From: Natrinema salaciae
GTDB taxonomy: Archaea; Halobacteriota; Halobacteria; Halobacteriales; Natrialbaceae
Assembly (NCBI RefSeq): GCF_900110865.1
Contig: NZ_FOFD01000002.1
Location: 430,835 to 494,834, forward strand
Length of the DNA: 64,000 bases
Direction of reading: 5' to 3'
The notes under the pieces were generated by a model, which saw nothing but the letters and a program-made list of their open reading frames with translations, did no database searches and was not told the DNA's origin. The position numbers and the translations under genes were made by a program. Position 1 is the stretch's first letter. Each line of letters begins with the position of its first letter. This document shows, in pieces, positions 1 through 64,000 of this stretch.

Positions 1-1
1 C

Positions 2-1015
2 GCGGCGTCGAAGCTCATTCCCGACGGGATTCGACCTGACGACAGGACCCTCGGCGTGTTGCCGCTGTTTCACATCTACGGGATGACCGTCGTGATGAAC
101 ACGTCGCTGTTCAACGGCGCCGCGTACTACCCGATGGCCGCGTGGGACGCACAGGAGGCCGTCTCCCTCATCGAGGACGAGGAGCTGACGATCTTGCACG
201 GCGTGCCGGCGATGTACAACGACATCATCAACCAGCCCGACGCCGAGGAGTTCGACATGTCGTCGCTGCGGCTCTGTGGCGTCGGCGGCTCCGGGATCCC
301 CGTCGAGGTCCTGCGCCGGTTCGAAGAGCTCTACGAGCCGAAGATCTACGAGGGGTACGGGCTCACCGAGACCAGTCCGATCACCCACTTCAACAGCCCG
401 CTCGAGGGCCGCCGGGTCGGCAGCGTGGGGAAGACAGTCCCGGGCGTCGACTCGAAGGTCGTCGACGAGGACTTCGAGGAGGTGCCACCGGTCGAGGAGG
501 GGCCGATCGACGAGGAGAACGCCGACCTCCGCGAGATCACCGGCGAGATCGTCGTCGCCGGGCGGAACGTGATGAAAGGCTACTACGGCCTGCCCGACGC
601 CAACGAGGAGGTGTTCACCGAGGAGGGTGGCCGCCGCTGGTTCCACACCGGCGATATCGGCTACAGGGACGAAGACGGCTTCTTCTACGTCGTCGACCGC
701 GAGAAACACATGATCGTCACCGGCGGCTACAACGTCTATCCGCGCGAGGTCGAGGAGCTCCTCTTCGAGCATCCCGACGTCGCCGACGCCGCGGTGGCCG
801 GCATCCCCGACGAACGCCGCGGGGAGACCGTCAAGGCGTTCATCGTCCGAACGCCGGATGCCGACGTCACCGAGGACGAGATCAAGGAGTACTGCCTGAC
901 CAACCTCGCGGAGTACAAACACCCGCGCGAGGTCGAATTCGTCGACGAACTGCCCCGGACCACGACCGGGAAAGTGCAGAAGTTCAAGCTCCGCGAACAG
1001 GAGGGAGGTGAATAA
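2..1015 (+). CDS. Acyl-CoA synthetase, AMP-forming (C-terminal part, 5' truncated)
   Basis: This gene runs in from the left edge; the reading frame is open from base 2, so the N-terminal part with the ATP-binding P-loop is missing. The visible ~337 residues carry the ANL-superfamily signatures: YEGYGLTETSP (adenylate-binding motif), WFHTGDIGYRDEDGFFYVVD (hinge aspartate region), a K-rich REKHMIVTGGYNVYPREVE segment and the C-terminal catalytic lysine motif PRTTTGKVQKFKLRE. Such enzymes activate a carboxylic acid, probably a fatty or aromatic acid here, to its CoA thioester with ATP. The stop overlaps the next start by one base (TAATG), so the downstream crotonase is translationally coupled, suggesting both act on the same acid. 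Substrate cannot be read from the sequence. Confidence 0.93.
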   Translation, partial: AASKLIPDGIRPDDRTLGVLPLFHIYGMTVVMNTSLFNGAAYYPMAAWDAQEAVSLIEDEELTILHGVPAMYNDIINQPDAEEFDMSSLRLCGVGGSGIPVEVLRRFEELYEPKIYEGYGLTETSPITHFNSPLEGRRVGSVGKTVPGVDSKVVDEDFEEVPPVEEGPIDEENADLREITGEIVVAGRNVMKGYYGLPDANEEVFTEEGGRRWFHTGDIGYRDEDGFFYVVDREKHMIVTGGYNVYPREVEELLFEHPDVADAAVAGIPDERRGETVKAFIVRTPDADVTEDEIKEYCLTNLAEYKHPREVEFVDELPRTTTGKVQKFKLREQEGGE

Positions 1016-1815
1016 TGACACTTGGTGACGACGTCCTCCTCGAGATCGAAGACGAGGGGGTCGCGACGATTACGCTCAACCAGCCGGACCGACGAAACCC
1101 CCTCTCGGAGGGGATCAGTGCGGGACTCACCGAGGCGTTCGACGAGATCGAAGACAGCGACGCCCGCTGCGTGATCGTCGAGGGATCGGGCGGGTCGTTC
1201 TCGGCCGGCGGCGACATCGAGGCGATGATCGAGGGAATCGAAAACGAGGTCCCCGCAGACGAACGGGTCCGCACGCTCGAGCGGTCGACGAACGAACTGA
1301 TGCGGCGGCTGATCGACTTCCCGGTGCCGACGGTCGCGGCCATCGACGGCCCCGCCGTCGGTGCCGGTGCGAACCTGGCGCTGGCCTGTGACATGCAACT
1401 CGCCACCGAGGACGCCGTCTTCGGCTTCGTCTTCCGGCAGGTCGGCCTGAGCGTCGACGCCGGCACCTCCTACCTGCTCCCCCGGGTCGTCGGGGAAAAC
1501 GTCGCGAAGGAACTCGTCCTCACGGGCGACATCATCGGCGCGGATCGCGCCCACGACCTCGGGCTGGTCAACCACGTCTACGCCGCCGACGAGTTCGACG
1601 AGCAACTCGAAGCGTTCGTCGACAAGATCGTCTCCGGCCCGCCGATCGCGCTCCGTCACGCCAACCGCCTCCTCGGCGAGGGCCTCGAGAAGTCACTCGG
1701 ACAGGCCCTGACCGACGAGGCGACGGCGCAGGGACTCGTCTTCGAGACCGCGGACCACGAAGAGGGCGTCAGCGCCTTCTTCGAGGACCGCGATCCCGAG
1801 TACGAAGGACGGTAG
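1015..1815 (+). CDS. Enoyl-CoA hydratase/isomerase (crotonase) family, PaaG-like
   Basis: A 266-residue crotonase-fold protein with the oxyanion-hole segments SFSAGGDIEAM and AIDGPAVGAGANLALACD. The two glutamates used by true enoyl-CoA hydratases are not there: the first site reads GAGANLALACD and the second GLSVDAGTSYLLPRVVG. The GL-x2-D-x-G-x-S-x2-LPR pattern with a central Asp resembles PaaG/enoyl-CoA isomerases, so isomerisation is more likely than hydration. The upstream neighbour is an acyl-CoA ligase whose stop overlaps this start, so the two form an operon. Family is certain; the exact substrate is inferred. Confidence 0.92.
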   Translation: MTLGDDVLLEIEDEGVATITLNQPDRRNPLSEGISAGLTEAFDEIEDSDARCVIVEGSGGSFSAGGDIEAMIEGIENEVPADERVRTLERSTNELMRRLIDFPVPTVAAIDGPAVGAGANLALACDMQLATEDAVFGFVFRQVGLSVDAGTSYLLPRVVGENVAKELVLTGDIIGADRAHDLGLVNHVYAADEFDEQLEAFVDKIVSGPPIALRHANRLLGEGLEKSLGQALTDEATAQGLVFETADHEEGVSAFFEDRDPEYEGR

Positions 1816-1989
1816 GCCGGTCACCGCCGGTGCCGACGTGAGTTGCCGTCTGCTGCCGGTGGCCGGACTAACCGGATGGTCCGTGATCACCGAAAACGGT
1901 ATGACGGTTCGGTCACGGCGTCGCTCCACACGGTTTCGGATCGACTCGTCTCCGGAATTATTTCCGTTCCTCCATTGAGGTATGTTCCC

Positions 1990-2388
1990 ATGTCGCCGTT
2001 CCCATCCCGTGCCCCGATACGGTCACCAACCGGAATTGCAGTCGGTCTCCTGTGGCTAGTGGGCACCGGATACGGTATCGTTAGCGCCGGTTCTATCCTC
2101 GTCTTTTCGATTCTCCCGATCGCCCTCGTCGTCGCTCTCGCTTCCCTGTCTCTCTGTTATCGACTGGTCGTCGCAATCGAACACATCGCCGACGAATCGA
2201 GCGAAAGCCACTCGGCGCGGCGCAACAGCGGAGTCCCTACAGCGGCGCGACGTGAATCGGGCTCGTGGCGACGATCAGCCACGTCACGAGCAGTCCGGTC
2301 AGAACGCCACCGGTCAGCGACGAGTCGGTCAGCCGCGTGGTGGCCGTCGCGACGACGGTCGCGACCACGAGGGTCCCCGTCGCGGTAA
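1990..2388 (+). CDS. Small membrane protein with a run-on C terminus
   Basis: The ATG at 1990 lies about 30 nt after a TATA-like GAATTATTT (1955-1963), fitting a leaderless transcript. Residues 1-75 look real: a short basic start, two hydrophobic helices (about 12-32 and 34-56) and an amphipathic end. From roughly base 2237 onward the frame enters the 3' end of the convergent hydrolase gene and turns into an arginine/serine-rich antisense translation, which suggests the original stop was lost. The native protein was probably about 80-90 residues. No family recognised. Confidence 0.45.
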   Translation: MSPFPSRAPIRSPTGIAVGLLWLVGTGYGIVSAGSILVFSILPIALVVALASLSLCYRLVVAIEHIADESSESHSARRNSGVPTAARRESGSWRRSATSRAVRSERHRSATSRSAAWWPSRRRSRPRGSPSR

Positions 2389-4063
2389 TCGCCGTGATCG
2401 CCAGCGGACCTGCACTCGGAACGGGCATCCCGTAGCCGAGGAACAGCGGTACGTACTGGACGGCGAGGAAGACGACAAGTCCGCCGCAGGTGACTGCGAG
2501 TGCTCGGCCGAGCGCTCGAGGGAGCGATTTCGAGCCGCCGACGCCGACGCCGACGACGCTCTCGAGGCCGGCGGCGAAGGCGACGGCAGCGGCCGTGATC
2601 GGGAGGACGTACACCGCAAGCGAGATCCATCGGAGGGCCGACAGCGGACTGAACCCGATCATCCAGGCGTCGAGCGCACCGCCGGCGACGGCGTCAGCGA
2701 CGGCTGCGATGGCGTACAGTGCACCACTACCAGCGACGGCTGCCAGCAGTGCACGACCCGCTGTGGATCGGTCCGGACGGAGCGCCCGAAGCGACGCCCG
2801 ATCGACGCCGCCGTGTCGCCAGCGAACGATGCCGGCGGCGAGCGCGATGGTGCCGGCGATCCAGAGGACGTAGCCGTGCGTGAGTTGCTGGTGGGTCAGC
2901 CGAGTCGTCGGAACGACGACGGTTCCGATCGCGTACAGCGGGTAGATCGTCAGCGCAGGAAGCGCCGAGAGGCCGAGGGTCGTGGACCGGGCGACCCTGC
3001 TTTCGGCGTCGCGATCGGCTCGAGTCGCCCGACCAGCCGTATCGCCCGTCCGACGCCAGACGAGTGCGGTTACTCCGACCCCGACGACGAGGCCGCCGAG
3101 GAGCGCGAGCGCGTGGCCGATCGAGGCCCAGTACCAGCGCTGGTCGTCGACGGAGGGCTCCTCGGCACCGCCGGTCGTGCGTTCGATCCACTCGACGGTG
3201 TCCCCGACCGCCGTCGTCGACCGGTGCATTCCGCTGTGGATCGTCGGCGGTGCGGTGTACGTTCGTGCGGTGCCGTCCTCGATCGAACCGTAGGTCGTCC
3301 CCGGTTCGATCGCCGAGGCGGTCGGGAACGCACCCGCCATTTTGTCGCCCTCGTTGACGTCGCCCGGCACCGACTCGTTCCACATGGCTGGACTGAACTC
3401 GTCGTAGGGCGCGTAGACGACGGCCATGTTCCGTGGGAACGTCTCGTTCGCCCCCGGTGCGCCCGAGAACCCCCACGTCGAACCGATCAGCGTGAGCGAC
3501 TGATAGCCGTCCGGATGGGCCTCGGCGGCCGCCAGCGAGGCGAAGCCGCCCATGGAGTGTCCTGCCAGTGCGACCCGACTCTCGTCGACCGTCTCGAGCG
3601 AGCGCGTGTACTCGAGGCTCGCGGGGCCGCCCCAGCCGTCCGCGAACGCCGGCGGGTCGGAGCCGCCGTGGCCGGGCTGGTCGACCGTGACGGCGACGTA
3701 GCCCCGATCGGCGAGTTCGGTCGCGAAACTGGACATCGTCCCGCGATGACCGGTATAGCCGTGGATCAACAGCGCCGCGGGTGCGGGATCGTCCGGACTC
3801 GCACCGACGGGCTCGTAGACGGTCGCCGACAGCTCGAGCCCCGACTCGGTCTCGATGGTCGTCTCGCGGACGTCGACGTCGCCACTGCTGGTGGTCGCCC
3901 AGTTGCCGACTCCCGTTCCCCCGACGACGAGCAACAGACCGACGACGATCGCGACCAGTAGTCGTCGCGTCCCGATTCCCCCGCTCCCCGATCGGAGACG
4001 TCCGGAACTCCCGGCCCCGTCCGGATCGGCGTCGATCGATTCGCGCGTATTCGACTCGCTCAT
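2237..4063 (-). CDS. Membrane-anchored alpha/beta hydrolase with polytopic C-terminal domain
   Basis: 608 residues. After a charged N-terminus there is one transmembrane helix (about 34-52), then an alpha/beta hydrolase domain (about 65-300) with the oxyanion-hole motif LLIHGYTGH (HG at 101-102), a DQPGHGGSD segment and the nucleophile elbow GHSMGG (Ser170). The C-terminal half holds about eight predicted helices. The catalytic domain would therefore face outside and be tethered to a polytopic domain. Substrate unknown; an esterase or lipase-like activity is a family-level guess. The 3' end overlaps the run-on of the small convergent membrane protein by about 150 nt. The ATG at 4063 is used because the hydrophobic anchor follows directly. 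Confidence 0.85.
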   Translation of the reverse strand: MSESNTRESIDADPDGAGSSGRLRSGSGGIGTRRLLVAIVVGLLLVVGGTGVGNWATTSSGDVDVRETTIETESGLELSATVYEPVGASPDDPAPAALLIHGYTGHRGTMSSFATELADRGYVAVTVDQPGHGGSDPPAFADGWGGPASLEYTRSLETVDESRVALAGHSMGGFASLAAAEAHPDGYQSLTLIGSTWGFSGAPGANETFPRNMAVVYAPYDEFSPAMWNESVPGDVNEGDKMAGAFPTASAIEPGTTYGSIEDGTARTYTAPPTIHSGMHRSTTAVGDTVEWIERTTGGAEEPSVDDQRWYWASIGHALALLGGLVVGVGVTALVWRRTGDTAGRATRADRDAESRVARSTTLGLSALPALTIYPLYAIGTVVVPTTRLTHQQLTHGYVLWIAGTIALAAGIVRWRHGGVDRASLRALRPDRSTAGRALLAAVAGSGALYAIAAVADAVAGGALDAWMIGFSPLSALRWISLAVYVLPITAAAVAFAAGLESVVGVGVGGSKSLPRALGRALAVTCGGLVVFLAVQYVPLFLGYGMPVPSAGPLAITAITATGTLVVATVVATATTRLTDSSLTGGVLTGLLVTWLIVATSPIHVAPL

Positions 4064-4330
4064 CGTGTATGAAACGTGAGACGTGACATACGAATGTATC
4101 GAATCAGCGCCCGAAATAAACGCTGTTCGGAGAACGCGGGTTTACTGACTGGTGTCGAGAGACGGTGCAGCCTCGAGTGGCGAACGCAATCACGGGCTGA
4201 ACGGATTCGCAGTCTTCACTTCGACGACGGGAGCGAGACGGGTACGGATGGGCCGCACGGCTGGTCCGTTTCCGGTCGTGGAGAAAGACCGTCTCGAATC
4301 CGTCGCAGAGAGGGATGGTCTCGGGCCGGT

Positions 4331-4786
4331 TTACTCGGATGGCACTGACCCGGTCCCGATCGGCACGAGCGACGACACTCGCGCGTTCTCCTTTATTTTG
4401 AGCCCGCCATCGGCGACCGTCAGCGGGATCAACGGCAGGTGATCTCGGACCTGCATCGAGGGATGTGAGCCACCGCGGGCCAGCAACTCGTTGCGCGGCT
4501 GGAGCTGTGCCGGTTCCGCGAGGTCGGTGAGGAACTCGTTGTGCTGGATCACGTACTGGCCGCCGTCGAGGTGCCACCAGCCGAACTCGTCGTGCGGATG
4601 CTCGAGTTCCGTCGGGATCGGCTCGAGGTCGGCGTCCGCGAGTTCGTCGCCGCCGAAGTCGAGACGGCCGGGGGCGGCCACCTCGTAGACGGCGCTGACC
4701 GTCAGATCGATCCCGTGGTCGGAGATCTGTATCGGTTCGTACACCAGGTTGTCGACGGAATCGGCGAGGGGATGGTCGGCGGACAT
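4331..4786 (-). CDS. dCTP deaminase/dUTPase-like protein
   Basis: A 151-residue protein starting at the ATG at 4786; the frame stays open to 4831 but that extension is not needed and a T-rich stretch lies there. The second half (about 95-141) reads AQLQPRNELLARGGSHPSMQ followed by a short turn and GGLKIKENARVSSL, which resembles the jelly-roll core of the dCTP deaminase/dUTPase superfamily as found in haloarchaea. The function would be trimming dCTP or dUTP pools. The usual catalytic residues cannot be verified by eye, so this could also be an uncharacterised member of the fold. It is a single-gene unit. Confidence 0.6.
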   Translation of the reverse strand: MSADHPLADSVDNLVYEPIQISDHGIDLTVSAVYEVAAPGRLDFGGDELADADLEPIPTELEHPHDEFGWWHLDGGQYVIQHNEFLTDLAEPAQLQPRNELLARGGSHPSMQVRDHLPLIPLTVADGGLKIKENARVSSLVPIGTGSVPSE

Positions 4787-5284
4787 ATCGAGTGGTACGA
4801 CGGTTCCGAGCGTCAAAAAGGATACTGTCACACCGTCGCGAGTATCGAAAGGTATCGACCGCTCGAAGCGGGTCGAGGACGATCGCGTTTCGCTCGAGCC
4901 TCACCATTCCAATCGAATTGGCAGGATTAAAATCGCAGTCTAGCGAGCGCTGCTGCGTTTGTTGGTGCAACTGTACGATCCATCCACCGACGGCCCCTCG
5001 AACGTCCTCGGGAAGAAGTATTCCCTGGCCAATTCCTTGTTTTCTAACACGAAAAGGATCCACTTGATAAGAAACAACGATGTGGAGAACAGAGAAGCGT
5101 CATGAAAGCCCCCAATTTTCGCCAGAGTACATCCAAACGGTTACTAGTTCAACGGTGCTCCTTAGCTCAGATGAACTAACAGATTTGCTACTTCTCAAAC
5201 GTCTATTGGCTAAGTATCTCCTAAGCTGAGTGAGGAATATTTATTACCCATATAGTTTAAATATATCTATGGTGAAGCAATAAG
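4787..5284. other. Gene-free stretch entering the A+T-rich island
   Basis: No credible coding frame on either strand. The left third is normal GC and contains the promoter side of the dCTP deaminase-like gene; from about 4900 the base composition drops and poly-A/T runs appear, leading to the promoter of the small membrane protein at 5285. I saw no tRNA-like cloverleaf or transposase remnant. Confidence 0.6.
5237..5275 (+). promoter_or_regulatory. Promoter and ribosome-binding site of the 129-residue membrane protein
   Basis: ATATTTATTA (5237-5246) is a TATA-like element and a second, TTTAAATATAT, lies at 5256-5266. GGTGA at 5271-5275, nine bases before the ATG at 5285, matches the anti-Shine-Dalgarno. 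The first TATA would give a transcript starting near 5268 with a short leader containing this site. Confidence 0.5.
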
Positions 5285-5674
5285 ATGGCTGGCTACCAGA
5301 TATCTAAGGAAACGAAGAAATTGCTCGAAAATTTACTTTTTGGAGCTAGCGGCATCGTGTTTACTTTTCTGATTGTCGGGGATATAATGGAGTACGTGGC
5401 CCTTATTTCTGATCGCTATCCGATGGTCCTTACAGGATCGTTGTTCGCTGTTTTCTCATTTTATTTTTTTGAGATTACAAAATGGGGATCAAAAATCGAT
5501 AAGCGATTCCGAAAGTCGATGATTTTTACGGCGGTTACATTAGTTATATTGTTTATATCCGTGGCTTATATCGTGATAAGTACAGAAGTTGTTACCCGCT
5601 CCTCGGTCGTCGTCTTCCTGATTGGGTATTCCCTAATGTTACCGATAATATCGTTGGTCGCTTATTTACGGTGA
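5285..5674 (+). CDS. Four-helix membrane protein beside the halocin-like gene (candidate immunity protein)
   Basis: 129 residues with four hydrophobic segments (about 18-36, 46-62, 80-100 and 106-127) joined by short charged loops, and a basic patch KWGSKIDKRFRKS between helices two and three. No family recognised. Codon use is A/T-rich and lysine/isoleucine-rich, unlike flanking genes, which points to recent acquisition together with its neighbour. It converges on the halocin C8-like gene, and the two 3' ends overlap by nine bases. By position and shape it could be a membrane immunity or accessory protein for that peptide, but this is inference only; no motif demonstrates it. Confidence 0.75.
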   Translation: MAGYQISKETKKLLENLLFGASGIVFTFLIVGDIMEYVALISDRYPMVLTGSLFAVFSFYFFEITKWGSKIDKRFRKSMIFTAVTLVILFISVAYIVISTEVVTRSSVVVFLIGYSLMLPIISLVAYLR

Positions 5675-6493
5675 ACCCGGGCCATACGATGAATCTGGGC
5701 CGCAGACCTCGTGCTCCACGAGCTCCGACGAGTCACAGAGATTACAATTCTCTTCATCTGCTACCTGCCAAATCCATACTCCTCCCTCTGCTAAACAAAG
5801 TATGACCCCAGCCCATCCACCACTTATTACGGCCAGTCCACAGCCACCATAAGCAAGTCCAATTGATGCGACGCAACTCCAATTAACATTATTACACTCT
5901 TCTGAAATATACTCTACACAATTTTCTCCATCAAGCGAGTCCTGGGTACTGATGTCAGATTTTGATGATATCTCCCTCGTATTTCCATCCGCATCGCCAA
6001 TGCTCAACGCTGACTCCGTAACTTTTCCGTTATTCTCAAACAGGCGTGTTTGTGTCTTCGCCGTATCATCAAGAATAGTTAACACACATCCGGGGGCAGA
6101 ATTACTTTCTTTATTGTTCCATGTTAAGAAGATGGACGAACTGTTTTCCGAATGCCGGTTCTTTTTCAGCCGGGAGTAATTGACTGTCACAACTCGGTAT
6201 TGGTTTTTCCCGGCGTCCGTTTTATTAGACTCGCTAACCTGAAATACGCTCCCTGTCTCCAATTCAGGATAGATCGGTTCATCGATATTGTCCTGTAACC
6301 GCTGAGCCTCTTCAGAAAAAATCACATCAAAAAGAATGTTTCGTTTTTTATGACCCTCTATTTTTTCTACGGTGCGATTTTTTTCGATTGCTGTCGCTCC
6401 TCCGGACAGACCTACAATTGACAAGCCTGCTAGACTAGCCGATCGGAGAACGTTTCTTCTGTTCAACGACCTTCTCTTACCTTTTTCTTTCAT
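5666..6493 (-). CDS. Halocin C8-like precursor (Tat signal plus Cys-rich C-terminal peptide)
   Basis: A 275-residue precursor. It begins with a twin-arginine signal, NRRNVLRSA at 11-19 followed by a hydrophobic LAGLSIVGLSGGATA stretch, so it is predicted to be exported folded by Tat. Residues ~37-185 are a charged, lysine/asparagine-rich proregion. The last ~85 residues form a compact Cys-rich domain with eight cysteines at 192, 200, 207, 218, 233, 250, 253 and 264 and glycine-rich hydrophobic helices between them. This plan (about 280 residues, Tat signal, long proregion, C-terminal disulfide-rich peptide) matches haloarchaeal halocin C8, whose known proregion confers immunity. The ATG at 6493 was chosen because a TATA box lies just upstream; the longer frame to 6547 starts before that TATA. 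Composition is A/T-rich. The peptide sequence is clearly diverged from halocin C8. Confidence 0.75.
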   Translation of the reverse strand: MKEKGKRRSLNRRNVLRSASLAGLSIVGLSGGATAIEKNRTVEKIEGHKKRNILFDVIFSEEAQRLQDNIDEPIYPELETGSVFQVSESNKTDAGKNQYRVVTVNYSRLKKNRHSENSSSIFLTWNNKESNSAPGCVLTILDDTAKTQTRLFENNGKVTESALSIGDADGNTREISSKSDISTQDSLDGENCVEYISEECNNVNWSCVASIGLAYGGCGLAVISGGWAGVILCLAEGGVWIWQVADEENCNLCDSSELVEHEVCGPDSSYGPGSP

Positions 6494-6811
6494 CTTCACA
6501 CAATAGTTAAAGCACCAACTATATATAACTTTCTGGGTGGAAACCACAAAGAATTAGTGGGCATTCTGATATTGGTGCCACTGATGTCGGCTTCATCCAC
6601 CAGGTCAAACCCTATAGCATCCGCCTCTCACCGCCTGTAAAGCCGTTGTGATGATAGGGCCAGCGTATGTCTCGGCTCGAGATCGAATGACTATCGGCCA
6701 CCTGTCGCATCCATCGTGTTCTGCAGCGATCCGTCTCCGGACAACGACACGCTGTTTTCGGCCAACGGTAAGCGAATCCACCCTATAGGGGCGGGTTTCC
6801 GCGCTGTACTG
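6494..6811. other. Gene-free stretch upstream of the halocin-like gene
   Basis: Contains the TATA element of the halocin-like gene on the minus strand and then returns to normal GC by about 6650, marking the right edge of the A+T-rich island. No convincing gene; a 28-codon acidic fragment on the minus strand near 6560-6640 starts directly after a stop and is too short to call. Confidence 0.55.
6519..6530 (-). promoter_or_regulatory. TATA element of the halocin-like gene
   Basis: Read on the minus strand this is AGTTATATATAG, centred about 30 nt before the ATG at 6493. It supports the 6493 start and rules out the upstream in-frame start at 6547. Confidence 0.6.
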
Positions 6812-7654
6812 CTATGAGAGTTCGGCCCGTTCGAACCGCCAGTAGCCGATCGCGATCGGGATGATTGCCCAAGCGAGCAACATCGCAAACCCGAACAGGT
6901 CGGGGCCGTGAACGCTGGCGACCGTTCCGTTCGCAGCGTTTTCGACGAGTTCCGCCATGTTGTATCGCGAACCGTCAAACACGTGAACGGGGTTGAGTCG
7001 GGTCGCGTAGAGATACCACGTCGGCCCGTCGGCAGTCACGATATGATCTAACCCCTGCGTGCTCGCGCTCCCGGTGAACAAGAGCGCGAAAATCGGAAGC
7101 ACGGTCGCTTCCCAGAGCGCCAGAAACAGGACGAACAACCCGACGATAGCGGCGACCGCTCGAGTCTCGCTCGAAACGCTGCTCGAGATGCCGACGGTCA
7201 TCCCGGTCCACGCGAACCCGTAGAGGAACAGGAGGGCCGCCGCGCCGACCAGTTCGTACGGATTGACGTTCTCGAGTCGCACGAACGAGAGGGCGATCAA
7301 CGTGACGACCGTGACCGACATGATGACCAGAAAGACGACCATTCGGCCGAGGTACTTGCCGAATACCACGTCGCGACGCCGTCCCGGAAGGCCGAGCAGA
7401 ATGCGTATTCGCCCCGACGTGCGCTCGCCGACGATCGACTTGTAGCCGAGAACGATCGCGACGAACGGAACGAACATCCCGAACGGATTGATCGCATACA
7501 GTATCGGGTTGTTCTCCGCTCGCTCGAGCAACGCTCCCGAGTCGTTCCACGCGAGCACGAGCACGAGCACCATGAGGGAGACGGCACCCCACAGGAGCCG
7601 GGATCGACTGGCGTCGGAGATATCCTTGCGCGCGATGGTTCCCATCTTGGTCAT
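6812..7654 (-). CDS. ABC transporter permease (NosY/ABC-2 type)
   Basis: 280 residues with about six membrane helices: one near 20-38, two at ~55-70 and ~105-128, then ~140-160, ~172-200 and a last one near 255-270. The cytoplasmic loop after the second helix, with GERTSGRIRILLGLPGRRRD, is the typical ABC-2 permease signature that contacts the ATPase. The start overlaps the stop of the ATP-binding gene by 4 nt (ATGA), so it is the second gene of a two-gene operon. Single ATPase/single permease exporters of this type move lipids, antibiotics or peptides; the substrate is not evident. It ends about 320 nt upstream of the halocin-like gene on the same strand. Confidence 0.9.
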   Translation of the reverse strand: MTKMGTIARKDISDASRSRLLWGAVSLMVLVLVLAWNDSGALLERAENNPILYAINPFGMFVPFVAIVLGYKSIVGERTSGRIRILLGLPGRRRDVVFGKYLGRMVVFLVIMSVTVVTLIALSFVRLENVNPYELVGAAALLFLYGFAWTGMTVGISSSVSSETRAVAAIVGLFVLFLALWEATVLPIFALLFTGSASTQGLDHIVTADGPTWYLYATRLNPVHVFDGSRYNMAELVENAANGTVASVHGPDLFGFAMLLAWAIIPIAIGYWRFERAELS

Positions 7655-8562
7655 GCGTACTCACCCTCGGCGGTGTACTCGCTGAACAGGTCTTCGAGCG
7701 ATCGGTTCTCGACGTCGATGTCGGTGACTGTGGCTCCGGCGTCCTCGACGCGATCGATAATCGTGGCCTTCATGCTCGGGTCCGAGCAGGAGATCCGGAG
7801 CGTTCCGTTGCCGCGTTCGACGCCGGTGACGCCGTCGAGATCGATCAGTCCGGGATCCGCGGGGACCGCATCGACCGACAGAACGAGCAGCGACTCCGCG
7901 CCGACGGACTCGTTCAACTCGTCGACCGTCCCCACCTTGCGGAGTTCGCCGTCGTCGATGATCCCGATACGGTCGCAGACCGACTCGACCTGCCCGAGAA
8001 TGTGACTCGAGAAGAAGACGGCGGTTCCACTGTCGGACTCCTCGCGAACGATCCGTCGAAGCTCCCGTGCACCGTTGGGATCGAGCCCGGAGGACGGTTC
8101 GTCGAGGATGAGCACGGACGGGTCACCGACCAGCGCCATCCCGATCGCGAGCCGCTGACGCATCCCCGTCGAGAAGCCCGAGACCGGTTTCTCGCCGTCG
8201 GTAGCGAGTCCGACCCGGTCGAGGATACGATCGGGATCGTCGTCGCTTTCGTGCATCTCGACGGCGAACTCGACGTGTTGTCGCCCGGTGAGCCTGTCGT
8301 AGAGCTGATAGCCTTCCGGGAGGACGCCGATTCGCTGTCGGATCGCCTGCGGATCTCGTTGCGTGTCGTACCCGAGGATCGAGGCCCGCCCGGCCGTCGG
8401 ACGGATGAAATCGAGGAGCATATTGATCGTGGTCGACTTTCCGGCGCCGTTCGATCCCAGGAACCCGAAGACCTCACCCTCCTCGACGGTGAGATCGAAT
8501 TCGTGGACGGCCGTGACCTCTCCGAACCGTTTCGTCAATCCGTGCGTTTCGATCGCAGCCAT
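7651..8562 (-). CDS. ABC transporter ATP-binding protein (NosF/CcmA type)
   Basis: 303 residues from the ATG at 8562 (a GTG four codons upstream is also in frame). Walker A is GSNGAGKST (about 40-48), the signature motif is SGFSTGMRQRLAIGMAL, Walker B is LILDEPSSGLDP, and the switch histidine is in FFSSHILGQVE. The C-terminal ~90 residues form the regulatory extension seen in drug/lipid exporter ATPases. It powers the permease encoded immediately downstream. An AT-rich stretch (about 8588-8610) upstream provides the promoter. Confidence 0.95.
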   Translation of the reverse strand: MAAIETHGLTKRFGEVTAVHEFDLTVEEGEVFGFLGSNGAGKSTTINMLLDFIRPTAGRASILGYDTQRDPQAIRQRIGVLPEGYQLYDRLTGRQHVEFAVEMHESDDDPDRILDRVGLATDGEKPVSGFSTGMRQRLAIGMALVGDPSVLILDEPSSGLDPNGARELRRIVREESDSGTAVFFSSHILGQVESVCDRIGIIDDGELRKVGTVDELNESVGAESLLVLSVDAVPADPGLIDLDGVTGVERGNGTLRISCSDPSMKATIIDRVEDAGATVTDIDVENRSLEDLFSEYTAEGEYA

Positions 8563-8720
8563 AGGCGAATCCACTCTCCCAACCCGTTTAATTTCTATTA
8601 TCCATAAGTATTGGTTTTACGCGTCGCCAGCGGCACACGGACGAGTGAACGAGGGTGAGATCGGATCGGCGCGTCCGCAGAAGCGGTAGCACTACTGTGC
8701 TCACGGTCGAACGGTCGCGC

Positions 8721-9389
8721 ATGGCCGACGTGCTATCAGACGACATCGACCGGTTCGTCCTGGCGATGACACCGGACCCGGACGAGACGCTGATCGAGAT
8801 GGACGAGTACGCCGCCGCGGAGGGATTCCCCCACGTGGGCGCGGACGTCGGGTCCGCGTTACGGCTGTTCGCTCGCATGACCGACGCCGAACGGATCTTC
8901 GAGTTCGGATCGGGCTACGGCTACTCCGCCTACTGGCTCGCCGAGGCCCTCCCCGAGGAGGGCGAGATCGTCCTCACGGAGGTCGACGAGGACGAACTCG
9001 AGCTCGCCCGCGAGTACATGGCCGCGGGCGGCTACGACGGACTCGCGCGATACGAACTCGGCGACGCGATGGAGACGATCGACCGCTACGACGGGCCGTT
9101 CGACCTCGTGCTGATCGACCATCAGAAAGAGCGCTATGCGGACGCGTTCGAGGCCGTCCGTCCGACCGTTCCCGTCGGGGGCGTCGTCGTCGCCGACAAC
9201 GCGATCACGGCCAGCGCCGTCGAATTCGACGACCTGCTCGAGTGGATCGACGGCGACTCGCCGGTCGAGACCAACGAACACACGCGGGGCGTCATCGACT
9301 ACCTCGAGACCGTTCGGGCCGACTCGGCCTTCGAGACGATGGTCCTCCCGCTCGGCGAAGGGATCGCGGTCAGTTATCGCGTCGAGTAG
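8721..9389 (+). CDS. SAM-dependent O-methyltransferase
   Basis: 222 residues from the ATG at 8721; the frame extends upstream but the family begins near here. The class I SAM-binding motif is FEFGSGYGYSAYWLAEAL (about 58-75), followed by an acidic ribose-binding residue in LTEVDEDELELAREY and by FDLVLIDHQKERY, with VVADNAI later, a layout like catechol/caffeoyl-CoA O-methyltransferases. The substrate is unknown. Its 3' end overlaps the convergent small membrane protein gene by 16 nt. Confidence 0.88.
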   Translation: MADVLSDDIDRFVLAMTPDPDETLIEMDEYAAAEGFPHVGADVGSALRLFARMTDAERIFEFGSGYGYSAYWLAEALPEEGEIVLTEVDEDELELAREYMAAGGYDGLARYELGDAMETIDRYDGPFDLVLIDHQKERYADAFEAVRPTVPVGGVVVADNAITASAVEFDDLLEWIDGDSPVETNEHTRGVIDYLETVRADSAFETMVLPLGEGIAVSYRVE

Positions 9390-9820
9390 TCGGAGGCCTC
9401 ACCGTCGAGAACCTGTTCGTCGGCCGGTGCCGGGGAGCCGTACTCCCGGAACCCGAGAAAGATCGTCGTCGCGGCGGCGGCGAGCAGGGTCGCCCACGTC
9501 ACTGCGGTGAGCGCGACGACCGTCACGGCGGCGGGACCCGGTGCGACCGAACCGATCGTCTCGAGGCCGATGGCGTGACCGGCGGCGATCACGAGGAACG
9601 AGATCCACAGTCCGAGCGCCGTGTGAGCGAGCCGCTGGCGCGAAACGGACTGGGCGTAGCGGGCGACCCCGTAGACGCCGGCGATGGCGAGTGCGGTCGC
9701 TCCGAGGTGTAGTTCGACCCCGTCGACGGTGTTCGCGACGCCGGCGACGGCGAAGCAGGCGAGCGAGGCGGCGAGCAGGGATCCGTCCGAACCGCGTATT
9801 GTCGGAATCACGTCGTGCAC
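9374..9820 (-). CDS. Four-helix membrane protein, function unknown
   Basis: 148 residues with four hydrophobic segments (about 14-32, 38-56, 67-88 and 96-122) and a short acidic tail. The GTG at 9820 is chosen because the TATA element CTATATAA lies 30 nt upstream (9848-9856), consistent with a leaderless message; a second GTG at 9811 is possible. The open frame continues far upstream but enters the adjacent intergenic region and kinase gene and is arginine-rich there. No family recognised. Confidence 0.7.
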   Translation of the reverse strand: MHDVIPTIRGSDGSLLAASLACFAVAGVANTVDGVELHLGATALAIAGVYGVARYAQSVSRQRLAHTALGLWISFLVIAAGHAIGLETIGSVAPGPAAVTVVALTAVTWATLLAAAATTIFLGFREYGSPAPADEQVLDGEASDYSTR

Positions 9821-9845
9821 CGCTTTGACGGGTTGAGTAGGCCGT

Positions 9846-9860
9846 CGGTTATATAGCTGT
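9846..9860 (-). promoter_or_regulatory. TATA element of the small membrane protein gene
   Basis: Read on the minus strand, CTATATAACC sits about 26-30 nt upstream of the GTG at 9820. It decides the start, because the longer in-frame extension would begin upstream of this promoter. Confidence 0.55.
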
Positions 9861-9960
9861 TGGGTGATCGCAGTCGGCTCGAGTGCTCGCGCGTCGACCC
9901 GCAGGCCGATCCCCTCGAGTCGGCCGGCCTCGGCCCGCGCGCCGAGACGGCGACCGGCGG

Positions 9961-12900
9961 CTACGTCGCCGCCGCTGCGGCCGGCAGGGCAACCGTGAAC
10001 GTCGATCCCTCGCCGGGTTCGGAGTCGACGCGGATCTCGCCGCCGTGGCGCTCGACGATCCGGTGACAGAGCGCGAGCCCGATCCCCGTGCCGGCGTGGT
10101 CCTCGCGGCTGTGGAGTCGCTGGAACACCTGAAAGATCCGGTTCTGGTTCTCGGGATCGATGCCGATTCCGTCGTCCCGAACCGCGATCTCCCAATCACG
10201 GCCCGTCCGCTCGGCGCTGACGCGAACGCGCGGTGGCTCGTCGCCGCTGTACTCGATCGCGTTCGCGAGCAGGTTCTGGAACACCTGTCGGAGTTGGCTC
10301 GCGTCGCCGGCGACCCGCGGGAGCGACTCCACCGTGATCTCGGCGTCGCTCTCGTCGATCGTAAACTGGAGGTCGGCGCGGACGTCGTCGAGAATCTCCT
10401 CGAGGTCGACGGGCTCGAGTGGGTCGCCCTGCGTTTCGACGCGGGAGTACTCGAGCAGGCCGTCGATCATCTCGCGCATGCGCTCGGCACCGTCGACGGC
10501 GAAGTCGATGAACTCCCGGCCGTCCGCGTCGAGATCGTCGGCGTAGCGGTTGTCGATCAACTGGAGGTAGCTCGTGACCATCCGGAGCGGTTCCTGCAGA
10601 TCGTGGGAGGCGGCGTAGGCGAACTGCTCTAACCGCTCGTTGGATTCCTCGAGCCTGCGCTGGCGCTCCTTGCGTTCGGTGACGTCGCGGACGACGCCGA
10701 TCCGTTCGCGCCCGGCACCGTCGGACGTGACCGAGGTCACCGTCGCCTCTATCGGGCGCTGCTCGCCGGATTTCGTCTCGATTTCGGTCTCTATCGTCGG
10801 CTCGTCGCTCTCGTCGACGGCGACCTTCTGGGCGAGTTCCATCACCGGTTCCTCGACGACGAGCGAGGCGTGGCTCCCGAGCAACTCGTCGCGGTCGTAT
10901 CCGGTGAGGGCCACGTACGCATCGTTGACCATCGTGAACCGGCTGTCCTCGTCGAGCACGTAGATGCCGTCCTCGATGGTTTCGATGATCCGTTCGTACT
11001 GCTCGAGTTGTCGCTCGCGTTGCTTCCGATCGGAGATATCCCGGAAGTAGACCGACAGTCCCGTCTCGGAGGGATAGGCCTGTATCTCCATCCAGATGTC
11101 GAGCGAGCCTGAGTAGCGCTCCCACAAGACGGGGTTCTGGGTCTCCATCGCCTCGTGATAGCGGTCGGCGAGATCGGAGCGCGCGCCGCTGGGGAACGTC
11201 TCCCAGATGTCTTCGCCGACGAGGGCCGTCGCGTCGTATCCCAGCAGCTCCGCGGCACGGTCGTTGACGTGCGTGAACCGCCACTCGTCGTCGAGCGCGT
11301 AGAACGCGTCGGAGACGCGACCGAGAATCTCGCTCAGTTCGGTCTCGAGTTCGTGTTTCTGCCGCTCGAGCCGACGTTCCTGTTCTTTGAGCGCCGTGAC
11401 GTCCTCGCCGGCCGAGACGACCCGCTCGAGCGAGCCGTCGGGGCCGAACACGGGGACGGCGGTGACGGAGAACCACGTCCGCTCGCCTGACGGCCCCTCG
11501 ATCGCGAACGTCTCGTCGCGGACCGCCTCGCCGGTCGCCCTGACGCGTGCCGAGGGGCCGTTCTCGGGGTCGATCGGTTCGCCGTCGGCGTCGACGACGT
11601 TCCGCTCGGCGAGCAACTCGGTCTCACCGAGCGGCTCGCGGTCGCCCAACCCGGTCGCCGCCTGTACGTATCGGTTCGCCAACAGGGTCTCGCCGTCGGC
11701 GTCCTCGACGGAAATCGCGACTGGAACGGTCTGGAGGAGCTTCTCCGTCTGGGTCCGTTCGCGCTCGAGGTTGCGCTCGTGGTGGATCCGATCGAAGGTC
11801 GCCTCCAGACTCGAGGCGACGACCTTCGCGAGCGAGAGATCGCCCTCGTCGAACGTATCGCGCTCCTCGGAGCCGATGATGACGACGCCGTGATCGCCAA
11901 TCGGCAGGCAGATCTCGCTTCGGATCGGCGTCTCCGGGTTGTAGACGTCCTGCTCGGCCGTGACGTCGTCGGAGATCACCGGGTCGCCGGACTCGAACAC
12001 GCGCCACGCGATTCCCTCGCCTTCCCCGAACGTCGGGACTTCGTCGAACAGGGCCGCGGCCGGCTCCGAGCAGGCGGCCGGTTCGAGCGCGGCCGCCTCC
12101 GGCTCGTGGAGATAGACGCCGTTGATCTCGAGGTCGAGGATATCGAGGAGGTCGCGACAGGCCTGCTCGGCGACCGCTTCGCGCGTACTGGTCCCGAGCC
12201 ACTCGCGAACGGCTTCGTTCAACCGGCGGAGCTGGTACGCGCGTCGGCGCTGGTCGGTCACGTCGTAGTAGAGCTCGATCCGACCGCCCGCGTACGGCCC
12301 TGACTCGATCGGTTTGCTCCGGTGTTCGAGCCACCGTTCCTCGCGGGTTTCCCCCGGCGTCACGCGAAGTTCGAACCGCTCCGAGTCGCTATTCGTTTCG
12401 TAGGTCTCGGTGACGATGTCGGCGAACCGATCCGAATCCGCGACTCGATGGCGGATCGTTTCGTCGATCAATCGGGTCTTGTCTCGACCGATCACGGCCG
12501 TCGCGTCGAGCCCGAAGTAGCGCTCGATAGCGTCGTTTATCCAGACGACGTCGAACTCGTCGTCGAGGACGAAGACGCCGACGTCGGCCTCTTCGAGCAC
12601 TGTCGTGATCGGTTCGAGCGACGGGTAGGGGTCCGACTCGAGCGCCGCCGGCGTCCGCGAGTCGGCGTCCAGTTCGCGGACGATACCGATCGAGCCCCGT
12701 CGGCCGTCGACGGCCGGGACCGTTCCGAACCGCAGTTCGCAGGGAATCGTGCCACCGGTGGCCGTCCGAATCGGGCTCTCGACCGACGTGACGCCGCCCG
12801 GCGAGTCCCCGTCGAGCGCCTCGACGCCGGTCTCACCGAGCAGCAGCGAGACGTGTTCGCCGTAAAGCGCTTCACGGGTAAAGCCCGTCAGCTCGAGGAG

Positions 12901-13053
12901 CGTCTCGTCGATGGCGACGATCCGATCGTCGCCGTCCAGCTGGAACACGCCGCCCGAAACCGTCCCGACGAGCGTCTGGTACCACTCGAGCGCCGCCCGG
13001 TCGTCGTCGCCACACCATGGGGCTGGCTCCGGCGGTTCCACCCGTTCGGTCAT
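9961..13053 (-). CDS. Multi-PAS/GAF sensor histidine kinase
   Basis: 1030 residues without membrane helices, so a soluble sensor. Domains in order: PAS (about 25-130), PAS (150-270), GAF (285-425), PAS (435-555), PAS (570-680), PAS (690-810), a HisKA dimerisation domain with the phospho-acceptor histidine in AASHDLQEPL (about 835), and a HATPase domain with the N-box NLLANAIEYSG and G-boxes VRDDGIGIDP and GTGIGLALCHRIVE. GERTWFSV- and GYD-type segments in the PAS domains are typical haloarchaeal redox or small-molecule sensors; the ligand is not visible. No response regulator is adjacent, so it is an orphan kinase. The ATG at 13053 is the only good start. Confidence 0.95.
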   Translation of the reverse strand: MTERVEPPEPAPWCGDDDRAALEWYQTLVGTVSGGVFQLDGDDRIVAIDETLLELTGFTREALYGEHVSLLLGETGVEALDGDSPGGVTSVESPIRTATGGTIPCELRFGTVPAVDGRRGSIGIVRELDADSRTPAALESDPYPSLEPITTVLEEADVGVFVLDDEFDVVWINDAIERYFGLDATAVIGRDKTRLIDETIRHRVADSDRFADIVTETYETNSDSERFELRVTPGETREERWLEHRSKPIESGPYAGGRIELYYDVTDQRRRAYQLRRLNEAVREWLGTSTREAVAEQACRDLLDILDLEINGVYLHEPEAAALEPAACSEPAAALFDEVPTFGEGEGIAWRVFESGDPVISDDVTAEQDVYNPETPIRSEICLPIGDHGVVIIGSEERDTFDEGDLSLAKVVASSLEATFDRIHHERNLERERTQTEKLLQTVPVAISVEDADGETLLANRYVQAATGLGDREPLGETELLAERNVVDADGEPIDPENGPSARVRATGEAVRDETFAIEGPSGERTWFSVTAVPVFGPDGSLERVVSAGEDVTALKEQERRLERQKHELETELSEILGRVSDAFYALDDEWRFTHVNDRAAELLGYDATALVGEDIWETFPSGARSDLADRYHEAMETQNPVLWERYSGSLDIWMEIQAYPSETGLSVYFRDISDRKQRERQLEQYERIIETIEDGIYVLDEDSRFTMVNDAYVALTGYDRDELLGSHASLVVEEPVMELAQKVAVDESDEPTIETEIETKSGEQRPIEATVTSVTSDGAGRERIGVVRDVTERKERQRRLEESNERLEQFAYAASHDLQEPLRMVTSYLQLIDNRYADDLDADGREFIDFAVDGAERMREMIDGLLEYSRVETQGDPLEPVDLEEILDDVRADLQFTIDESDAEITVESLPRVAGDASQLRQVFQNLLANAIEYSGDEPPRVRVSAERTGRDWEIAVRDDGIGIDPENQNRIFQVFQRLHSREDHAGTGIGLALCHRIVERHGGEIRVDSEPGEGSTFTVALPAAAAAT

Positions 13054-13132
13054 TAGGAGAAGGAAGCCGTTCCGACGGATAAGTCCAGCGCCGCTGCCCG
13101 TCTCGAGCGTGTCTCGCGGACGAGCGGGTGCG

Positions 13133-13585
13133 CTAGTCGTCCCCGCCGTCGGTCAGAACGCGCTCTTCGGGCGTCGGTCGACCCGGGTGGAGGCCGTACC
13201 AGGCGACGCCGTAGAGGACCGTCATCGCCACCGCACAGCAGACCGTCGCGCCGGCGACGGCCTCGAGCGCGAGGCCGGCGATCGGCCCGGCGAACGCGTC
13301 GCCGACGGCTGCAGCCGACTCGCTCGCGGGGGCGTTCGCCAGCGCGTACGGGACGAACGTCGCGAACGCGAGCAGCCACCAGTGTTTCGCGGTGCGCCGG
13401 AGCCGTGCCGTGCTGTACTCTCTTGCGGTGCTCGTAACGCCGGCGACGCCGAGCGCGACGAGCAAGAGCGCCGGCACCGTTCGAAGCGGGGAGTCAAAAC
13501 CGATATTAACCGCAACGCCGGCGGCGACGATCGCGACGGAGCCGACGAGGCGTGGAATCGAGGGGCGGGGCCCTGTCCGAGGCAT
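13133..13585 (-). CDS. Small membrane protein, function unknown
   Basis: 150 residues from the ATG at 13585, with about four hydrophobic helices (14-31, 36-54, 66-88, 98-132) and an acidic C-terminus TPEERVLTDGGDD. The reading frame is open upstream but becomes arginine-rich, so the later start is preferred. No family recognised. It follows the orphan kinase region on the same strand but a gap of about 80 nt separates them. Confidence 0.7.
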   Translation of the reverse strand: MPRTGPRPSIPRLVGSVAIVAAGVAVNIGFDSPLRTVPALLLVALGVAGVTSTAREYSTARLRRTAKHWWLLAFATFVPYALANAPASESAAAVGDAFAGPIAGLALEAVAGATVCCAVAMTVLYGVAWYGLHPGRPTPEERVLTDGGDD

Positions 13586-13724
13586 TCTGAGGCCCGGTAG
13601 TAACGCATTGTACAAAACTCTCGCGAACTGCCGGTCCCGGCCGAAGCGCGAATCGATCGCCGGTCGGTCACGGCGCGACAACAAAGGACGTATTACCGGT
13701 GCCCGCAAGTCGAACGTGAGAACG

Positions 13725-14258
13725 ATGAGGGAACGCGATCGAGTCGATCCCGTGACTGCCCTCCGACGGCGCGCGCCCGCCGCAGCCGACCGAGCGAAAC
13801 GTCTCGCATCGCGGGTGCCCGGCGTCGGAACTGGACGGCGACTGGGACGACTCTGGCAGCGACACGTCCGGGAGCGTCCCGACCAGTATCAGATCACGAT
13901 CTCCTTTCCGACGGCACCCGATCGGCCGATGGTCGGCGAGATCCACGGCTGGATCGAGGACCTCGAGTACGCCGTCGAGGGACGCCTCGACGTCTACGCT
14001 CGACGGGGGAGCGTCGCGGTCGAGACCGACCGAATCTCGGCCGCGCTGTTCGACGAGGACGAGTTCGACGCGCTCTGCGAGCGAATCGAGGACGGCTACG
14101 GCGGCTCGCACTCGATTGCGCACCTGAAAAAGTGGCGGCGGACCGACGGTCGGCTCGTGAGAGCCCACGTGATCGTCCCGGTCAAGCCGCTGTTTCCGCG
14201 CGCCGAAACCGACGATCGAACGGCAAATCGAGCCGCAGCCGAAATCGACGCCGACTGA
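13725..14258 (+). CDS. Hypothetical protein with basic N-terminus
   Basis: 177 residues from the ATG at 13725. The first ~55 residues are arginine-rich; residues ~55-150 form a mixed alpha/beta domain with QYQITISFPTAPDRPMVGEI, EDLEYAVEGRLDVYARRG and ALCERIEDGYGG. No membrane helix and no recognised motif. It is divergent from the membrane protein at 13133-13585, sharing an intergenic region of about 140 nt. Codon use is typical of the genome, so it is probably a real gene of unknown function. Confidence 0.65.
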   Translation: MRERDRVDPVTALRRRAPAAADRAKRLASRVPGVGTGRRLGRLWQRHVRERPDQYQITISFPTAPDRPMVGEIHGWIEDLEYAVEGRLDVYARRGSVAVETDRISAALFDEDEFDALCERIEDGYGGSHSIAHLKKWRRTDGRLVRAHVIVPVKPLFPRAETDDRTANRAAAEIDAD

Positions 14259-14312
14259 TCCGCACGCGATCGGCGTCGACCTCGAGCGCGATCTCGATCA
14301 GCGAACGCGGGA

Positions 14313-15125
14313 TCAGTCGTCGTCGCTCGGTCCGGGACCGGGCTCGGAGCCGCGCTCGCGATCGGTGCTCGGGCTGCTCCCGGTGCGGTCGCTGCTTCGA
14401 GACTGGCGGCCGGCAGCCTCGCTCTCGCTCGGGCCGACCTCGCTCGTCCGGCTCATCCAGCGGTCGATGTTCTCGGAGACGTAGTCCTTGCCGCCCCAGC
14501 CGAAGGCGACGCCCGCGCCGATGGCGATGGCTGCGCCGAGTCCCCACGCGAGCGCTCGCGCGAACACGTAGAGGATGCCGACGTCGATCCCCATCGTGTC
14601 GAGGCCGATGACGATCGCCGTGAAGTAGAGGAACATCCGCGCGCCGTTAGCGAACCAGGAGGTGTACGCGGTCTCGGTCGCCGCGCGAGTCCGTTCGATG
14701 GCGTCGCCGATGAAGTCGGCGACCACGAACCCGAACGTGATGACGAGCAGCCCCGCGATGAACGCCGGCAGGTACGAGACCGCCGTCGAGATCCACTGCG
14801 ACAGCGTCGCGATCGCGAGCGCGTTCGCGGCCGCGAGGATCGCGAGACCGTAGACGAACCACTTCGCTAGCGAACCGAAGGCGCTCGAGACCGCCCGTTC
14901 AGTGCCGCCGAGTATCCGCCCGAGCGGCGTCTCGAGGACCATTCGGTCGAGTTCGACGCCGTCGGCGATCCGCCGAACGACGCCGGCGGCCAGCCGACCG
15001 ATGATCCAGCCGATAAAGAGGATCACCAGCGCGCCGATGATTCGTGGGAGGAACGTCACTAGCTGTGCGATCGGATCCTGTAGCCACTCGGGAACCTGTG
15101 CTTGAGCGGGGTACGGTGGTATCAT
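14313..15125 (-). CDS. MscS-related membrane protein (conserved TM-helix repeat)
   Basis: 270 residues from the ATG at 15125 (GTG at 15137 is an alternative). Pattern: an amphipathic start, TM1 (about 25-48), RRIADGVELD, TM2-TM3 (about 85-135), then a last pair of helices ending in AIAIGAGVAFGWGGKDYV. This repeated helix plus glycine-rich pore-like segment is seen in MscS-related proteins that lack the large cytoplasmic beta domain. The tail after ~215 is Ser/Asp/Glu-rich and disordered. It may be an osmotic-stress channel or a channel-related scaffold. It converges on the preceding hypothetical gene. Confidence 0.75.
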   Translation of the reverse strand: MIPPYPAQAQVPEWLQDPIAQLVTFLPRIIGALVILFIGWIIGRLAAGVVRRIADGVELDRMVLETPLGRILGGTERAVSSAFGSLAKWFVYGLAILAAANALAIATLSQWISTAVSYLPAFIAGLLVITFGFVVADFIGDAIERTRAATETAYTSWFANGARMFLYFTAIVIGLDTMGIDVGILYVFARALAWGLGAAIAIGAGVAFGWGGKDYVSENIDRWMSRTSEVGPSESEAAGRQSRSSDRTGSSPSTDRERGSEPGPGPSDDD

Positions 15126-15770
15126 GAACGACCGCACGTTGGTCTCGTCGGTCCTTTGTAATTGAGTGCATATCTATGAGTAACGAAACGAACCTGTCTC
15201 GAGCGAACGCGCCGCGATGATTGAAGTGTCCGTTACGGGGAATTGCGCGGCGACCGTACCGTGACGGATCGATACGGGTTTCGACGGGACCGGCGATAAC
15301 CGAAGCGGACCGAGCGCCGGACGACCCCCGAGCAGTCCCCGGATAAACGAGTATTGCGACCGGGAACGAACGCGGGATCGCTGCGGCCGATAGCCGACAC
15401 CGAACGCCGGCCGCCACCGGTCGGCCGAACGTGTCCAGTTTCACTCATGGGACGCGCCCGCCGCGTCGAACGCGGGCCGGGCGCTCGGACTCGGTCGCGG
15501 ATGTGCTCGACGCGAACTGCGAGCGAACGAGCGACGGTCACCCCGGTTCGTGGGCTGAATATGAAAGCAGTTCGATGAATACGCCCCGAGCGAGCCGAAT
15601 TCGGTAACACGGGATTACCGAGCGCCCCTCGTCGACGATGAGACGCGTCCGTGTGACCACGGCTCCGCCCGTAGCCGGGGTTCGAGCCGAGTCCGGGTCT
15701 CGAACCGCCGAGAGCCGCTGGTGGGAGTTCGGACGCTACGCTATTGGTGGTCCGCACACGAGAGGGTATT
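15126..15770. other. Gene-free stretch of about 640 bp
   Basis: No credible gene on either strand: the open frames here are arginine-rich and lack hydrophobic or domain patterns. The left end holds the promoter of the MscS-related gene (ACAAAGGACC/TAATTG area at about 15155-15170) and the right end holds the promoter of the creatininase-family gene (CTATTGG near 15741). The middle is GC-rich and featureless to the eye. Confidence 0.55.
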
Positions 15771-16541
15771 ATGTATCTCGCCGACGAGGCGTGGCCGGAC
15801 CTCGAGTCGTACTTCGAATCGGAATCGCTCGCGCTGGTCCCGCTCGGATCGACGGAACAGCACGGACCGCACCTGCCGGAGGCGACCGACCACCTGATCG
15901 CCGAGGCGTTCGCGCGCGAGGCCGCCGACCGAACGGGCTATCTCTGCACGCCGACCGTAACGATCGGCGTCAGCGGCCACCACCGACAGTTCCACGGAAC
16001 GATGTGGGTCGAGCCGCCGGTGTTCAGGGAGTACGTCGCGTCGCTGACGCGGAACCTCACGTCGCACGGCATCGATCGGGTGATCTACGTCAACGCCCAC
16101 GGCGGGAACGTCCCGCACCTGCGGGAGGTCGGGGCGCGACTCAGGCAGGAGGAGGTCGCCTACGCGATCGAGTGGATGTGGAACGATTCGATCCCGGACC
16201 TCGTCGACGACCTGTTCGAGCAGAACGGCCCCCACGGCGGGCCGAAGGAGACCTCGATGATCCAGTACCTCGAGCCGGCGCTGGTCCACGACGACCGCGT
16301 CCGGGACGCAAGAGACGGCGGGGTCCCGAGCGTCGACGCGGCCGAGACCGTCAAGCACGGTTCGCGGACGTTCTACGACGCGGCGGACAATACCGAGAAC
16401 GGCGTTCTGGGCGATCAGACGGACGCGTCGGCGGAGAAAGGCGAACGGCTGTTCGAGGCGGCGACCGACCAGCTCGTCCAGCTGTGTGAGTGGCTCGACG
16501 AGCAGCCGTTCGAGGATCTGCTTCCGAAAGACCACGTCTAG
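15771..16541 (+). CDS. Creatininase-family amidohydrolase (ArfB-like)
   Basis: 256 residues from the ATG at 15771. Metal-binding motifs of the creatininase family are clear: LVPLGSTEQHGPHLP near the start (Glu and His ligands) with an Asp/His segment ATDHLIA, and IYVNAHGGNVPHLREV in the middle, followed by an acidic EWMW and HGGPKETSM region. Family members include creatininase and the archaeal formamide hydrolase ArfB of F420/riboflavin synthesis. In a haloarchaeon, which makes F420, the ArfB-type role is plausible but not proven. No partner genes adjoin it. Confidence 0.82.
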   Translation: MYLADEAWPDLESYFESESLALVPLGSTEQHGPHLPEATDHLIAEAFAREAADRTGYLCTPTVTIGVSGHHRQFHGTMWVEPPVFREYVASLTRNLTSHGIDRVIYVNAHGGNVPHLREVGARLRQEEVAYAIEWMWNDSIPDLVDDLFEQNGPHGGPKETSMIQYLEPALVHDDRVRDARDGGVPSVDAAETVKHGSRTFYDAADNTENGVLGDQTDASAEKGERLFEAATDQLVQLCEWLDEQPFEDLLPKDHV

Positions 16542-16650
16542 ACCGCCGTCGCGGCCGGATTACCGCCTCGAGATGGGACGGGATCGGACGAGGTCGTCGC
16601 GGCCGTTCGTCGGCCTCGAGCCGCGTCCGCGGCCGTCCAGCATGATAATC

Positions 16651-16658
16651 CTTAATAG
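16651..16658 (+). promoter_or_regulatory. TATA element of nikR
   Basis: CTTAATAG lies 22-29 nt upstream of the nikR ATG at 16680, which fits a leaderless transcript. The stretch between it and the ATG contains loosely symmetric ATAAT/ATTAT, possibly an autoregulatory site, but the symmetry is weak. Confidence 0.5.
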
Positions 16659-16679
16659 TATCACCACCCGTGTTATTAT

Positions 16680-17105
16680 ATGGCAGTCGTCAGCGTCTCG
16701 ATGCCGGACGAACTCCTCGAGCGACTCGATCAGTTCGCCGAGGAGCACGGCTACACCGGTCGAAGCGAAGTCGTCAGGGAAGCCTCCCGAAACCTCCTCG
16801 GGGAGTTCGAGGACACCCGACTCGAGGACCGGGATCTGATGGGAATCGTCACCGTCCTCTTCGATTACGAGACCACGAGCGTCGAGGAACGGATGATGCA
16901 CCTGCGCCACGAACACGAGGACCTCGTTGCGTCGAACTTTCACAGTCACGTCGGCGACCACTACTGCATGGAGCTGTTCGTCCTCGAGGGCGAACTCGAG
17001 GACATCTCGGCGTTCGTCGGCAAGATCCGAGCGACCAAGGACGCGCTGACCGTCGACTACTCCGTGATCCCGGTCGATAGCTTCGACCCCCTCGCGCAGG
17101 GGTAG
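16680..17105 (+). CDS. nikR: Nickel-responsive transcriptional regulator NikR
   Basis: 141 residues: an N-terminal ribbon-helix-helix DNA-binding domain ([20 protein letters not shown], then [11 protein letters not shown]) and a C-terminal ACT-like nickel-binding domain. The high-affinity site is conserved with exact family spacing: a histidine in LRHEHED, then HSH and Cys in [10 protein letters not shown], equivalent to E. coli His76, His87, His89 and Cys95. It should repress nickel uptake genes when nickel is abundant; none is adjacent here. Starts at the ATG at 16680, just after a TATA element. Confidence 0.93.
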
Positions 17106-17133
17106 TGGAACTGGGACGGTCGGGATCACGGAG

Positions 17134-17151
17134 ACAGTATAGTTTTACTGT
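17134..17151 (+). promoter_or_regulatory. Inverted repeat over the cupin gene promoter
   Basis: ACAGTA (17134-17139) and TACTGT (17146-17151) form a perfect 6-bp inverted repeat separated by six bases, embedding the TATA-like TATAGTTTTA. It lies about 22-39 nt before the cupin start at 17173, where a bound repressor would block TBP. Confidence 0.5.
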
Positions 17152-17172
17152 TCCCCTCTCGAATGGAGTGGT

Positions 17173-17550
17173 ATGTCATACCGGAAGGTCAACTACGAGG
17201 CGGTCGAGCAGGTCTCGAGTGCGATGCACTTTCTCAGCGACCCGCTCGAGACCGAACAGGTCGGAGTAACGGTGGCCCGCTGCGATCCGGGCTGGAACAG
17301 CAAACCGCACGACCACACCGAGAACGCACACGAGGAGGTGTACGTCCTGATCGAGGGGGAAGCCACGGTCGTCGTCGACGACGAACCGGTGGCCATGGAG
17401 ACCGGCGACGCGCTGTGGATCCCGCCCGACTCGACGCGCCAGATCCGCAACGGCGACCGCGAGAGCGCGTTCGTCCTCGTGAGCGCGCCGAGTATCGCGG
17501 ACGACGACGGCGACGGCGACGAGTGGCTCCTCTCCGGGTTCGCGGGATAG
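17173..17550 (+). CDS. Cupin-domain protein
   Basis: 125 residues forming a single cupin barrel. Motif 1 is NSKPHDHTENAHEEVYVLIEG (His-x-His and Glu plus the downstream loop) and motif 2 is GDALWIPPDSTRQIRNG, where the usual histidine position is less clear. The tail is acidic. Single-cupin proteins of this size bind a metal and act as isomerases, dioxygenases or sensors; no substrate can be assigned. A short inverted repeat covers its promoter. Confidence 0.85.
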   Translation: MSYRKVNYEAVEQVSSAMHFLSDPLETEQVGVTVARCDPGWNSKPHDHTENAHEEVYVLIEGEATVVVDDEPVAMETGDALWIPPDSTRQIRNGDRESAFVLVSAPSIADDDGDGDEWLLSGFAG

Positions 17551-17641
17551 CGGGTGCGAGGGGACTGCTCGAGGGGAGTTCGCCGGCGACCGGCGACAAG
17601 TTGTCGGCGATCAACGGACGGCGACCGACGGACGGCGGGAC

Positions 17642-17678
17642 GATTTAGTGAGCCGACGTGGACGGTTTCCGCAGGTGA
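17642..17678 (+). promoter_or_regulatory. TATA element and Shine-Dalgarno of the ATT-initiated gene
   Basis: GATTTAGTG (17642-17650) is TATA-like and AGGTGA (17673-17678) matches six bases of the Shine-Dalgarno complement. The six-base gap from AGGTGA leads exactly to ATT at 17685 in the coding frame, which decides the start. Confidence 0.5.
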
Positions 17679-17684
17679 GTCCCG

Positions 17685-18155
17685 ATTTACTCGAAACACC
17701 ACGCGGCCGTCTCGCTCGTCGTCGCCGGGGTTCTGACCGCGCTGCTCCCGCCGATAGCCGTGTTCGGCACTCCGGTCCCCGCCGCGCTCGTCGTCGCGTA
17801 CGGCACCGCGGTCGGCGTCTTCATCGATCTCGATCACTTCCTCATCGCCCGATTCAAGACGGGACACTGGGACGCCGTCCGGTTCTGTCTCTCCCATCCC
17901 GCCACAGCGGTCGGCGACCAGTCGGCGATCTTCGAGCCCGGCGACGTCGGCGTCCTCTCGCGGCTGCTGAGCCACGTCGTGATCGGCGGCGTCGCCGTTC
18001 CGGTGCTCGCGGCGCTCAGCGTTCCCCTCGCGATCGTGACCGGTGCGGTGCTCTACGCCCACCTCCTGGCTGATCTCGTCTGGGACATCGCCCTGCTCGA
18101 GAAGCAGGCCGACGCGGCCGACTCGGTGGACGACCTCGTGCGGACGGTTCGGTAG
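17685..18155 (+). CDS. Membrane metal-dependent hydrolase-like protein, probable ATT start
   Basis: 156 residues when read from ATT at 17685. The frame is open back to a stop at 17676, and the segment IYSKHHAAVSLVVAGVL looks like a genuine N-terminus with the first membrane helix. There is no ATG, GTG or TTG before GTG 17760, and starting there would delete that helix. AGGTGA six bases upstream of ATT supports non-canonical initiation. The paired His and the DLDHF motif resemble the YdjM/DUF457 family of predicted membrane hydrolases. About four helices in total. Confidence 0.7.
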   Translation: MYSKHHAAVSLVVAGVLTALLPPIAVFGTPVPAALVVAYGTAVGVFIDLDHFLIARFKTGHWDAVRFCLSHPATAVGDQSAIFEPGDVGVLSRLLSHVVIGGVAVPVLAALSVPLAIVTGAVLYAHLLADLVWDIALLEKQADAADSVDDLVRTVR

Positions 18156-18248
18156 CACCCGGCGAGACCGAACCCGAGCGACGCGTGGCCGTCTCGGGTT
18201 GCACTGTTCGCCCCCGGCTATTTGCGGCGAGCGGCCGTTCGATCGGAC

Positions 18249-19400
18249 ATGGAGCTACTCGACGATAGCATCGTCCCGGAGCACGCACGTGACGTCAAGG
18301 CCGAGGCCCGCGAGTTCGCTCGCGAACACATCGAACCGAACGCACAGGAGTACTTCCAGTCCGGGGAGTATCCCGAGCAGATCCTCGAGGCCGGCCGTGA
18401 CGCCGACCTCGTGGCCCAGGATATTCCGGCGGAGTGGGGCGGTCGAGGACTGGATCTGGCGCAGCTCCTCGCGATCACGGAGGAGTTCTATCGGGCTGAC
18501 GCCGGGATCGCGCTGACGCTCCAGCTGGCGAGTTTCGGCTGCGAGATCACCTACGAGCACGGTTCCGACGAGCAGTGCGAACGGTACATCCGGCCGGTCG
18601 CGGAGGGAGAGCAGCGCTCCGGACTCGCCGTGTCGGAACCGGACACCGGCAGCGACCTCGCGGGGATGCAGACGACGGCCGAGAAGGACGGCGACGAGTA
18701 CGTCATCAACGGCGAGAAGTACTGGATCGGTAACGGCGTCGAGGCGGACTGGGTGACCGTCTACGCGCGCACCGGCGACGACGAGGACAACCGCTACGGC
18801 AACCACTCGATGTTCATCGTGCCGACCGATACCGACGGCTACGACGCCGAACACATCCCCGAGAAGATGGCGATGCGTGCCTCGAAACAGGCCCACATCG
18901 AGTTCGACGACTGCCGAGTGCCAGCCGAGAATCTGATCGGCTCGGAGGGGGACGGCTTCATGCTGCTCGCGGACTTCTTCAACCACGGTCGCGTCGCCGT
19001 CGCCGGCCACGGCCTCGGCATCGCCGCGGCCGCGATCGAGGAGGCCTGGGCGTTCACTCACGACCGCGAGGAGTTCGGACGGACGATCAGCGAGTTCCAG
19101 TCGGTTCAGCACGGCCTCGCGGACATGCTGGTCGAGTTCGAGAGCGCTCGGACGCTCACCTGGCGCGCCCGCGAGAAGGTCGCGACCGAGGACAACGCGG
19201 GCTACTGGGCGGCGATGGCGAAGACGAAGGCGACCGAGACGGCCGTCGACGTCGCGGAGCAGGGGATGCAGTTCCACGGCGGCCGCTCGATCCTGGACGA
19301 GCGCCGGATCGCGCGCGTCTACCGCGACGCCCGAATCCCGGTCATCTACGAGGGTGCGAACGAAATCCAGCGCAACCTGATATACGGCCAGGCACCCTGA
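18249..19400 (+). CDS. Acyl-CoA dehydrogenase
   Basis: 383 residues from the ATG at 18249. Standard fold: N-terminal helical domain, SEPDTGSDLAGMQT (FAD/substrate-binding), YWIGNG in the beta domain, and a C-terminal helical domain with HGGRSILDERRIARVYRDAR and IYEGANEIQRNLI, whose Glu is the catalytic base of medium-chain-type dehydrogenases. It oxidises acyl-CoA to enoyl-CoA and passes electrons to ETF. It is a single-gene unit. Chain-length preference is not evident. Confidence 0.93.
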   Translation: MELLDDSIVPEHARDVKAEAREFAREHIEPNAQEYFQSGEYPEQILEAGRDADLVAQDIPAEWGGRGLDLAQLLAITEEFYRADAGIALTLQLASFGCEITYEHGSDEQCERYIRPVAEGEQRSGLAVSEPDTGSDLAGMQTTAEKDGDEYVINGEKYWIGNGVEADWVTVYARTGDDEDNRYGNHSMFIVPTDTDGYDAEHIPEKMAMRASKQAHIEFDDCRVPAENLIGSEGDGFMLLADFFNHGRVAVAGHGLGIAAAAIEEAWAFTHDREEFGRTISEFQSVQHGLADMLVEFESARTLTWRAREKVATEDNAGYWAAMAKTKATETAVDVAEQGMQFHGGRSILDERRIARVYRDARIPVIYEGANEIQRNLIYGQAP

Positions 19401-19626
19401 GTCGCCGACTCGCCGCCGGTCGAGGACCAGTTCGTCGCTTCCTCGAGGTGCCGCCGGCCCGAGACGGACCCAGTTGGCCGTCGACGTTCCGTCGCCGTCC
19501 GTGACTCTTCGGAAACGATCGCACTGCGGACCGATTGGTCGAAAGAACAATCCCGTTCGACAACATTCGTACTGGCAGACCCGCGACCGTCGTGAGAGAG
19601 ATGCATTCAGCCAGACCCACACCGCT

Positions 19627-21582
19627 ATGAGCCGGCCACGCGTGCTCTGCGTGAGCAGCGATCGCTCGACGCGAGCGACGATCACGCTGTCGTTGACGGA
19701 CGCGCCCGTCGACGTCATCATCGCGCCGCGATTCGTCGACGCGGTCGACCGGATCAATCACGAGCCGATCGACGCGGTCGTCATCGATTCGAGAACGATC
19801 GCGAACGCCGCGGCGCTCGTCGACGCGGTCGACGCCGAGACGCCGACGATCGTCTACCAGGAGACGGACGGCGATACCGGCGCCGTCCTGACTCGAGTCA
19901 ACGGTCACACGGACGACGCCGAGTCAGCGACGGAGCTGGCGAACACGATCACCGAGCATATCGCGGCGGGAACGAGCGCCGAACTGCCGACCGCGCTCGA
20001 CTCGGATACCGACCGGAACGTCGCCGCGGTCCGCGACCTCCCCGACGACCTCGAGCGGCTCGTGAGCCGGGTGCGGAGCCGTCTGGTCGACGCTACCTCA
20101 CCGCTTACCGTCGAACGAGCCCTCCGCGAGGAGTTGACGGCCGGCGACCGGTTCGCGTTCGCCTGGGTCGGTGAGTACGACCGCGGTGAGCGCGCGATCA
20201 TCCCGTGGCTGTCCGACCCCGACGTGATAGAGTGGCCGCTCCAGCGAACCTTCGGGATCGGCGGCGGTGAGTACCCGCTGCTCGAGCGAGCGATGCGAAC
20301 CCGAGACCTGCAGTACCGACGGTACGACCGGGACGATAGCGACGCCGTCCCGTTCGGCGGTCGCGCCGTCGAGCGCGGTGCCCGGTCGGTCGCGGTCGCG
20401 CCCCTCGCCGCGAACGGCGAACTGTACGGCGTGGCCGTCGTCTACGCGACGGACCCGATCGCCGAGCGCGAACGGGACGCGATCAGGGCGATCGTCGCGG
20501 CCGCGTCCCACGTCCTCGAGACGATCGCCCTCCGTGGCCGACTCGAACAGCAAGAACGGACGTTGCATCGGTACGAGCGCCTCGTCGAGACGGCGGGTGA
20601 CGGAATGTACGTGCTCGACGACGCGGGTCACCTCATGACCGTCAACGACGCCCTCGTCGAGATGACCGGCTTCAGCCGCGAGGGGCTGCTCGGCGAACAC
20701 GCGTCGATTCTGTTCGACCGCGAGGACGTCGAAGCCGGCACGGACATCATTCGATCGCTCCTCCAGCGCGGCGGGGGGACGGACACGCTCGAACTGAATC
20801 TCGAGACGAAAGCCGGCGGGACGATCCCCTGCGAAGCCCAGATCGCCGTCCTCGTCCCAGACGGGGAGTTTTTCGGCTCGGTCGGCGTGCTGCGGGACGT
20901 CACCGAACGGAAACGCCGCGAACGGAAACTCCGCGAACGCAACGAGCGACTCGACGCCTTCGCTCGGATCGTCAGTCACGACCTCCGGAACCCGCTCGGC
21001 GTCGCCCAGGGCTACCTCGAACTCCTCGAGGAGACCAACGACACCGAGTACGCCGAGAAAATCCACGACGGACTCGACCGGATGGAGTCGATCATCGAGG
21101 ACGTACTGGCCATCGCCCGCGACGGCGACTGGGCGGCCGAAACCGAGCCCGTCGACCTCGAGTCGCTCGCTCGGGAGGCCTGGGATCACGTTTCGACCGG
21201 CAGCGTGACGCTCTCCATCCCGGCGACGACGACGCTGGATGCCGATCGCTCGCGGCTCCTGCGGCTCCTCGAGAACTGCTTCCGCAACAGCCTCGAGCAC
21301 GGCGTCACGACCGAGTCCGTTCGGGTCGGCCCGCTCGAAACGACGGAGAACGGCGCGAGCAGTCGAGGATTCTACATCGAGGACGACGGAGAGGGGCTTT
21401 CCGAAGAGCTCAGAGAGCAGGTCTTCGATCGGTCGGTCTCGTCGTCGACGGAAGGGCTGGGAATCGGGCTGTGGATCGTCAGAGAAGTCGCTACCGGACA
21501 CGGATGGTCGGTCGTCGCGACCGAAAGCGACACGGGAGGGGCACGCTTCGAGTTCGAAACCGAGGCTCAGTTCTCCGACTGA
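19627..21582 (+). CDS. Sensor histidine kinase (REC-like, GAF, PAS, HisKA, HATPase)
   Basis: 651 residues from the ATG at 19627. Residues 1-115 look like a degenerate receiver domain (RVLCVSSDRS, then VVIDSRT), followed by a haloarchaeal GAF-type module (~135-290) and a PAS domain (~310-430) with YVLDDAGHLMTVNDALVEM. The kinase core has the phospho-acceptor His in RIVSHDLRNPLGVAQGYL and a HATPase domain with LLRLLENCFRNSLEHG, EDDGEGLSEEL and GLGIGLWIVREV. Soluble. It is convergent with, and overlaps by 16 nt, a HalX response regulator, a plausible partner. Confidence 0.93.
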   Translation: MSRPRVLCVSSDRSTRATITLSLTDAPVDVIIAPRFVDAVDRINHEPIDAVVIDSRTIANAAALVDAVDAETPTIVYQETDGDTGAVLTRVNGHTDDAESATELANTITEHIAAGTSAELPTALDSDTDRNVAAVRDLPDDLERLVSRVRSRLVDATSPLTVERALREELTAGDRFAFAWVGEYDRGERAIIPWLSDPDVIEWPLQRTFGIGGGEYPLLERAMRTRDLQYRRYDRDDSDAVPFGGRAVERGARSVAVAPLAANGELYGVAVVYATDPIAERERDAIRAIVAAASHVLETIALRGRLEQQERTLHRYERLVETAGDGMYVLDDAGHLMTVNDALVEMTGFSREGLLGEHASILFDREDVEAGTDIIRSLLQRGGGTDTLELNLETKAGGTIPCEAQIAVLVPDGEFFGSVGVLRDVTERKRRERKLRERNERLDAFARIVSHDLRNPLGVAQGYLELLEETNDTEYAEKIHDGLDRMESIIEDVLAIARDGDWAAETEPVDLESLAREAWDHVSTGSVTLSIPATTTLDADRSRLLRLLENCFRNSLEHGVTTESVRVGPLETTENGASSRGFYIEDDGEGLSEELREQVFDRSVSSSTEGLGIGLWIVREVATGHGWSVVATESDTGGARFEFETEAQFSD

Positions 21583-22139
21583 AGGTCCTGGAACGCGCCG
21601 ACGAAATCGTCGTGAGAGGACATGCTCGAGACCGTCTCGTCGACCCGCCGCTCGAGGTCGTCGATGTGGTTGCGGAGCTCCTGATACTCCTCGTTGTCCG
21701 CGAGTTCACGATCGGCCTTTTCGGACTCCAGAAGCGCCTTCTTCGAGACGAGCGCGTAGTACTCCTGAATGTCGGACTCGTAGTCGGATCGGCCGGCGAC
21801 GTCGTCGACCATCTCGGCGAGTTCGTCCCTCGAGACCGGCTTGACGAGGTAGTCGTCGAAGCCCATCTCGATGATGTCGAAGTCCGGATCCACCGCCGTC
21901 ACCATGACGACCCGGGAATCGTACCCTCGCTCGCGGATCTGTTCGAGGACTTCGTCGCCGGAGAGCCCCGGCATCCGCCGGTCCAGCAGTACGACTTCGA
22001 CGGAGTCGGTCATCTTCTCGAGCGCTTCCTCCCCGTCGTATGCCGTCTCGACGGCCCATTCCCCTTGGAGCCACGCGGCGAACAGGTCCGCGAGGCGAGC
22101 CTCGTCGTCGACGACGAGTACCTCGAGCCCGTCACTCAT
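21567..22139 (-). CDS. Response regulator with HalX domain
   Basis: 190 residues. Receiver domain (1-~118) with acidic pocket DDE near the start, phospho-acceptor Asp in VVLLDRRMPGLSG, Thr in VVMVTAVDPD and Lys in DDYLVKPVSRDEL. The C-terminal ~70 residues are the helical, highly charged HalX domain, an output or adaptor domain found mainly in haloarchaea. It has no DNA-binding HTH. It faces the histidine kinase gene tail-to-tail, sharing 16 nt of 3' sequence. An AT-rich stretch (ATATTATATTTGG on the minus strand, about 22217-22231) lies well upstream and may be the promoter. Confidence 0.93.
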   Translation of the reverse strand: MSDGLEVLVVDDEARLADLFAAWLQGEWAVETAYDGEEALEKMTDSVEVVLLDRRMPGLSGDEVLEQIRERGYDSRVVMVTAVDPDFDIIEMGFDDYLVKPVSRDELAEMVDDVAGRSDYESDIQEYYALVSKKALLESEKADRELADNEEYQELRNHIDDLERRVDETVSSMSSHDDFVGAFQDLQSEN

Positions 22140-22387
22140 CGGGTAACCCCTCCATTCTCTTCATCGATTACAGCCACGCGTCACCAATGGTACCTATGGG
22201 TCATAAATCTCGCGACCAAATATAATATTTCGGTAACGTGCGGCGATGAAACACGAACATATATCCAGTATTGATTGTAGAACGGAACGCGGCGTGGTAC
22301 TTCGTCGCATCGATCTTCCACCGACTGTCGGACTCGAACGCCGGCTCCGTTCCGAACGGGTCGCTTCGCTCGTCTTTCGACGGGCGC

Positions 22388-24361
22388 TTACTTTCCTTCG
22401 AACGCCGGCTCCTCGTCTCCCATGAAGGCCGTGATACCCTCCATCAGATCGTCGGTCGCCATCAGGTGGCCGAACGCGGATGCTTCGTACTCGAGACCCG
22501 CCTCCGTGTCGTCGCGGCCGGCCAGCATCGCGCGTTTGGTGAACCGCTGGGCGATCGGCGGACCGCCGGCGAGGTCGGTCGCCAGTTCGAGGGCGCGATC
22601 CTCGAGGTCGTCGTTGTCGACGAGTTCGTTGACGAAGCCGTAGTCGACCATCGTCTCGGCGTCGTAGCGCTCGGCGGTGAGGATAATTTCCTTCGCGCGC
22701 CCCTCACCGACGATGTGTTTGAGCCGCTGCGTCCCGCCCCAGCCGGGAATGAGTCCGAGGTCGAGTTCGGGCTGGCCGAACTCGGAGCGCTCGCTCGCGA
22801 CCCGCAGGTCGGCACAGGTCGCCAGTTCCATCCCGCCGCCGAGACAGAAGCCGTCGATCCCGGCGACCACGGGCATGTCACAGGCCTCGAGTTGGCCGAA
22901 CGTCGACTGGCCGAGCCGCGAGAGCTCCTGTCCCTCGAGCGGGTCCGCCCCGCTGCCGGCCATGCTCTGGACGTCGGCACCGGCCGAGAACGCCTTCTCG
23001 CCTTCGCCGGTGATCAGCAGCGCGCGAACCTCGTCGTCGTCCTCGAGCCGGTCGACCGCCGCCGACAGCTCCTCGAGCAGGTCGTCACTGATCGTGTTCA
23101 TCCGGTGTGGTCGGTCGATGACGACGTGACCGACCATGTCGCCGGGTCGCTCGATGCGGATCGTCTCGAAGTCGACCGCGTCCGACGCCTCGTCGGCGTC
23201 GTAGAACCCGCCCTCGTCGGCCCGCTCCGCGAGGTAGTCTGCGGGCGCGTAGCGCTCGTGGCCGGTCTCCTCGTAGGCCTCCTCGAGCGCCTCGTGCAGC
23301 GTCGCGAGGCCGTAGTCGTCGACCAGTTTGACCGGGCCGTCGGGGAAGCCGGCCCCGAGCTTGACCGCCTCGTCGATCGATTCCGGCGGGGCGACGTCGC
23401 CGCCGATCAGCTTCGCGGCCTCGTTGGCCATCGTCGCGAGCAGTCGTTCCTTGACGAACTCGGACTGCTGGTCGGTGGGAATCTGGACGCCGTCGCCGTC
23501 CTCGTAATCGTAGAAGCCCTTGCCGGTCTTCTTCCCGAGCTCCTCGTTCTCGACCTTCTGCTCGAGCAGCGGGGCCGGCTCGTAGGCACCACCGAGCACC
23601 TCGTTCATGTACTCGAGGACGTGATAGCTGACGTCGTTACCGACCTGGTCGCCGAGTTCGAAGCTCCCCATCGGTAGCCCCATATCGTATTTCGTCGTCG
23701 AGTCGACCTCGGCGATCGTCGCCTCGTCGTCGCTGACGAGCCACGCGGCCTCGTTCATCAGCGGCACGAGGATTCGGTTGACGATGAAGCCGGGCGAGTC
23801 CTTGTGGACTCTCACCGGTGCCTTGTCGAGGTCCTCGGCGAGCGCTTCCGTGACTGCGAGCGTCTCTTCCGCGCTTTCCGCACCCGAAATCACCTCGACG
23901 AGGGGCATCCGGACCGGCGGGTTGAAAAAGTGCATCCCGCAGAACTGCTCGGGGCGTTCGGTCACGTCCGCGAGTTCGGTGATCGAGAGGCTCGAGGTGT
24001 TCGTCGCGAAGATCGTCCGATCGGGGGCGTACTCCTCGAGTTCGCCGTAAACGTCCTTCTTGATCTCCATCTGCTCCGGGACCGCCTCGATGACGAAGTC
24101 GGCGTCGCCGACGGCTTCTTCCATATCGACCAGCGGCGTCACGCGGTCCAGGGCGGCGTCGGCTGCTTCCTGAGTGAGCTGGTCGTTTTCGGCGAGTTTG
24201 TTCAGCGACCACTCGATCTGCTCGTAGCCGTTCTGGACGAACTCGTCCTTGATATCGCGCATATTCACGTCGTAGCCCGCCATTGCGGCGACCTCTGCGA
24301 TACCGTGGCCCATGTTTCCTGCACCCAGAACTGCGATGGTGTTGATATCCTCCAAGTCCAT
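22388..24361 (-). CDS. 3-hydroxyacyl-CoA dehydrogenase / enoyl-CoA hydratase fusion
   Basis: 657 residues from the ATG at 24361. N-terminal half: NAD-binding Rossmann motif AVLGAGNMGHGIAEVAA, then 3-hydroxyacyl-CoA dehydrogenase with catalytic His in CGMHFFNPPVRMPLVEV. C-terminal half (~395-657): crotonase with both catalytic glutamates, GGGMELATCADL and FGQPELDLGLIPGWGGTQ. The fusion would hydrate enoyl-CoA and oxidise the 3-hydroxyacyl-CoA, two consecutive steps of beta-oxidation, as is common in archaea. It is divergent from the acyl-CoA dehydrogenase at 24477, which catalyses the preceding step, so the pair shares a 115-bp control region. Confidence 0.95.
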   Translation of the reverse strand: MDLEDINTIAVLGAGNMGHGIAEVAAMAGYDVNMRDIKDEFVQNGYEQIEWSLNKLAENDQLTQEAADAALDRVTPLVDMEEAVGDADFVIEAVPEQMEIKKDVYGELEEYAPDRTIFATNTSSLSITELADVTERPEQFCGMHFFNPPVRMPLVEVISGAESAEETLAVTEALAEDLDKAPVRVHKDSPGFIVNRILVPLMNEAAWLVSDDEATIAEVDSTTKYDMGLPMGSFELGDQVGNDVSYHVLEYMNEVLGGAYEPAPLLEQKVENEELGKKTGKGFYDYEDGDGVQIPTDQQSEFVKERLLATMANEAAKLIGGDVAPPESIDEAVKLGAGFPDGPVKLVDDYGLATLHEALEEAYEETGHERYAPADYLAERADEGGFYDADEASDAVDFETIRIERPGDMVGHVVIDRPHRMNTISDDLLEELSAAVDRLEDDDEVRALLITGEGEKAFSAGADVQSMAGSGADPLEGQELSRLGQSTFGQLEACDMPVVAGIDGFCLGGGMELATCADLRVASERSEFGQPELDLGLIPGWGGTQRLKHIVGEGRAKEIILTAERYDAETMVDYGFVNELVDNDDLEDRALELATDLAGGPPIAQRFTKRAMLAGRDDTEAGLEYEASAFGHLMATDDLMEGITAFMGDEEPAFEGK

Positions 24362-24476
24362 GCCCAAAAATCCTATTTGCACCCGTTTCAACGTTTCCCT
24401 CTCCCGTATCAAAAACTGTAGTTCTGTTTACTCTCGGTTACAAAGTTCTTTACCGCTTCGATAGTAACGGACGTTC
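24362..24476. promoter_or_regulatory. Divergent promoter region of two beta-oxidation genes
   Basis: This 115-bp region separates the fused dehydrogenase/hydratase (minus) and an acyl-CoA dehydrogenase (plus). TTCTTTACCG at about 24446-24455 is a TATA-like element 22-31 nt before the plus-strand ATG. On the minus strand an A/T-rich run at about 24366-24377 is close to the start. Shared regulation is likely, but no clear palindrome was seen. Confidence 0.45.
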
Positions 24477-25622
24477 ATGGAATTCGGACTCAGCGAAGAA
24501 CAACAGCAGATCCGCCAGGAGGTCCGCCGATTTGCCGAAAACGAGATCGAGCCGAACGCCGAAAAGTACGACACCGAGGAGAAATTCCCCCACGAGGTCG
24601 TCGACAAGGCCGCGGAGATGGGCCTGGTCGGTTCCACGATCCCCATCGAGTACGGCGGAGCCGGCTACTCGACGCTCGAGTCGGTCATCATCGCCGAGGA
24701 ACTGTTCTCGTACGACCCGGGCATCGCGCTCTCGATCATGGCCTGTTCGTTCGGGACCGAGGCCATCCGCGAGTTCGGGACAGAAGACCAGAAGGAGCGC
24801 TTCCTAGAGCCCGTCGCGACCGGCGAGAAGATCTCGGGCGCGGCGATTTCCGAACCCGACACCGGTTCGGACGTCTCCTCCGTTTCGACCCGCGCCGAGA
24901 AGGACGGCGACGAGTGGGTGATCAACGGCAACAAGATGTGGATCACCAACGGCAGCGTCGGCGACTTCTTCGTCGCGCTCTGTAAGACCAACCCCGACGC
25001 CGAGAGCCGCTACGACGGCTTCAGTCAGATCGTCGTCGAGGCCGACCGCGACGGCTTCAGCGCGGACAAGATCACCGGCAAGCTCGGTATCCGCGCCTCC
25101 GACACCGCCGAACTCATCTTCGACGATGTCCGCGTCCCCGAGGAGAACCTCATCGGCGACGAGGACGCCGCCTTCCTCCAGCAGATGCACTTCTTCGACG
25201 CCACCCGGACCGGCGTCGCCGCACAGGGACTCGGCATCGCGAAGGGCGCACTCGAGGCCGCCCTCGAGTACGCCGAGGACCGCGAGCAGTTCGGCCAGTC
25301 CATCTCGGAGTTCCAGGCGATCCAGCACAAGCTCGCGGAGATGGCCACCGAGACCGAGGCCGCGCGCAACCTGACCTACAAGGCCGCCTGGAACGTCGAC
25401 CAGGGCAACGACATCACCAAGCTCGCCTCGATGGCCAAGGAGTACGCCTCCCGGGTCGCCGTCGAGGTCTCCAACGAGGCCGTCCAGATCCACGGCGGGG
25501 CCGGCTACGTCAACGACTTCCCCGTCGAGCGGTTCTACCGCGACTCCAAGATCACCCAGATCTACGAGGGGACCACCGAGATCCAGAAGAACGTCATCGC
25601 CCGCGAGCTGCTGAACGACTGA
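24477..25622 (+). CDS. Acyl-CoA dehydrogenase (short-chain type)
   Basis: 381 residues. SEEQQQIRQEVRRFAENEIEPN starts the helical domain; AISEPDTGSDVSSVSTRAEKDG and MWITNGSVGDFF are the FAD/acyl-binding segments; QIHGGAGYVNDFPVERFYRD and IYEGTTEIQKNVIARELL close the protein, with the catalytic Glu in YEG. Very close to the butyryl/short-chain group in pattern. It transfers electrons to ETF and lies head-to-head with the fused hydroxyacyl-CoA dehydrogenase/hydratase. Confidence 0.95.
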   Translation: MEFGLSEEQQQIRQEVRRFAENEIEPNAEKYDTEEKFPHEVVDKAAEMGLVGSTIPIEYGGAGYSTLESVIIAEELFSYDPGIALSIMACSFGTEAIREFGTEDQKERFLEPVATGEKISGAAISEPDTGSDVSSVSTRAEKDGDEWVINGNKMWITNGSVGDFFVALCKTNPDAESRYDGFSQIVVEADRDGFSADKITGKLGIRASDTAELIFDDVRVPEENLIGDEDAAFLQQMHFFDATRTGVAAQGLGIAKGALEAALEYAEDREQFGQSISEFQAIQHKLAEMATETEAARNLTYKAAWNVDQGNDITKLASMAKEYASRVAVEVSNEAVQIHGGAGYVNDFPVERFYRDSKITQIYEGTTEIQKNVIARELLND

Positions 25623-25782
25623 CGAGCGAAATTTTCCACTTCGGTCGCGGCTTCGCCGCTCCCTCGGCAAAATTTTCGACAGAGCGCCGCGCGCTCTGTT
25701 GGACTGGGCGATTCCGTCGGCATCGCTTGCAGTCGGCGCGAAGCGCCGCGCTCTCGACCATCGTCTTTTCGCTACGGTATTC
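25623..25782. repeat. Intergenic palindromic repeat cluster between convergent genes
   Basis: The region holds a stem-loop-like pair, GCGAAATTTT (about 25626-25635) and AAAATTTTCG (about 25659-25668), around CGGCTTCGCCG, and a second hairpin (25679-25699), followed by GC-rich GCGAAGCGCCGCGC. Such mosaic palindromic repeats are common between haloarchaeal genes; this one separates two converging genes. Confidence 0.45.
25679..25699. terminator. Perfect hairpin between convergent genes
   Basis: ACAGAGCGC-cgc-GCGCTCTGT is a perfect 9-bp inverted repeat with a three-base loop. T runs precede it. It could terminate or stabilise transcripts from either side. Confidence 0.45.
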
Positions 25783-26607
25783 TCAGACGACCACGATCAC
25801 GAGCGACAGCGCGACGAAGACCACGTGCGCGAAGACGTGACCGATCATGGCGGCCTCGAGACTCCGCTGCCAGAACAGCCAGCCGAACGCGAGCCCGCCG
25901 ATGGCGTTGCCGGCGACGATCCACGCCACGACGTCAGCGCTGAGACCGCCGTAGAGACTCGCCGCGGCCGGCAGGTGGCCGATCCCGAAGACGACCGCCG
26001 CGACGACGACCGCCGTTGCCATCAGTCGCGCGGAGGGGGCGTCCGTCCCGCGGCCCACTGTCCGCCAGAGACCGAACGCGACGAGCGACATGACTCCCCA
26101 GCGCAGGAGCAGTTCTTCGGTCAGCCCGCCGTAGAGAAACCGGACCGGAACGCTCGCGAGGACCGCGCCGACGGTCGCGTCGCTCCCACCCGCGCCGGCC
26201 GGGGCCGCGGGTGCGAAGACGGCCTCCGCGAGGACGATCGCGACCCCCGCCGCAGCGCCGAGTCCGGCCGCGATCGGTAGTTCGGCTCGCAGTCGCGACC
26301 CGATCGGTGTTCCCGCGGACACGCGCTCGAGGAGGTGCGAGCGGAGACCGAGCCGCGGTGCCGTATACAGTCCGACGAGTACCGCGATGGCCAGCAGGAT
26401 CGACGACTGCACCAGGGCCGCGGCAACGAGGATCGCGGTCGGCACGTCCGGTGCCTCCGGCAGGGTCTCGAGTTGCGAGGGCGTCGTGGCCGCTAGCGCG
26501 ATGATACCGAGGAAGCCGACTGCGAACAGGACGCCGAACCGTCGACCGGTGATCCCCAGCGAACTCGCCCCGTCCGACTCCCGGTTCTCGTGTGCGTGAG
26601 TGTCCAC
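25783..26607 (-). CDS. CPBP family intramembrane metalloprotease
   Basis: 274 residues from GTG at 26607, chosen because the TATA-like CCTTTATCG lies about 27 nt upstream; the frame is open far upstream but that is antisense to other genes. About seven membrane helices. The three family motifs are present: TEELLLRW (EExxxR), FGIGHLP (FxxxH) and a third histidine in GHVFAH. CPBP proteases cleave within or near the membrane, and members are linked to processing of prenylated proteins and to bacteriocin self-immunity. No peptide gene adjoins this one. Confidence 0.85.
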   Translation of the reverse strand: MDTHAHENRESDGASSLGITGRRFGVLFAVGFLGIIALAATTPSQLETLPEAPDVPTAILVAAALVQSSILLAIAVLVGLYTAPRLGLRSHLLERVSAGTPIGSRLRAELPIAAGLGAAAGVAIVLAEAVFAPAAPAGAGGSDATVGAVLASVPVRFLYGGLTEELLLRWGVMSLVAFGLWRTVGRGTDAPSARLMATAVVVAAVVFGIGHLPAAASLYGGLSADVVAWIVAGNAIGGLAFGWLFWQRSLEAAMIGHVFAHVVFVALSLVIVVV

Positions 26608-26629
26608 GGTACAGAATGTACTCTCGAAA

Positions 26630-26638
26630 CGATAAAGG
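26630..26638 (-). promoter_or_regulatory. TATA element of the CPBP protease gene
   Basis: CCTTTATCG on the minus strand, centred about 27 nt upstream of the GTG at 26607, consistent with a leaderless transcript. Confidence 0.5.
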
Positions 26639-26718
26639 CTGCTTCGCGGTCGGAACCGTCCCGAGGAACGAGACGAGAGCGAGAAACCCCTTTGTCGCGT
26701 CGCACCCTTCCTCTCGGT

Positions 26719-27465
26719 ATGAGAGAGTTCGTCTTCGCCCTCGAGTACGAACCCGGGCACAACAGAGTGGCGGACGTCCTCGCCGACCACCCCGACGCCC
26801 GGGTCCGCTCGCTGTCGCTGCACGCCACCGACGAGCGCCTCTGGCGAGTCGACCACGCCACGGGCACGCCGGCGGCCCTCGTGGACATCGAGGACGTCTT
26901 CCTCAACAGCGACTACTACGCCGACTGCCTCGCGACCGAGGACTGCGGCGCGACCCAGACCACGCGGGTCCTCGACCGCACCGACGACACGCTCGTTCTC
27001 TACTCCGACTGGGAACGCACCGCCGACTGCGCCTCCGTCCCCCACATCGCCCGCGACCACCTTGGCGACGGCCTGCTGTTCGAGACGCGTCACGAGGGAC
27101 GCCACTACACGTGGCGCATCGTCCACTCCGGCGAGGGCGATGCGGCGGCGTTCTTCGACGACCTCGAGGCGGCGGTCGGCGACTGCGCCCGGATGGAGAT
27201 GCTCCGGACGGCGGACGCCGCATCGACGGGGAACGCGAAGGGAGCGGGAAGCGGACTCTCCACCGAACAGGAGGCTGCGCTCCGGGCCGCCGTCGAACAC
27301 GGCTACTACGAGTCGCCTCGCGAGGTCGACGTCGGCGAACTCGCCGAGCACCTCGACGTCCCCCGGTCGACGCTCACCTATCGGCTCCGCCGGGCCGAAG
27401 AACGCCTGGCCAAGGGGTACGTCGCGGGTGAGCAACTGGCCGACGGGCCGTCGACGCCGCTCTAG
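26719..27465 (+). CDS. HTH regulator of bacterioopsin-activator type, Cys-rich sensor part
   Basis: 248 residues from the ATG at 26719. The N-terminal ~170 residues form a sensory domain containing cysteines in DCLATEDCG, TADCASVPH and GDCARM, together with several histidines. The C-terminus is the HTH_10 domain: TEQEAALRAAVEHGYYESPR, then DVGELAEHLDVPRSTLTYRL and RRAEERL. The gene directly precedes a P1B metal ATPase, with 66 nt between them containing a perfect 20-bp palindrome. The cysteine-bearing sensor domain suggests direct metal sensing and control of the ATPase gene; this is inferred. Confidence 0.85.
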   Translation: MREFVFALEYEPGHNRVADVLADHPDARVRSLSLHATDERLWRVDHATGTPAALVDIEDVFLNSDYYADCLATEDCGATQTTRVLDRTDDTLVLYSDWERTADCASVPHIARDHLGDGLLFETRHEGRHYTWRIVHSGEGDAAAFFDDLEAAVGDCARMEMLRTADAASTGNAKGAGSGLSTEQEAALRAAVEHGYYESPREVDVGELAEHLDVPRSTLTYRLRRAEERLAKGYVAGEQLADGPSTPL

Positions 27466-27476
27466 CGATTCCGCGG

Positions 27477-27496
27477 TCGTTGGAATATTCCAACGA
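27477..27496. promoter_or_regulatory. Perfect 20-bp palindrome (candidate operator)
   Basis: The half-site TCGTTGGAAT is repeated as ATTCCAACGA without spacer, giving a perfect 20-bp palindrome. It ends a few bases before the TATA-like GCTTATCG (27499-27506), which is about 25-30 nt upstream of the P-type ATPase start. The position at the BRE/TATA is where an archaeal activator or repressor would act. Confidence 0.7.
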
Positions 27497-27531
27497 AGGC
27501 TTATCGAACTGACGCCCGTACCTTCGGGGTG

Positions 27532-29937
27532 ATGACTGACGACTCGAGCGCGACGACACGGTCGAGCGGGGGCGGGCAGCGACGGGAGCTGACCGCCCAA
27601 CTCACCGTCCCCGAGATGGACTGTCCGTCCTGTGCGGGCAAGGTCGACAAGAGCCTCCAGCGCGTCGACGGGATCGTCGACACGACCCTGCAGCCGACCA
27701 CCGGGACGGCCAGCGTCACGTACGACCCCGACCGTGCCAGCGAGGCCGACGTGGTCGCGGCGATCGAAGGTGCCGGCTACGAGGTCGTCGGGGGGAGAGA
27801 CGGCGACGACGAGACGAACGAGTCGGAGCCGGGCTCGGGCGGTGTGGACGTCGCACCGCCGTCCGAGGTCTGGACGAGTCCCCGCGCGAAGAAGACGTGG
27901 CTCGGCGCGGTGTTCGTCACCCTCGGACTGTTCGTCGAGTTCCTCCTGACGGGCGGGAACGTCGCGGTGGCGAGCGTCCTCGAGTATCCGCTCCACGTCG
28001 CGGATCTCCTCTTCCTCGGGGCGACCGCCGTCAGCGGCGTCCCCGTCGTCCGGAGCGGCTACTACTCCGCGAAGAACCGGAGCCTCGACATCGACCTCTT
28101 GATGGGGACGGCGATCATCGCCGCGACCGGCATCGGCTACTTCGTCGAGGCCGCCACGCTGGCCGTCCTGTTCAGCGTCGCCGAACTGCTCGAGGACTAC
28201 GCCATGGACAGGGCGCGGGACTCCCTGCGCGAACTGATGGAGCTTTCCCCGGACGAGGCCACAGTTGTACGCGACGGCGAGGAGGTGACCGTCGACGCGG
28301 ACGACGTGGCGGTCGGCGAGACCGTCGTCGTTCGACCCGGGGACAAGATCCCGCTCGACGGCACGGTCCGCGAGGGCGAGAGCGCGGTCGACGAATCGCC
28401 GATCACCGGCGAGAGCGTCCCAGTCGACAAGTCGACTGGTGACGAGGTGTACGCCGGTGCCATCAACGAGGATGGCTACCTCGAGGTCGAGGTCACCTCG
28501 ACGGCGGGCGACTCGACGCTCTCGCGGATCATCGAGATGGTACAGGGTGCACAGGCCGAGCAGACCGAGACCGAGCAGTTCGTCGACCGGTTCGCGGGCT
28601 ACTACACGCCGGTCGTGGTGGTGTTCGCGATTCTGACCGCCGCCGTTCCGCCGCTGGTCATCGGCGATCCCGTCACCGCGGGCGTCGCCGGCTACGAACT
28701 CGCGTTCGCCGGTGACTGGGGGACGTGGTTCGTTCGCGGCCTCACGTTGCTGGTGATCGCCTGTCCGTGCGCGTTCGTCATCTCGACGCCCGTCTCCGTG
28801 GTTTCGGGCGTCACCAGCGCCGCGAAGAACGGCGTCCTGATCAAGGGCGGCAACTACCTCGAGGCGATGGGCGAGGTCGACGCCGTCGCCATCGACAAGA
28901 CCGGCACGCTCACGAAGGGCGAACTCGCCGTTACCGACGTCGTCCCGGTCGGCGAGACCGACGAGGTGACGCTGCTTCGCCGTGCCGCCGGACTCGAGCG
29001 GCGGAGCGAGCATCCCATCGCCGCGGCGATCCTCGCCCGCGCCGAGGAAGCGGGTGCGAGCGAGGTGCCCGAGCCGACGGGGTTCGAGAGCCTGACCGGC
29101 AAGGGAATTCGTGGGGAGATCGACGGCGAAACGTACTACGTGGGCAAGCCCGCGCTGTTCGAGGAGCTCGGCTTCGACCTCTCGCGAGCTCGCTCGTCGG
29201 ACCCGCGCTCCGACGGCGGTGCTGTACCCGAGGGCGAAATCGGAACCGCGGACCGAGCGTTGGCCGGTGACACCCTCGCCACGCTCGAACGGGAGGGCAA
29301 GACGGTCGTCCTCGTCGGGACGGCGACGGAACTGCTGGGTGCTATCGCGATCGCAGACGAGGTGCGCCCCGCCTCGAGGCGGGCGGTCGAGCGCCTGCAC
29401 GAACTCGGCGTGAAGCGCGTCGTAATGTTGACCGGCGACAACGAGGGGACGGCGCGGGCGATCGCCGAGCAGGTCGGCGTCGACGAGTACCGCGCCGAAC
29501 TCCTGCCCGACGAGAAGGTCGCGGCCGTCGAGGAACTGCAGGCGGCGGACGGCGAGGTCGCGATGGTCGGCGACGGCATCAACGATGCGCCCGCGCTCGC
29601 GACCGCCGAGGTGGGCATCGCGATGGGTGCGGCCGGCACCGACACCGCCCTCGAGACGGCGGACATCGCGTTGATGGGCGACGACGTCGGGAAGCTGCCG
29701 TACCTCTACGAGTTGTCACACACGGCCAACGGCGTCATCCGGCAGAACGTCTGGGCGAGCCTCGCCGTGAAGGCCCTGCTCGCGCTCGGCGTGCCTCTGG
29801 GGCTGGTGAGCGTCGCACTGGCAGTCGTGGTCGGCGACATGGGGATGAGCCTCGGCGTGACCGGCAACGCAATGCGGCTCGCGAACGTTCACCCCGAACT
29901 CTCCGCGGACCCCGAGAGCGGGGGAGGCGGTCGGTAA
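27532..29937 (+). CDS. Heavy-metal-translocating P-type ATPase (Zn/Cd/Pb type)
   Basis: 801 residues from the ATG at 27532 (GTG one codon earlier is possible). An N-terminal HMA domain carries MDCPSCAGKV. The membrane part has the transport motif ACPCAFVISTPVSVV, of the CPC-x6-P type shared by ZntA-like pumps. Other motifs: phosphorylation DKTGTLTKGEL, SEHPIAAAIL, TGDNEGTARAIA and GDGINDAPALATAEVG. It exports soft divalent metals, most likely Zn2+, Cd2+ or Pb2+, though Cu cannot be excluded. An unusual Ser/Arg/Asp stretch (RARSSDPRSD) sits in the nucleotide-binding domain. The upstream regulator and palindrome suggest metal-dependent expression. Confidence 0.93.
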   Translation: MTDDSSATTRSSGGGQRRELTAQLTVPEMDCPSCAGKVDKSLQRVDGIVDTTLQPTTGTASVTYDPDRASEADVVAAIEGAGYEVVGGRDGDDETNESEPGSGGVDVAPPSEVWTSPRAKKTWLGAVFVTLGLFVEFLLTGGNVAVASVLEYPLHVADLLFLGATAVSGVPVVRSGYYSAKNRSLDIDLLMGTAIIAATGIGYFVEAATLAVLFSVAELLEDYAMDRARDSLRELMELSPDEATVVRDGEEVTVDADDVAVGETVVVRPGDKIPLDGTVREGESAVDESPITGESVPVDKSTGDEVYAGAINEDGYLEVEVTSTAGDSTLSRIIEMVQGAQAEQTETEQFVDRFAGYYTPVVVVFAILTAAVPPLVIGDPVTAGVAGYELAFAGDWGTWFVRGLTLLVIACPCAFVISTPVSVVSGVTSAAKNGVLIKGGNYLEAMGEVDAVAIDKTGTLTKGELAVTDVVPVGETDEVTLLRRAAGLERRSEHPIAAAILARAEEAGASEVPEPTGFESLTGKGIRGEIDGETYYVGKPALFEELGFDLSRARSSDPRSDGGAVPEGEIGTADRALAGDTLATLEREGKTVVLVGTATELLGAIAIADEVRPASRRAVERLHELGVKRVVMLTGDNEGTARAIAEQVGVDEYRAELLPDEKVAAVEELQAADGEVAMVGDGINDAPALATAEVGIAMGAAGTDTALETADIALMGDDVGKLPYLYELSHTANGVIRQNVWASLAVKALLALGVPLGLVSVALAVVVGDMGMSLGVTGNAMRLANVHPELSADPESGGGGR

Positions 29938-30225
29938 CGTCGGGTCGTCCGTCCGACCGGGACGCAGTGAAGACGGGCGCGGCCCCGCCGGTGCGTTCGG
30001 GAGCGCGACAGCAATGGCGGGGGCCTCTCTCGACGGCCGAACCGATCGGTCGCGTCGGGTTCCGGTGACAGTCTGCGACGGTTGAAAGACAGGTGTACGA
30101 GCCGACCGATAGTCACACTGCTTGAGGCGGCTGAGAAGCCGAATATGGCCTCCATTAGCCCAGAGGATCACTTTCTGCATCGTTCGGGGCGAGAGCTAAA
30201 CCCGGCCGTCGATTACATCCACTCG

Positions 30226-32106
30226 ATGACAAAAACACCACCGAACGGCAGCGACACGACGGCCGACGACCGCCGAACGACGACCCGCGATCCGTCGACT
30301 GCCGGCATCGAGAACCGCCTCGAGACCGAGGGCGATCCCGAATCGGGCGGCGGCCTCGAGTACGAGGTCGTGACGACGCCGGTGCTCGTCGTCGGGGCGG
30401 GCGCGGCGGGCGCTCGCGTCGCGATCGAACTCGCCGAATCGGGCCTCGAGCCGCTCGTAATCGGCAAGCGCGAGCACGGCGACGCGCACACGACGTGGGC
30501 GGCCGGCGGCGTCAACGCCGCGCTCGGGTCGCTCGATCCCGACGACGACTGGACCGTCCACGCGGCGGATACGCTCAACGAGGGGCACCACCTGAACGAC
30601 CCCGACGCCGTCGAACTGACGGCGCGGGAGATGCCCGACCGTATCCGCGAACTCGTCGAGTGGGGGATGTCCTTCGATCGAACGGCCGACGGCGACATCA
30701 ATCAGCGCTACTTCGGCGCACAGTCCTATCGCCGCACCTGCTTCGTCGGCGACCGGACCGGGGAAGCCATGCTCGAGACCCTGATCGGACGCGCTCGCGA
30801 CCTCGAGATTCCCTACCGCGAGAACGTGATGATCACGCGGCTGCTCTCGGACGGGGAACGCGTCGACGGCGCCGTGGGCTTCGACATGGAGACCGGTGAT
30901 GGACTGCTGTTCCGGACGAACCACGTCGTGCTCGCGGCAGGCGGATTCTCCGCGCTCTATCACCGCCACTCCTCGCGCGACGACGAGAACAACGGTGACG
31001 GACAGGCGCTGGCGCTCGAAGCGGGTGCGCGGCTGCTGGACCTCGAGTTCGTCCAGTTCCACCCCACGGGGATGGTCGGCGAGCGCTACGGCGAGGAGTG
31101 GGACGGGCGGCTGGTCACCGAAGCGGTCCGCGGTGAAGGCGGCCGGCTCTACAACGCGGAGGGCGAGCGGTTCATGGAACGGTACTCCCCCGATCAGATG
31201 GAACTCGACGCCCGCGACGTCGTCGCCCGGGCCATCGCCCGGGAAGTCCGCGAGGGGCGGGGTACCGACGACGGCGGCGTCTATCTCGACATCTCCCACC
31301 GGGACGCCGAGTACGTTCGCGAGCGGCTGCCGTCGATGGTCGAGCGCTTCGAGTCCCTCGGCGTCGACATCACCGCGGAGCCGATGACGGTCGCGCCGAC
31401 GGCCCACTACACGATGGGCGGCGTCGACATCGACTTCCGGACCGGCGAGACTGGCGTCGACGGTCTCTACGCCGTCGGCGAGACGGTCGCGGGCGTTCAC
31501 GGTGCGAACCGCCTCGGTGGGAACTCGCTGGCCGAAACCGTCGCGATCGGCAAACTCGTGGGGGACCACGTCGCGAGCGCAGTCGCCGTCGGTGACGACG
31601 ATCCCACCGTGACCGACGGCCAGCGGGCGATGGCCGAACGGGAGTTTCGAGCGCTCGCCGACCTCGCCGCGTCGGACGGGACGGTTCCGCCGACCCGAAT
31701 CCTCGAGGCGCTCGGCGATCTGCTGTGGGACCACGCCGGTATCCTCCGTGACGAACCGGGACTCCGGGACGGGCTGGCGACGCTCGCGGAACTCCGGGAA
31801 CGAACTGCCGATCTCCGCGTCGACGGCGGGCTCACCTCGAAGTCGTTCGAGTACGCCGTGGACCTCTCGGCGAGCCTCACCGTCGCCGAGGCGATGCTCC
31901 GGGCGGCCCTCGAGCGAACCGAGTCCCGCGGCGCTCACTACCGAACGGACTACCCCGAGACGGACGCCGACTGGCGGGTGAACCTCGTTCTCTCCGCCGG
32001 CACGGAGGGGCTCTCGATCACCCGTCGCGGCGTGGCCGAACCCAGCCCGGCCGTTCGGGAGGCACTCGAGGAAGGGTACGAACTCGATTACCACCACCTC
32101 GAGTGA
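30226..32106 (+). CDS. SdhA/FrdA/NadB-family flavoprotein
   Basis: 626 residues from the ATG at 30226, after which comes a polar ~45-residue extension. FAD-binding VLVVGAGAAGARVAIELAES is followed by DAHTTWAAGGVNAALG (the His-Thr position equivalent to the flavinylation site of SdhA), FVQFHPTGMVG, a VTEAVRGEGGRL segment and HGANRLGGNSLAETV. This is the succinate dehydrogenase/fumarate reductase/L-aspartate oxidase superfamily. A true SDH flavoprotein is encoded separately at 44334, and no iron-sulfur or membrane subunit adjoins this gene, so a soluble oxidase or reductase role is more likely. Whether it is the NAD-pathway aspartate oxidase cannot be decided. Confidence 0.85.
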   Translation: MTKTPPNGSDTTADDRRTTTRDPSTAGIENRLETEGDPESGGGLEYEVVTTPVLVVGAGAAGARVAIELAESGLEPLVIGKREHGDAHTTWAAGGVNAALGSLDPDDDWTVHAADTLNEGHHLNDPDAVELTAREMPDRIRELVEWGMSFDRTADGDINQRYFGAQSYRRTCFVGDRTGEAMLETLIGRARDLEIPYRENVMITRLLSDGERVDGAVGFDMETGDGLLFRTNHVVLAAGGFSALYHRHSSRDDENNGDGQALALEAGARLLDLEFVQFHPTGMVGERYGEEWDGRLVTEAVRGEGGRLYNAEGERFMERYSPDQMELDARDVVARAIAREVREGRGTDDGGVYLDISHRDAEYVRERLPSMVERFESLGVDITAEPMTVAPTAHYTMGGVDIDFRTGETGVDGLYAVGETVAGVHGANRLGGNSLAETVAIGKLVGDHVASAVAVGDDDPTVTDGQRAMAEREFRALADLAASDGTVPPTRILEALGDLLWDHAGILRDEPGLRDGLATLAELRERTADLRVDGGLTSKSFEYAVDLSASLTVAEAMLRAALERTESRGAHYRTDYPETDADWRVNLVLSAGTEGLSITRRGVAEPSPAVREALEEGYELDYHHLE

Positions 32107-32169
32107 GCGCCTCCCCTGGGACCGAGACGCATATGCGTTCTCGGCCCCCTACTCTCGCCACCGTCGCGT

Positions 32170-32760
32170 ATGAACGAAGAGGCACACGCCGTCCTCCGGC
32201 AAGACCCCGTGATGGCCGCGCTCGTCGACCGACACGACCCCTACGTCGAACCGGACTGGGACGAGTACGAACGGCTCTGCATTTCGATCATCAACCAGCA
32301 GCTTTCGACGGCCAGCGCGGCGGCCGTCCGAGAGCGCGTGTTCGACCTCCTCGACGGGGACGTGACACCGGCGTCCGTCCTGAACGCGGACGAGGCCGCG
32401 CTCCGCGAGGCAGGGCTCTCCCGGAGCAAGGTCGAGTACGTTCGAAACGCCGCGCGCGCCTTCCGGGAGAACGACTACACGCGATCGGGGCTCGCCCCGT
32501 ACTCCGACGACGAGGTCGTCGACCGCCTCACCGAAATCAAAGGAATCGGCGCGTGGACCGCGCGCATGTACCTCCTGTTCGTCCTCGAGCGACCCGACGT
32601 GCTCCCGCTCGGCGATCTCGCCGTTCGTCGCGGGATCGAGCACCTGTACGGTGACGGGGCGGAGTTGACCCGCGCGGAGATGCGGGAGATCGCCGACCCG
32701 TGGCGTCCCTATCGGAGCGTCGCGACCCGGTACATCTGGGCCGAATACGAGTCCGAGTGA
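32170..32760 (+). CDS. DNA-3-methyladenine glycosylase (AlkA-like, HhH-GPD)
   Basis: 196 residues. The helix-hairpin-helix is EIKGIGAWTARMYLLF and the catalytic Asp follows in LPLGDLAVRRGIEHLYG; CISIINQQLSTASAAAV is the conserved N-terminal HhH-GPD helix. It lacks the N-terminal beta domain of E. coli AlkA, like other short archaeal members, and has no 4Fe-4S cysteine loop. It removes alkylated purines for base excision repair. It starts at 32170 and is separated by 63 nt from the preceding flavoprotein gene. Confidence 0.9.
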   Translation: MNEEAHAVLRQDPVMAALVDRHDPYVEPDWDEYERLCISIINQQLSTASAAAVRERVFDLLDGDVTPASVLNADEAALREAGLSRSKVEYVRNAARAFRENDYTRSGLAPYSDDEVVDRLTEIKGIGAWTARMYLLFVLERPDVLPLGDLAVRRGIEHLYGDGAELTRAEMREIADPWRPYRSVATRYIWAEYESE

Positions 32761-33010
32761 GCCCGTGTGCCGTCGGTCGTCGCTGCTCGAACGGCGGCGA
32801 AGTCTCGGCTGCAGACGTGCCGGCGACCGCCGCGCAGTAACACGATACTACGGCACCACCCGGGTCGTGAAACAGTACGCGACCGACCGGCAACGACGGA
32901 TTACACCCCGGCCACTGCCGGCCGAAAGAGGGGTCTCGAGAAACGAGACACTGTGCCGATGGGATGGTCCCACCGACTGAAGTGCAGATCGGTCCCAGTG
33001 TGGTAGCGAG

Positions 33011-34285
33011 ATGGCAAACGACACATCCTCGACCGACACCGACGAACCCGATCAGCGCCACATGACCACCGATCCCCAGCGCATCAGGGAGTGGGCCGAG
33101 GCCCGCGACGCGGTCCCGGTCAGAATACGAGACAGCGAGGACCACGGCCACTCCTTCGCCCACCGCGACGAGATGGGCGACGAGCACGAGGAGTACACGT
33201 GGGACGAGTTCGAGAAGCGGTTCGAAGACGACGACCTCGTGTTCGTCTACCACGAGGAGGAGCCCACCGGCGAGGGGCTGGGCTTTTTCGAGATCGTCGA
33301 GCGCGACCGGGCCTTCGAGCGCGCCGACCTCGGCCGTGACGAACTCGAGGACTCGCTGCGACGCGGTGAGACGGTGACGACGGAGATCGTCGAGACGCAG
33401 GTCGTCGAGACGGAGGTCGTCGAACGGGACACGATCGAGAGCAAAGTGGTCGACACGGAACTGGTCGAGCGCGAGGTCGTCGACTCCGAACTGCTCACTC
33501 GCGACGTCGTCGAGACCGAGTTCGTCGACGAGGACCGCATCGAGGTGATCGTCGACGAGACGCGACTCGACACCATCGAGGAGATCGAACGCTACATCGT
33601 CGAGAGCCGGGTCGTCGACATCGACATCGAACAGGATCAGGAGATGGAAAGCGACGTCGTCGAGACGAACGTCGAACTCGAGAGCGTCCAGCGATCGATC
33701 CTCGATAGCGACGTCGTCCGGTCGAGCGTGGCGACCGACGACGTGATCGAGCGAGAGGTCATCCAGAGCCAGCGCACCGAGGGCGACACCGTTCAGAGCG
33801 AGCTCATCGAGCGGCGGACCGTCGAAGAAGAACTGGAGGAACGCCTCCGGATGGTCTACGTGCTCGAGGAGTCCGAGCTGGTCGATTCCGAGGTGGTCGG
33901 CAGCGAGATGATCGAGGGCGAGATTATCGACGTCGAGGAGTACGGAGCCGTGGAGACCGCCGGGATGGAGACCGAAGCCGGCGGAACGATGAGCGGCGAA
34001 GCGACGGCGAGTACCGGGTCCGAGGCCGACATGGACGCGACCGGCCCCGCCATCGAACTCTCCCCCCACGATCAGGGGAAAGACGTCGTCGACGAGTCGG
34101 GCCAGCAGATCGGCATGGTCGCCGAAGTCGAGGGACAGACGGCGTACATCGATCCGGAGCCCGGGCTGACGGACCGGCTCAAGGCGCGTCTGAACTGGGG
34201 CGGCCACGGCGATGACGACTATCCGGTCGAGTCATCGCAGATAGAAGAGATCACGGACGACGAGGTCGTTATTCGGGGCCAATAA
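33011..34285 (+). CDS. Acidic five-residue-repeat protein with C-terminal PRC-barrel-like domain
   Basis: 424 residues, very acidic. Residues ~20-110 form an N-terminal domain (DPQRIREWAEARDAVPVRIR, then an EYTWDEFEKRFEDDDLVFVY segment). Residues ~121-312 are built of a five-residue repeat with hydrophobic-Val-Glu/Asp-x-x units; ten consecutive units fit at 126-175 (IVETQ VVETE VVERD and so on), with further runs later. A low-complexity Gly/Ala/Ser/Glu linker leads to a PRC-barrel-like end (QGKDVVDESGQQIGMVAEVE, then a turn and EITDDEVVIRG). A regular period of five suggests a beta-solenoid or a charged fibre. No signal peptide. Function unknown; no neighbour is obviously linked. Confidence 0.85.
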   Translation: MANDTSSTDTDEPDQRHMTTDPQRIREWAEARDAVPVRIRDSEDHGHSFAHRDEMGDEHEEYTWDEFEKRFEDDDLVFVYHEEEPTGEGLGFFEIVERDRAFERADLGRDELEDSLRRGETVTTEIVETQVVETEVVERDTIESKVVDTELVEREVVDSELLTRDVVETEFVDEDRIEVIVDETRLDTIEEIERYIVESRVVDIDIEQDQEMESDVVETNVELESVQRSILDSDVVRSSVATDDVIEREVIQSQRTEGDTVQSELIERRTVEEELEERLRMVYVLEESELVDSEVVGSEMIEGEIIDVEEYGAVETAGMETEAGGTMSGEATASTGSEADMDATGPAIELSPHDQGKDVVDESGQQIGMVAEVEGQTAYIDPEPGLTDRLKARLNWGGHGDDDYPVESSQIEEITDDEVVIRGQ

Positions 34286-34384
34286 CGCGAGCAACCGGTT
34301 AGGCGAGGGCCCGATCGGGCGATAATCGGTCCCGGCGAACGCGGGCCTCGTCGCTAGTCCGGCCACGCCGCGTCCTCGAGCGCG
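34286..34384. terminator. Convergent intergenic region with a 12-bp palindrome
   Basis: Between the repeat protein and katG. GCCCGATCGGGC (34309-34320) is a perfect palindrome that could form a short hairpin. The region contains no coding frame. Confidence 0.3.
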
Positions 34385-37172
<2,788 letters not shown>

Positions 37173-38516
37173 TTACTCCTCTTCTTCGGGCGTATCGGCG
37201 GCATCGCTGTCGATGCGACGGCTCACGTCGACCTGGTAGTTCTCGAGGATGTCTCGGCCGAGCAGGACGGGGTAGTCCATGTGGCTGCGGTCCTCGACGC
37301 TCGCCGTCACGGTGTGCTGGTTGCCGCCGACGCCGACGACGACGTCGACCACGGGACGGCTCTTGGACTGTTTGCTGCTGCCCGACCGGATGCGGGTGAT
37401 GGACTTGATCGGACCGGCACCGATGTCCGCGGCGAGACTGGTGTCGATGCTCGTCCGGGTCGCACCCGTGTCCGACTTCGCGAGCACCGATTTCGAGCCG
37501 CTGGTCCCCGAGAGGACGACCTCCTCGGTGTACCCGATCACCGCCGACTCCGTGTCCTTCGCCACCGTCTCCGCGGGCTGAGCGCTCGGCCGCGAGTCGT
37601 CGAGGACGTTCGAGAGATCCCGAACGCGGTCGTCGTCGACCTCGCCGCCAGCGCGCTCGATCGCCAGCTTCGCGATGTACGGTGCCGGGCTCACCTGCGT
37701 GGCCTGATAGAGCCCCTTGAACCCCGCCGTCGGGTTGACCTCGAGGACGAACCAGCCCTCGTCGCCCTCGACGAGGTCGACGCCGGCGTAATCGAGGTCG
37801 ACCACGTCGGCCGCGCGCTGGGCCATCTTGCGGGCTTCGTCGGGGAGATCCCCGGTCGCGTCCTCGACGGACCCGCCGAGCGCGACGTTGGTCCGCCAGT
37901 CGTTGTCCGGCGCGTAGCGGTACATCGCGGCGACGACGTCGCCGCCGACGACGTAGACCCGGAGATCGCGGTGTCGAACGTCCTCCTGATCGACGAGTTC
38001 CTGCAGGAAGGCGTAGCGGTTGCCGACCTTCGCGTTGATCGGATCGTCGGGCCCGACTTTCCAGGTTCCGCCTCCGTGGGTCCCGATCGCGGTCTTGTAC
38101 ACCGCTTCCTCGCCGTATCGTTCCCGCGCGGCCCGCAATCGGTCGCCGCTGAGCGCGAGCGTGACGTCGGGCGTTCGGACGTCGTTCCCCGAGAGCGCGG
38201 CCGCCGTCGACAGCTTGTGGATCGCGGTCAACACCGCACTGGGTTCGTTGAGCGTCGGCACCAGCTGGGAGAACGTGTTTGCGAGCCCGAGCTCCTCGGC
38301 CGGCTGTTCGGTGTTCGACAGCAGCATTCGGTTCGCGATCACGTCGACGTCGGGCTCGAGAACGGGACTCCCGTCGCTGACGCTGATCGACGTGTTCTCG
38401 GCGCGAAGCCACTCGGTATCGTGTCCGAGATCCTCGACGGCGTTGAGAATCGCCTTGGTTTCCTTGCTCGTATGAAGACTCAATACCCCGACAGTCACGG
38501 GATCGGCACCGACCAT
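37173..38516 (-). CDS. RimK-type ATP-grasp ligase fused to RimB-like retropepsin domain
   Basis: 447 residues. Residues 1-~300 are an ATP-grasp ligase: AVYKTAIGTHGGGTWKVG (ATP-binding loop), DLRVYVVGGDVVAAMYR, and FVLEVNPTAGFKGLYQAT with metal-binding Glu/Asn. Residues ~330-430 are a pepsin/retropepsin-like domain with VLAKSDTGATRTSID (D-T-G-A) and YPVLLGRDIL, like the RimB/ATP-dependent zinc-protease family that is usually a separate neighbour of RimK. The ligase would add glutamate or related residues to a C-terminus, and the second domain would hydrolyse such bonds. Leaderless start at 38516 with a TATA at about 38540. Confidence 0.88.
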   Translation of the reverse strand: MVGADPVTVGVLSLHTSKETKAILNAVEDLGHDTEWLRAENTSISVSDGSPVLEPDVDVIANRMLLSNTEQPAEELGLANTFSQLVPTLNEPSAVLTAIHKLSTAAALSGNDVRTPDVTLALSGDRLRAARERYGEEAVYKTAIGTHGGGTWKVGPDDPINAKVGNRYAFLQELVDQEDVRHRDLRVYVVGGDVVAAMYRYAPDNDWRTNVALGGSVEDATGDLPDEARKMAQRAADVVDLDYAGVDLVEGDEGWFVLEVNPTAGFKGLYQATQVSPAPYIAKLAIERAGGEVDDDRVRDLSNVLDDSRPSAQPAETVAKDTESAVIGYTEEVVLSGTSGSKSVLAKSDTGATRTSIDTSLAADIGAGPIKSITRIRSGSSKQSKSRPVVDVVVGVGGNQHTVTASVEDRSHMDYPVLLGRDILENYQVDVSRRIDSDAADTPEEEE

Positions 38517-38605
38517 ACGGGCTAGACGCTGAGCCCTCGGATAAGTATTGGCAGTTCATTCAATTCGGGTTGGCGGCCTCACAGGAACCGCTCCGGGCGA
38601 GCGAC

Positions 38606-40075
38606 TCAGCCGATGACCGATCGCACCTGCCCCGGATCGACCAGCCCGCTCAGCACCACGAGCACGGCCCAGGTGATCGCCCCGACGGCGATCGCGCCGA
38701 CCAGCATGAGCAGACTCGAGACAAGCGGCGTGACCAGCAACACCGCCACCGCCATCACGCCCGTGATCCCGCAGATGAGTCCCGTCGTCCGGCCGAGCCG
38801 CGCGAGGTTCAGACCCAGTTCGCTGTGGACGACGTAGAGGTTCACCGCGACGTACACCGAGTGGGTCGCGACCGTCGCGATGGCGGCCCCGACGACCCCG
38901 ATCGTCGGGATCAGCAGGATGTTCAGCCCGAAGTTGGCGATGGCCGTCCCGCCTTTCGCGATGGCCCGTTCTCGAGCGCGGCCGAGGTAGTCGAGGCTGT
39001 CGCTGGTGAGGTTCGTGATCGCCTGCAACACGACGAAGCCGGCGAGGACCTGCAAGACGGGGACCGCGGCCGCGTAGTCGCTCCCGAATACCATCGTCAG
39101 GAACGGGCCGGCGACGATCGCGAGGCCGGCGGCGGCCGGAACGTAGAGCAACAGGATGTTCGTCAGTGACGTCTGGTAGATCCGTCTCGCCTCCTCGAGC
39201 TGGCCGGCGGCCTTCTGTTCGCCGAAGTTCGGCGAGATGGTAAACCCGAGCGACTCGGCGGGTGCGAGCACGAAGTCGGTAATCTGTTTCGAAAGCGTGT
39301 AGAACGCGACCGCTGCGGGGTTGAGGAAGAGCCCGACCAGCACGATGTCGATCTGCTTGTCGATGACGTTCGCGCTCTGGGTCGCCGTCAGCGGGACGCT
39401 GTACTCGAGCAGTCTGCGCGAGAGGCCGTCCTCGTACTCCTCCGCGGCCTCGTACCGCCTGAAGAAGCCGTAGTAGAGGATTCCGATCCCGATGGCTGCG
39501 GCGATCGCGTAGCCGACGATGTACCCGAAGAACGCGCCGAGCGCCCCCAGTCCGGCCAGGACGAACGCCACGGAGAAGAGCAGTCGCCCGGCCCCGCTGA
39601 CGGCCTGGACGATCGCGCTGTACCCGAGGTGGTTGAACCCCTGCAGCGCCACCTGGGAGAAGGTGCTCATGGAGAAGACGGCGAGGTAGAGGGCACCCGC
39701 CGCGAGAAACGGTACCGCGCCCGGCTCACCGAGCGCGAGTGCGATCCGCTCGTGAAAGACGACCAGCACGTACCCGACGAACGCGATCAGGACGATTTTG
39801 GCCGTGACCGTCGTCTTGAGGAGGTGGGGCACCTGTCCGGGATCAGTCTCGCGGTACTCGGAGATGTACCGCGCGACGGACCGCGACAGGCCGAGGTCCG
39901 CGAACAGCTGGACGATCGTCAACACCCCGATTGCCCAGTACAGCGCGCCGTACCCGTCGGGATCGAGCAGGTACCGCGCCAGAACGAACATTAACAGCGC
40001 GCTCGAGAGCATGTAAATCGCGCGCGCGACGAGCGTTGCCTTGAAGCCGTCGACGATGTGGTCCTCCCTGTTCAT
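38606..40075 (-). CDS. Polysaccharide/lipid-linked oligosaccharide flippase (MOP family)
   Basis: 489 residues from the ATG at 40075, with about 14 predicted helices. The DHIVDGFKATLVARAIYML start, YGALYWAIGVLTIV, and the central QIDIVLVGLFLNPAAVAFYT pattern are typical of Wzx/AglR-like MOP flippases, which move lipid-linked sugars across the membrane for surface polysaccharide or N-glycosylation. No glycosyltransferase genes flank it, so its carrier substrate is unclear. The longer frame to 40165 is unlikely because the family begins near residue 1 here. Confidence 0.88.
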   Translation of the reverse strand: MNREDHIVDGFKATLVARAIYMLSSALLMFVLARYLLDPDGYGALYWAIGVLTIVQLFADLGLSRSVARYISEYRETDPGQVPHLLKTTVTAKIVLIAFVGYVLVVFHERIALALGEPGAVPFLAAGALYLAVFSMSTFSQVALQGFNHLGYSAIVQAVSGAGRLLFSVAFVLAGLGALGAFFGYIVGYAIAAAIGIGILYYGFFRRYEAAEEYEDGLSRRLLEYSVPLTATQSANVIDKQIDIVLVGLFLNPAAVAFYTLSKQITDFVLAPAESLGFTISPNFGEQKAAGQLEEARRIYQTSLTNILLLYVPAAAGLAIVAGPFLTMVFGSDYAAAVPVLQVLAGFVVLQAITNLTSDSLDYLGRARERAIAKGGTAIANFGLNILLIPTIGVVGAAIATVATHSVYVAVNLYVVHSELGLNLARLGRTTGLICGITGVMAVAVLLVTPLVSSLLMLVGAIAVGAITWAVLVVLSGLVDPGQVRSVIG

Positions 40076-40418
40076 TCGATTAGCTGGGTGGCGTGAGACA
40101 CTCGTGACTGCCCGATGCGGAGCGGATAGCGACCAACGTGGTTGCCCCATCGAGGGAGCGACCAATTGTAATGCGGGGGCAACAGACGGAAGGGGGTCGC
40201 AACAGGACCGCCGATGGCGGGAAATGCGGCAGCCAGTCCCGACGAGGACGACGTTCGTCCGTGTCGACTAGAAGACGACCGGTAACGGCATGCAAACCCT
40301 CGAAATCTCACCGTAAACGGGTGGACGGAGGGCCAAATCGCGACGGATCACGCGCGACTCGATGCGAACCGCCGAGCCGACCCGAGAGCCGACGAGTCGA
40401 GAACCGGAGTCAAACCGC
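40076..40418. other. Gene-free stretch of 343 bp
   Basis: Contains the promoter of the flippase gene and the end of the GNAT gene. The open frames here are arginine-rich on both strands and I see no domain pattern. No repeat noted. Confidence 0.5.
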
Positions 40419-41171
40419 CTAGAGGTACGAGGCGTCCCACCGGGTCGCCTTCCGGCGGTTACCGCAGTTGTTACACTCGATCCGCCCCATCGCGTCCATC
40501 GCGTTGTCGATCGAATCACAGTTTCCGCAGAACCAAGCGTACCGATCGCGCCGATCCTCGCTCCGGTAGGCCGTGTAAAACGGCGCTCGCGTGCCGCGGG
40601 CGGCCTCGCCGTAACTCACGTAGATCGTCTCCCCGTCGACGGTGAGTTCGTCGATCGCCCCCCACTCGCCGTCGTCCTCGAGGTCACTCTCGACGTAGAT
40701 GTTCTCGGTGAACGTCTCGTCGCCGATCTCGACGTCGCGCTGGCCAGCCTGCTCGAACCCGTGCGCCCGGTAGAACTCGTTGCCTCCCTCGTTGTCCGCG
40801 AGCACGAAACACTGGATCGCGTCCGCGCCCGCCTGGAGTAACGCTTCGCGGGTACGGACCAGGAGCCGCACGCCTGTCGCGTCGCCGCGGTGATCAGGAT
40901 CGACGTGGAGCCAGAGGAGGCGGCCGGTGTTGGCCTGCTGGCCGACCAGTTCGCTCTGGGAGAACCCTGCGATCTCGCCGTCGCGCTCGACGACCAGGAA
41001 GCGCGTCCGATCGTCCGCGAGCTCGTCGGCGAACGACTCGCCGTACCACTGCTCGATCGCCTCGTCGATGGTCTCCTCGTCGAGGAACGACGTGTAGGAG
41101 GAGTTCAACGAGTCGTGTGCGATCGATCGAATCGCGTCGGCGTCCGAGTCGGTTGCCTCTCGAATTTCCAT
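40419..41171 (-). CDS. GNAT acetyltransferase with C-terminal zinc ribbon
   Basis: 250 residues from the ATG at 41171. Residues 1-~155 are a GNAT domain: EIREATDSDADAIRSIAHDS, LLWLHVDPDHRGDATGVRLL (acetyl-CoA loop) and FYRAHGFEQAGQRDVEIGDE. After a beta-rich linker (~160-205) the C-terminus has CGNCDSIDNAMDAMGRIECNNCG, two Cys-x2-Cys pairs forming a probable zinc ribbon. Acetyl-CoA-dependent acylation is expected, with the ribbon perhaps binding a protein or nucleic-acid target. It is divergent from the M14-family gene. Confidence 0.85.
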   Translation of the reverse strand: MEIREATDSDADAIRSIAHDSLNSSYTSFLDEETIDEAIEQWYGESFADELADDRTRFLVVERDGEIAGFSQSELVGQQANTGRLLWLHVDPDHRGDATGVRLLVRTREALLQAGADAIQCFVLADNEGGNEFYRAHGFEQAGQRDVEIGDETFTENIYVESDLEDDGEWGAIDELTVDGETIYVSYGEAARGTRAPFYTAYRSEDRRDRYAWFCGNCDSIDNAMDAMGRIECNNCGNRRKATRWDASYL

Positions 41172-41398
41172 AGGGTGGTATACCGCAGCCAGATACAAAA
41201 CGTATGCCCACAGTCCCATATTCTGCTACCCGTTGTTCGAGGGAAACCGCTTTTCTCCGGGAAAAGTGGCACGGAACGGGTCACCCCCTCGAGCCCGCGG
41301 ACGGGAGAACGGATGTATCGGAGACGCTGACGGACGGAGACTCCCGTCGGAGGCGGTGAAGGGAGAAGATTCACGGTGATGCCGCCGGAGGATTCGAT

Positions 41399-42490
41399 AT
41401 GAGCGACGACGCGACGACGACGAGCGAACCGCCCGACGGGGCCGATGCGACCGCCGAGGCGTTTACCTATAACGGCGGCCGGGTCGATCCCGGCGAGTCG
41501 GCGAACATTCGGTACGGGATCAGCGAAACGTACCTCGGCGACCCCGTCAGGATTCCAGTGACGGTGATCAACGGCGAACAGCCGGGGCCGACGGTCTTCC
41601 TCTCGGCGGCCGCACACGGCGACGAACTCAACGGGATCGAGGTCGTTCGGGAGGTTGCCCACGACTGGGATCACTCCGTCCTCCACGGAACGCTGGTCTG
41701 TCTGCCCGTGATGAACGTCCCCGGGTTTCTCGCCCAGGAGCGGTACCTGCCGATCTACGACCGTGACCTGAACCGGTCGTTTCCCGGCCGCGAGGGATCG
41801 ACCAGCGCCAGGCGGATGGCTCACCGGATATACACGAACTTCATCGAACCCTGTGATCTCGGGCTCGACTTTCACACGTCGACGCGCGGGCGAACGAACA
41901 TGCTCCACGTCCGCGCGAACATGGAGCGGCCGAACGTGGCCCGACTCGCCAACGCGTTCAGTTCCAACGTCATCATCGCGGGCGAGGGTCCCTCGGGGAC
42001 GCTCCGCCGGGAAGCGACCGAGGATGGGATTCCCACGATCACCATCGAAATGGGCGAAGCCCACAGGTTCCAGCGACGGTTGATCGATCGCGCACTCACC
42101 GGAGTCGCGAGCGTCCTCGCCGAGTACGGCTGCCACCGGGAGTCGTCGGTCCACTGGCCCGGCTGGCGGACGATCATCGACGACGACAACGAGAAGACCT
42201 GGCTCCGCGCGGACGCCGGCGGCATCGTCGACATGAAACGCGGCCGCGGCGCACTCGTCGAGGAGGGCGAGGTCATCTGTACGATCACGAACCCGTTCAA
42301 GGAAGAGGAGGACATCGTCACCGTCGAAGCACCCTTTACCGGACTCATCGTCGGCGTCCTCGAGAACCCCGTCGTCTACCCGGGGAACCCGCTTTGTCAC
42401 CTCGTCGGCCTCTCACCGGACACGCTCACGGCGCTGGAGCGCGAGCGGACGACGGAGAGTTCGCGGTCCGAACTTCGGCAGAACGACTGA
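41399..42490 (+). CDS. Succinylglutamate desuccinylase/aspartoacylase family (M14) protein
   Basis: 363 residues. Zinc ligands of the AstE/ASPA family: AAAHGDELNGIEV (His and Glu), and LGLDFHTSTRG (His). RDLNRSFPGREGST is the substrate-binding arginine region, and ITIEMGEAHRF supplies the catalytic Glu. The enzyme cleaves N-acyl-amino acids or similar amides. Proteins of this family are often found near RimK-type ligases, and one is encoded 3 kb away (37173-38516), so a joint role in glutamyl or acyl modification is possible. C-terminal ~90 residues form the usual beta domain. Confidence 0.88.
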   Translation: MSDDATTTSEPPDGADATAEAFTYNGGRVDPGESANIRYGISETYLGDPVRIPVTVINGEQPGPTVFLSAAAHGDELNGIEVVREVAHDWDHSVLHGTLVCLPVMNVPGFLAQERYLPIYDRDLNRSFPGREGSTSARRMAHRIYTNFIEPCDLGLDFHTSTRGRTNMLHVRANMERPNVARLANAFSSNVIIAGEGPSGTLRREATEDGIPTITIEMGEAHRFQRRLIDRALTGVASVLAEYGCHRESSVHWPGWRTIIDDDNEKTWLRADAGGIVDMKRGRGALVEEGEVICTITNPFKEEEDIVTVEAPFTGLIVGVLENPVVYPGNPLCHLVGLSPDTLTALERERTTESSRSELRQND

Positions 42491-42653
42491 CGGGATTCGG
42501 GACGCGAATCACGGGTCGATGACCACCGAACCGATTCGGTAGTCCGCCGATAACACCGTTCTACCACCAGAATTGCTGATATGTACTGGAGTACGAAGCG
42601 GAGAGATAAAAGTAACTTCTATACCCCCACGGTCAAACGGTCCACATGAGCGC

Positions 42654-43085
42654 ATGAGTCAGTCTTACAATCGCGGTCTCGTCGAGGACTTCGGTCGGTG
42701 GAAGGAGTTCTCGGCCGGCATGTGGGCGTGGATCTTCCACAAGTTCACCGGGTGGATGCTGATCGGCTACCTGTTTACCCACATCGCCGTGCTGAGTACC
42801 TCTATCGGCGGTGCACAGGGCGATACGACGATGGTCGACGGAGAGGCAGTCAACGTCTACACGGCGACGCTGCAGGGGCTCGAGGGCCTGTTCCTCGTTC
42901 GCCTGCTCGAGGTCGGCCTGCTCGCGGTGGCCGTCTTCCACATTCTGAACGGTCTCCGCCTGCTGATGGTCGATCTGGGCGTCGGCCTCGAGGCACAGGA
43001 CAAGAGTTTCTACGCCTCGCTGATCCTGACGGGCGCGATCACCGTCGCCAGCGTCCCGACCTTCCTGACGGGGGTGGGGATCTGA
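42654..43085 (+). CDS. sdhC: Succinate dehydrogenase cytochrome b subunit SdhC
   Basis: 143 residues from the ATG at 42654. Three membrane helices; the haem/quinone region includes [22 protein letters not shown] with candidate haem His ligands and [15 protein letters not shown] in the last third. First gene of the sdhCDBA operon. Its stop overlaps the sdhD start (TGATG). TATA-like TTCTATAC (42617-42624) lies about 30 nt upstream. Confidence 0.93.
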
Positions 43086-43450
43086 TGGCGGAGCGATACT
43101 CCTCGTTTACCCCCGGCGGTACCGGCTGGTTCCTCCAGCGAATCACGGCAGCGTTTCTGGTCGTCGTTCTTGCCTTCCACTTCTTCCTCCTGCACTTCTA
43201 CAACCACGCGTACGAGGTAACCTTCATGGGCACTCAAGCCCGAATGGAGAACATCGGGTACTTCCTCACGATGGTCCTGTTCCTGATCACGGCCACGTTC
43301 CACGGCGTCAACGGCGTCTACAACGCGCTGGTCAATCAGGGCCTCGAGGGAACCCAGAAGAAGGCCGTCCTGGCGGTGCTGGTCATCGCCGGCCTCGCAC
43401 TCATCGCACAGGGCACCTACGTCGCACTCGCGATGCGGGGGATGATCTAA
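43085..43450 (+). CDS. sdhD: Succinate dehydrogenase membrane subunit SdhD
   Basis: 121 residues. Three membrane helices with conserved histidines FHFFLLHFYNHAYE, and the ATFHGVNGVYNALV segment in the second helix that lines the quinone site in haloarchaeal SdhD. It anchors the SdhAB catalytic domain at the membrane with SdhC. Coupled upstream by TGATG and followed one base later by sdhB. Confidence 0.93.
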   Translation: MAERYSSFTPGGTGWFLQRITAAFLVVVLAFHFFLLHFYNHAYEVTFMGTQARMENIGYFLTMVLFLITATFHGVNGVYNALVNQGLEGTQKKAVLAVLVIAGLALIAQGTYVALAMRGMI

Positions 43451-43451
43451 T

Positions 43452-44330
43452 ATGAGTACGCAACAAGCCGAACCCGAGACGCAGGAAGCACCGGAAGATC
43501 CGGAGATGAAGGGCGCGGAGTCGCCACAGGAGCGGCGACTCAAGGAGAAAGACGACGGGATGGTCGACGAACGCTCCGAGAAGAAGGCCGAACTCGAGGG
43601 GGAGACGGTCCACATCAAGGTGTTCCGCTACGACCCCGAAGTCGAGGGGAAGCAGGAACCCCGCTTCGACGACTTCCACGTCCCCTTCAAGAAGGGGATG
43701 ACCGTCCTCGACGCGGTCATGTACGCCCGCGACGAGTACGATTCGTCGCTGACGTTCCGTCACTCCTGTCGGCAGGCCGTCTGCGGTTCCGACGCGTTCT
43801 TCGTCAACGGACGACAGCGACTCGGCTGCAAGACCCAGATTTCGGAGCTCCAGCAGCCGGTCCGCATCGAGCCCCTGCCCCACCAGGAAGTCGTCAAGGA
43901 CCTGGTCGTCGACATGGACCACTTCTACGACCAGATGCACACGGTCGAACCCTACTTCCAGGACGAGGACACGCCCGACGTGAGCGACCTGGAGGAGCAG
44001 CGCCAGAGCCCCGAGAACCGCGAGAAGATCAAGATGTCCTCGCGGTGTATCTGGTGTGGCGCGTGTATGTCCTCGTGTAACATCGCGGCCGGCGACAACG
44101 AGTATCTGGGCCCCGCGGCGATCAACAAGGCCTACAAGTTCGCGATGGACGACCGCGAGGACGAGCAGATCAAAGAGCACCGACTCCGCATTCTCGAGCA
44201 GGAACACGGCGTCTGGCGGTGTCAGACCCAGTTCTCCTGTACCGAGGTGTGCCCGAAAGACATTCCGCTCACCGAGCACATTCAGGAGCTCAAGCGGGAA
44301 GCAGTCAAGAAGAACCTGAAATTCTGGTAA
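43452..44330 (+). CDS. sdhB: Succinate dehydrogenase iron-sulfur subunit SdhB
   Basis: 292 residues. The 2Fe-2S site is CRQAVCGSDAFFVNGRQRLG plus Cys; the third ligand is Asp rather than Cys, as in E. coli SdhB. The second half has CIWCGACMSSC and CTEVCP clusters for 4Fe-4S and 3Fe-4S centres. An extra acidic N-terminal ~45 residues is haloarchaeal. It transfers electrons from SdhA FAD to the quinone site in SdhCD. Starts two bases after the sdhD stop. Confidence 0.95.
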   Translation: MSTQQAEPETQEAPEDPEMKGAESPQERRLKEKDDGMVDERSEKKAELEGETVHIKVFRYDPEVEGKQEPRFDDFHVPFKKGMTVLDAVMYARDEYDSSLTFRHSCRQAVCGSDAFFVNGRQRLGCKTQISELQQPVRIEPLPHQEVVKDLVVDMDHFYDQMHTVEPYFQDEDTPDVSDLEEQRQSPENREKIKMSSRCIWCGACMSSCNIAAGDNEYLGPAAINKAYKFAMDDREDEQIKEHRLRILEQEHGVWRCQTQFSCTEVCPKDIPLTEHIQELKREAVKKNLKFW

Positions 44331-44333
44331 TCC

Positions 44334-46172
44334 ATGTACGAACACGACGTTATCGTGGTCGGCGCCGGCGGCGCCGGCCTCCGGGCCGCGATCGCAGCGC
44401 ACGAAGCAGGAGCGGACGTGGCGATCGTCTCGAAGCTCCACCCCGTCCGCAGCCACACTGGCGCGGCGGAAGGCGGCATCAACGCCGCCCTCCAGGAGGG
44501 TGACGACTGGGAACTCCACGCCTACGACACGATGAAGGGGTCGGACTACCTCGGCGACGCGCCGGCGGTCGAGACCCTCGCCAAGAACGCCCCCGATGAG
44601 ACGATCACCCTGGAACACTGGGGGATGCCGTTCTCCCGCGAGGAGGACGGGCGGGTCTCCCAGCGGCCGTTCGGCGGGCTCTCGTACCCGCGGACCACCT
44701 ACGCCGGTGCGGAGACGGGCCACCACCTGCTGCACACGATGTACGAGCAGGTCGTCAAGCGCGGTATCCAGGTCTACGACGAGTGGTACGTGATGAACCT
44801 CGCGACCACCGACGAGCCCGATCCGAACGATCGGGAGTGTCACGGCGTCGTCGCCTACGACGTCCAGTCCGGCAAGATCGAGGGCTTCAAGGCCAACGGC
44901 GGTGTCGTCCTCGCGACCGGCGGCCCCGGCCAGGCCTTCGATCACACCACGAACGCCGTCTCCTGTACCGGCGACGGCCACGCGATGGCCTACCGTGCCG
45001 GCGCGCCGCTCGAGGACATGGAGTTCATCCAGTTCCACCCCACCTCGCTGCCGTCGACGGGCGTTCTCATCTCCGAGGGGGTCCGCGGCGAAGGCGGCAT
45101 CCTCTACAACAGCGAGGGCGAGCGGTTCATGTTCGAGCACGGCTACGCGAACAACTCCGGCGAACTCGCCTCGCGGGACGTCGTCGCCCGCGCCGAACTC
45201 ACCGAAGTCAACGAGGGACGGGGCGTCGAGGACGAGTACGTCCACCTCGACATGCGCCATCTCGGCGAGGAGCGCATCATGGACCGCCTCGAGAACATCC
45301 TCCACCTCGCGGAGGACTTCGAGGGCGTCGACGGGCTCGTCGAGCCGATGCCGGTCAAGCCCGGGCAGCACTACGCGATGGGCGGGATCGAGGTCGACGA
45401 GAACGGACAGACCTGCGTCAACGGCCTCTACGCCGCCGGCGAGTGCGCCTGCGTCTCCGTCCACGGCGGCAACCGCCTCGGCGGAAACGCCCTGCCTGAA
45501 CTGATCGTCTTCGGGAAGCGCGCCGGACGCCACGCCGCCGGGGACGACCTCGGCGAGCCCGAGATCCGGACCGGCTACGGCGACGACGTCGAGGACGAGA
45601 CCGAGACCGAACTCCCGGTTGCGCCGGGGGTGGCGGGACTCGACACCACCGGCGGCGTCGCCGCCGACGGTGGGGTTACCGCCGACGCAGAGGGAATCCT
45701 CGAGCGAACCGTCGAAACCGCACGCCAGCGCGTCGACCGCCTGATGGACAAAGACGACGGCGTCCAGCACGCCGAGATCCGCGCGAAGCTCCAGCAGGCG
45801 ATGACCGACTACGTCAACGTCTTCCGGACCGGGGAGGGCGTCAGGAAGTCCCTCGAGATCATCCGCGAGTGCCGCCAAGAGTACCAGGACGTCTACGTCG
45901 ACGACCCGTCGCGGACGTTCAACACCGATCTCCAGCAGACGATCGAGACGCGGAACCTGATCGACGTCGCCGAGACGATCGCGCTGGGCGCGCTCGTGCG
46001 AAACGAGTTCCGCGGTGCCCACTGGCGACAGGAGAATCAGATCCGCGACGACGAGAACTGGCTCAAGCACACGCTCATCTCGTGGGACGACGGCGAACCG
46101 TCGATCTTCTACCGGCCGGTCATCCTCGAGGGCGAGAACAAGACCTACGAGCCCAAAGAGCGCAGTTACTGA
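44334..46172 (+). CDS. sdhA: Succinate dehydrogenase flavoprotein subunit SdhA
   Basis: 612 residues. FAD-binding VIVVGAGGAGLRAAIAAHEA, flavinylation histidine in RSHTGAAEGGINAAL, FIQFHPTSLPSTGVLISEGV, and VSVHGGNRLGGNALPELIVF give a complete catalytic flavoprotein. It oxidises succinate to fumarate. The gene closes the sdhCDBA operon, three bases after sdhB. Confidence 0.96.
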   Translation: MYEHDVIVVGAGGAGLRAAIAAHEAGADVAIVSKLHPVRSHTGAAEGGINAALQEGDDWELHAYDTMKGSDYLGDAPAVETLAKNAPDETITLEHWGMPFSREEDGRVSQRPFGGLSYPRTTYAGAETGHHLLHTMYEQVVKRGIQVYDEWYVMNLATTDEPDPNDRECHGVVAYDVQSGKIEGFKANGGVVLATGGPGQAFDHTTNAVSCTGDGHAMAYRAGAPLEDMEFIQFHPTSLPSTGVLISEGVRGEGGILYNSEGERFMFEHGYANNSGELASRDVVARAELTEVNEGRGVEDEYVHLDMRHLGEERIMDRLENILHLAEDFEGVDGLVEPMPVKPGQHYAMGGIEVDENGQTCVNGLYAAGECACVSVHGGNRLGGNALPELIVFGKRAGRHAAGDDLGEPEIRTGYGDDVEDETETELPVAPGVAGLDTTGGVAADGGVTADAEGILERTVETARQRVDRLMDKDDGVQHAEIRAKLQQAMTDYVNVFRTGEGVRKSLEIIRECRQEYQDVYVDDPSRTFNTDLQQTIETRNLIDVAETIALGALVRNEFRGAHWRQENQIRDDENWLKHTLISWDDGEPSIFYRPVILEGENKTYEPKERSY

Positions 46173-46229
46173 CCGTCGTTCGCGACGGGTTTCGGCCGGC
46201 GTCCGCTTCCGTACACCGGTCCGGGAGGA

Positions 46230-46237
46230 TTTATTTA
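46230..46237 (+). promoter_or_regulatory. TATA element of the 72-residue membrane protein
   Basis: TTTATTTA-like sequence about 22-29 nt before the ATG at 46259; leaderless arrangement. Confidence 0.45.
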
Positions 46238-46258
46238 CCGCCCCTTCGAGAACTATCT

Positions 46259-46477
46259 ATGGACGAGACTCGGATCGAGACTCGGCTGAACGTCATTATC
46301 GCGCTTCTCCTCCTTATTCTCGGGTATCTCGTACTCGGTCCTACTCTCCGCGGTCTGTTGTTCGGGTCCGTTTCGGCCATCCTGACGCCGTTTGCCGTCG
46401 CAGTGCTCGGTCCCGTAACCGTCCTGCTAGCGGTGTGGGGGCTCGCGAAGCTCTCGTTGGCGCTCGAGTCGGCCTGA
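46259..46477 (+). CDS. Small two-helix membrane protein
   Basis: 72 residues starting at the ATG at 46259, just after its TATA element. DETRIETRLNVIIALLLLILGYLVLG is followed by a second hydrophobic helix (about 43-67). No family recognised. It follows sdhA on the same strand but has its own promoter, so it is probably independent. It converges on the XapX-domain gene. Confidence 0.6.
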   Translation: MDETRIETRLNVIIALLLLILGYLVLGPTLRGLLFGSVSAILTPFAVAVLGPVTVLLAVWGLAKLSLALESA

Positions 46478-46508
46478 AAACTGACTGGCGGAGATCGTAT
46501 CCGTCCTT

Positions 46509-46703
46509 TCAAACCCCGAGTATCTCGAGCAGGTCCACGCCGACGTCGAAGTGCTCGATCAGCTTGTAGCCGACGTAGATCCCGACGATCCCCATGATGC
46601 CGGGAAGCTCCGGCGGAGCGGGGATCGGAACGTTGAGAAAGCGAAACAGCGCACCGGTCACTAATCCGGTCAACAGTGCGAGGACGGTGATTTGCGTCGA
46701 CAT
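46509..46703 (-). CDS. XapX domain small membrane protein
   Basis: 64 residues from the ATG at 46703. Two hydrophobic segments flank NVPIPAPPELPGIMGIVGIY, the Pro-rich XapX signature, ending in GYKLIEHFDVG. The family is a small membrane protein of unknown function found near xanthosine transporters in bacteria; here it stands alone, converging on another small membrane protein gene. Confidence 0.75.
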   Translation of the reverse strand: MSTQITVLALLTGLVTGALFRFLNVPIPAPPELPGIMGIVGIYVGYKLIEHFDVGVDLLEILGV

Positions 46704-46938
46704 TCGTCTGCTACTATTCGAGAGTGCGTCTACAAAAGCGGTCCGTCTGAGTGAGCCGTTCGCGGCGTTCTTGGGACTAGACATCATCCCCCATTGATAC
46801 GTCAATCGCCTATATCGCGACGTCGCCGCTCTAGCGGTCGACGCACGGTTTCGCCGGAAGTTCGACGAACGACGTCATTCGTATCGACGGTGATGACGCC
46901 CGTCTCGCCGGACGTATTTCGACAATCGTTGTAGATGA

Positions 46939-46950
46939 CATTTATTATCG
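46939..46950 (+). promoter_or_regulatory. TATA element of the small HTH gene
   Basis: CATTTATTATCG centred about 27 nt before the ATG at 46972, giving a leaderless message. Confidence 0.5.
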
Positions 46951-46971
46951 TCGAAATACAGTGGATCGAGT

Positions 46972-47196
46972 ATGAACCAACCGGCGACGACGGATCTCGA
47001 CGTGTCGATCCCGACCGATCTCGATTCCGCTCGAGCGAAACTCGTGTACCTGTATCTGGCGGCCAGTAACGGCGCGACCGCCGACGACCTCCGTGACGAT
47101 CTGGCGGTCACGAAGGGGACCGTGCTCTCGATTACCGGCACGCTTCGGGACCGCGGCTATCTCGAGCGGCGCGACGGACGGTACGAACTCGTCTGA
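46972..47196 (+). CDS. Small winged-helix transcriptional regulator
   Basis: 74 residues. After a short N-terminus, ARAKLVYLYLAASNGATADD, LRDDLAVTKGTVLSITGTLR and DRGYLERRDGRYELV form a winged helix-turn-helix of MarR/TrmB type, nothing else. It could be a stand-alone regulator, possibly autoregulated. Target unknown. Its own TATA element is close upstream. Confidence 0.8.
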   Translation: MNQPATTDLDVSIPTDLDSARAKLVYLYLAASNGATADDLRDDLAVTKGTVLSITGTLRDRGYLERRDGRYELV

Positions 47197-47387
47197 TCGC
47201 GGCGCGGAACCGATCACTGCAAGCCGTCGCGGGGAAGACGCCGCTCGTCCAGGACCGCGCGGGGCGCTCTCGGGTCCCGATCACGCCAGTCGGCAACCGG
47301 GCACTCGAGCCGCCGAACGCCGTTTCACTCTGCGACGGCTACGGTAGTGTGGGATTCGTCTCGGGGACTGCGATAGGACGGGAGGCG

Positions 47388-50312
47388 CTACGTCGGCAGT
47401 AACATGATGACCGAGGAGGTGTTGTGGTAGCCGCTCATCTGGCCTCGCTCCATACAGAGCTCCCCGTACGTCTCGAAGCCGCTGAACGGGACGTCCAGCA
47501 CCTCGCTCATCGCGTCGACCGCATCGTCGAACTCGTCCCCCAGGATGATCGATCGGCACGCGCAATCGTAGACGAATCCGCCGGCAACCTCCCCGGACGC
47601 GTTCCGGGCCGCGGCCTCGGCCGTCTCGCGGGCGGACACGATCTGCTCGTCCGGCGGGCTGTGCATCACGCGCAACACCGTTCCCTCGGGGACGCCAACG
47701 GGAAACTCGAGCGGCCCCGCTTTCGACCGCGTCAGTCCGGGCCAGCGGATCTTGTATCCGCCGCTGATCGCTCCGTGTCCCTCCTCGATGCCGAACTCGA
47801 ACTCGGTCAGGAGCTCGAGCAGTTCCTCGCTGTCCCCCTCGATGGCATCGACGTCGATCGTCCGGTCGGTTCCGTCGAGATGGGATTCGACAGCCTCGCG
47901 CCAGGCCTCGAACGCAGGTTTCCCGTCGAGCTCGATGACTCGCCCGCCCTCGGATTTCGTCACCGTCATGGGCTCCGAGATCGGCGAGTGTCCGTGACCG
48001 ACGGTGATCGTTACGGGCTCTTTCGAGGCCACGAGCGCGATGACCACCGAATCGGTCGTGACCGTCTCGTCGTGGAAGACGTGCGTCGCGTTCATCGTCA
48101 AATCGTCGCTCGCGGAGCCGCCGACGAAACTGACGTCGTGACCGAGGTCTCGCTGCGTGACGAGCGCGATCTGGTCGCTGATCCCGGCCAGTCCGTCGTG
48201 GAGGTTTATCGCAGCGAGGTGGGGATATCCCTCGACCGACGACGGCAGCTCCGCTACCGCTTCGTTTACCGCGTCCGCGGCACCTTCGGAGACCGCCGTT
48301 CCGAGTCCCGTGAAGAATTCGATCGTGTCGCTGGCGACCAGCGACACCGCGACGCTGCCGTCCGACACCGTCCGTTCGGTGAACTCACCGGCGGACGTAG
48401 CGCCGATCAGTTTCGCCTCGTCGCCGATAACGTCGCGGATTCCGCGGAGCACGTCCTCGTAGTCGTACGCCGGCGAGCAGAAGACCTGACAGAAGTCGAC
48501 ACGATCGGTGTCCATCGCGGTGAACGCCCTCGTCGCGGCTCGGTGTCCGACGAGGAAACTGTCCTCACCCGTCGCCAGTCCGGTCTGGAACTGCGTTGGA
48601 AGCGCCGCTGCATCGTCCGTGGTCCCGGACGAGCGCTCCGCCGGTTCGATCGCCGATGCCGATCGTGTGCCGGTCGCGGCTCCGGTATCCGCCGTCCGAT
48701 CCGCAGACGAGCGCTCGCGCTCGGAGTCGCTCGCCGAGGAGGACGATGACGATAGCTCGGGCCAACTCGACGGCTCCCCGGTCGTCCACGTCGGCATCGA
48801 ACCGGCGTCGGCTTCCGCGGCCGCATCGGTACGCTCGGCCGACGACAGTCGATCCGTGTCCGGCGGGTCGTGGCGCGCTTTGTACATATCGAGCGTGTCG
48901 TGCAGCCAGTTGGCGTTCTCGGAGAGCCGCTTGGCGCTGCTGGAAACGTCGGTGAGCGCGGCCGTCTGCTCTTCCGCCGAGGCGGTGACTTCCTCGGCCA
49001 GGTCGGACGTCTGCTCGCTGATCGACGCCGTTTCGTCGACGAGCGCGACAACCTGCTGTGCCGACTCGGCCTGTTGATTCGCGGCCGTGTGGATCTCCTG
49101 AACGCCGCGATTGGTCTCCTCGGCGTACTCCGCGATCTCGGCCAGCGCGTCCAGCGCGTTTTCGATCGAGTCGGTATGCACTGCGACCCGTTCTTCGGTC
49201 TCTCGAACGGTCTCCGTCGCGACCTCGGTCTGTGCGTGGATGTCCTCGATACGCTTCTCGATGTCGTCGGCCGCCTCTTTGGTCTCCGCCGCGAGTTCCT
49301 TGACTTCCTTCGCGACTGCCGCGAATCCGTCTTCGCTTCGGGAGCCACTGGTGTTGCGACTGGCCTCGATATTGGCGTTCAACGCCAGCATGTTCGTCTT
49401 GCGAGCGACCTCGCTGATGAACTCGACCAGCTCGTCGATCGCTTCCATCTCCGTCCGGAGTGACTCGATCGCGTCGACCGCTTCCGCCGACCCGTCCTCC
49501 ATTTCGTTCAGTCCGTCGATCGCCGTTTTCGCGGCCTCCTGCCCCTCTCGACCGGCGTCCGCGGTCCGCTCGGAGAGCGTCGTCACGTCGTTGGAGAGCG
49601 CGGCGATCTCTTCGATACTCGAGGAGAGCGTCTCCATTTCGTGCGTGACCGATTGCAGCCGCTCCGACTGGACGGTCGCGCCCTCGGCGATCTCCTGAAT
49701 CGCATCGCTGATCTGGTCACTCGCTTCGCTGACTTCTTCGGTCCCCGACAGCACTTCGTCGCTCGAGGAGACGACCAGCGCGATGAAATCCTTGAGGTGA
49801 CGCACGGTCCCCTCGAGTTCGTCCATCATATCGTTGAAGTCGTCCCCAACGTCCAGCGGCGTCTCGTCATCGATCTCGATCCGATGTGCGAGCTGCCCGC
49901 CGGCACACAACTGCATCGCCTCCCGAAACTGTTCGGTCTGGGTCTCGATGCGTTCGTTTCGCTGCTCCGTCTCCGCCAGTTCCGCCTCCAGGTCGTCGAC
50001 CCGTTCGCGCAGCCGCCGGTTCTCCTCGACCTGGTCCTCGAGCGCGGCGTCCAATCCCCGAATCTCACCGTCGGCCACCGTCAACTCGGACGCACCGATC
50101 GTCGATTCGATATTCGAAACGGTTTGCTCGAACGCCCGATCGACTCGGGACCCGAGAACCGCACCCGTTCCGCTGACGACCCCCACGCCGACGAGTAGTC
50201 CCGGAATACCGGCTACGTAGTCGGCGGCGGTCAGTACAACTGCCGCTCCGAAGAGGACAGCGCCGAACCGTAGCGCGTAGTTCGGCCCGTCTGCCCGTCG
50301 TCCGTCATCCAT
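47388..50312 (-). CDS. Methyl-accepting transducer fused to a C-terminal FIST sensor domain
   Basis: 974 residues from the ATG at 50312. Two membrane helices at ~14-31 and ~34-53 with almost no external loop, a coiled coil (~90-135), a HAMP-like linker (~140-185), and a chemotaxis signalling domain with the hairpin tip ISEVARKTNMLALNANIEAS. After a Ser/Thr/Glu-rich linker (~485-570) comes a FIST domain pair (~575-970) with VGHRAATRAF, LIGATSAGEFTE, HDVSFVGGSASDD and GYHNTSSVIMLLP. FIST domains bind small ligands and are usually N-terminal to signalling modules; here the sensor follows the transducer and faces the cytoplasm. It should feed CheA, but no che gene is nearby. Confidence 0.88.
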   Translation of the reverse strand: MDDGRRADGPNYALRFGAVLFGAAVVLTAADYVAGIPGLLVGVGVVSGTGAVLGSRVDRAFEQTVSNIESTIGASELTVADGEIRGLDAALEDQVEENRRLRERVDDLEAELAETEQRNERIETQTEQFREAMQLCAGGQLAHRIEIDDETPLDVGDDFNDMMDELEGTVRHLKDFIALVVSSSDEVLSGTEEVSEASDQISDAIQEIAEGATVQSERLQSVTHEMETLSSSIEEIAALSNDVTTLSERTADAGREGQEAAKTAIDGLNEMEDGSAEAVDAIESLRTEMEAIDELVEFISEVARKTNMLALNANIEASRNTSGSRSEDGFAAVAKEVKELAAETKEAADDIEKRIEDIHAQTEVATETVRETEERVAVHTDSIENALDALAEIAEYAEETNRGVQEIHTAANQQAESAQQVVALVDETASISEQTSDLAEEVTASAEEQTAALTDVSSSAKRLSENANWLHDTLDMYKARHDPPDTDRLSSAERTDAAAEADAGSMPTWTTGEPSSWPELSSSSSSASDSERERSSADRTADTGAATGTRSASAIEPAERSSGTTDDAAALPTQFQTGLATGEDSFLVGHRAATRAFTAMDTDRVDFCQVFCSPAYDYEDVLRGIRDVIGDEAKLIGATSAGEFTERTVSDGSVAVSLVASDTIEFFTGLGTAVSEGAADAVNEAVAELPSSVEGYPHLAAINLHDGLAGISDQIALVTQRDLGHDVSFVGGSASDDLTMNATHVFHDETVTTDSVVIALVASKEPVTITVGHGHSPISEPMTVTKSEGGRVIELDGKPAFEAWREAVESHLDGTDRTIDVDAIEGDSEELLELLTEFEFGIEEGHGAISGGYKIRWPGLTRSKAGPLEFPVGVPEGTVLRVMHSPPDEQIVSARETAEAAARNASGEVAGGFVYDCACRSIILGDEFDDAVDAMSEVLDVPFSGFETYGELCMERGQMSGYHNTSSVIMLLPT

Positions 50313-50628
50313 GGTGAGATACTGCGAAAGCCCATACAATACTATGGAGTCGTTAGTGGATTTTATCTTCGAAATACGTGACTACTGTCGGACGTCTCGG
50401 GGTTCCGAGTCAGTTTGGACCGGGGAGACGGACCGGCGACCGAGCACAGTGGCTGGCTGCTGTCGGTGGATTTGCCACACTCACAGCGCCGTCTCGAGTC
50501 GCACGAGACGAGTCCCACGAGGGGTCCGCGATTCGGTGGAGCGCAGGTCCCACGCCCGTCGGGCATCGCGGGCGATGAGGGTCCGCTCGACGGGGTCGAC
50601 AGTGGTCCACGCACCGCCCCGCTACAGT
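50313..50628. other. Gene-free stretch of 316 bp
   Basis: Promoter side of the transducer gene and then GC-rich sequence. One minus-strand frame (50363-50614) has several Cys but no recognisable zinc-finger spacing. No gene supported. Confidence 0.45.
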
Positions 50629-51444
50629 TTACAGTTCGATCCGCTCGACCAACTGCTCGTGGTTCTCGTTCGTGTTGAGCGCGACGATCCGGATCTCCTC
50701 CTCGAGCCCGGAGTCCTCGAGTTTTGCCTTGAGGAGGTTGTCGACCTGGTAGACGCCGGCGGCGTTGGTCATCGCGATCTCGACCATGACGGGGGTGGTG
50801 TCGCCGGACTGGAGCGAGACGCTCTTGATCGCCTGACTCGAGAGGGTGTTGATACCGCGGCCGCCGTACTCGTAGGGGATGCGGGAACGGCCGCTCTCCA
50901 TGTCGAGGGCGTCGGCGACGCGAATGACGCCGGCTTCGGTGGTCAGCGGCGTCTCGGCAGTGTGGTGGCAGAGGATCGCGTGGAGGACCTCGCCTTTCAT
51001 TCGGACGGTCTCGGCGACGTCGTAGAACTCCGGGAGAACCCGGTCGAGGATGTCGGCGGCGAGCGGGATCGAGTAGTAGGCGTGGCTATCGCGGTGGACG
51101 ACGTGGCCCACGTCGTGCAGCGTCGCCGCGAGGGCGATGATGACGGACTCGTCCTCCTCGACCAACCCCTGCTGGCGAGCGCCGTTGAAGTCGACGTCAC
51201 CGGCCTTGAGCAGGTTGTAGAGACGCAGCGCCCGGTTGCGAACGATTTCGATGTGTTTCGTTCCGTGGTCGTTGTACTGCATCCGGTCGACAGCGTTGAC
51301 GTTCTGCGCCTCGAGGTAGGTCGTGATCTCCTCGTCGGCTTTGATGAAGTCGAGAACGGTATTCAGCTTCTCGTCGGGAAAGTTGTGGTCGTCGTCGGGA
51401 GAGTAGACGCGGGGCGAGTACTCGTCGGCGGCTGAATCGCTCAT
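50629..51444 (-). CDS. HD-domain phosphohydrolase
   Basis: 271 residues. Metal ligands of the HD superfamily: His in YNDHGTKHIEIV, His-Asp in AATLHDVGHVVHRDSHAYYS, and CHHTAETPLTT later. The C-terminal ~75 residues form a beta domain. Likely a nucleotide or cyclic-nucleotide phosphohydrolase; the substrate is not visible. A T-rich element (about 51463-51470, CTTTTTTAGG on the minus strand) is its TATA. Confidence 0.87.
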   Translation of the reverse strand: MSDSAADEYSPRVYSPDDDHNFPDEKLNTVLDFIKADEEITTYLEAQNVNAVDRMQYNDHGTKHIEIVRNRALRLYNLLKAGDVDFNGARQQGLVEEDESVIIALAATLHDVGHVVHRDSHAYYSIPLAADILDRVLPEFYDVAETVRMKGEVLHAILCHHTAETPLTTEAGVIRVADALDMESGRSRIPYEYGGRGINTLSSQAIKSVSLQSGDTTPVMVEIAMTNAAGVYQVDNLLKAKLEDSGLEEEIRIVALNTNENHEQLVERIEL

Positions 51445-51513
51445 GAGTGAACGACGACTGCGTCCTAAAAAAGCCCTGCGACGGTACGTGTCGGTCGGCG
51501 ATCCAGTGTCGGA

Positions 51514-51993
51514 CTACGACAGGTCCTCGACCGCGGCCTCGATCTCGTCGTAGTCGGGTTCGACGCCGGGGTCGTCGCTGACCCACGAGTAGGCGATCCG
51601 ACCGTCGCCGTCGACGACGAACACGGATCGCTTCGAGACACCGTGGACGCCCAGATCGGCGAAGTCCATCGCGATGCCGTAGTCGTCGGTGACCTCCTTG
51701 TTGTAGTCGCTGAGGAGGCCGAACTCGAGATCGTTCTGCTCGCGGAACTCGTTGAGCGTGAACGGCGAGTCCCGGCTCACGCCGTAGACGGTGGCGTCGA
51801 GGTCGTTGAAAGCGGCCAGGCGGTCCTGGAACGCACACATCTCGGACGTACAGACGCTGGTGAACGCGCCGGGGAAGAACGCGAGGACGACCGGTGCCTC
51901 GTCATCGAGGCGGTCGGAGAGCGTGAACGCCTCGATGTCGCCGTTTGCGAGCGGTGCGGTGAAGTCGGGTGCGGCGTCTCCGGTTGTGACCAT
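51514..51993 (-). CDS. Peroxiredoxin (AhpC/TSA, BCP type)
   Basis: 159 residues. Thioredoxin-fold peroxiredoxin with PGAFTSVCTSEMC: the peroxidatic Cys follows PxxxTxxC, and a second Cys five residues later may be the resolving residue, as in BCP. Trp/Asp features and NDLEFGLLSDYNKEV support the assignment. It reduces peroxides using thiol donors in the cytoplasm. It lies about 70 nt from the HD-domain gene on the same strand and may be its operon partner. Confidence 0.92.
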   Translation of the reverse strand: MVTTGDAAPDFTAPLANGDIEAFTLSDRLDDEAPVVLAFFPGAFTSVCTSEMCAFQDRLAAFNDLDATVYGVSRDSPFTLNEFREQNDLEFGLLSDYNKEVTDDYGIAMDFADLGVHGVSKRSVFVVDGDGRIAYSWVSDDPGVEPDYDEIEAAVEDLS

Positions 51994-52200
51994 CGTGAGA
52001 CCGTTGTGTGCAAACGGGAAAGACAGTTTCGTTCGCGGAACGATTCCGAACGACGAAATGAGTTGCCTCCGATCCGCGCGACTCGCTGTGAAATCGTATC
52101 ACATTCGACGGATCTCTGCCTCAAGCGGACTATCGCGGTCTTTTCTTACCTAAGTGGTCCAAAAAGGTTATAATTGGCAGCGGGTAAGCCACGCATAGAG

Positions 52201-52506
52201 ATGGTAGCCGAAATTGCACCGCTGTTCATCCCCGGCGGCATGGGGCCTCCGGAACTCGCCATCATTCTCATCATCGCGATCCTGCTCTTCGGAGCCAACA
52301 AGATTCCGAAGCTGGCACGGTCGACCGGTGAGGCCATGGGTGAGTTCCAGAAGGGGCGCGAGAAGGTCGAAACGGAACTCGAAGAAATGCGCGAAACCGG
52401 TGACTACGATGGCGACGCCAGCGAGGCAAACCGCAACGAAGACGAGGAGTTCGTCGACACGGAGCCAGTCACCACCGACGAGGAGACGAGCACCGAAACC
52501 AACTGA
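52201..52506 (+). CDS. tatA: Twin-arginine translocase subunit TatA
   Basis: 101 residues from the ATG at 52201. A single membrane helix (AIILIIAILLFGANKIPKLA) is followed by the amphipathic helix RSTGEAMGEFQKGREKVETE, and an acidic disordered tail. TatA forms the export pore for folded proteins, the main secretory route in haloarchaea, and would export the halocin-like protein and others with RR signals. Confidence 0.93.
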   Translation: MVAEIAPLFIPGGMGPPELAIILIIAILLFGANKIPKLARSTGEAMGEFQKGREKVETELEEMRETGDYDGDASEANRNEDEEFVDTEPVTTDEETSTETN

Positions 52507-52507
52507 A

Positions 52508-52514
52508 TTTTTTT
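52508..52514 (+). terminator. T-tract terminator after tatA
   Basis: Seven T residues follow the tatA stop immediately, a typical haloarchaeal terminator, before the tRNA gene. Confidence 0.5.
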
Positions 52515-52521
52515 CGCGCCG

Positions 52522-52594
52522 GGGCGTGTGGCCTAGCGGATAGGGCAGGAGGTTCCTAACCTTCTGATCGCGGGTTCGAATCCCGTCACGCCCG
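52522..52594 (+). tRNA. tRNA-Arg (CCT anticodon)
   Basis: A complete 73-base cloverleaf: acceptor GGGCGTG/CACGCCC (52522-52528 with 52587-52593), D arm GCCTAGCGGATAGGGC, anticodon loop TTCCTAA with anticodon CCT at 52555-52557, T arm GCGGGTTCGAATCCCGT, and discriminator G at 52594. It decodes AGG. Confidence 0.95.
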
Positions 52595-52712
52595 TTCTGC
52601 GAGGAGCGAACGCGACGAGCGAACAGGCACGGAGTTCGAACCCTGCAAGTCGCAGCGCCGAGCGAAGCGAGGCGACCGTCTTGCTTCGGTTCGAATCCCG
52701 TCACGCCCGTTC
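52573..52712 (+). repeat. 25-bp direct repeat of the tRNA-Arg 3' end (att-like)
   Basis: GGTTCGAATCCCGTCACGCC plus GTTC occurs at 52573-52597, inside the tRNA, and again identically at 52688-52712. The 90 bp between them contains another T-arm-like element (GTTCGAACCCTGC near 52639) and GCGAGCGAAG-rich sequence. This is the signature of site-specific integration into a tRNA 3' end, here with no cargo left. Confidence 0.7.
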
Positions 52713-52921
52713 GCCGACTCGCTGCCAGCCCGCTCGAGTCGGGCGGCGACCGCGGAATCCCGAGACCAAAGCGAGCGGTAGCCGGAGCTCGAGGGAGACC
52801 CAGCGGTTCCATCTCGCCCGGTCGCGTCCGTATCGCGACCTAGCGAATCGTGCCATGTGAATAATGGGCATGTGACCCGGCCAGCGACGCCAGCGCGGAA
52901 GCGTCGTCCGCAGGGGCGTCG
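52595..52921. other. Gene-free stretch downstream of tRNA-Arg
   Basis: Contains the duplicated tRNA 3' end and a mosaic of GCGAG/CGAAC-type short repeats common in haloarchaeal intergenic DNA. No gene supported. Confidence 0.55.
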
Positions 52922-54163
52922 TCAGCGGTCCGTACTTCGCTCCCGGTTAGGGTCGCCAAAGCGGGTTAGCGGCTCGAGTTCCTCCTCGGGGACGTCTTCG
53001 AAGGCCGCGCGAGCGATGACTCGGCGGTGGACCTCGTCCGCGCCGTCGACGATGCGGAACTGCCGGACGGACTCGTAGAAGTCCGAGAGCGGGAGGTCCT
53101 TTCCGATGCCGTTCGCACCGCAACACTGGACGGCCAGGTCGATCGCGTCCTGTGTGACGTTCGCGGTGTACACTTTGCACATCGAGACGGGGACGCGGGC
53201 CTCGTCGCCGGCGGCGATTCGGTCGGCGGCGTCCCGGATTGCGGTCCGGGCGACGTGGAGTTCCGTCTCCGCCTGCGCGATCCGGTGACGGAGCGACTGC
53301 TTGTCCGAGAGCGTCGAGTCGAACCCCTCGCGCTCGCTCGTGTAGGCCTTCGCGATGTCGAGCGAGCGCTGGGCCATCCCGGAGTAGCGCATACAGTGGG
53401 TCAGTCGGGCGGGCCCGAGCCGCTCCTGGGCGTGGGTAAAGCCCTCGTTCAGTTCGCCGAGCAGGTGCTCCTCGGGGACGCGGACGTTCTCGTAGCGAAT
53501 TTCGGCGTGGGAGGCACCGTGGCTCCCCCCACCCATGTGCGGCACGTCGCGGACGACCTCGACGCCGTCGGCGTCGGCGGGAACGAGAAAGAGCGAACAG
53601 CCCTCGTAGGGATGGGCGTCCGGGTCGGTTCGAGCGAGCACGATCAGGAGGTCGGCCTCGACGCCCTGGGTCGTCCACCACTTGTGGCCGTCGATGATCC
53701 ACTCGTCCCCGTCCCGCTCCGCTCGAGTCCGGATCATCTTCGGGTCCGATCCGGCACCCTGCATCGGCTCGGTCATCGAGAAGCCCGACTTGAGGTCCCC
53801 GGCGACCAGCGGCTCGAGGTAGGTCTCCTTCTGCAGGTCGTCGCCGGCCAGTTCGAGGAGGTGCATGTTCCCCTCGTCGGGGGCGTCGACGCGCATCGCG
53901 ACCTGGCCGAGGAGGCTGCGGCCGGCTTCCTCGAAGGTCGGTAGCGAATCGCGGAAGCTCAGTCCCATCCCGCCGTACTCCTCGGGGATCTGCGGGGCGT
54001 AGACGTCGTACTCGCGGGCGGCTTCGCGGAGCTCCGCGACGGTGCCGCTCGAGACGGCCATGCCACCGGCGCGTTCGCGTTCGATCGGCAGGACGACCTC
54101 CTCCATCAGGGCGTTGGCACGCTCGGCGACCTCGCGTGCCCGGTCACTGTCATCGTATCGCAT
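52922..54163 (-). CDS. Acyl-CoA dehydrogenase (ACAD10/11-like)
   Basis: 413 residues. SMTEPMQGAGSDPKMIRTRA and HKWWTTQGVEADLLIVLART are the FAD/substrate motifs. In the last domain, FRIVDGADEVHRRVIAR has Asp where medium-chain enzymes have the Glu of YEG, the catalytic-base pattern of the ACAD10/11 clade acting on branched or long acyl-CoAs. The cysteine pair LAVQCCGANGIGKDLP is also typical. It is probably the first gene after the SDR gene on the same strand but a gap of ~130 nt separates them. Confidence 0.92.
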   Translation of the reverse strand: MRYDDSDRAREVAERANALMEEVVLPIERERAGGMAVSSGTVAELREAAREYDVYAPQIPEEYGGMGLSFRDSLPTFEEAGRSLLGQVAMRVDAPDEGNMHLLELAGDDLQKETYLEPLVAGDLKSGFSMTEPMQGAGSDPKMIRTRAERDGDEWIIDGHKWWTTQGVEADLLIVLARTDPDAHPYEGCSLFLVPADADGVEVVRDVPHMGGGSHGASHAEIRYENVRVPEEHLLGELNEGFTHAQERLGPARLTHCMRYSGMAQRSLDIAKAYTSEREGFDSTLSDKQSLRHRIAQAETELHVARTAIRDAADRIAAGDEARVPVSMCKVYTANVTQDAIDLAVQCCGANGIGKDLPLSDFYESVRQFRIVDGADEVHRRVIARAAFEDVPEEELEPLTRFGDPNRERSTDR

Positions 54164-54294
54164 ACTGGGAATAGCCTGGGTCGATGGCTAAGCCTTGGGA
54201 GAACTACCGCGCGGTTGCAACTACCCCCGTGATTTTTGCTGGAGAACGAGTGCGGCCGAACGTGATCGGTTCGGTCGCGTCGAAGAACGGCGAC

Positions 54295-55062
54295 CTACCG
54301 CGCCGTCCACCCGCCGTCGGCGGCGAGTACGGCCCCGGTCACGTAGCTGGCGGCCTCGCTCGCGAGGAAGACGACGGGACCGGCGATCTCTTCCGGATCG
54401 GCGAACCGCTCGAGCGGCGTGCGGTCGATGATCGACTGCCGGAGTCGATCGTTCCCCTCGAGGGCTTCCGTAAGCTCCGTCGAGACGTAGCCCGGCGCGA
54501 CGGCGTTGACTCGGACCGACGGTGCCCAGTCGAGGGACATGCTCTTGGTGAGCCCGACCAGCCCGTGTTTCGAGGCGACGTAGGGGTGCTGGCGCGGCAG
54601 CCCGACCAGGCCGCCGACGCTGGCGACGTTGATGACCGAGCCGCCGTCGCTTTCCTGGAGGTGGTCCGCCGCGGCGCGGGTGACCTCGTACGCGCCGTTG
54701 AGGTTGACGTCGAGCACGCGGTCGAGGCTCTCGGTGGCGACGTCTTCGGGCTGGCCGAGCGCGTCGTCGGGGTTGTAGCCGGCGTTGTTGACGACGACGT
54801 CGACGCCGCCGAACTCGTCGGCGGCCCGATCGATGACGTCGTCGACGGCGTCGGCGTCCGTTACGTCCGCGGACACGGCGATCGCGTCGCCGCCCGCGTC
54901 CTCGATGGCCGCGGCGACGGCCTCGATTTCCGCTGTCGAGCGGGCGGTCGGAACGACCGCGGCTCCCGCGTCCGCCAGTCCGACGGCGATCGCGCGGCCG
55001 ATGCCGCGCCCGCCGCCCGTTACCAACGCGACTTGCCCGTCCATATCGAATAGTTCGTTCAT
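54295..55062 (-). CDS. Short-chain dehydrogenase/reductase (FabG-like)
   Basis: 255 residues. NAD(P)-binding TGGGRGIGRAIAVGLADAGA, NNAG at ~90, catalytic Ser then YVASKHGLVGLTKSM with Tyr-x3-Lys, and PGYVSTELTEAL. It could act as a 3-oxoacyl reductase or 3-hydroxyacyl dehydrogenase in fatty acyl metabolism, consistent with the acyl-CoA dehydrogenase downstream. Its start overlaps the stop of the frameshifted small gene upstream (ATGA), so it belongs to that operon. Confidence 0.93.
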   Translation of the reverse strand: MNELFDMDGQVALVTGGGRGIGRAIAVGLADAGAAVVPTARSTAEIEAVAAAIEDAGGDAIAVSADVTDADAVDDVIDRAADEFGGVDVVVNNAGYNPDDALGQPEDVATESLDRVLDVNLNGAYEVTRAAADHLQESDGGSVINVASVGGLVGLPRQHPYVASKHGLVGLTKSMSLDWAPSVRVNAVAPGYVSTELTEALEGNDRLRQSIIDRTPLERFADPEEIAGPVVFLASEAASYVTGAVLAADGGWTAR

Positions 55063-55309
55063 CGATCCTCCGTTTCGTCGGCTCCCACGTCAAGCTTTTC
55101 GCGCAGTCCTCGCTCGTCGACGTTCCGGTCGCCGTCTCGGGGTATCCGCTCGTCGACGCGGACCGTCCGGGTCGGGGCCCCCGACGGGACGACGGTCGCG
55201 AGCACGGCTTCCCCCACGTCTCGAGCGCGATCCACTCGCTGCCCCGCTCGATGACGTCCGCCAGTCGTCCGTAGACCGTGCTCGCCGTGTGACACTGATT
55301 GTCACCCAC
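55059..55309 (-). pseudogene. Probable frameshifted small gene upstream of the SDR gene
   Basis: On the minus strand a coherent peptide starts at GTG 55309 (VGDNQCHTASTVYGRLADVI), reading through ERGSEWIALETW, and then continues in a different frame from GEAVLATVVPSGAPTRTVRV to EKLDVGADETEDR and a stop at 55059 that overlaps the SDR start. Adding one G to the five-G run at about 55215-55219 would join the two frames into one ~84-residue protein. Codon third positions are G/C in both parts. Either a real frameshift in a short gene or a sequencing error. No family recognised. Confidence 0.55.
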
Positions 55310-55631
55310 CCGATCATGTCGATCAAAGGTAATTACCACACGAATTGAACGTGACACAACCATAATAATTCTTACATATGCAAGTAACGACTGATCTGCG
55401 CTACTCGAATCCATTCCGAGCATCTCGCTTCCGTCCCCGACTTTTTGGATAACATCGGGTAGATGGCTGACATTATATTTATAGTTATATGTATTGAATG
55501 ATGTGGCGATGCTACGGAGGTTTGTCCCACCTGGCGTCGTCGAAACGGGTCGAAAATTACCGGACATGTCATTATCAGAAATGGTAACCGGCGGATGAAT
55601 TTTTTGAGGGGTGAGCGTGCGTGTAGGGGCA
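55310..55631. promoter_or_regulatory. A+T-rich control region of the pilus-like operon
   Basis: Unusually A+T-rich for this window: ACATTATATTTATAGTTATA near 55468 and several other TATA-like stretches, plus ATGAATTTTTTG just before the pilB-like start. No gene supported. It may carry promoters in both directions: towards the small frameshifted gene and towards the ATPase. Confidence 0.5.
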
Positions 55632-58600
55632 ATGGCTATTGACGAGGCCGACCAATCGGATGCCGGGGACTTTTCTGAGGGGGAGGCGTCCGGCCCTGCG
55701 TCGGACGACGACCGGGCTTCCGAGTCCGACCACGGATCGAACTCGGCTGTCCGCGTCGGTGAGTACACGTGGGAAGAGTTCATGGACGAGTACGGGTACA
55801 GTGACGAGATCTCCACCCTGTATCCGGACGACACCGAGCTCGCCGGTGGGGACGACCAACTCGGACTCGATACCGACGAAGGCGTCGGCTCGAGGGTTCC
55901 GAGCGGGGAGGACTGGGACGAGGTCGAGTTCGATCCAGCGTCGTATCTCGGCCACCACCCGGACGACCTCGCGGACCACGTGTTGCCCACCGCCGGCGAC
56001 AACGCCGACGTACTCTGGGACGTCTTCCTCGAGCACGTCGACCCGGAGACGACCCCGGTCGTCAAGGACACCTGGTCCTGGGAGCACTACAAGTGGGAGT
56101 ACTACTACGAGGACGACGGCAGTCGCCCGCGAGACGGGGATGGCGAGATCGTTCGCCACGACGAGGAGGAGGCCCTCGGATTCGACCCCGACACGTTAGA
56201 ACAGCGACTCGCGGCCGGCAACGATGCTGCCCTGGAGCTCGACGACATCGTCGAAGAACGGACCGTCAACGTCCAGGAGGACCTCGACGAGGACGAGTTC
56301 TTCTCGACGGCCGCCGGCAACACCACCGTCTCCAACCGGTACGACCTCGAGAAGGCCGTCCCGTTCGAGAAGAAGACGCACTTCCGCGAGGTCGAGCGCT
56401 ACTGGGTGAACAAACCCTACGCCTACGTCGTCATCTTCCACTCGGAGAAGGAAAACGAGAAGAAGTACTACATGATCGAGCCGTACCGGAACGAGATCGA
56501 GATCGAACTCCAGGAGTTCCTCTCGGGCAAGCTCCGGACGGCGATCAAATACTCCGAGGACGGCATCAAGGAGAAGGCGACCGAAGACGGTCGTCGGACC
56601 GTCATCGAGGACGAAACCCGGCGGCTGCTACAGCGGTACGACCTGTTCGAAGCGGCCTCCGGTGAGACGGCGGAAGGGATCCTCGAGACGCTCCGAGGCC
56701 TCCTCGACGACGACGAAGAAGCCGAGGTCGAAGACGTCGGTCCGAGTCAACTCGAGGGGATCGAAGTCCGGCCGGAGCCGGCGATCCTCGCGGACGATCC
56801 GGACACGTTGAGCGAGTACCAGGTCGAGAAGCTCCTGTACCTCCTCAAGCGGGACTTCATCGGCTACGAGCGTATCGACGGCATCAAACACGACATCAAC
56901 GTCGAGGACATCTCCACGAACGGCTACAACTCCCCGGTCTTCGTCTATCACTCCGAGTACGAGCAGATCATCACGAACATCTACCACGGCGAGGACGAAC
57001 TCGACGACTTCGTCGTCAAACTCGCCCAGCGTTCCGGGAAGGGGATCAGCAAGCGGCTCCCGCAGGTCGACGCGACCCTCCCCGACGGCTCCCGTGCACA
57101 GCTCACGCTCGGGCAAGAGGTCTCCGATCACGGGACCAACTACACCATCCGTCAGTTCAAGGACGTCCCGTTCACCCCGATCGACCTCATCAACTGGAAC
57201 ACCTTCAGCCTGGACGAGATGGCCTTCCTCTGGCTCGCCATCGAGAACCACAAGAGCCTGATCTTCGCCGGCGGGACCGCGTCCGGGAAGACCACCTCGC
57301 TGAACGCCGTCTCCCTGTTTATCCCCTCGAGTGCGAAGATCGTCTCCATCGAGGACACGCGCGAGGTCGAACTGCCGCAGCGAAACTGGATCGCCAGCGT
57401 CACTCGCCCCTCCTTCTCCGACGACGAGCAGGGCGACGTCGACGAGTTCGACCTCCTCGAGGCCGCACTCCGGCAGCGGCCCGACTACATCGTGATGGGC
57501 GAGATCCGCGGTGAGGAAGGCCGGACGCTGTTCCAGGTCATGTCGACCGGCCACACCACGTACACTACCTTCCACGCCGACTCCGTCGACGAGGTGCTCA
57601 AGCGGTTCACGACGGACCCGATCAACGTCTCGAAGACGATGTTCACGGCGCTGGATCTGGTCTCGATTCAGACCCAGACGCGCGTGCAGGGCCGAAAGGT
57701 CCGCCGGAACAAGTCGTTGACCGAGATCAACCACTACGAGGCCGAACACGACGAGATCAACGTTCAGGACGTCTACCAGTGGCAGGCCGAAACCGACGAG
57801 TACCTCAAGATGGGGGACTCGAACACCTTAGAGGAGATTCAGTTCGACCGCGGGTGGAGCAACGAGAAACTCGAGGAGGAGCTGTTCAAACGGGAGATCA
57901 TTCTCGCGTATCTGATCAAGAACGAACTGAACACGTACGCGCATGTCGCCGCGACGGTTCAGGCCTTCATCAACGACCCCGACACCATCCTCACGCTCAT
58001 CGCGAACGGCCAACTCGAGGAGAGCCTCGAGGACCTCCGGGAGATGGAGAGCGTCCTGATCGACGTCGACCAGGAGAAAGAAGAACTCGTTCCCCGTCCC
58101 GAGGCGACCAGCGAGACGTACAACCTCTCGATGGATATCCTCGAACGAGCGGAGGAGTCGCTGTTCGAGGAGTATCGTGGCAAGATCCCCAGCGGCCTCG
58201 CGAGCGCACTCGGTGATGTCGAAACGGAGGACGCGATCGAGGTCGACCGCGCAGACAGCGAGGAGTTCGAGTTCGGCGGTGACGTCGACGACACCGTCGA
58301 CGACGACGAGTGGGAGCTCGGCGACGAGTCGACCGAGTTCGCCGTCGAAAGCGGCGACGACGGTGACGGCGACGAACCGGCGTGGTTGAGCGAGGACACC
58401 GGCTTCGACATCGATAGCGGAACCGACGGAGCAGCGGACACTGCCGACGCCGCGGCCGGCGGTGCGTCCGCGAGCGACACGACCGCGCTGGACACCGTCG
58501 ATTCCGAATCGGACCCGAGTACGGCCCCCGAACCGACGACCGGCGGCGACGTCGGCAGTAGCGGCGAGTCGACCGCCTCGAGCGCCACGTCGCAACCGGA

Positions 58601-59594
58601 TGCGACGAGCGCGGCCGACACGTCCGCTGCAACCGAAACGTTGCCGGCCGATCCGGCATCGAAATCCGCCGACGATCGCTCGCCGTCGACGCAGTCGTCG
58701 GGCTCGAGCGACGCCGGTGCGGCCGGAGCAGCCGGGACGGCGGCGACCGACTCGACTGTGCTCCCATCGGACGACGCCGAGGACGGGGATCTGGGTGGCC
58801 TGTTCGACGACATGGGCGAAACGGTCGACGAGATCGACGACCCCGGTGGTCGGGGGACGAGTGGGACCAACGGGCCGACGGCCGACCGGCAACCGGACAC
58901 CTCAGGCTTCGATTCGATGTTCCCGGAGGACGACCTCGATTCGATCTTCGATCCGGAATCGTCCAGCGACACCGGGACGAGTAATATGAGCGAGGCACTC
59001 GAGGCCGATACCTCGGGGACCGAAGCGGCCGGCGAATCGCAGACCGCAGACGCCGCCGACCGATCGGCGTCCACGGACGGTGACCGGGAGCCGCCGACGA
59101 TCGAGATCGACGAGAGTGCTGCGGACCCGCCGGACGATTCCGACGACCCAGTGGCTGGAACGGAGCCGGACGACGACCCAGTCGCGGGAGCGGAGCCGGA
59201 CGACGACCCAGTCGCGGGAGCGGAGCCGGACGACGACCCAGTCGTGGGAGCGGAGCCGGACGACGACCCAGTCGCGGGAGCGGAGCCGGACGACGACCCA
59301 GTCGCGGGAGCGGAACCGGACGACGAGCCGGTCGCGGGAGCGGAACCGGACGACGAACCAGTCGCGGGAGCGGAGCCGGACGAGTCCGATGCTGACGACG
59401 AGTCGATATTCGGGGACGAATCCGAGTCCATCTTCAGCGACGACGACGAGACGGACGAGGGTGACGACGACGGGTCGCTGTTCGACGATCGCGACTCGAG
59501 CGACGACGAGTCGATCTTCAAACGTGACGACGGTGACGAGGAGGCGGAGAGCAATACGAGCATCTTCGATACCGACGAGGACGACGACTCATGA
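55632..59594 (+). CDS. Type IV pilus-like secretion ATPase (PilB/GspE/VirB11 family) with acidic repeat tail
   Basis: 1320 residues from the ATG at 55632 (GTG 55611 is possible). Residues 1-~350 are an acidic N-terminal domain with WSWEHYKWEYYY; the ATPase core spans ~400-850 with Walker A AGGTASGKTTSLN (~546), Asp box IEDTREVELPQR and Walker B DYIVMGEIRGEEGRTLF (~616). The last ~470 residues are disordered, acidic and Ser/Asp-rich and include eight 10-residue repeats of DPVAGAEPDD type. It powers assembly of pilin-like subunits. The next gene overlaps its stop (ATGA) and encodes the membrane platform. Confidence 0.92.
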   Translation: MAIDEADQSDAGDFSEGEASGPASDDDRASESDHGSNSAVRVGEYTWEEFMDEYGYSDEISTLYPDDTELAGGDDQLGLDTDEGVGSRVPSGEDWDEVEFDPASYLGHHPDDLADHVLPTAGDNADVLWDVFLEHVDPETTPVVKDTWSWEHYKWEYYYEDDGSRPRDGDGEIVRHDEEEALGFDPDTLEQRLAAGNDAALELDDIVEERTVNVQEDLDEDEFFSTAAGNTTVSNRYDLEKAVPFEKKTHFREVERYWVNKPYAYVVIFHSEKENEKKYYMIEPYRNEIEIELQEFLSGKLRTAIKYSEDGIKEKATEDGRRTVIEDETRRLLQRYDLFEAASGETAEGILETLRGLLDDDEEAEVEDVGPSQLEGIEVRPEPAILADDPDTLSEYQVEKLLYLLKRDFIGYERIDGIKHDINVEDISTNGYNSPVFVYHSEYEQIITNIYHGEDELDDFVVKLAQRSGKGISKRLPQVDATLPDGSRAQLTLGQEVSDHGTNYTIRQFKDVPFTPIDLINWNTFSLDEMAFLWLAIENHKSLIFAGGTASGKTTSLNAVSLFIPSSAKIVSIEDTREVELPQRNWIASVTRPSFSDDEQGDVDEFDLLEAALRQRPDYIVMGEIRGEEGRTLFQVMSTGHTTYTTFHADSVDEVLKRFTTDPINVSKTMFTALDLVSIQTQTRVQGRKVRRNKSLTEINHYEAEHDEINVQDVYQWQAETDEYLKMGDSNTLEEIQFDRGWSNEKLEEELFKREIILAYLIKNELNTYAHVAATVQAFINDPDTILTLIANGQLEESLEDLREMESVLIDVDQEKEELVPRPEATSETYNLSMDILERAEESLFEEYRGKIPSGLASALGDVETEDAIEVDRADSEEFEFGGDVDDTVDDDEWELGDESTEFAVESGDDGDGDEPAWLSEDTGFDIDSGTDGAADTADAAAGGASASDTTALDTVDSESDPSTAPEPTTGGDVGSSGESTASSATSQPDATSAADTSAATETLPADPASKSADDRSPSTQSSGSSDAGAAGAAGTAATDSTVLPSDDAEDGDLGGLFDDMGETVDEIDDPGGRGTSGTNGPTADRQPDTSGFDSMFPEDDLDSIFDPESSSDTGTSNMSEALEADTSGTEAAGESQTADAADRSASTDGDREPPTIEIDESAADPPDDSDDPVAGTEPDDDPVAGAEPDDDPVAGAEPDDDPVVGAEPDDDPVAGAEPDDDPVAGAEPDDEPVAGAEPDDEPVAGAEPDESDADDESIFGDESESIFSDDDETDEGDDDGSLFDDRDSSDDESIFKRDDGDEEAESNTSIFDTDEDDDS
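59145..59384 (+). repeat. 30-bp tandem repeat (8 copies) inside the ATPase gene
   Basis: Eight in-frame copies of a 30-bp unit, each encoding DPVAGAEPDD with minor changes (the first has GTEP, the fourth VVG, the last two EPVAG). Copies are near-identical at DNA level, suggesting recent slippage expansion or contraction. Confidence 0.85.
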
Positions 59595-61651
59595 GTCTCC
59601 AAACGGACAGTACCGGCGGGTCGGGCATGTCGGCCAGCTCCGACGCGCTCGGCGATCGGTTCTATCCGCTGTACGATCGGCTGTTCGGCGACGACAGCGA
59701 GTTCGTCGCCGACGTCGAGACGAAACTCGCCCAGGCGCGGATGACCGACACGGTCGAACTCTACCTCTCGCGGGCGCTGGGTATCGGCTGTATCAGCGGC
59801 CTGAGCCTCTGGCTGGTCGGGATGATGCTTGGCTACGGGCTCTTCGCGATCGGTCTCCTCGCGAACGAGCCCCTGATCGGGATCCCCGTCGGCTACGGAC
59901 TGCTCCTCGATATCATCGAGCTGATTCGCATTCCGGTGGTTATCCTCTTCAGCGGCATCCTGTTCGGGTCGATCGGGTTCGCGATCGGCTTCGGCTCGAT
60001 GGTCGCGATCCCCTACTCGCGCGCCTCGGCCCGCAAGCGCGAGATCAACATGCTGCTAACCGACTCGGTCTCGTTCATGTACGCCCTGTCGGTCGGGGGC
60101 CTGAACCAGCTCGAGATCATCGAGGCGATGGCGCAGGCCGACGACACCTACGGCGAGGTCGCAAACGAGTTCCAGAGCATCGTCAAGGAGACCGAGTACT
60201 TCGATATCGACTACAGGACGGCGATTCGAAAGCAGGCCCTCGAGACGCCCAGCGACGATCTTTCGCAGTTCCTGACCGACATGCTCTCGATCGTCAACAG
60301 CGGCGGCGACATGGAGAGCTTCCTCGAGGACAAGAAGGAGAAACACATGCGAACCGCGAAACAGGAACAGGAGCTCACCCTCGAGACGCTGGAACTCTTC
60401 GGGGAGATGTACATGACGCTGTCGCTGTTCCCGCTGTTGCTGATCATCATCATGGTCGTCATGAAGATGATCCCGGACGCGACCGTGACGAACAACATGC
60501 TCTACATGACCGTCTACGGGCTCATTCCGATGATCGGCGCCGGGTTCATCGTCCTCGTCTCGACGGTCAAGCACGACGAACCCGGCGACGGCTACCTCTC
60601 GATGCGCGATAACAACCAGCGGACCGAGACCGGCCAGGAGGACGGCCTGTTGAGTCTCGGACTCGTCGAGCAGTTCACGGGCGGTCACAGCGTCTTCGAC
60701 CGGATCAAGAACCGCGAGGGGACCTACGAGACGATGGAAGTCCTGCGGAAGCCACACATCTTCTTCCGGGACAATCCGTTGATCACCCTCGCGCTGACCG
60801 TCCCCATCTCGCTGGTCATCGTCGTCACGGCCATGGTCAACGGGTCGGCACCGACCTCGTGGGACGGCCTCCTCGACAAGCCGATCTGGGGGACGTTCCT
60901 CTATATCTACCTGCCGCTGTACATCACCTCGGTCCCGCTGGCGATCTTCCGCGAGTGGAACGTCCGCCACCGAAACAGCGTCGTCAACAAGCTCTCGGAG
61001 GACCTCCGCAAGCTCTCGAGTTCGAACGATACCGGGCTGACGCTGCTCGAGTCGCTCAAGGCAGTCTCGGACACGACGAACGGTAAGCTCGCCCGCGAGT
61101 TCGAGATGATGCATACGAAGGTCAACTACGGGATGAGCCTGAAGGAGGCGCTCATCGAGTTCAATAACAAGTATCACATCCCGCGGCTTGCCCGGACGAC
61201 CCGCCTGATAACCGAAGCACAGGAGGCTTCGAATCAGATTTCGGACGTGCTCCGGACGGCCGCACGCGCGAGCGAAAACCACGACGACATCGAACGTGAG
61301 CGGAAGTCCAGAACCCGGATGCAGATCGTGATCATCATCATGACGTTCATGACGGTGCTGGCCGTGATCGCGATCCTCAAGACGCAGTTCATCGATACGA
61401 TGGCCGGCCTCAACGCCGGCGGTGGTGAGACCAGCGGCGGGGCCGCCGGCGGTCCGGCGAGCGGGGCGAACCTCAGCGAGAACATCGACGTCGACATGCT
61501 GTCGGTGTTGTTCTTCCACGCGGTGACGCTGCAGGCGATCATCTCCGGATTCATCTGCGGCTACATCCGCGACGCAGACCTGCTGAGTGGGCTGAAATAC
61601 GCGGTCGGCCTCGCGTCGATCGCACTCATCGGCTGGGTACTGGTGGCCTGA
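59591..61651 (+). CDS. Pilus platform protein (TadC/PilC-like, two T2SSF domains)
   Basis: 686 residues. Two copies of the type II secretion F domain: DSVSFMYALSVGGLNQLEII with DIDYRTAIRKQALETPSDDL, and later LSEDLRKLSSSNDTGLTLLE with KVNYGMSLKEALIEFNNKYH. About eight or nine membrane helices. It is the inner-membrane anchor that the ATPase works on. Coupled to the ATPase gene by a 4-nt ATGA overlap. The duplication of the F domain in one chain is seen in archaeal TadC/FlaJ-like proteins. Confidence 0.93.
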   Translation: MSLQTDSTGGSGMSASSDALGDRFYPLYDRLFGDDSEFVADVETKLAQARMTDTVELYLSRALGIGCISGLSLWLVGMMLGYGLFAIGLLANEPLIGIPVGYGLLLDIIELIRIPVVILFSGILFGSIGFAIGFGSMVAIPYSRASARKREINMLLTDSVSFMYALSVGGLNQLEIIEAMAQADDTYGEVANEFQSIVKETEYFDIDYRTAIRKQALETPSDDLSQFLTDMLSIVNSGGDMESFLEDKKEKHMRTAKQEQELTLETLELFGEMYMTLSLFPLLLIIIMVVMKMIPDATVTNNMLYMTVYGLIPMIGAGFIVLVSTVKHDEPGDGYLSMRDNNQRTETGQEDGLLSLGLVEQFTGGHSVFDRIKNREGTYETMEVLRKPHIFFRDNPLITLALTVPISLVIVVTAMVNGSAPTSWDGLLDKPIWGTFLYIYLPLYITSVPLAIFREWNVRHRNSVVNKLSEDLRKLSSSNDTGLTLLESLKAVSDTTNGKLAREFEMMHTKVNYGMSLKEALIEFNNKYHIPRLARTTRLITEAQEASNQISDVLRTAARASENHDDIERERKSRTRMQIVIIIMTFMTVLAVIAILKTQFIDTMAGLNAGGGETSGGAAGGPASGANLSENIDVDMLSVLFFHAVTLQAIISGFICGYIRDADLLSGLKYAVGLASIALIGWVLVA

Positions 61652-61652
61652 T

Positions 61653-62198
61653 ATGAGTCGGAAACGAACTCGCGACCGGCAACGGGGACGACCGCGAGCC
61701 CAGCGACCCCGAACGATTTCGGTGTCGCTCCGCGAGCGGGGACAGACCACACAGGACTTCGCCGTCGGTATCAGTATTTTCCTGCTCGCGATCACCTTCG
61801 TCTTCGCGTTTCTCCCCTCGGTCGTGACGCCGTTCCATTCGTCCGTCGGCGGAGCGGAGACGGCACAGGCGGATCGGGTCGCGGACTTGATCGTGCACAA
61901 TACGTCGACGGGGACGGGGAACGAGATCGACTTCACCGGCAGCGACTACGCGGGCGAGGAAGATCTCTCGAAGCACCTGGGGCTTCGGGCGAGCAGCGAC
62001 GACGACACGGTCTTCGATCACGTGAACGTGAGCGTCGAATACCTCGGTAACGGTACCGTGATCGGCGCCACCGACGACTGGACCGCCGGGGACAGATACG
62101 ACGACCAGTCCGCAGCCAGTTCGGCACGAATCGTGACGGTCGAAAACGGAGGCGGCAACTGCGATCCCGCCTGCCGACTCGTCGTGAGGGTGTGGTGA
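61653..62198 (+). CDS. Pilin-like protein with class III-type signal
   Basis: 181 residues. After a basic N-terminus the segment ERGQTTQDFAVGISIFLLAI resembles an archaeal type IV prepilin: G-Q cleavage position, acidic residue five after it, then a hydrophobic alpha helix. The remainder is a Thr/Asp/Gly-rich secreted domain with a C-terminal CDPACRL cysteine pair. It starts one base after the platform gene stop, so is in the operon. Probably a minor pilin or pseudopilin. Confidence 0.75.
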   Translation: MSRKRTRDRQRGRPRAQRPRTISVSLRERGQTTQDFAVGISIFLLAITFVFAFLPSVVTPFHSSVGGAETAQADRVADLIVHNTSTGTGNEIDFTGSDYAGEEDLSKHLGLRASSDDDTVFDHVNVSVEYLGNGTVIGATDDWTAGDRYDDQSAASSARIVTVENGGGNCDPACRLVVRVW

Positions 62199-62202
62199 GA
62201 CC

Positions 62203-62832
62203 ATGTCCGGACCAGATACCACACGAACGATCGGAACCGACCGCGGACAGGCGTACACGCTCGAGGGATTCATCGGTGCGATGGTCGTCCTATTGGCCGT
62301 CCTCTTTGCGCTCCAGTCGTCAGTGATCGTGCCGACGACGGGCGGGCTGGCCGACCGGTCGGTTCAGGCCCAGATCCAGCAGGAGGCACAGGACGCACTG
62401 ATCGTCAGCAATCACGACGGAAACCTCTCCGAAACGGTCCGAAACTGGGACGGGGACGGTGGGTTCGAGGGTGCCGCACAACCGCCAGCGCCCGACGAAG
62501 ACGCCGAGACGTACTCCACGGACCAGTTCGCGAACGAGTCCGAACTCGGCCTCGTTCTGAAAGAACGGTTCGGCGAAAACGGGTGGAACTACAACGTCGA
62601 ACTCCACCCGGAGACAGGCAAGCGAACGACGCTCGTGTATCAGGGCAGCCCTCCATCCAGTGCGCTGTCGGCGAGTTACACGATCGCGCTCTACGCCAAT
62701 CAGACCGTGACATCGGAGTGGTCGGACGCGGAACTCCACGAGGTCGACCCCAACCAGCGCACGATCAAGTACGCGAACAGCGGCGATACGCTGCTCTACA
62801 ACGTCGTCGAAGTTAGGGTGATCCTATGGTGA
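62203..62832 (+). CDS. Pilin-like protein
   Basis: 209 residues starting at the ATG at 62203, with TDRGQAYTLEGFIGAMVVLL: Arg-Gly-Gln before a long hydrophobic helix with a Glu near its start, another prepilin-like signal. The rest is a secreted beta-rich domain. It lies just downstream of the previous gene (4-nt gap) and its last bases overlap the next gene by 7 nt. Confidence 0.75.
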   Translation: MSGPDTTRTIGTDRGQAYTLEGFIGAMVVLLAVLFALQSSVIVPTTGGLADRSVQAQIQQEAQDALIVSNHDGNLSETVRNWDGDGGFEGAAQPPAPDEDAETYSTDQFANESELGLVLKERFGENGWNYNVELHPETGKRTTLVYQGSPPSSALSASYTIALYANQTVTSEWSDAELHEVDPNQRTIKYANSGDTLLYNVVEVRVILW

Positions 62833-63284
62833 GCAACGATCGGAATCGCGGGCAGGTGATCCTCATCGGTGCGATCACCCTCGCGTTCATCCTGCTGGGT
62901 ATCGTCGTCGTCTTCAACGGCGTTCTCTACACGGAGACGCTCTCCTCTGGCGGGACGAGCCAGGGCGCGAGCAACGCCGACGTGGTGGAGTACGAGGTCA
63001 ACCAGAGCGTCGGCTGCCTGCTCGAGTGGGTCGAGGACGGATCGACTGCGGAGGACGGCTCCTTGGAAACGCTGGCGGAAGAGAACATCTCGGCGCTCAA
63101 TACGGCCTACCGAGAGACGACGGTTCAGTCGACGCCCGTCGCCGTGACTATCAGCGATGTCGATGCAGCCGCCGACGGCGGCAATTTGGAGAACGCTACC
63201 GTGACCATCGAATACGACTCGAATTCGCTCAATTACAGCCAAGAGCGGACGATCGAGGCGCACTGCGCCGGTGATGGGCCGTGA
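62826..63284 (+). CDS. Pilin-like protein
   Basis: 152 residues with NRNRGQVILIGAITLAFILL near the N-terminus, a G-Q prepilin-like junction and hydrophobic helix, but no acidic residue at +5. Followed by an acidic secreted domain (many Asn, Thr, Glu). Its start lies inside the previous gene (7-nt overlap) and its stop overlaps the next start (GTGA). Part of the pilus-like operon. Confidence 0.72.
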   Translation: MVSNDRNRGQVILIGAITLAFILLGIVVVFNGVLYTETLSSGGTSQGASNADVVEYEVNQSVGCLLEWVEDGSTAEDGSLETLAEENISALNTAYRETTVQSTPVAVTISDVDAAADGGNLENATVTIEYDSNSLNYSQERTIEAHCAGDGP

Positions 63285-63760
63285 TCGAGCGTGGCTCCGA
63301 CCGAGATCGAGCGATCTCGATCACGGTCACACACGTCCTGACCATCGGTATCACGACGATCCTCATCGCCGTACTGGTGACGAGCGCCGGGACGATGCTC
63401 GAGACGGAGACGAACCGCAGCGGCGACGCGGCGCTCGAGACGGTCGGCGAGCGGATCGCCGACGAGGTCGGAAACGTCGACCAGATCGCTGGAGAAAACG
63501 ACGACGACGTGATGATGACGACCGACCATCCGCGGACCCTCGTGAACTCGCAGTACACCGTCGAACTACGGAAACAGTGTGACGCGCCGTTGCTCGACGG
63601 AACGACCGACTGCGTCAGACTGACGGCACGCGATACCGACGCCGTCGCCCACGTTCCGGTCAAGACCGACGCCGACATTCGGAGCAGTTCGGCGTCCGGC
63701 GGTCCCATCGAGATCGTCTACGAGAACGGCGAGATCTGGATCAGGGAGGGTGTCCAATGA
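63281..63760 (+). CDS. Pilin-like protein
   Basis: 159 residues from GTG at 63281, overlapping the previous stop. SDRDRAISITVTHVLTIGIT begins the hydrophobic helix; DRAIS before the helix resembles haloarchaeal pilin-like signals. The C-terminal domain is acidic with two Cys about 80 residues after the helix. The next gene overlaps by 4 nt (ATGA). Confidence 0.72.
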   Translation: MIERGSDRDRAISITVTHVLTIGITTILIAVLVTSAGTMLETETNRSGDAALETVGERIADEVGNVDQIAGENDDDVMMTTDHPRTLVNSQYTVELRKQCDAPLLDGTTDCVRLTARDTDAVAHVPVKTDADIRSSSASGGPIEIVYENGEIWIREGVQ

Positions 63761-64000
63761 GACGGACGCGACCCCGGCCAGGACCGGCGACCCAGGGACG
63801 ACGGCGTGATCGCGCGGTCTCCGACGTGCTCGCGTTCATCCTCGTATTCGCGATCATCCTGAGTTCCGTCGCCATCCTGTCGACGTTTGGCCTGCAAGCG
63901 ATGACTGACTATCAGGAGAACGAACAGTTACGGAACGCCGAACGGGCGATGGAGGCGCTTACCGTGAACTTCAACGACGTCGTGCGATCCGACGGTATCG
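63757..64000 (+). CDS. Pilin-like protein, N-terminal part (cut by window edge)
   Basis: About 81 residues visible: an arginine-rich start then RDRAVSDVLAFILVFAIILS, a prepilin-like DRAVS junction with Asp and a hydrophobic helix. It continues past the end of the window. Coupled to the preceding gene by ATGA. Confidence 0.72.
   Translation, partial: MRRTRPRPGPATQGRRRDRAVSDVLAFILVFAIILSSVAILSTFGLQAMTDYQENEQLRNAERAMEALTVNFNDVVRSDGI

Follow-up and report, generated by a model that had tools for sequence, protein, structure and literature searches.

A candidate two-gene antagonism cassette with a halocin C8-type precursor plan in Natrinema salaciae

A pair of convergent genes in the haloarchaeon Natrinema salaciae raises the question of whether a precursor built like that of halocin C8 also carries a halocin C8 domain and protects its producer in the same way. 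To our knowledge, only a few peptide antibiotics of archaea have been characterised at the molecular level, and for halocin C8 a single gene is described to yield both the toxin and the immunity. The genes considered here lie in a 64,000-nucleotide stretch of DNA, referred to as the window, and their features are listed in Table 1. The reading that we favour, with confidence somewhat outweighing doubt, is a mobile two-gene antagonism cassette that comprises a Tat-exported precursor, a toxin peptide released from it and a membrane immunity protein.

Table 1. Features of the two-gene locus (positions within the window)
Feature	Positions	Strand	Basis or remark
Precursor gene, 275 aa, predicted Tat export, halocin-type proregion and eight-cysteine C-terminal domain	5666..6493	minus	Translation, homologue alignment
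Twin-arginine signal region, residues 1-36, with LNRRNVLRSASLAGLSIVGLSGGATA	6386..6493	minus	Aligned with homologues
Proregion stretch, residues ~41-125, with homology to the proregion of the halocin C8 precursor, HalI helix-loop-helix region included	6119..6373	minus	Profile comparison
C-terminal domain, residues 189-275 (87 residues), eight conserved Cys, NW-x-C and C-x2-C motifs; candidate toxin	5669..5929	minus	
TATA-like box TTATATATA of the precursor gene	6520..6528	minus	Ends 26 nt before the precursor ATG
Gene for a convergent 129-aa membrane protein, 3-4 predicted helices; candidate immunity protein	5285..5674	plus	Overlaps the precursor 3' end by 9 bp
TATA-like box TTTAAATATA of the membrane-protein gene	5256..5265	plus	19 nt before the membrane-protein ATG
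Low-GC island, about 37-51% GC in 200-nt steps, holding exactly the precursor and membrane-protein genes	4950..6600		Edges approximate

The precursor and its proregion

Translation of the minus strand from the ATG at 6493 bears out the original prediction, which named no strand: the product has 275 residues and begins with a twin-arginine signal, followed by a charged proregion and, at the C-terminus, by an eight-cysteine domain of about 85 residues. The Tat motif, LNRRNVLR, was assigned by inspection; it is followed by a hydrophobic stretch and is seen also in homologue alignments. The proregion (residues 35-188) contains 25 D/E and 20 K/R and has a GRAVY of -0.83, and the C-terminal domain has a GRAVY of +0.18, with 13 D/E and not a single K/R. 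The cysteines of the domain are at positions 192, 200, 207, 218, 233, 250, 253 and 264, while the ninth cysteine of the protein, at 136, belongs to the proregion and is not conserved. The 26-nt distance from the TATA-like box to the ATG is a usual one for a leaderless haloarchaeal transcript. An AlphaFold model of the precursor has a pLDDT of 36.

The nearest homologue (L002/L072), from another genus of the same taxonomic family, is 42-43% identical over the whole protein and keeps 8/8 cysteines, so that the conserved cysteine pattern in homologues, set beforehand as a check, was found. Identity to this homologue at codon positions 1, 2 and 3 is 54, 68 and 31%, which shows that the precursor is under purifying selection as a protein. 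Judged by its sequence, 5666-6493 is a real, selected gene and not a chance frame.

The Tat signal and proregion appear to be distantly homologous to those of halocin C8-type precursors. Seven members of the window family and 24 precursors with the TIGR04449 domain were each split into proregion and domain for profile comparison. With the signal peptide excluded, hhalign aligned the two proregion profiles with Prob 93.5, an E-value of 2.3e-7 and a score of 47.2; scores were at most 14.4 in 99 column shuffles (0/99 as good) and 11.7 in the reversed control. The window-family profile also matches halocin C8-type precursors at E-values of about 1e-5 to 1e-7 over positions 5-125, which take in the Tat signal, and a class-wide profile search matched the halocin C8-type genes L050, L052, L053, L055 and L057 in the signal-plus-proregion part. 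Searching the window protein with the proregion model PF22862 (Hac8_like_N) gave no match at E<=10; one member of the window family, L006, matches it at 0.21. In the halocin C8 proregion, the counterpart of the aligned stretch, TVEKIEGHKKRNILFDVIFSEEAQRLQDNID, is the N-terminal part. According to the title of Mei et al. 2008, a reference in PMC11509114, an N-terminal helix-loop-helix is essential for HalI immunity, and by its position the TVEKIEGHKKRNILFDVIFSEEAQRLQDNID stretch may be the same motif.

The C-terminal domain

The protein had been proposed to be a diverged halocin C8 relative with the same architecture, perhaps of a distinct type. This holds for the Tat signal and proregion, which are homologous, but is not supported for the C-terminus: in the suggested HMM search against halocin C8 profiles, TIGR04449 (halocin_C8_dom) had no match at E<=10 in the window protein or anywhere in its genome. 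The membership threshold of this model is 24 bits, and the positive controls L004 and L151 scored 48.1 and 33.7 bits. Comparison of the domain profiles by hhalign gave Prob 0.3 and an E-value of 0.18, with 12/98 shuffles as good; a trimmed alignment gave Prob 2.6 and an E-value of 0.017, with 0/60 shuffles as good, and an extended set gave no match to halocin C8 domains. The profile link between the domains of the window family and those of halocin C8 is thus not convincing.

The C-terminal domain is one of an unannotated family marked by a W-x-C motif. The class-wide profile search found L045/L074, L046/L075, L047/L076 and L049/L078 as members, and more weakly L048/L077. The core members have in common the motif C-x(5-8)-C-x3-N-[WLY]-x-C; after it comes a hydrophobic stretch rich in glycine and, in most of them, C-x2-C. 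Except for Cys253, the window cysteines (7/8) are invariant in a core alignment of seven members. A related domain is found in further Tat/proregion precursors (L147, L150, L159, L152, L160, L003 and L048), with an hhalign Prob of 75 and an E-value of 2.5e-5 against the window family (0/60 shuffles as good). One member of the family comes from Haloferax mucosum ATCC BAA-1512; a scan of genome contigs found only this species with the L076/L074 pair and no relative with A1.

No Pfam or NCBIfam model recognises the domain, and searches of Pfam, NCBIfam, PHROGs, PADLOC and PDB sequences returned nothing meaningful for the precursor or the membrane protein. The locus thereby points to a haloarchaeal domain family that current Pfam and NCBIfam models miss. 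These comparisons demonstrate no homology of the domain to a known toxin.

The membrane-protein partner and its low-GC setting

The membrane protein encoded at the 3' end of the precursor gene gives an all-helical AlphaFold model (pLDDT 59), and its gene, like that of the precursor, is under purifying selection. It has a counterpart of 37% identity in L072, likewise convergent, and a weak relative (E 4e-4) in L075, 1.85 kb downstream of the precursor. Another type of membrane protein is common to L074 and L076, and L073, L078 and L079 have others still.

By crude, hydropathy-based helix counts, a small gene with at least two hydrophobic helices lies 3' of the precursor at 8/9 loci of the family (the window, L072-L076, L078 and L079), in an orientation to the precursor that varies among them. 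The exception is L077, where there is no more than a 51-aa frame. Seven of the eight partner genes are within 600 nt of the precursor, and L075 was counted as the eighth because a transposase gene intervenes. By a comparable rule, a small multi-helix gene was found within 600 nt of 5/55 control genes and within 150 nt of 1/55.

In L075 (4736-6587), the transposase gene separates the precursor from its presumed partner gene. L079 contains, around 5257-6219, a related precursor gene (L003) with an in-frame TGA, and an intact small membrane gene still follows it.

The possibility that all partners form one family was rejected; between loci, most of the membrane proteins show no recognisable homology, and immunity is therefore argued from position and size. 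The adjacent membrane gene, which the original prediction had missed, suggests that a separate protein confers immunity, whether in place of the proregion or in addition to it; the likeliest role of this protein is to protect the producer. Three clear relatives of the window membrane protein (L112, L113 and L117) stand alone with no precursor nearby, as expected of immunity genes, which often do so. These orphan copies are from one genus (L112 1477-1902, L117 1474-1896 and L113 1477-1914). Genome G092 carries one paired and one orphan copy.

Partner genes were also scored at other halocin C8-like loci. There were 42 distinct TIGR04449-type precursors, among them 14 with a strong Hac8_like_N proregion, the true halocin C8 kind. 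A small membrane gene follows none of these 14 but follows 20 of the 28 others, for which it was scored within 250 nt downstream (Fisher 7e-6, a test that ignores shared ancestry and uses a simple hydropathy rule). This suggests that only the halocin C8 branch has immunity through the proregion and that the remaining loci depend on a membrane partner. TIGR04449 loci with a small gene for two to four helices a short way downstream include L013, L019, L020, L030, L031, L124, L125 and L133. Similar toxin domains seem to be paired with similar partners in L013/L020/L030, in L019/L031 and in L021/L022/L023.

These counts bear on the alternative of a strict halocin C8-type system, in which the proregion alone immunises, as HalI does, and the gene for the membrane protein merely happens to lie beside it. 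That the conserved part of the proregion appears to be the very helix-loop-helix named in the Mei et al. title fits such a system; nevertheless, the recurrence of the membrane gene 3' of the precursor despite its varying orientation, and its distribution between the 14 and the 28 loci, make this explanation improbable.

The two genes coincide with the only low-GC island in the window, with a core of 43-44% (1-kb steps) against a window median of 65.6%. Their GC3 is 0.42 and 0.47, compared with 0.80-0.82 for the neighbours, and homologous precursor genes in other genera are likewise below their surroundings in GC. The cassette was probably imported. No borders of the island were found; a tRNA and inverted repeats are lacking around it, and so are direct repeats of a convincing kind. 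Plasmid, phage and viral-contig searches gave no relative of the cassette, and hence no evidence of a virus or known plasmid.

Just upstream of the precursor is an ABC transporter pair on the minus strand (6812-8574), with an ATPase gene at 7651-8574 and a permease gene at 6812-7654. This transporter was considered as an exporter and set aside, as its GC3 is host-like (0.80-0.81) and there is no evident counterpart beside L072. A close copy of the permease is missing from most genus mates, among which the best match is 43%.

An equally improbable alternative has the precursor serve no antagonism at all: it would be a secreted protein, rich in cysteine, that works at the surface, in signalling or with metals or redox, shares a halocin-type Tat/proregion, and has the membrane partner as its receptor or anchor. 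Such a role would agree with a C-terminal domain that has neither a recognised toxin relative nor a convincing link to halocin C8 profiles, but antagonism is the better fit to the patchy presence, the low-GC mobile context, the orphan partners and the highly diverse C-terminal domains, whose partners vary. That the membrane protein aids export, processing or folding of the peptide, as its gene's place beside the precursor might suggest, is the least probable of the three, given that the precursor has its own Tat signal, that orphan copies exist without a precursor and that partner families differ by locus, which fits cognate protection better than general processing.

Proposed mechanism and related systems

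What is observed at the locus is a gene structure with a Tat motif, proregion homology, conserved cysteines, a recurrent 3' membrane gene and a foreign composition. From the sequence, we infer cleavage, disulfides, killing, immunity and a target as follows. The precursor would be exported by the Tat route, with the proregion holding the toxin inactive during export. An extracellular protease would then cut ahead of the first domain cysteine, at about residue 189, a step modelled on halocins C8 and H4 (PMC12893001). The cut would set free a hydrophobic and acidic peptide of about 85 residues, rich in disulfides; it would kill other haloarchaea or inhibit them, with the membrane as the likeliest site of action. 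Expressed from a promoter of its own on the other strand, the small membrane protein would protect the producer.

Halocin H4 and HFX_0892 are secreted precursors activated by an extracellular serine protease, and the activity of HFX_0892 resides in its N-terminus (PMC12893001). Activation by a serine protease is a plausible route for the window precursor too, although the proteins themselves are different.

By its plan, the locus may be grouped with the halocin C8-type systems as a variant, but it is not placed in the halocin C8 domain family. It shares with the halocin C8 precursor ProC8 (283 aa) its length, Tat export, an apparently homologous helix-loop-helix proregion and a hydrophobic, Cys-rich C-terminus. 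It differs in a C-terminal domain that is not detectably homologous, with eight cysteines spaced otherwise and the NW-x-C and C-x2-C motifs, in having no TIGR04449 or PF22862 match, and in the separate small membrane gene that overlaps the precursor 3' end, such as none of the true halocin C8 genes examined has beside it. The locus thus appears to be a small case in which a halocin export and proregion module comes with another candidate toxin domain and with an immunity candidate encoded apart from it.

In bacterial class II type bacteriocins, a small secreted peptide is encoded next to a small dedicated membrane immunity protein. The window likewise pairs a secreted peptide with an adjacent small membrane protein, but its peptide would be acidic and Cys-rich and come from a large, Tat-exported precursor with a long proregion, and no sequence relation was found.

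More tentatively, and with the balance leaning slightly against it, haloarchaea may possess a polymorphic microhalocin system, in which a Tat and HalI-like proregion module is combined with interchangeable Cys-rich toxins and cognate membrane immunity proteins, and self-protection by the proregion, as in halocin C8, is the exception of one subfamily. Other TIGR04449 precursors with a small 3' membrane gene (such as L013, L019, L030 and L031) resemble that of the window in the Tat signal, a diverged proregion, a Cys-rich C-terminus and a small multi-helix gene just downstream. They differ in that their C-terminus matches TIGR04449 and that their partners are mostly in tandem and of other sequence families.

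L147, L149 and L150, from other genera, are Tat/proregion precursors with a proline-glycine linker and a W-x-C cysteine domain. Their C-terminus is extended by an acidic tail, and a 3-helix partner is encoded immediately downstream.
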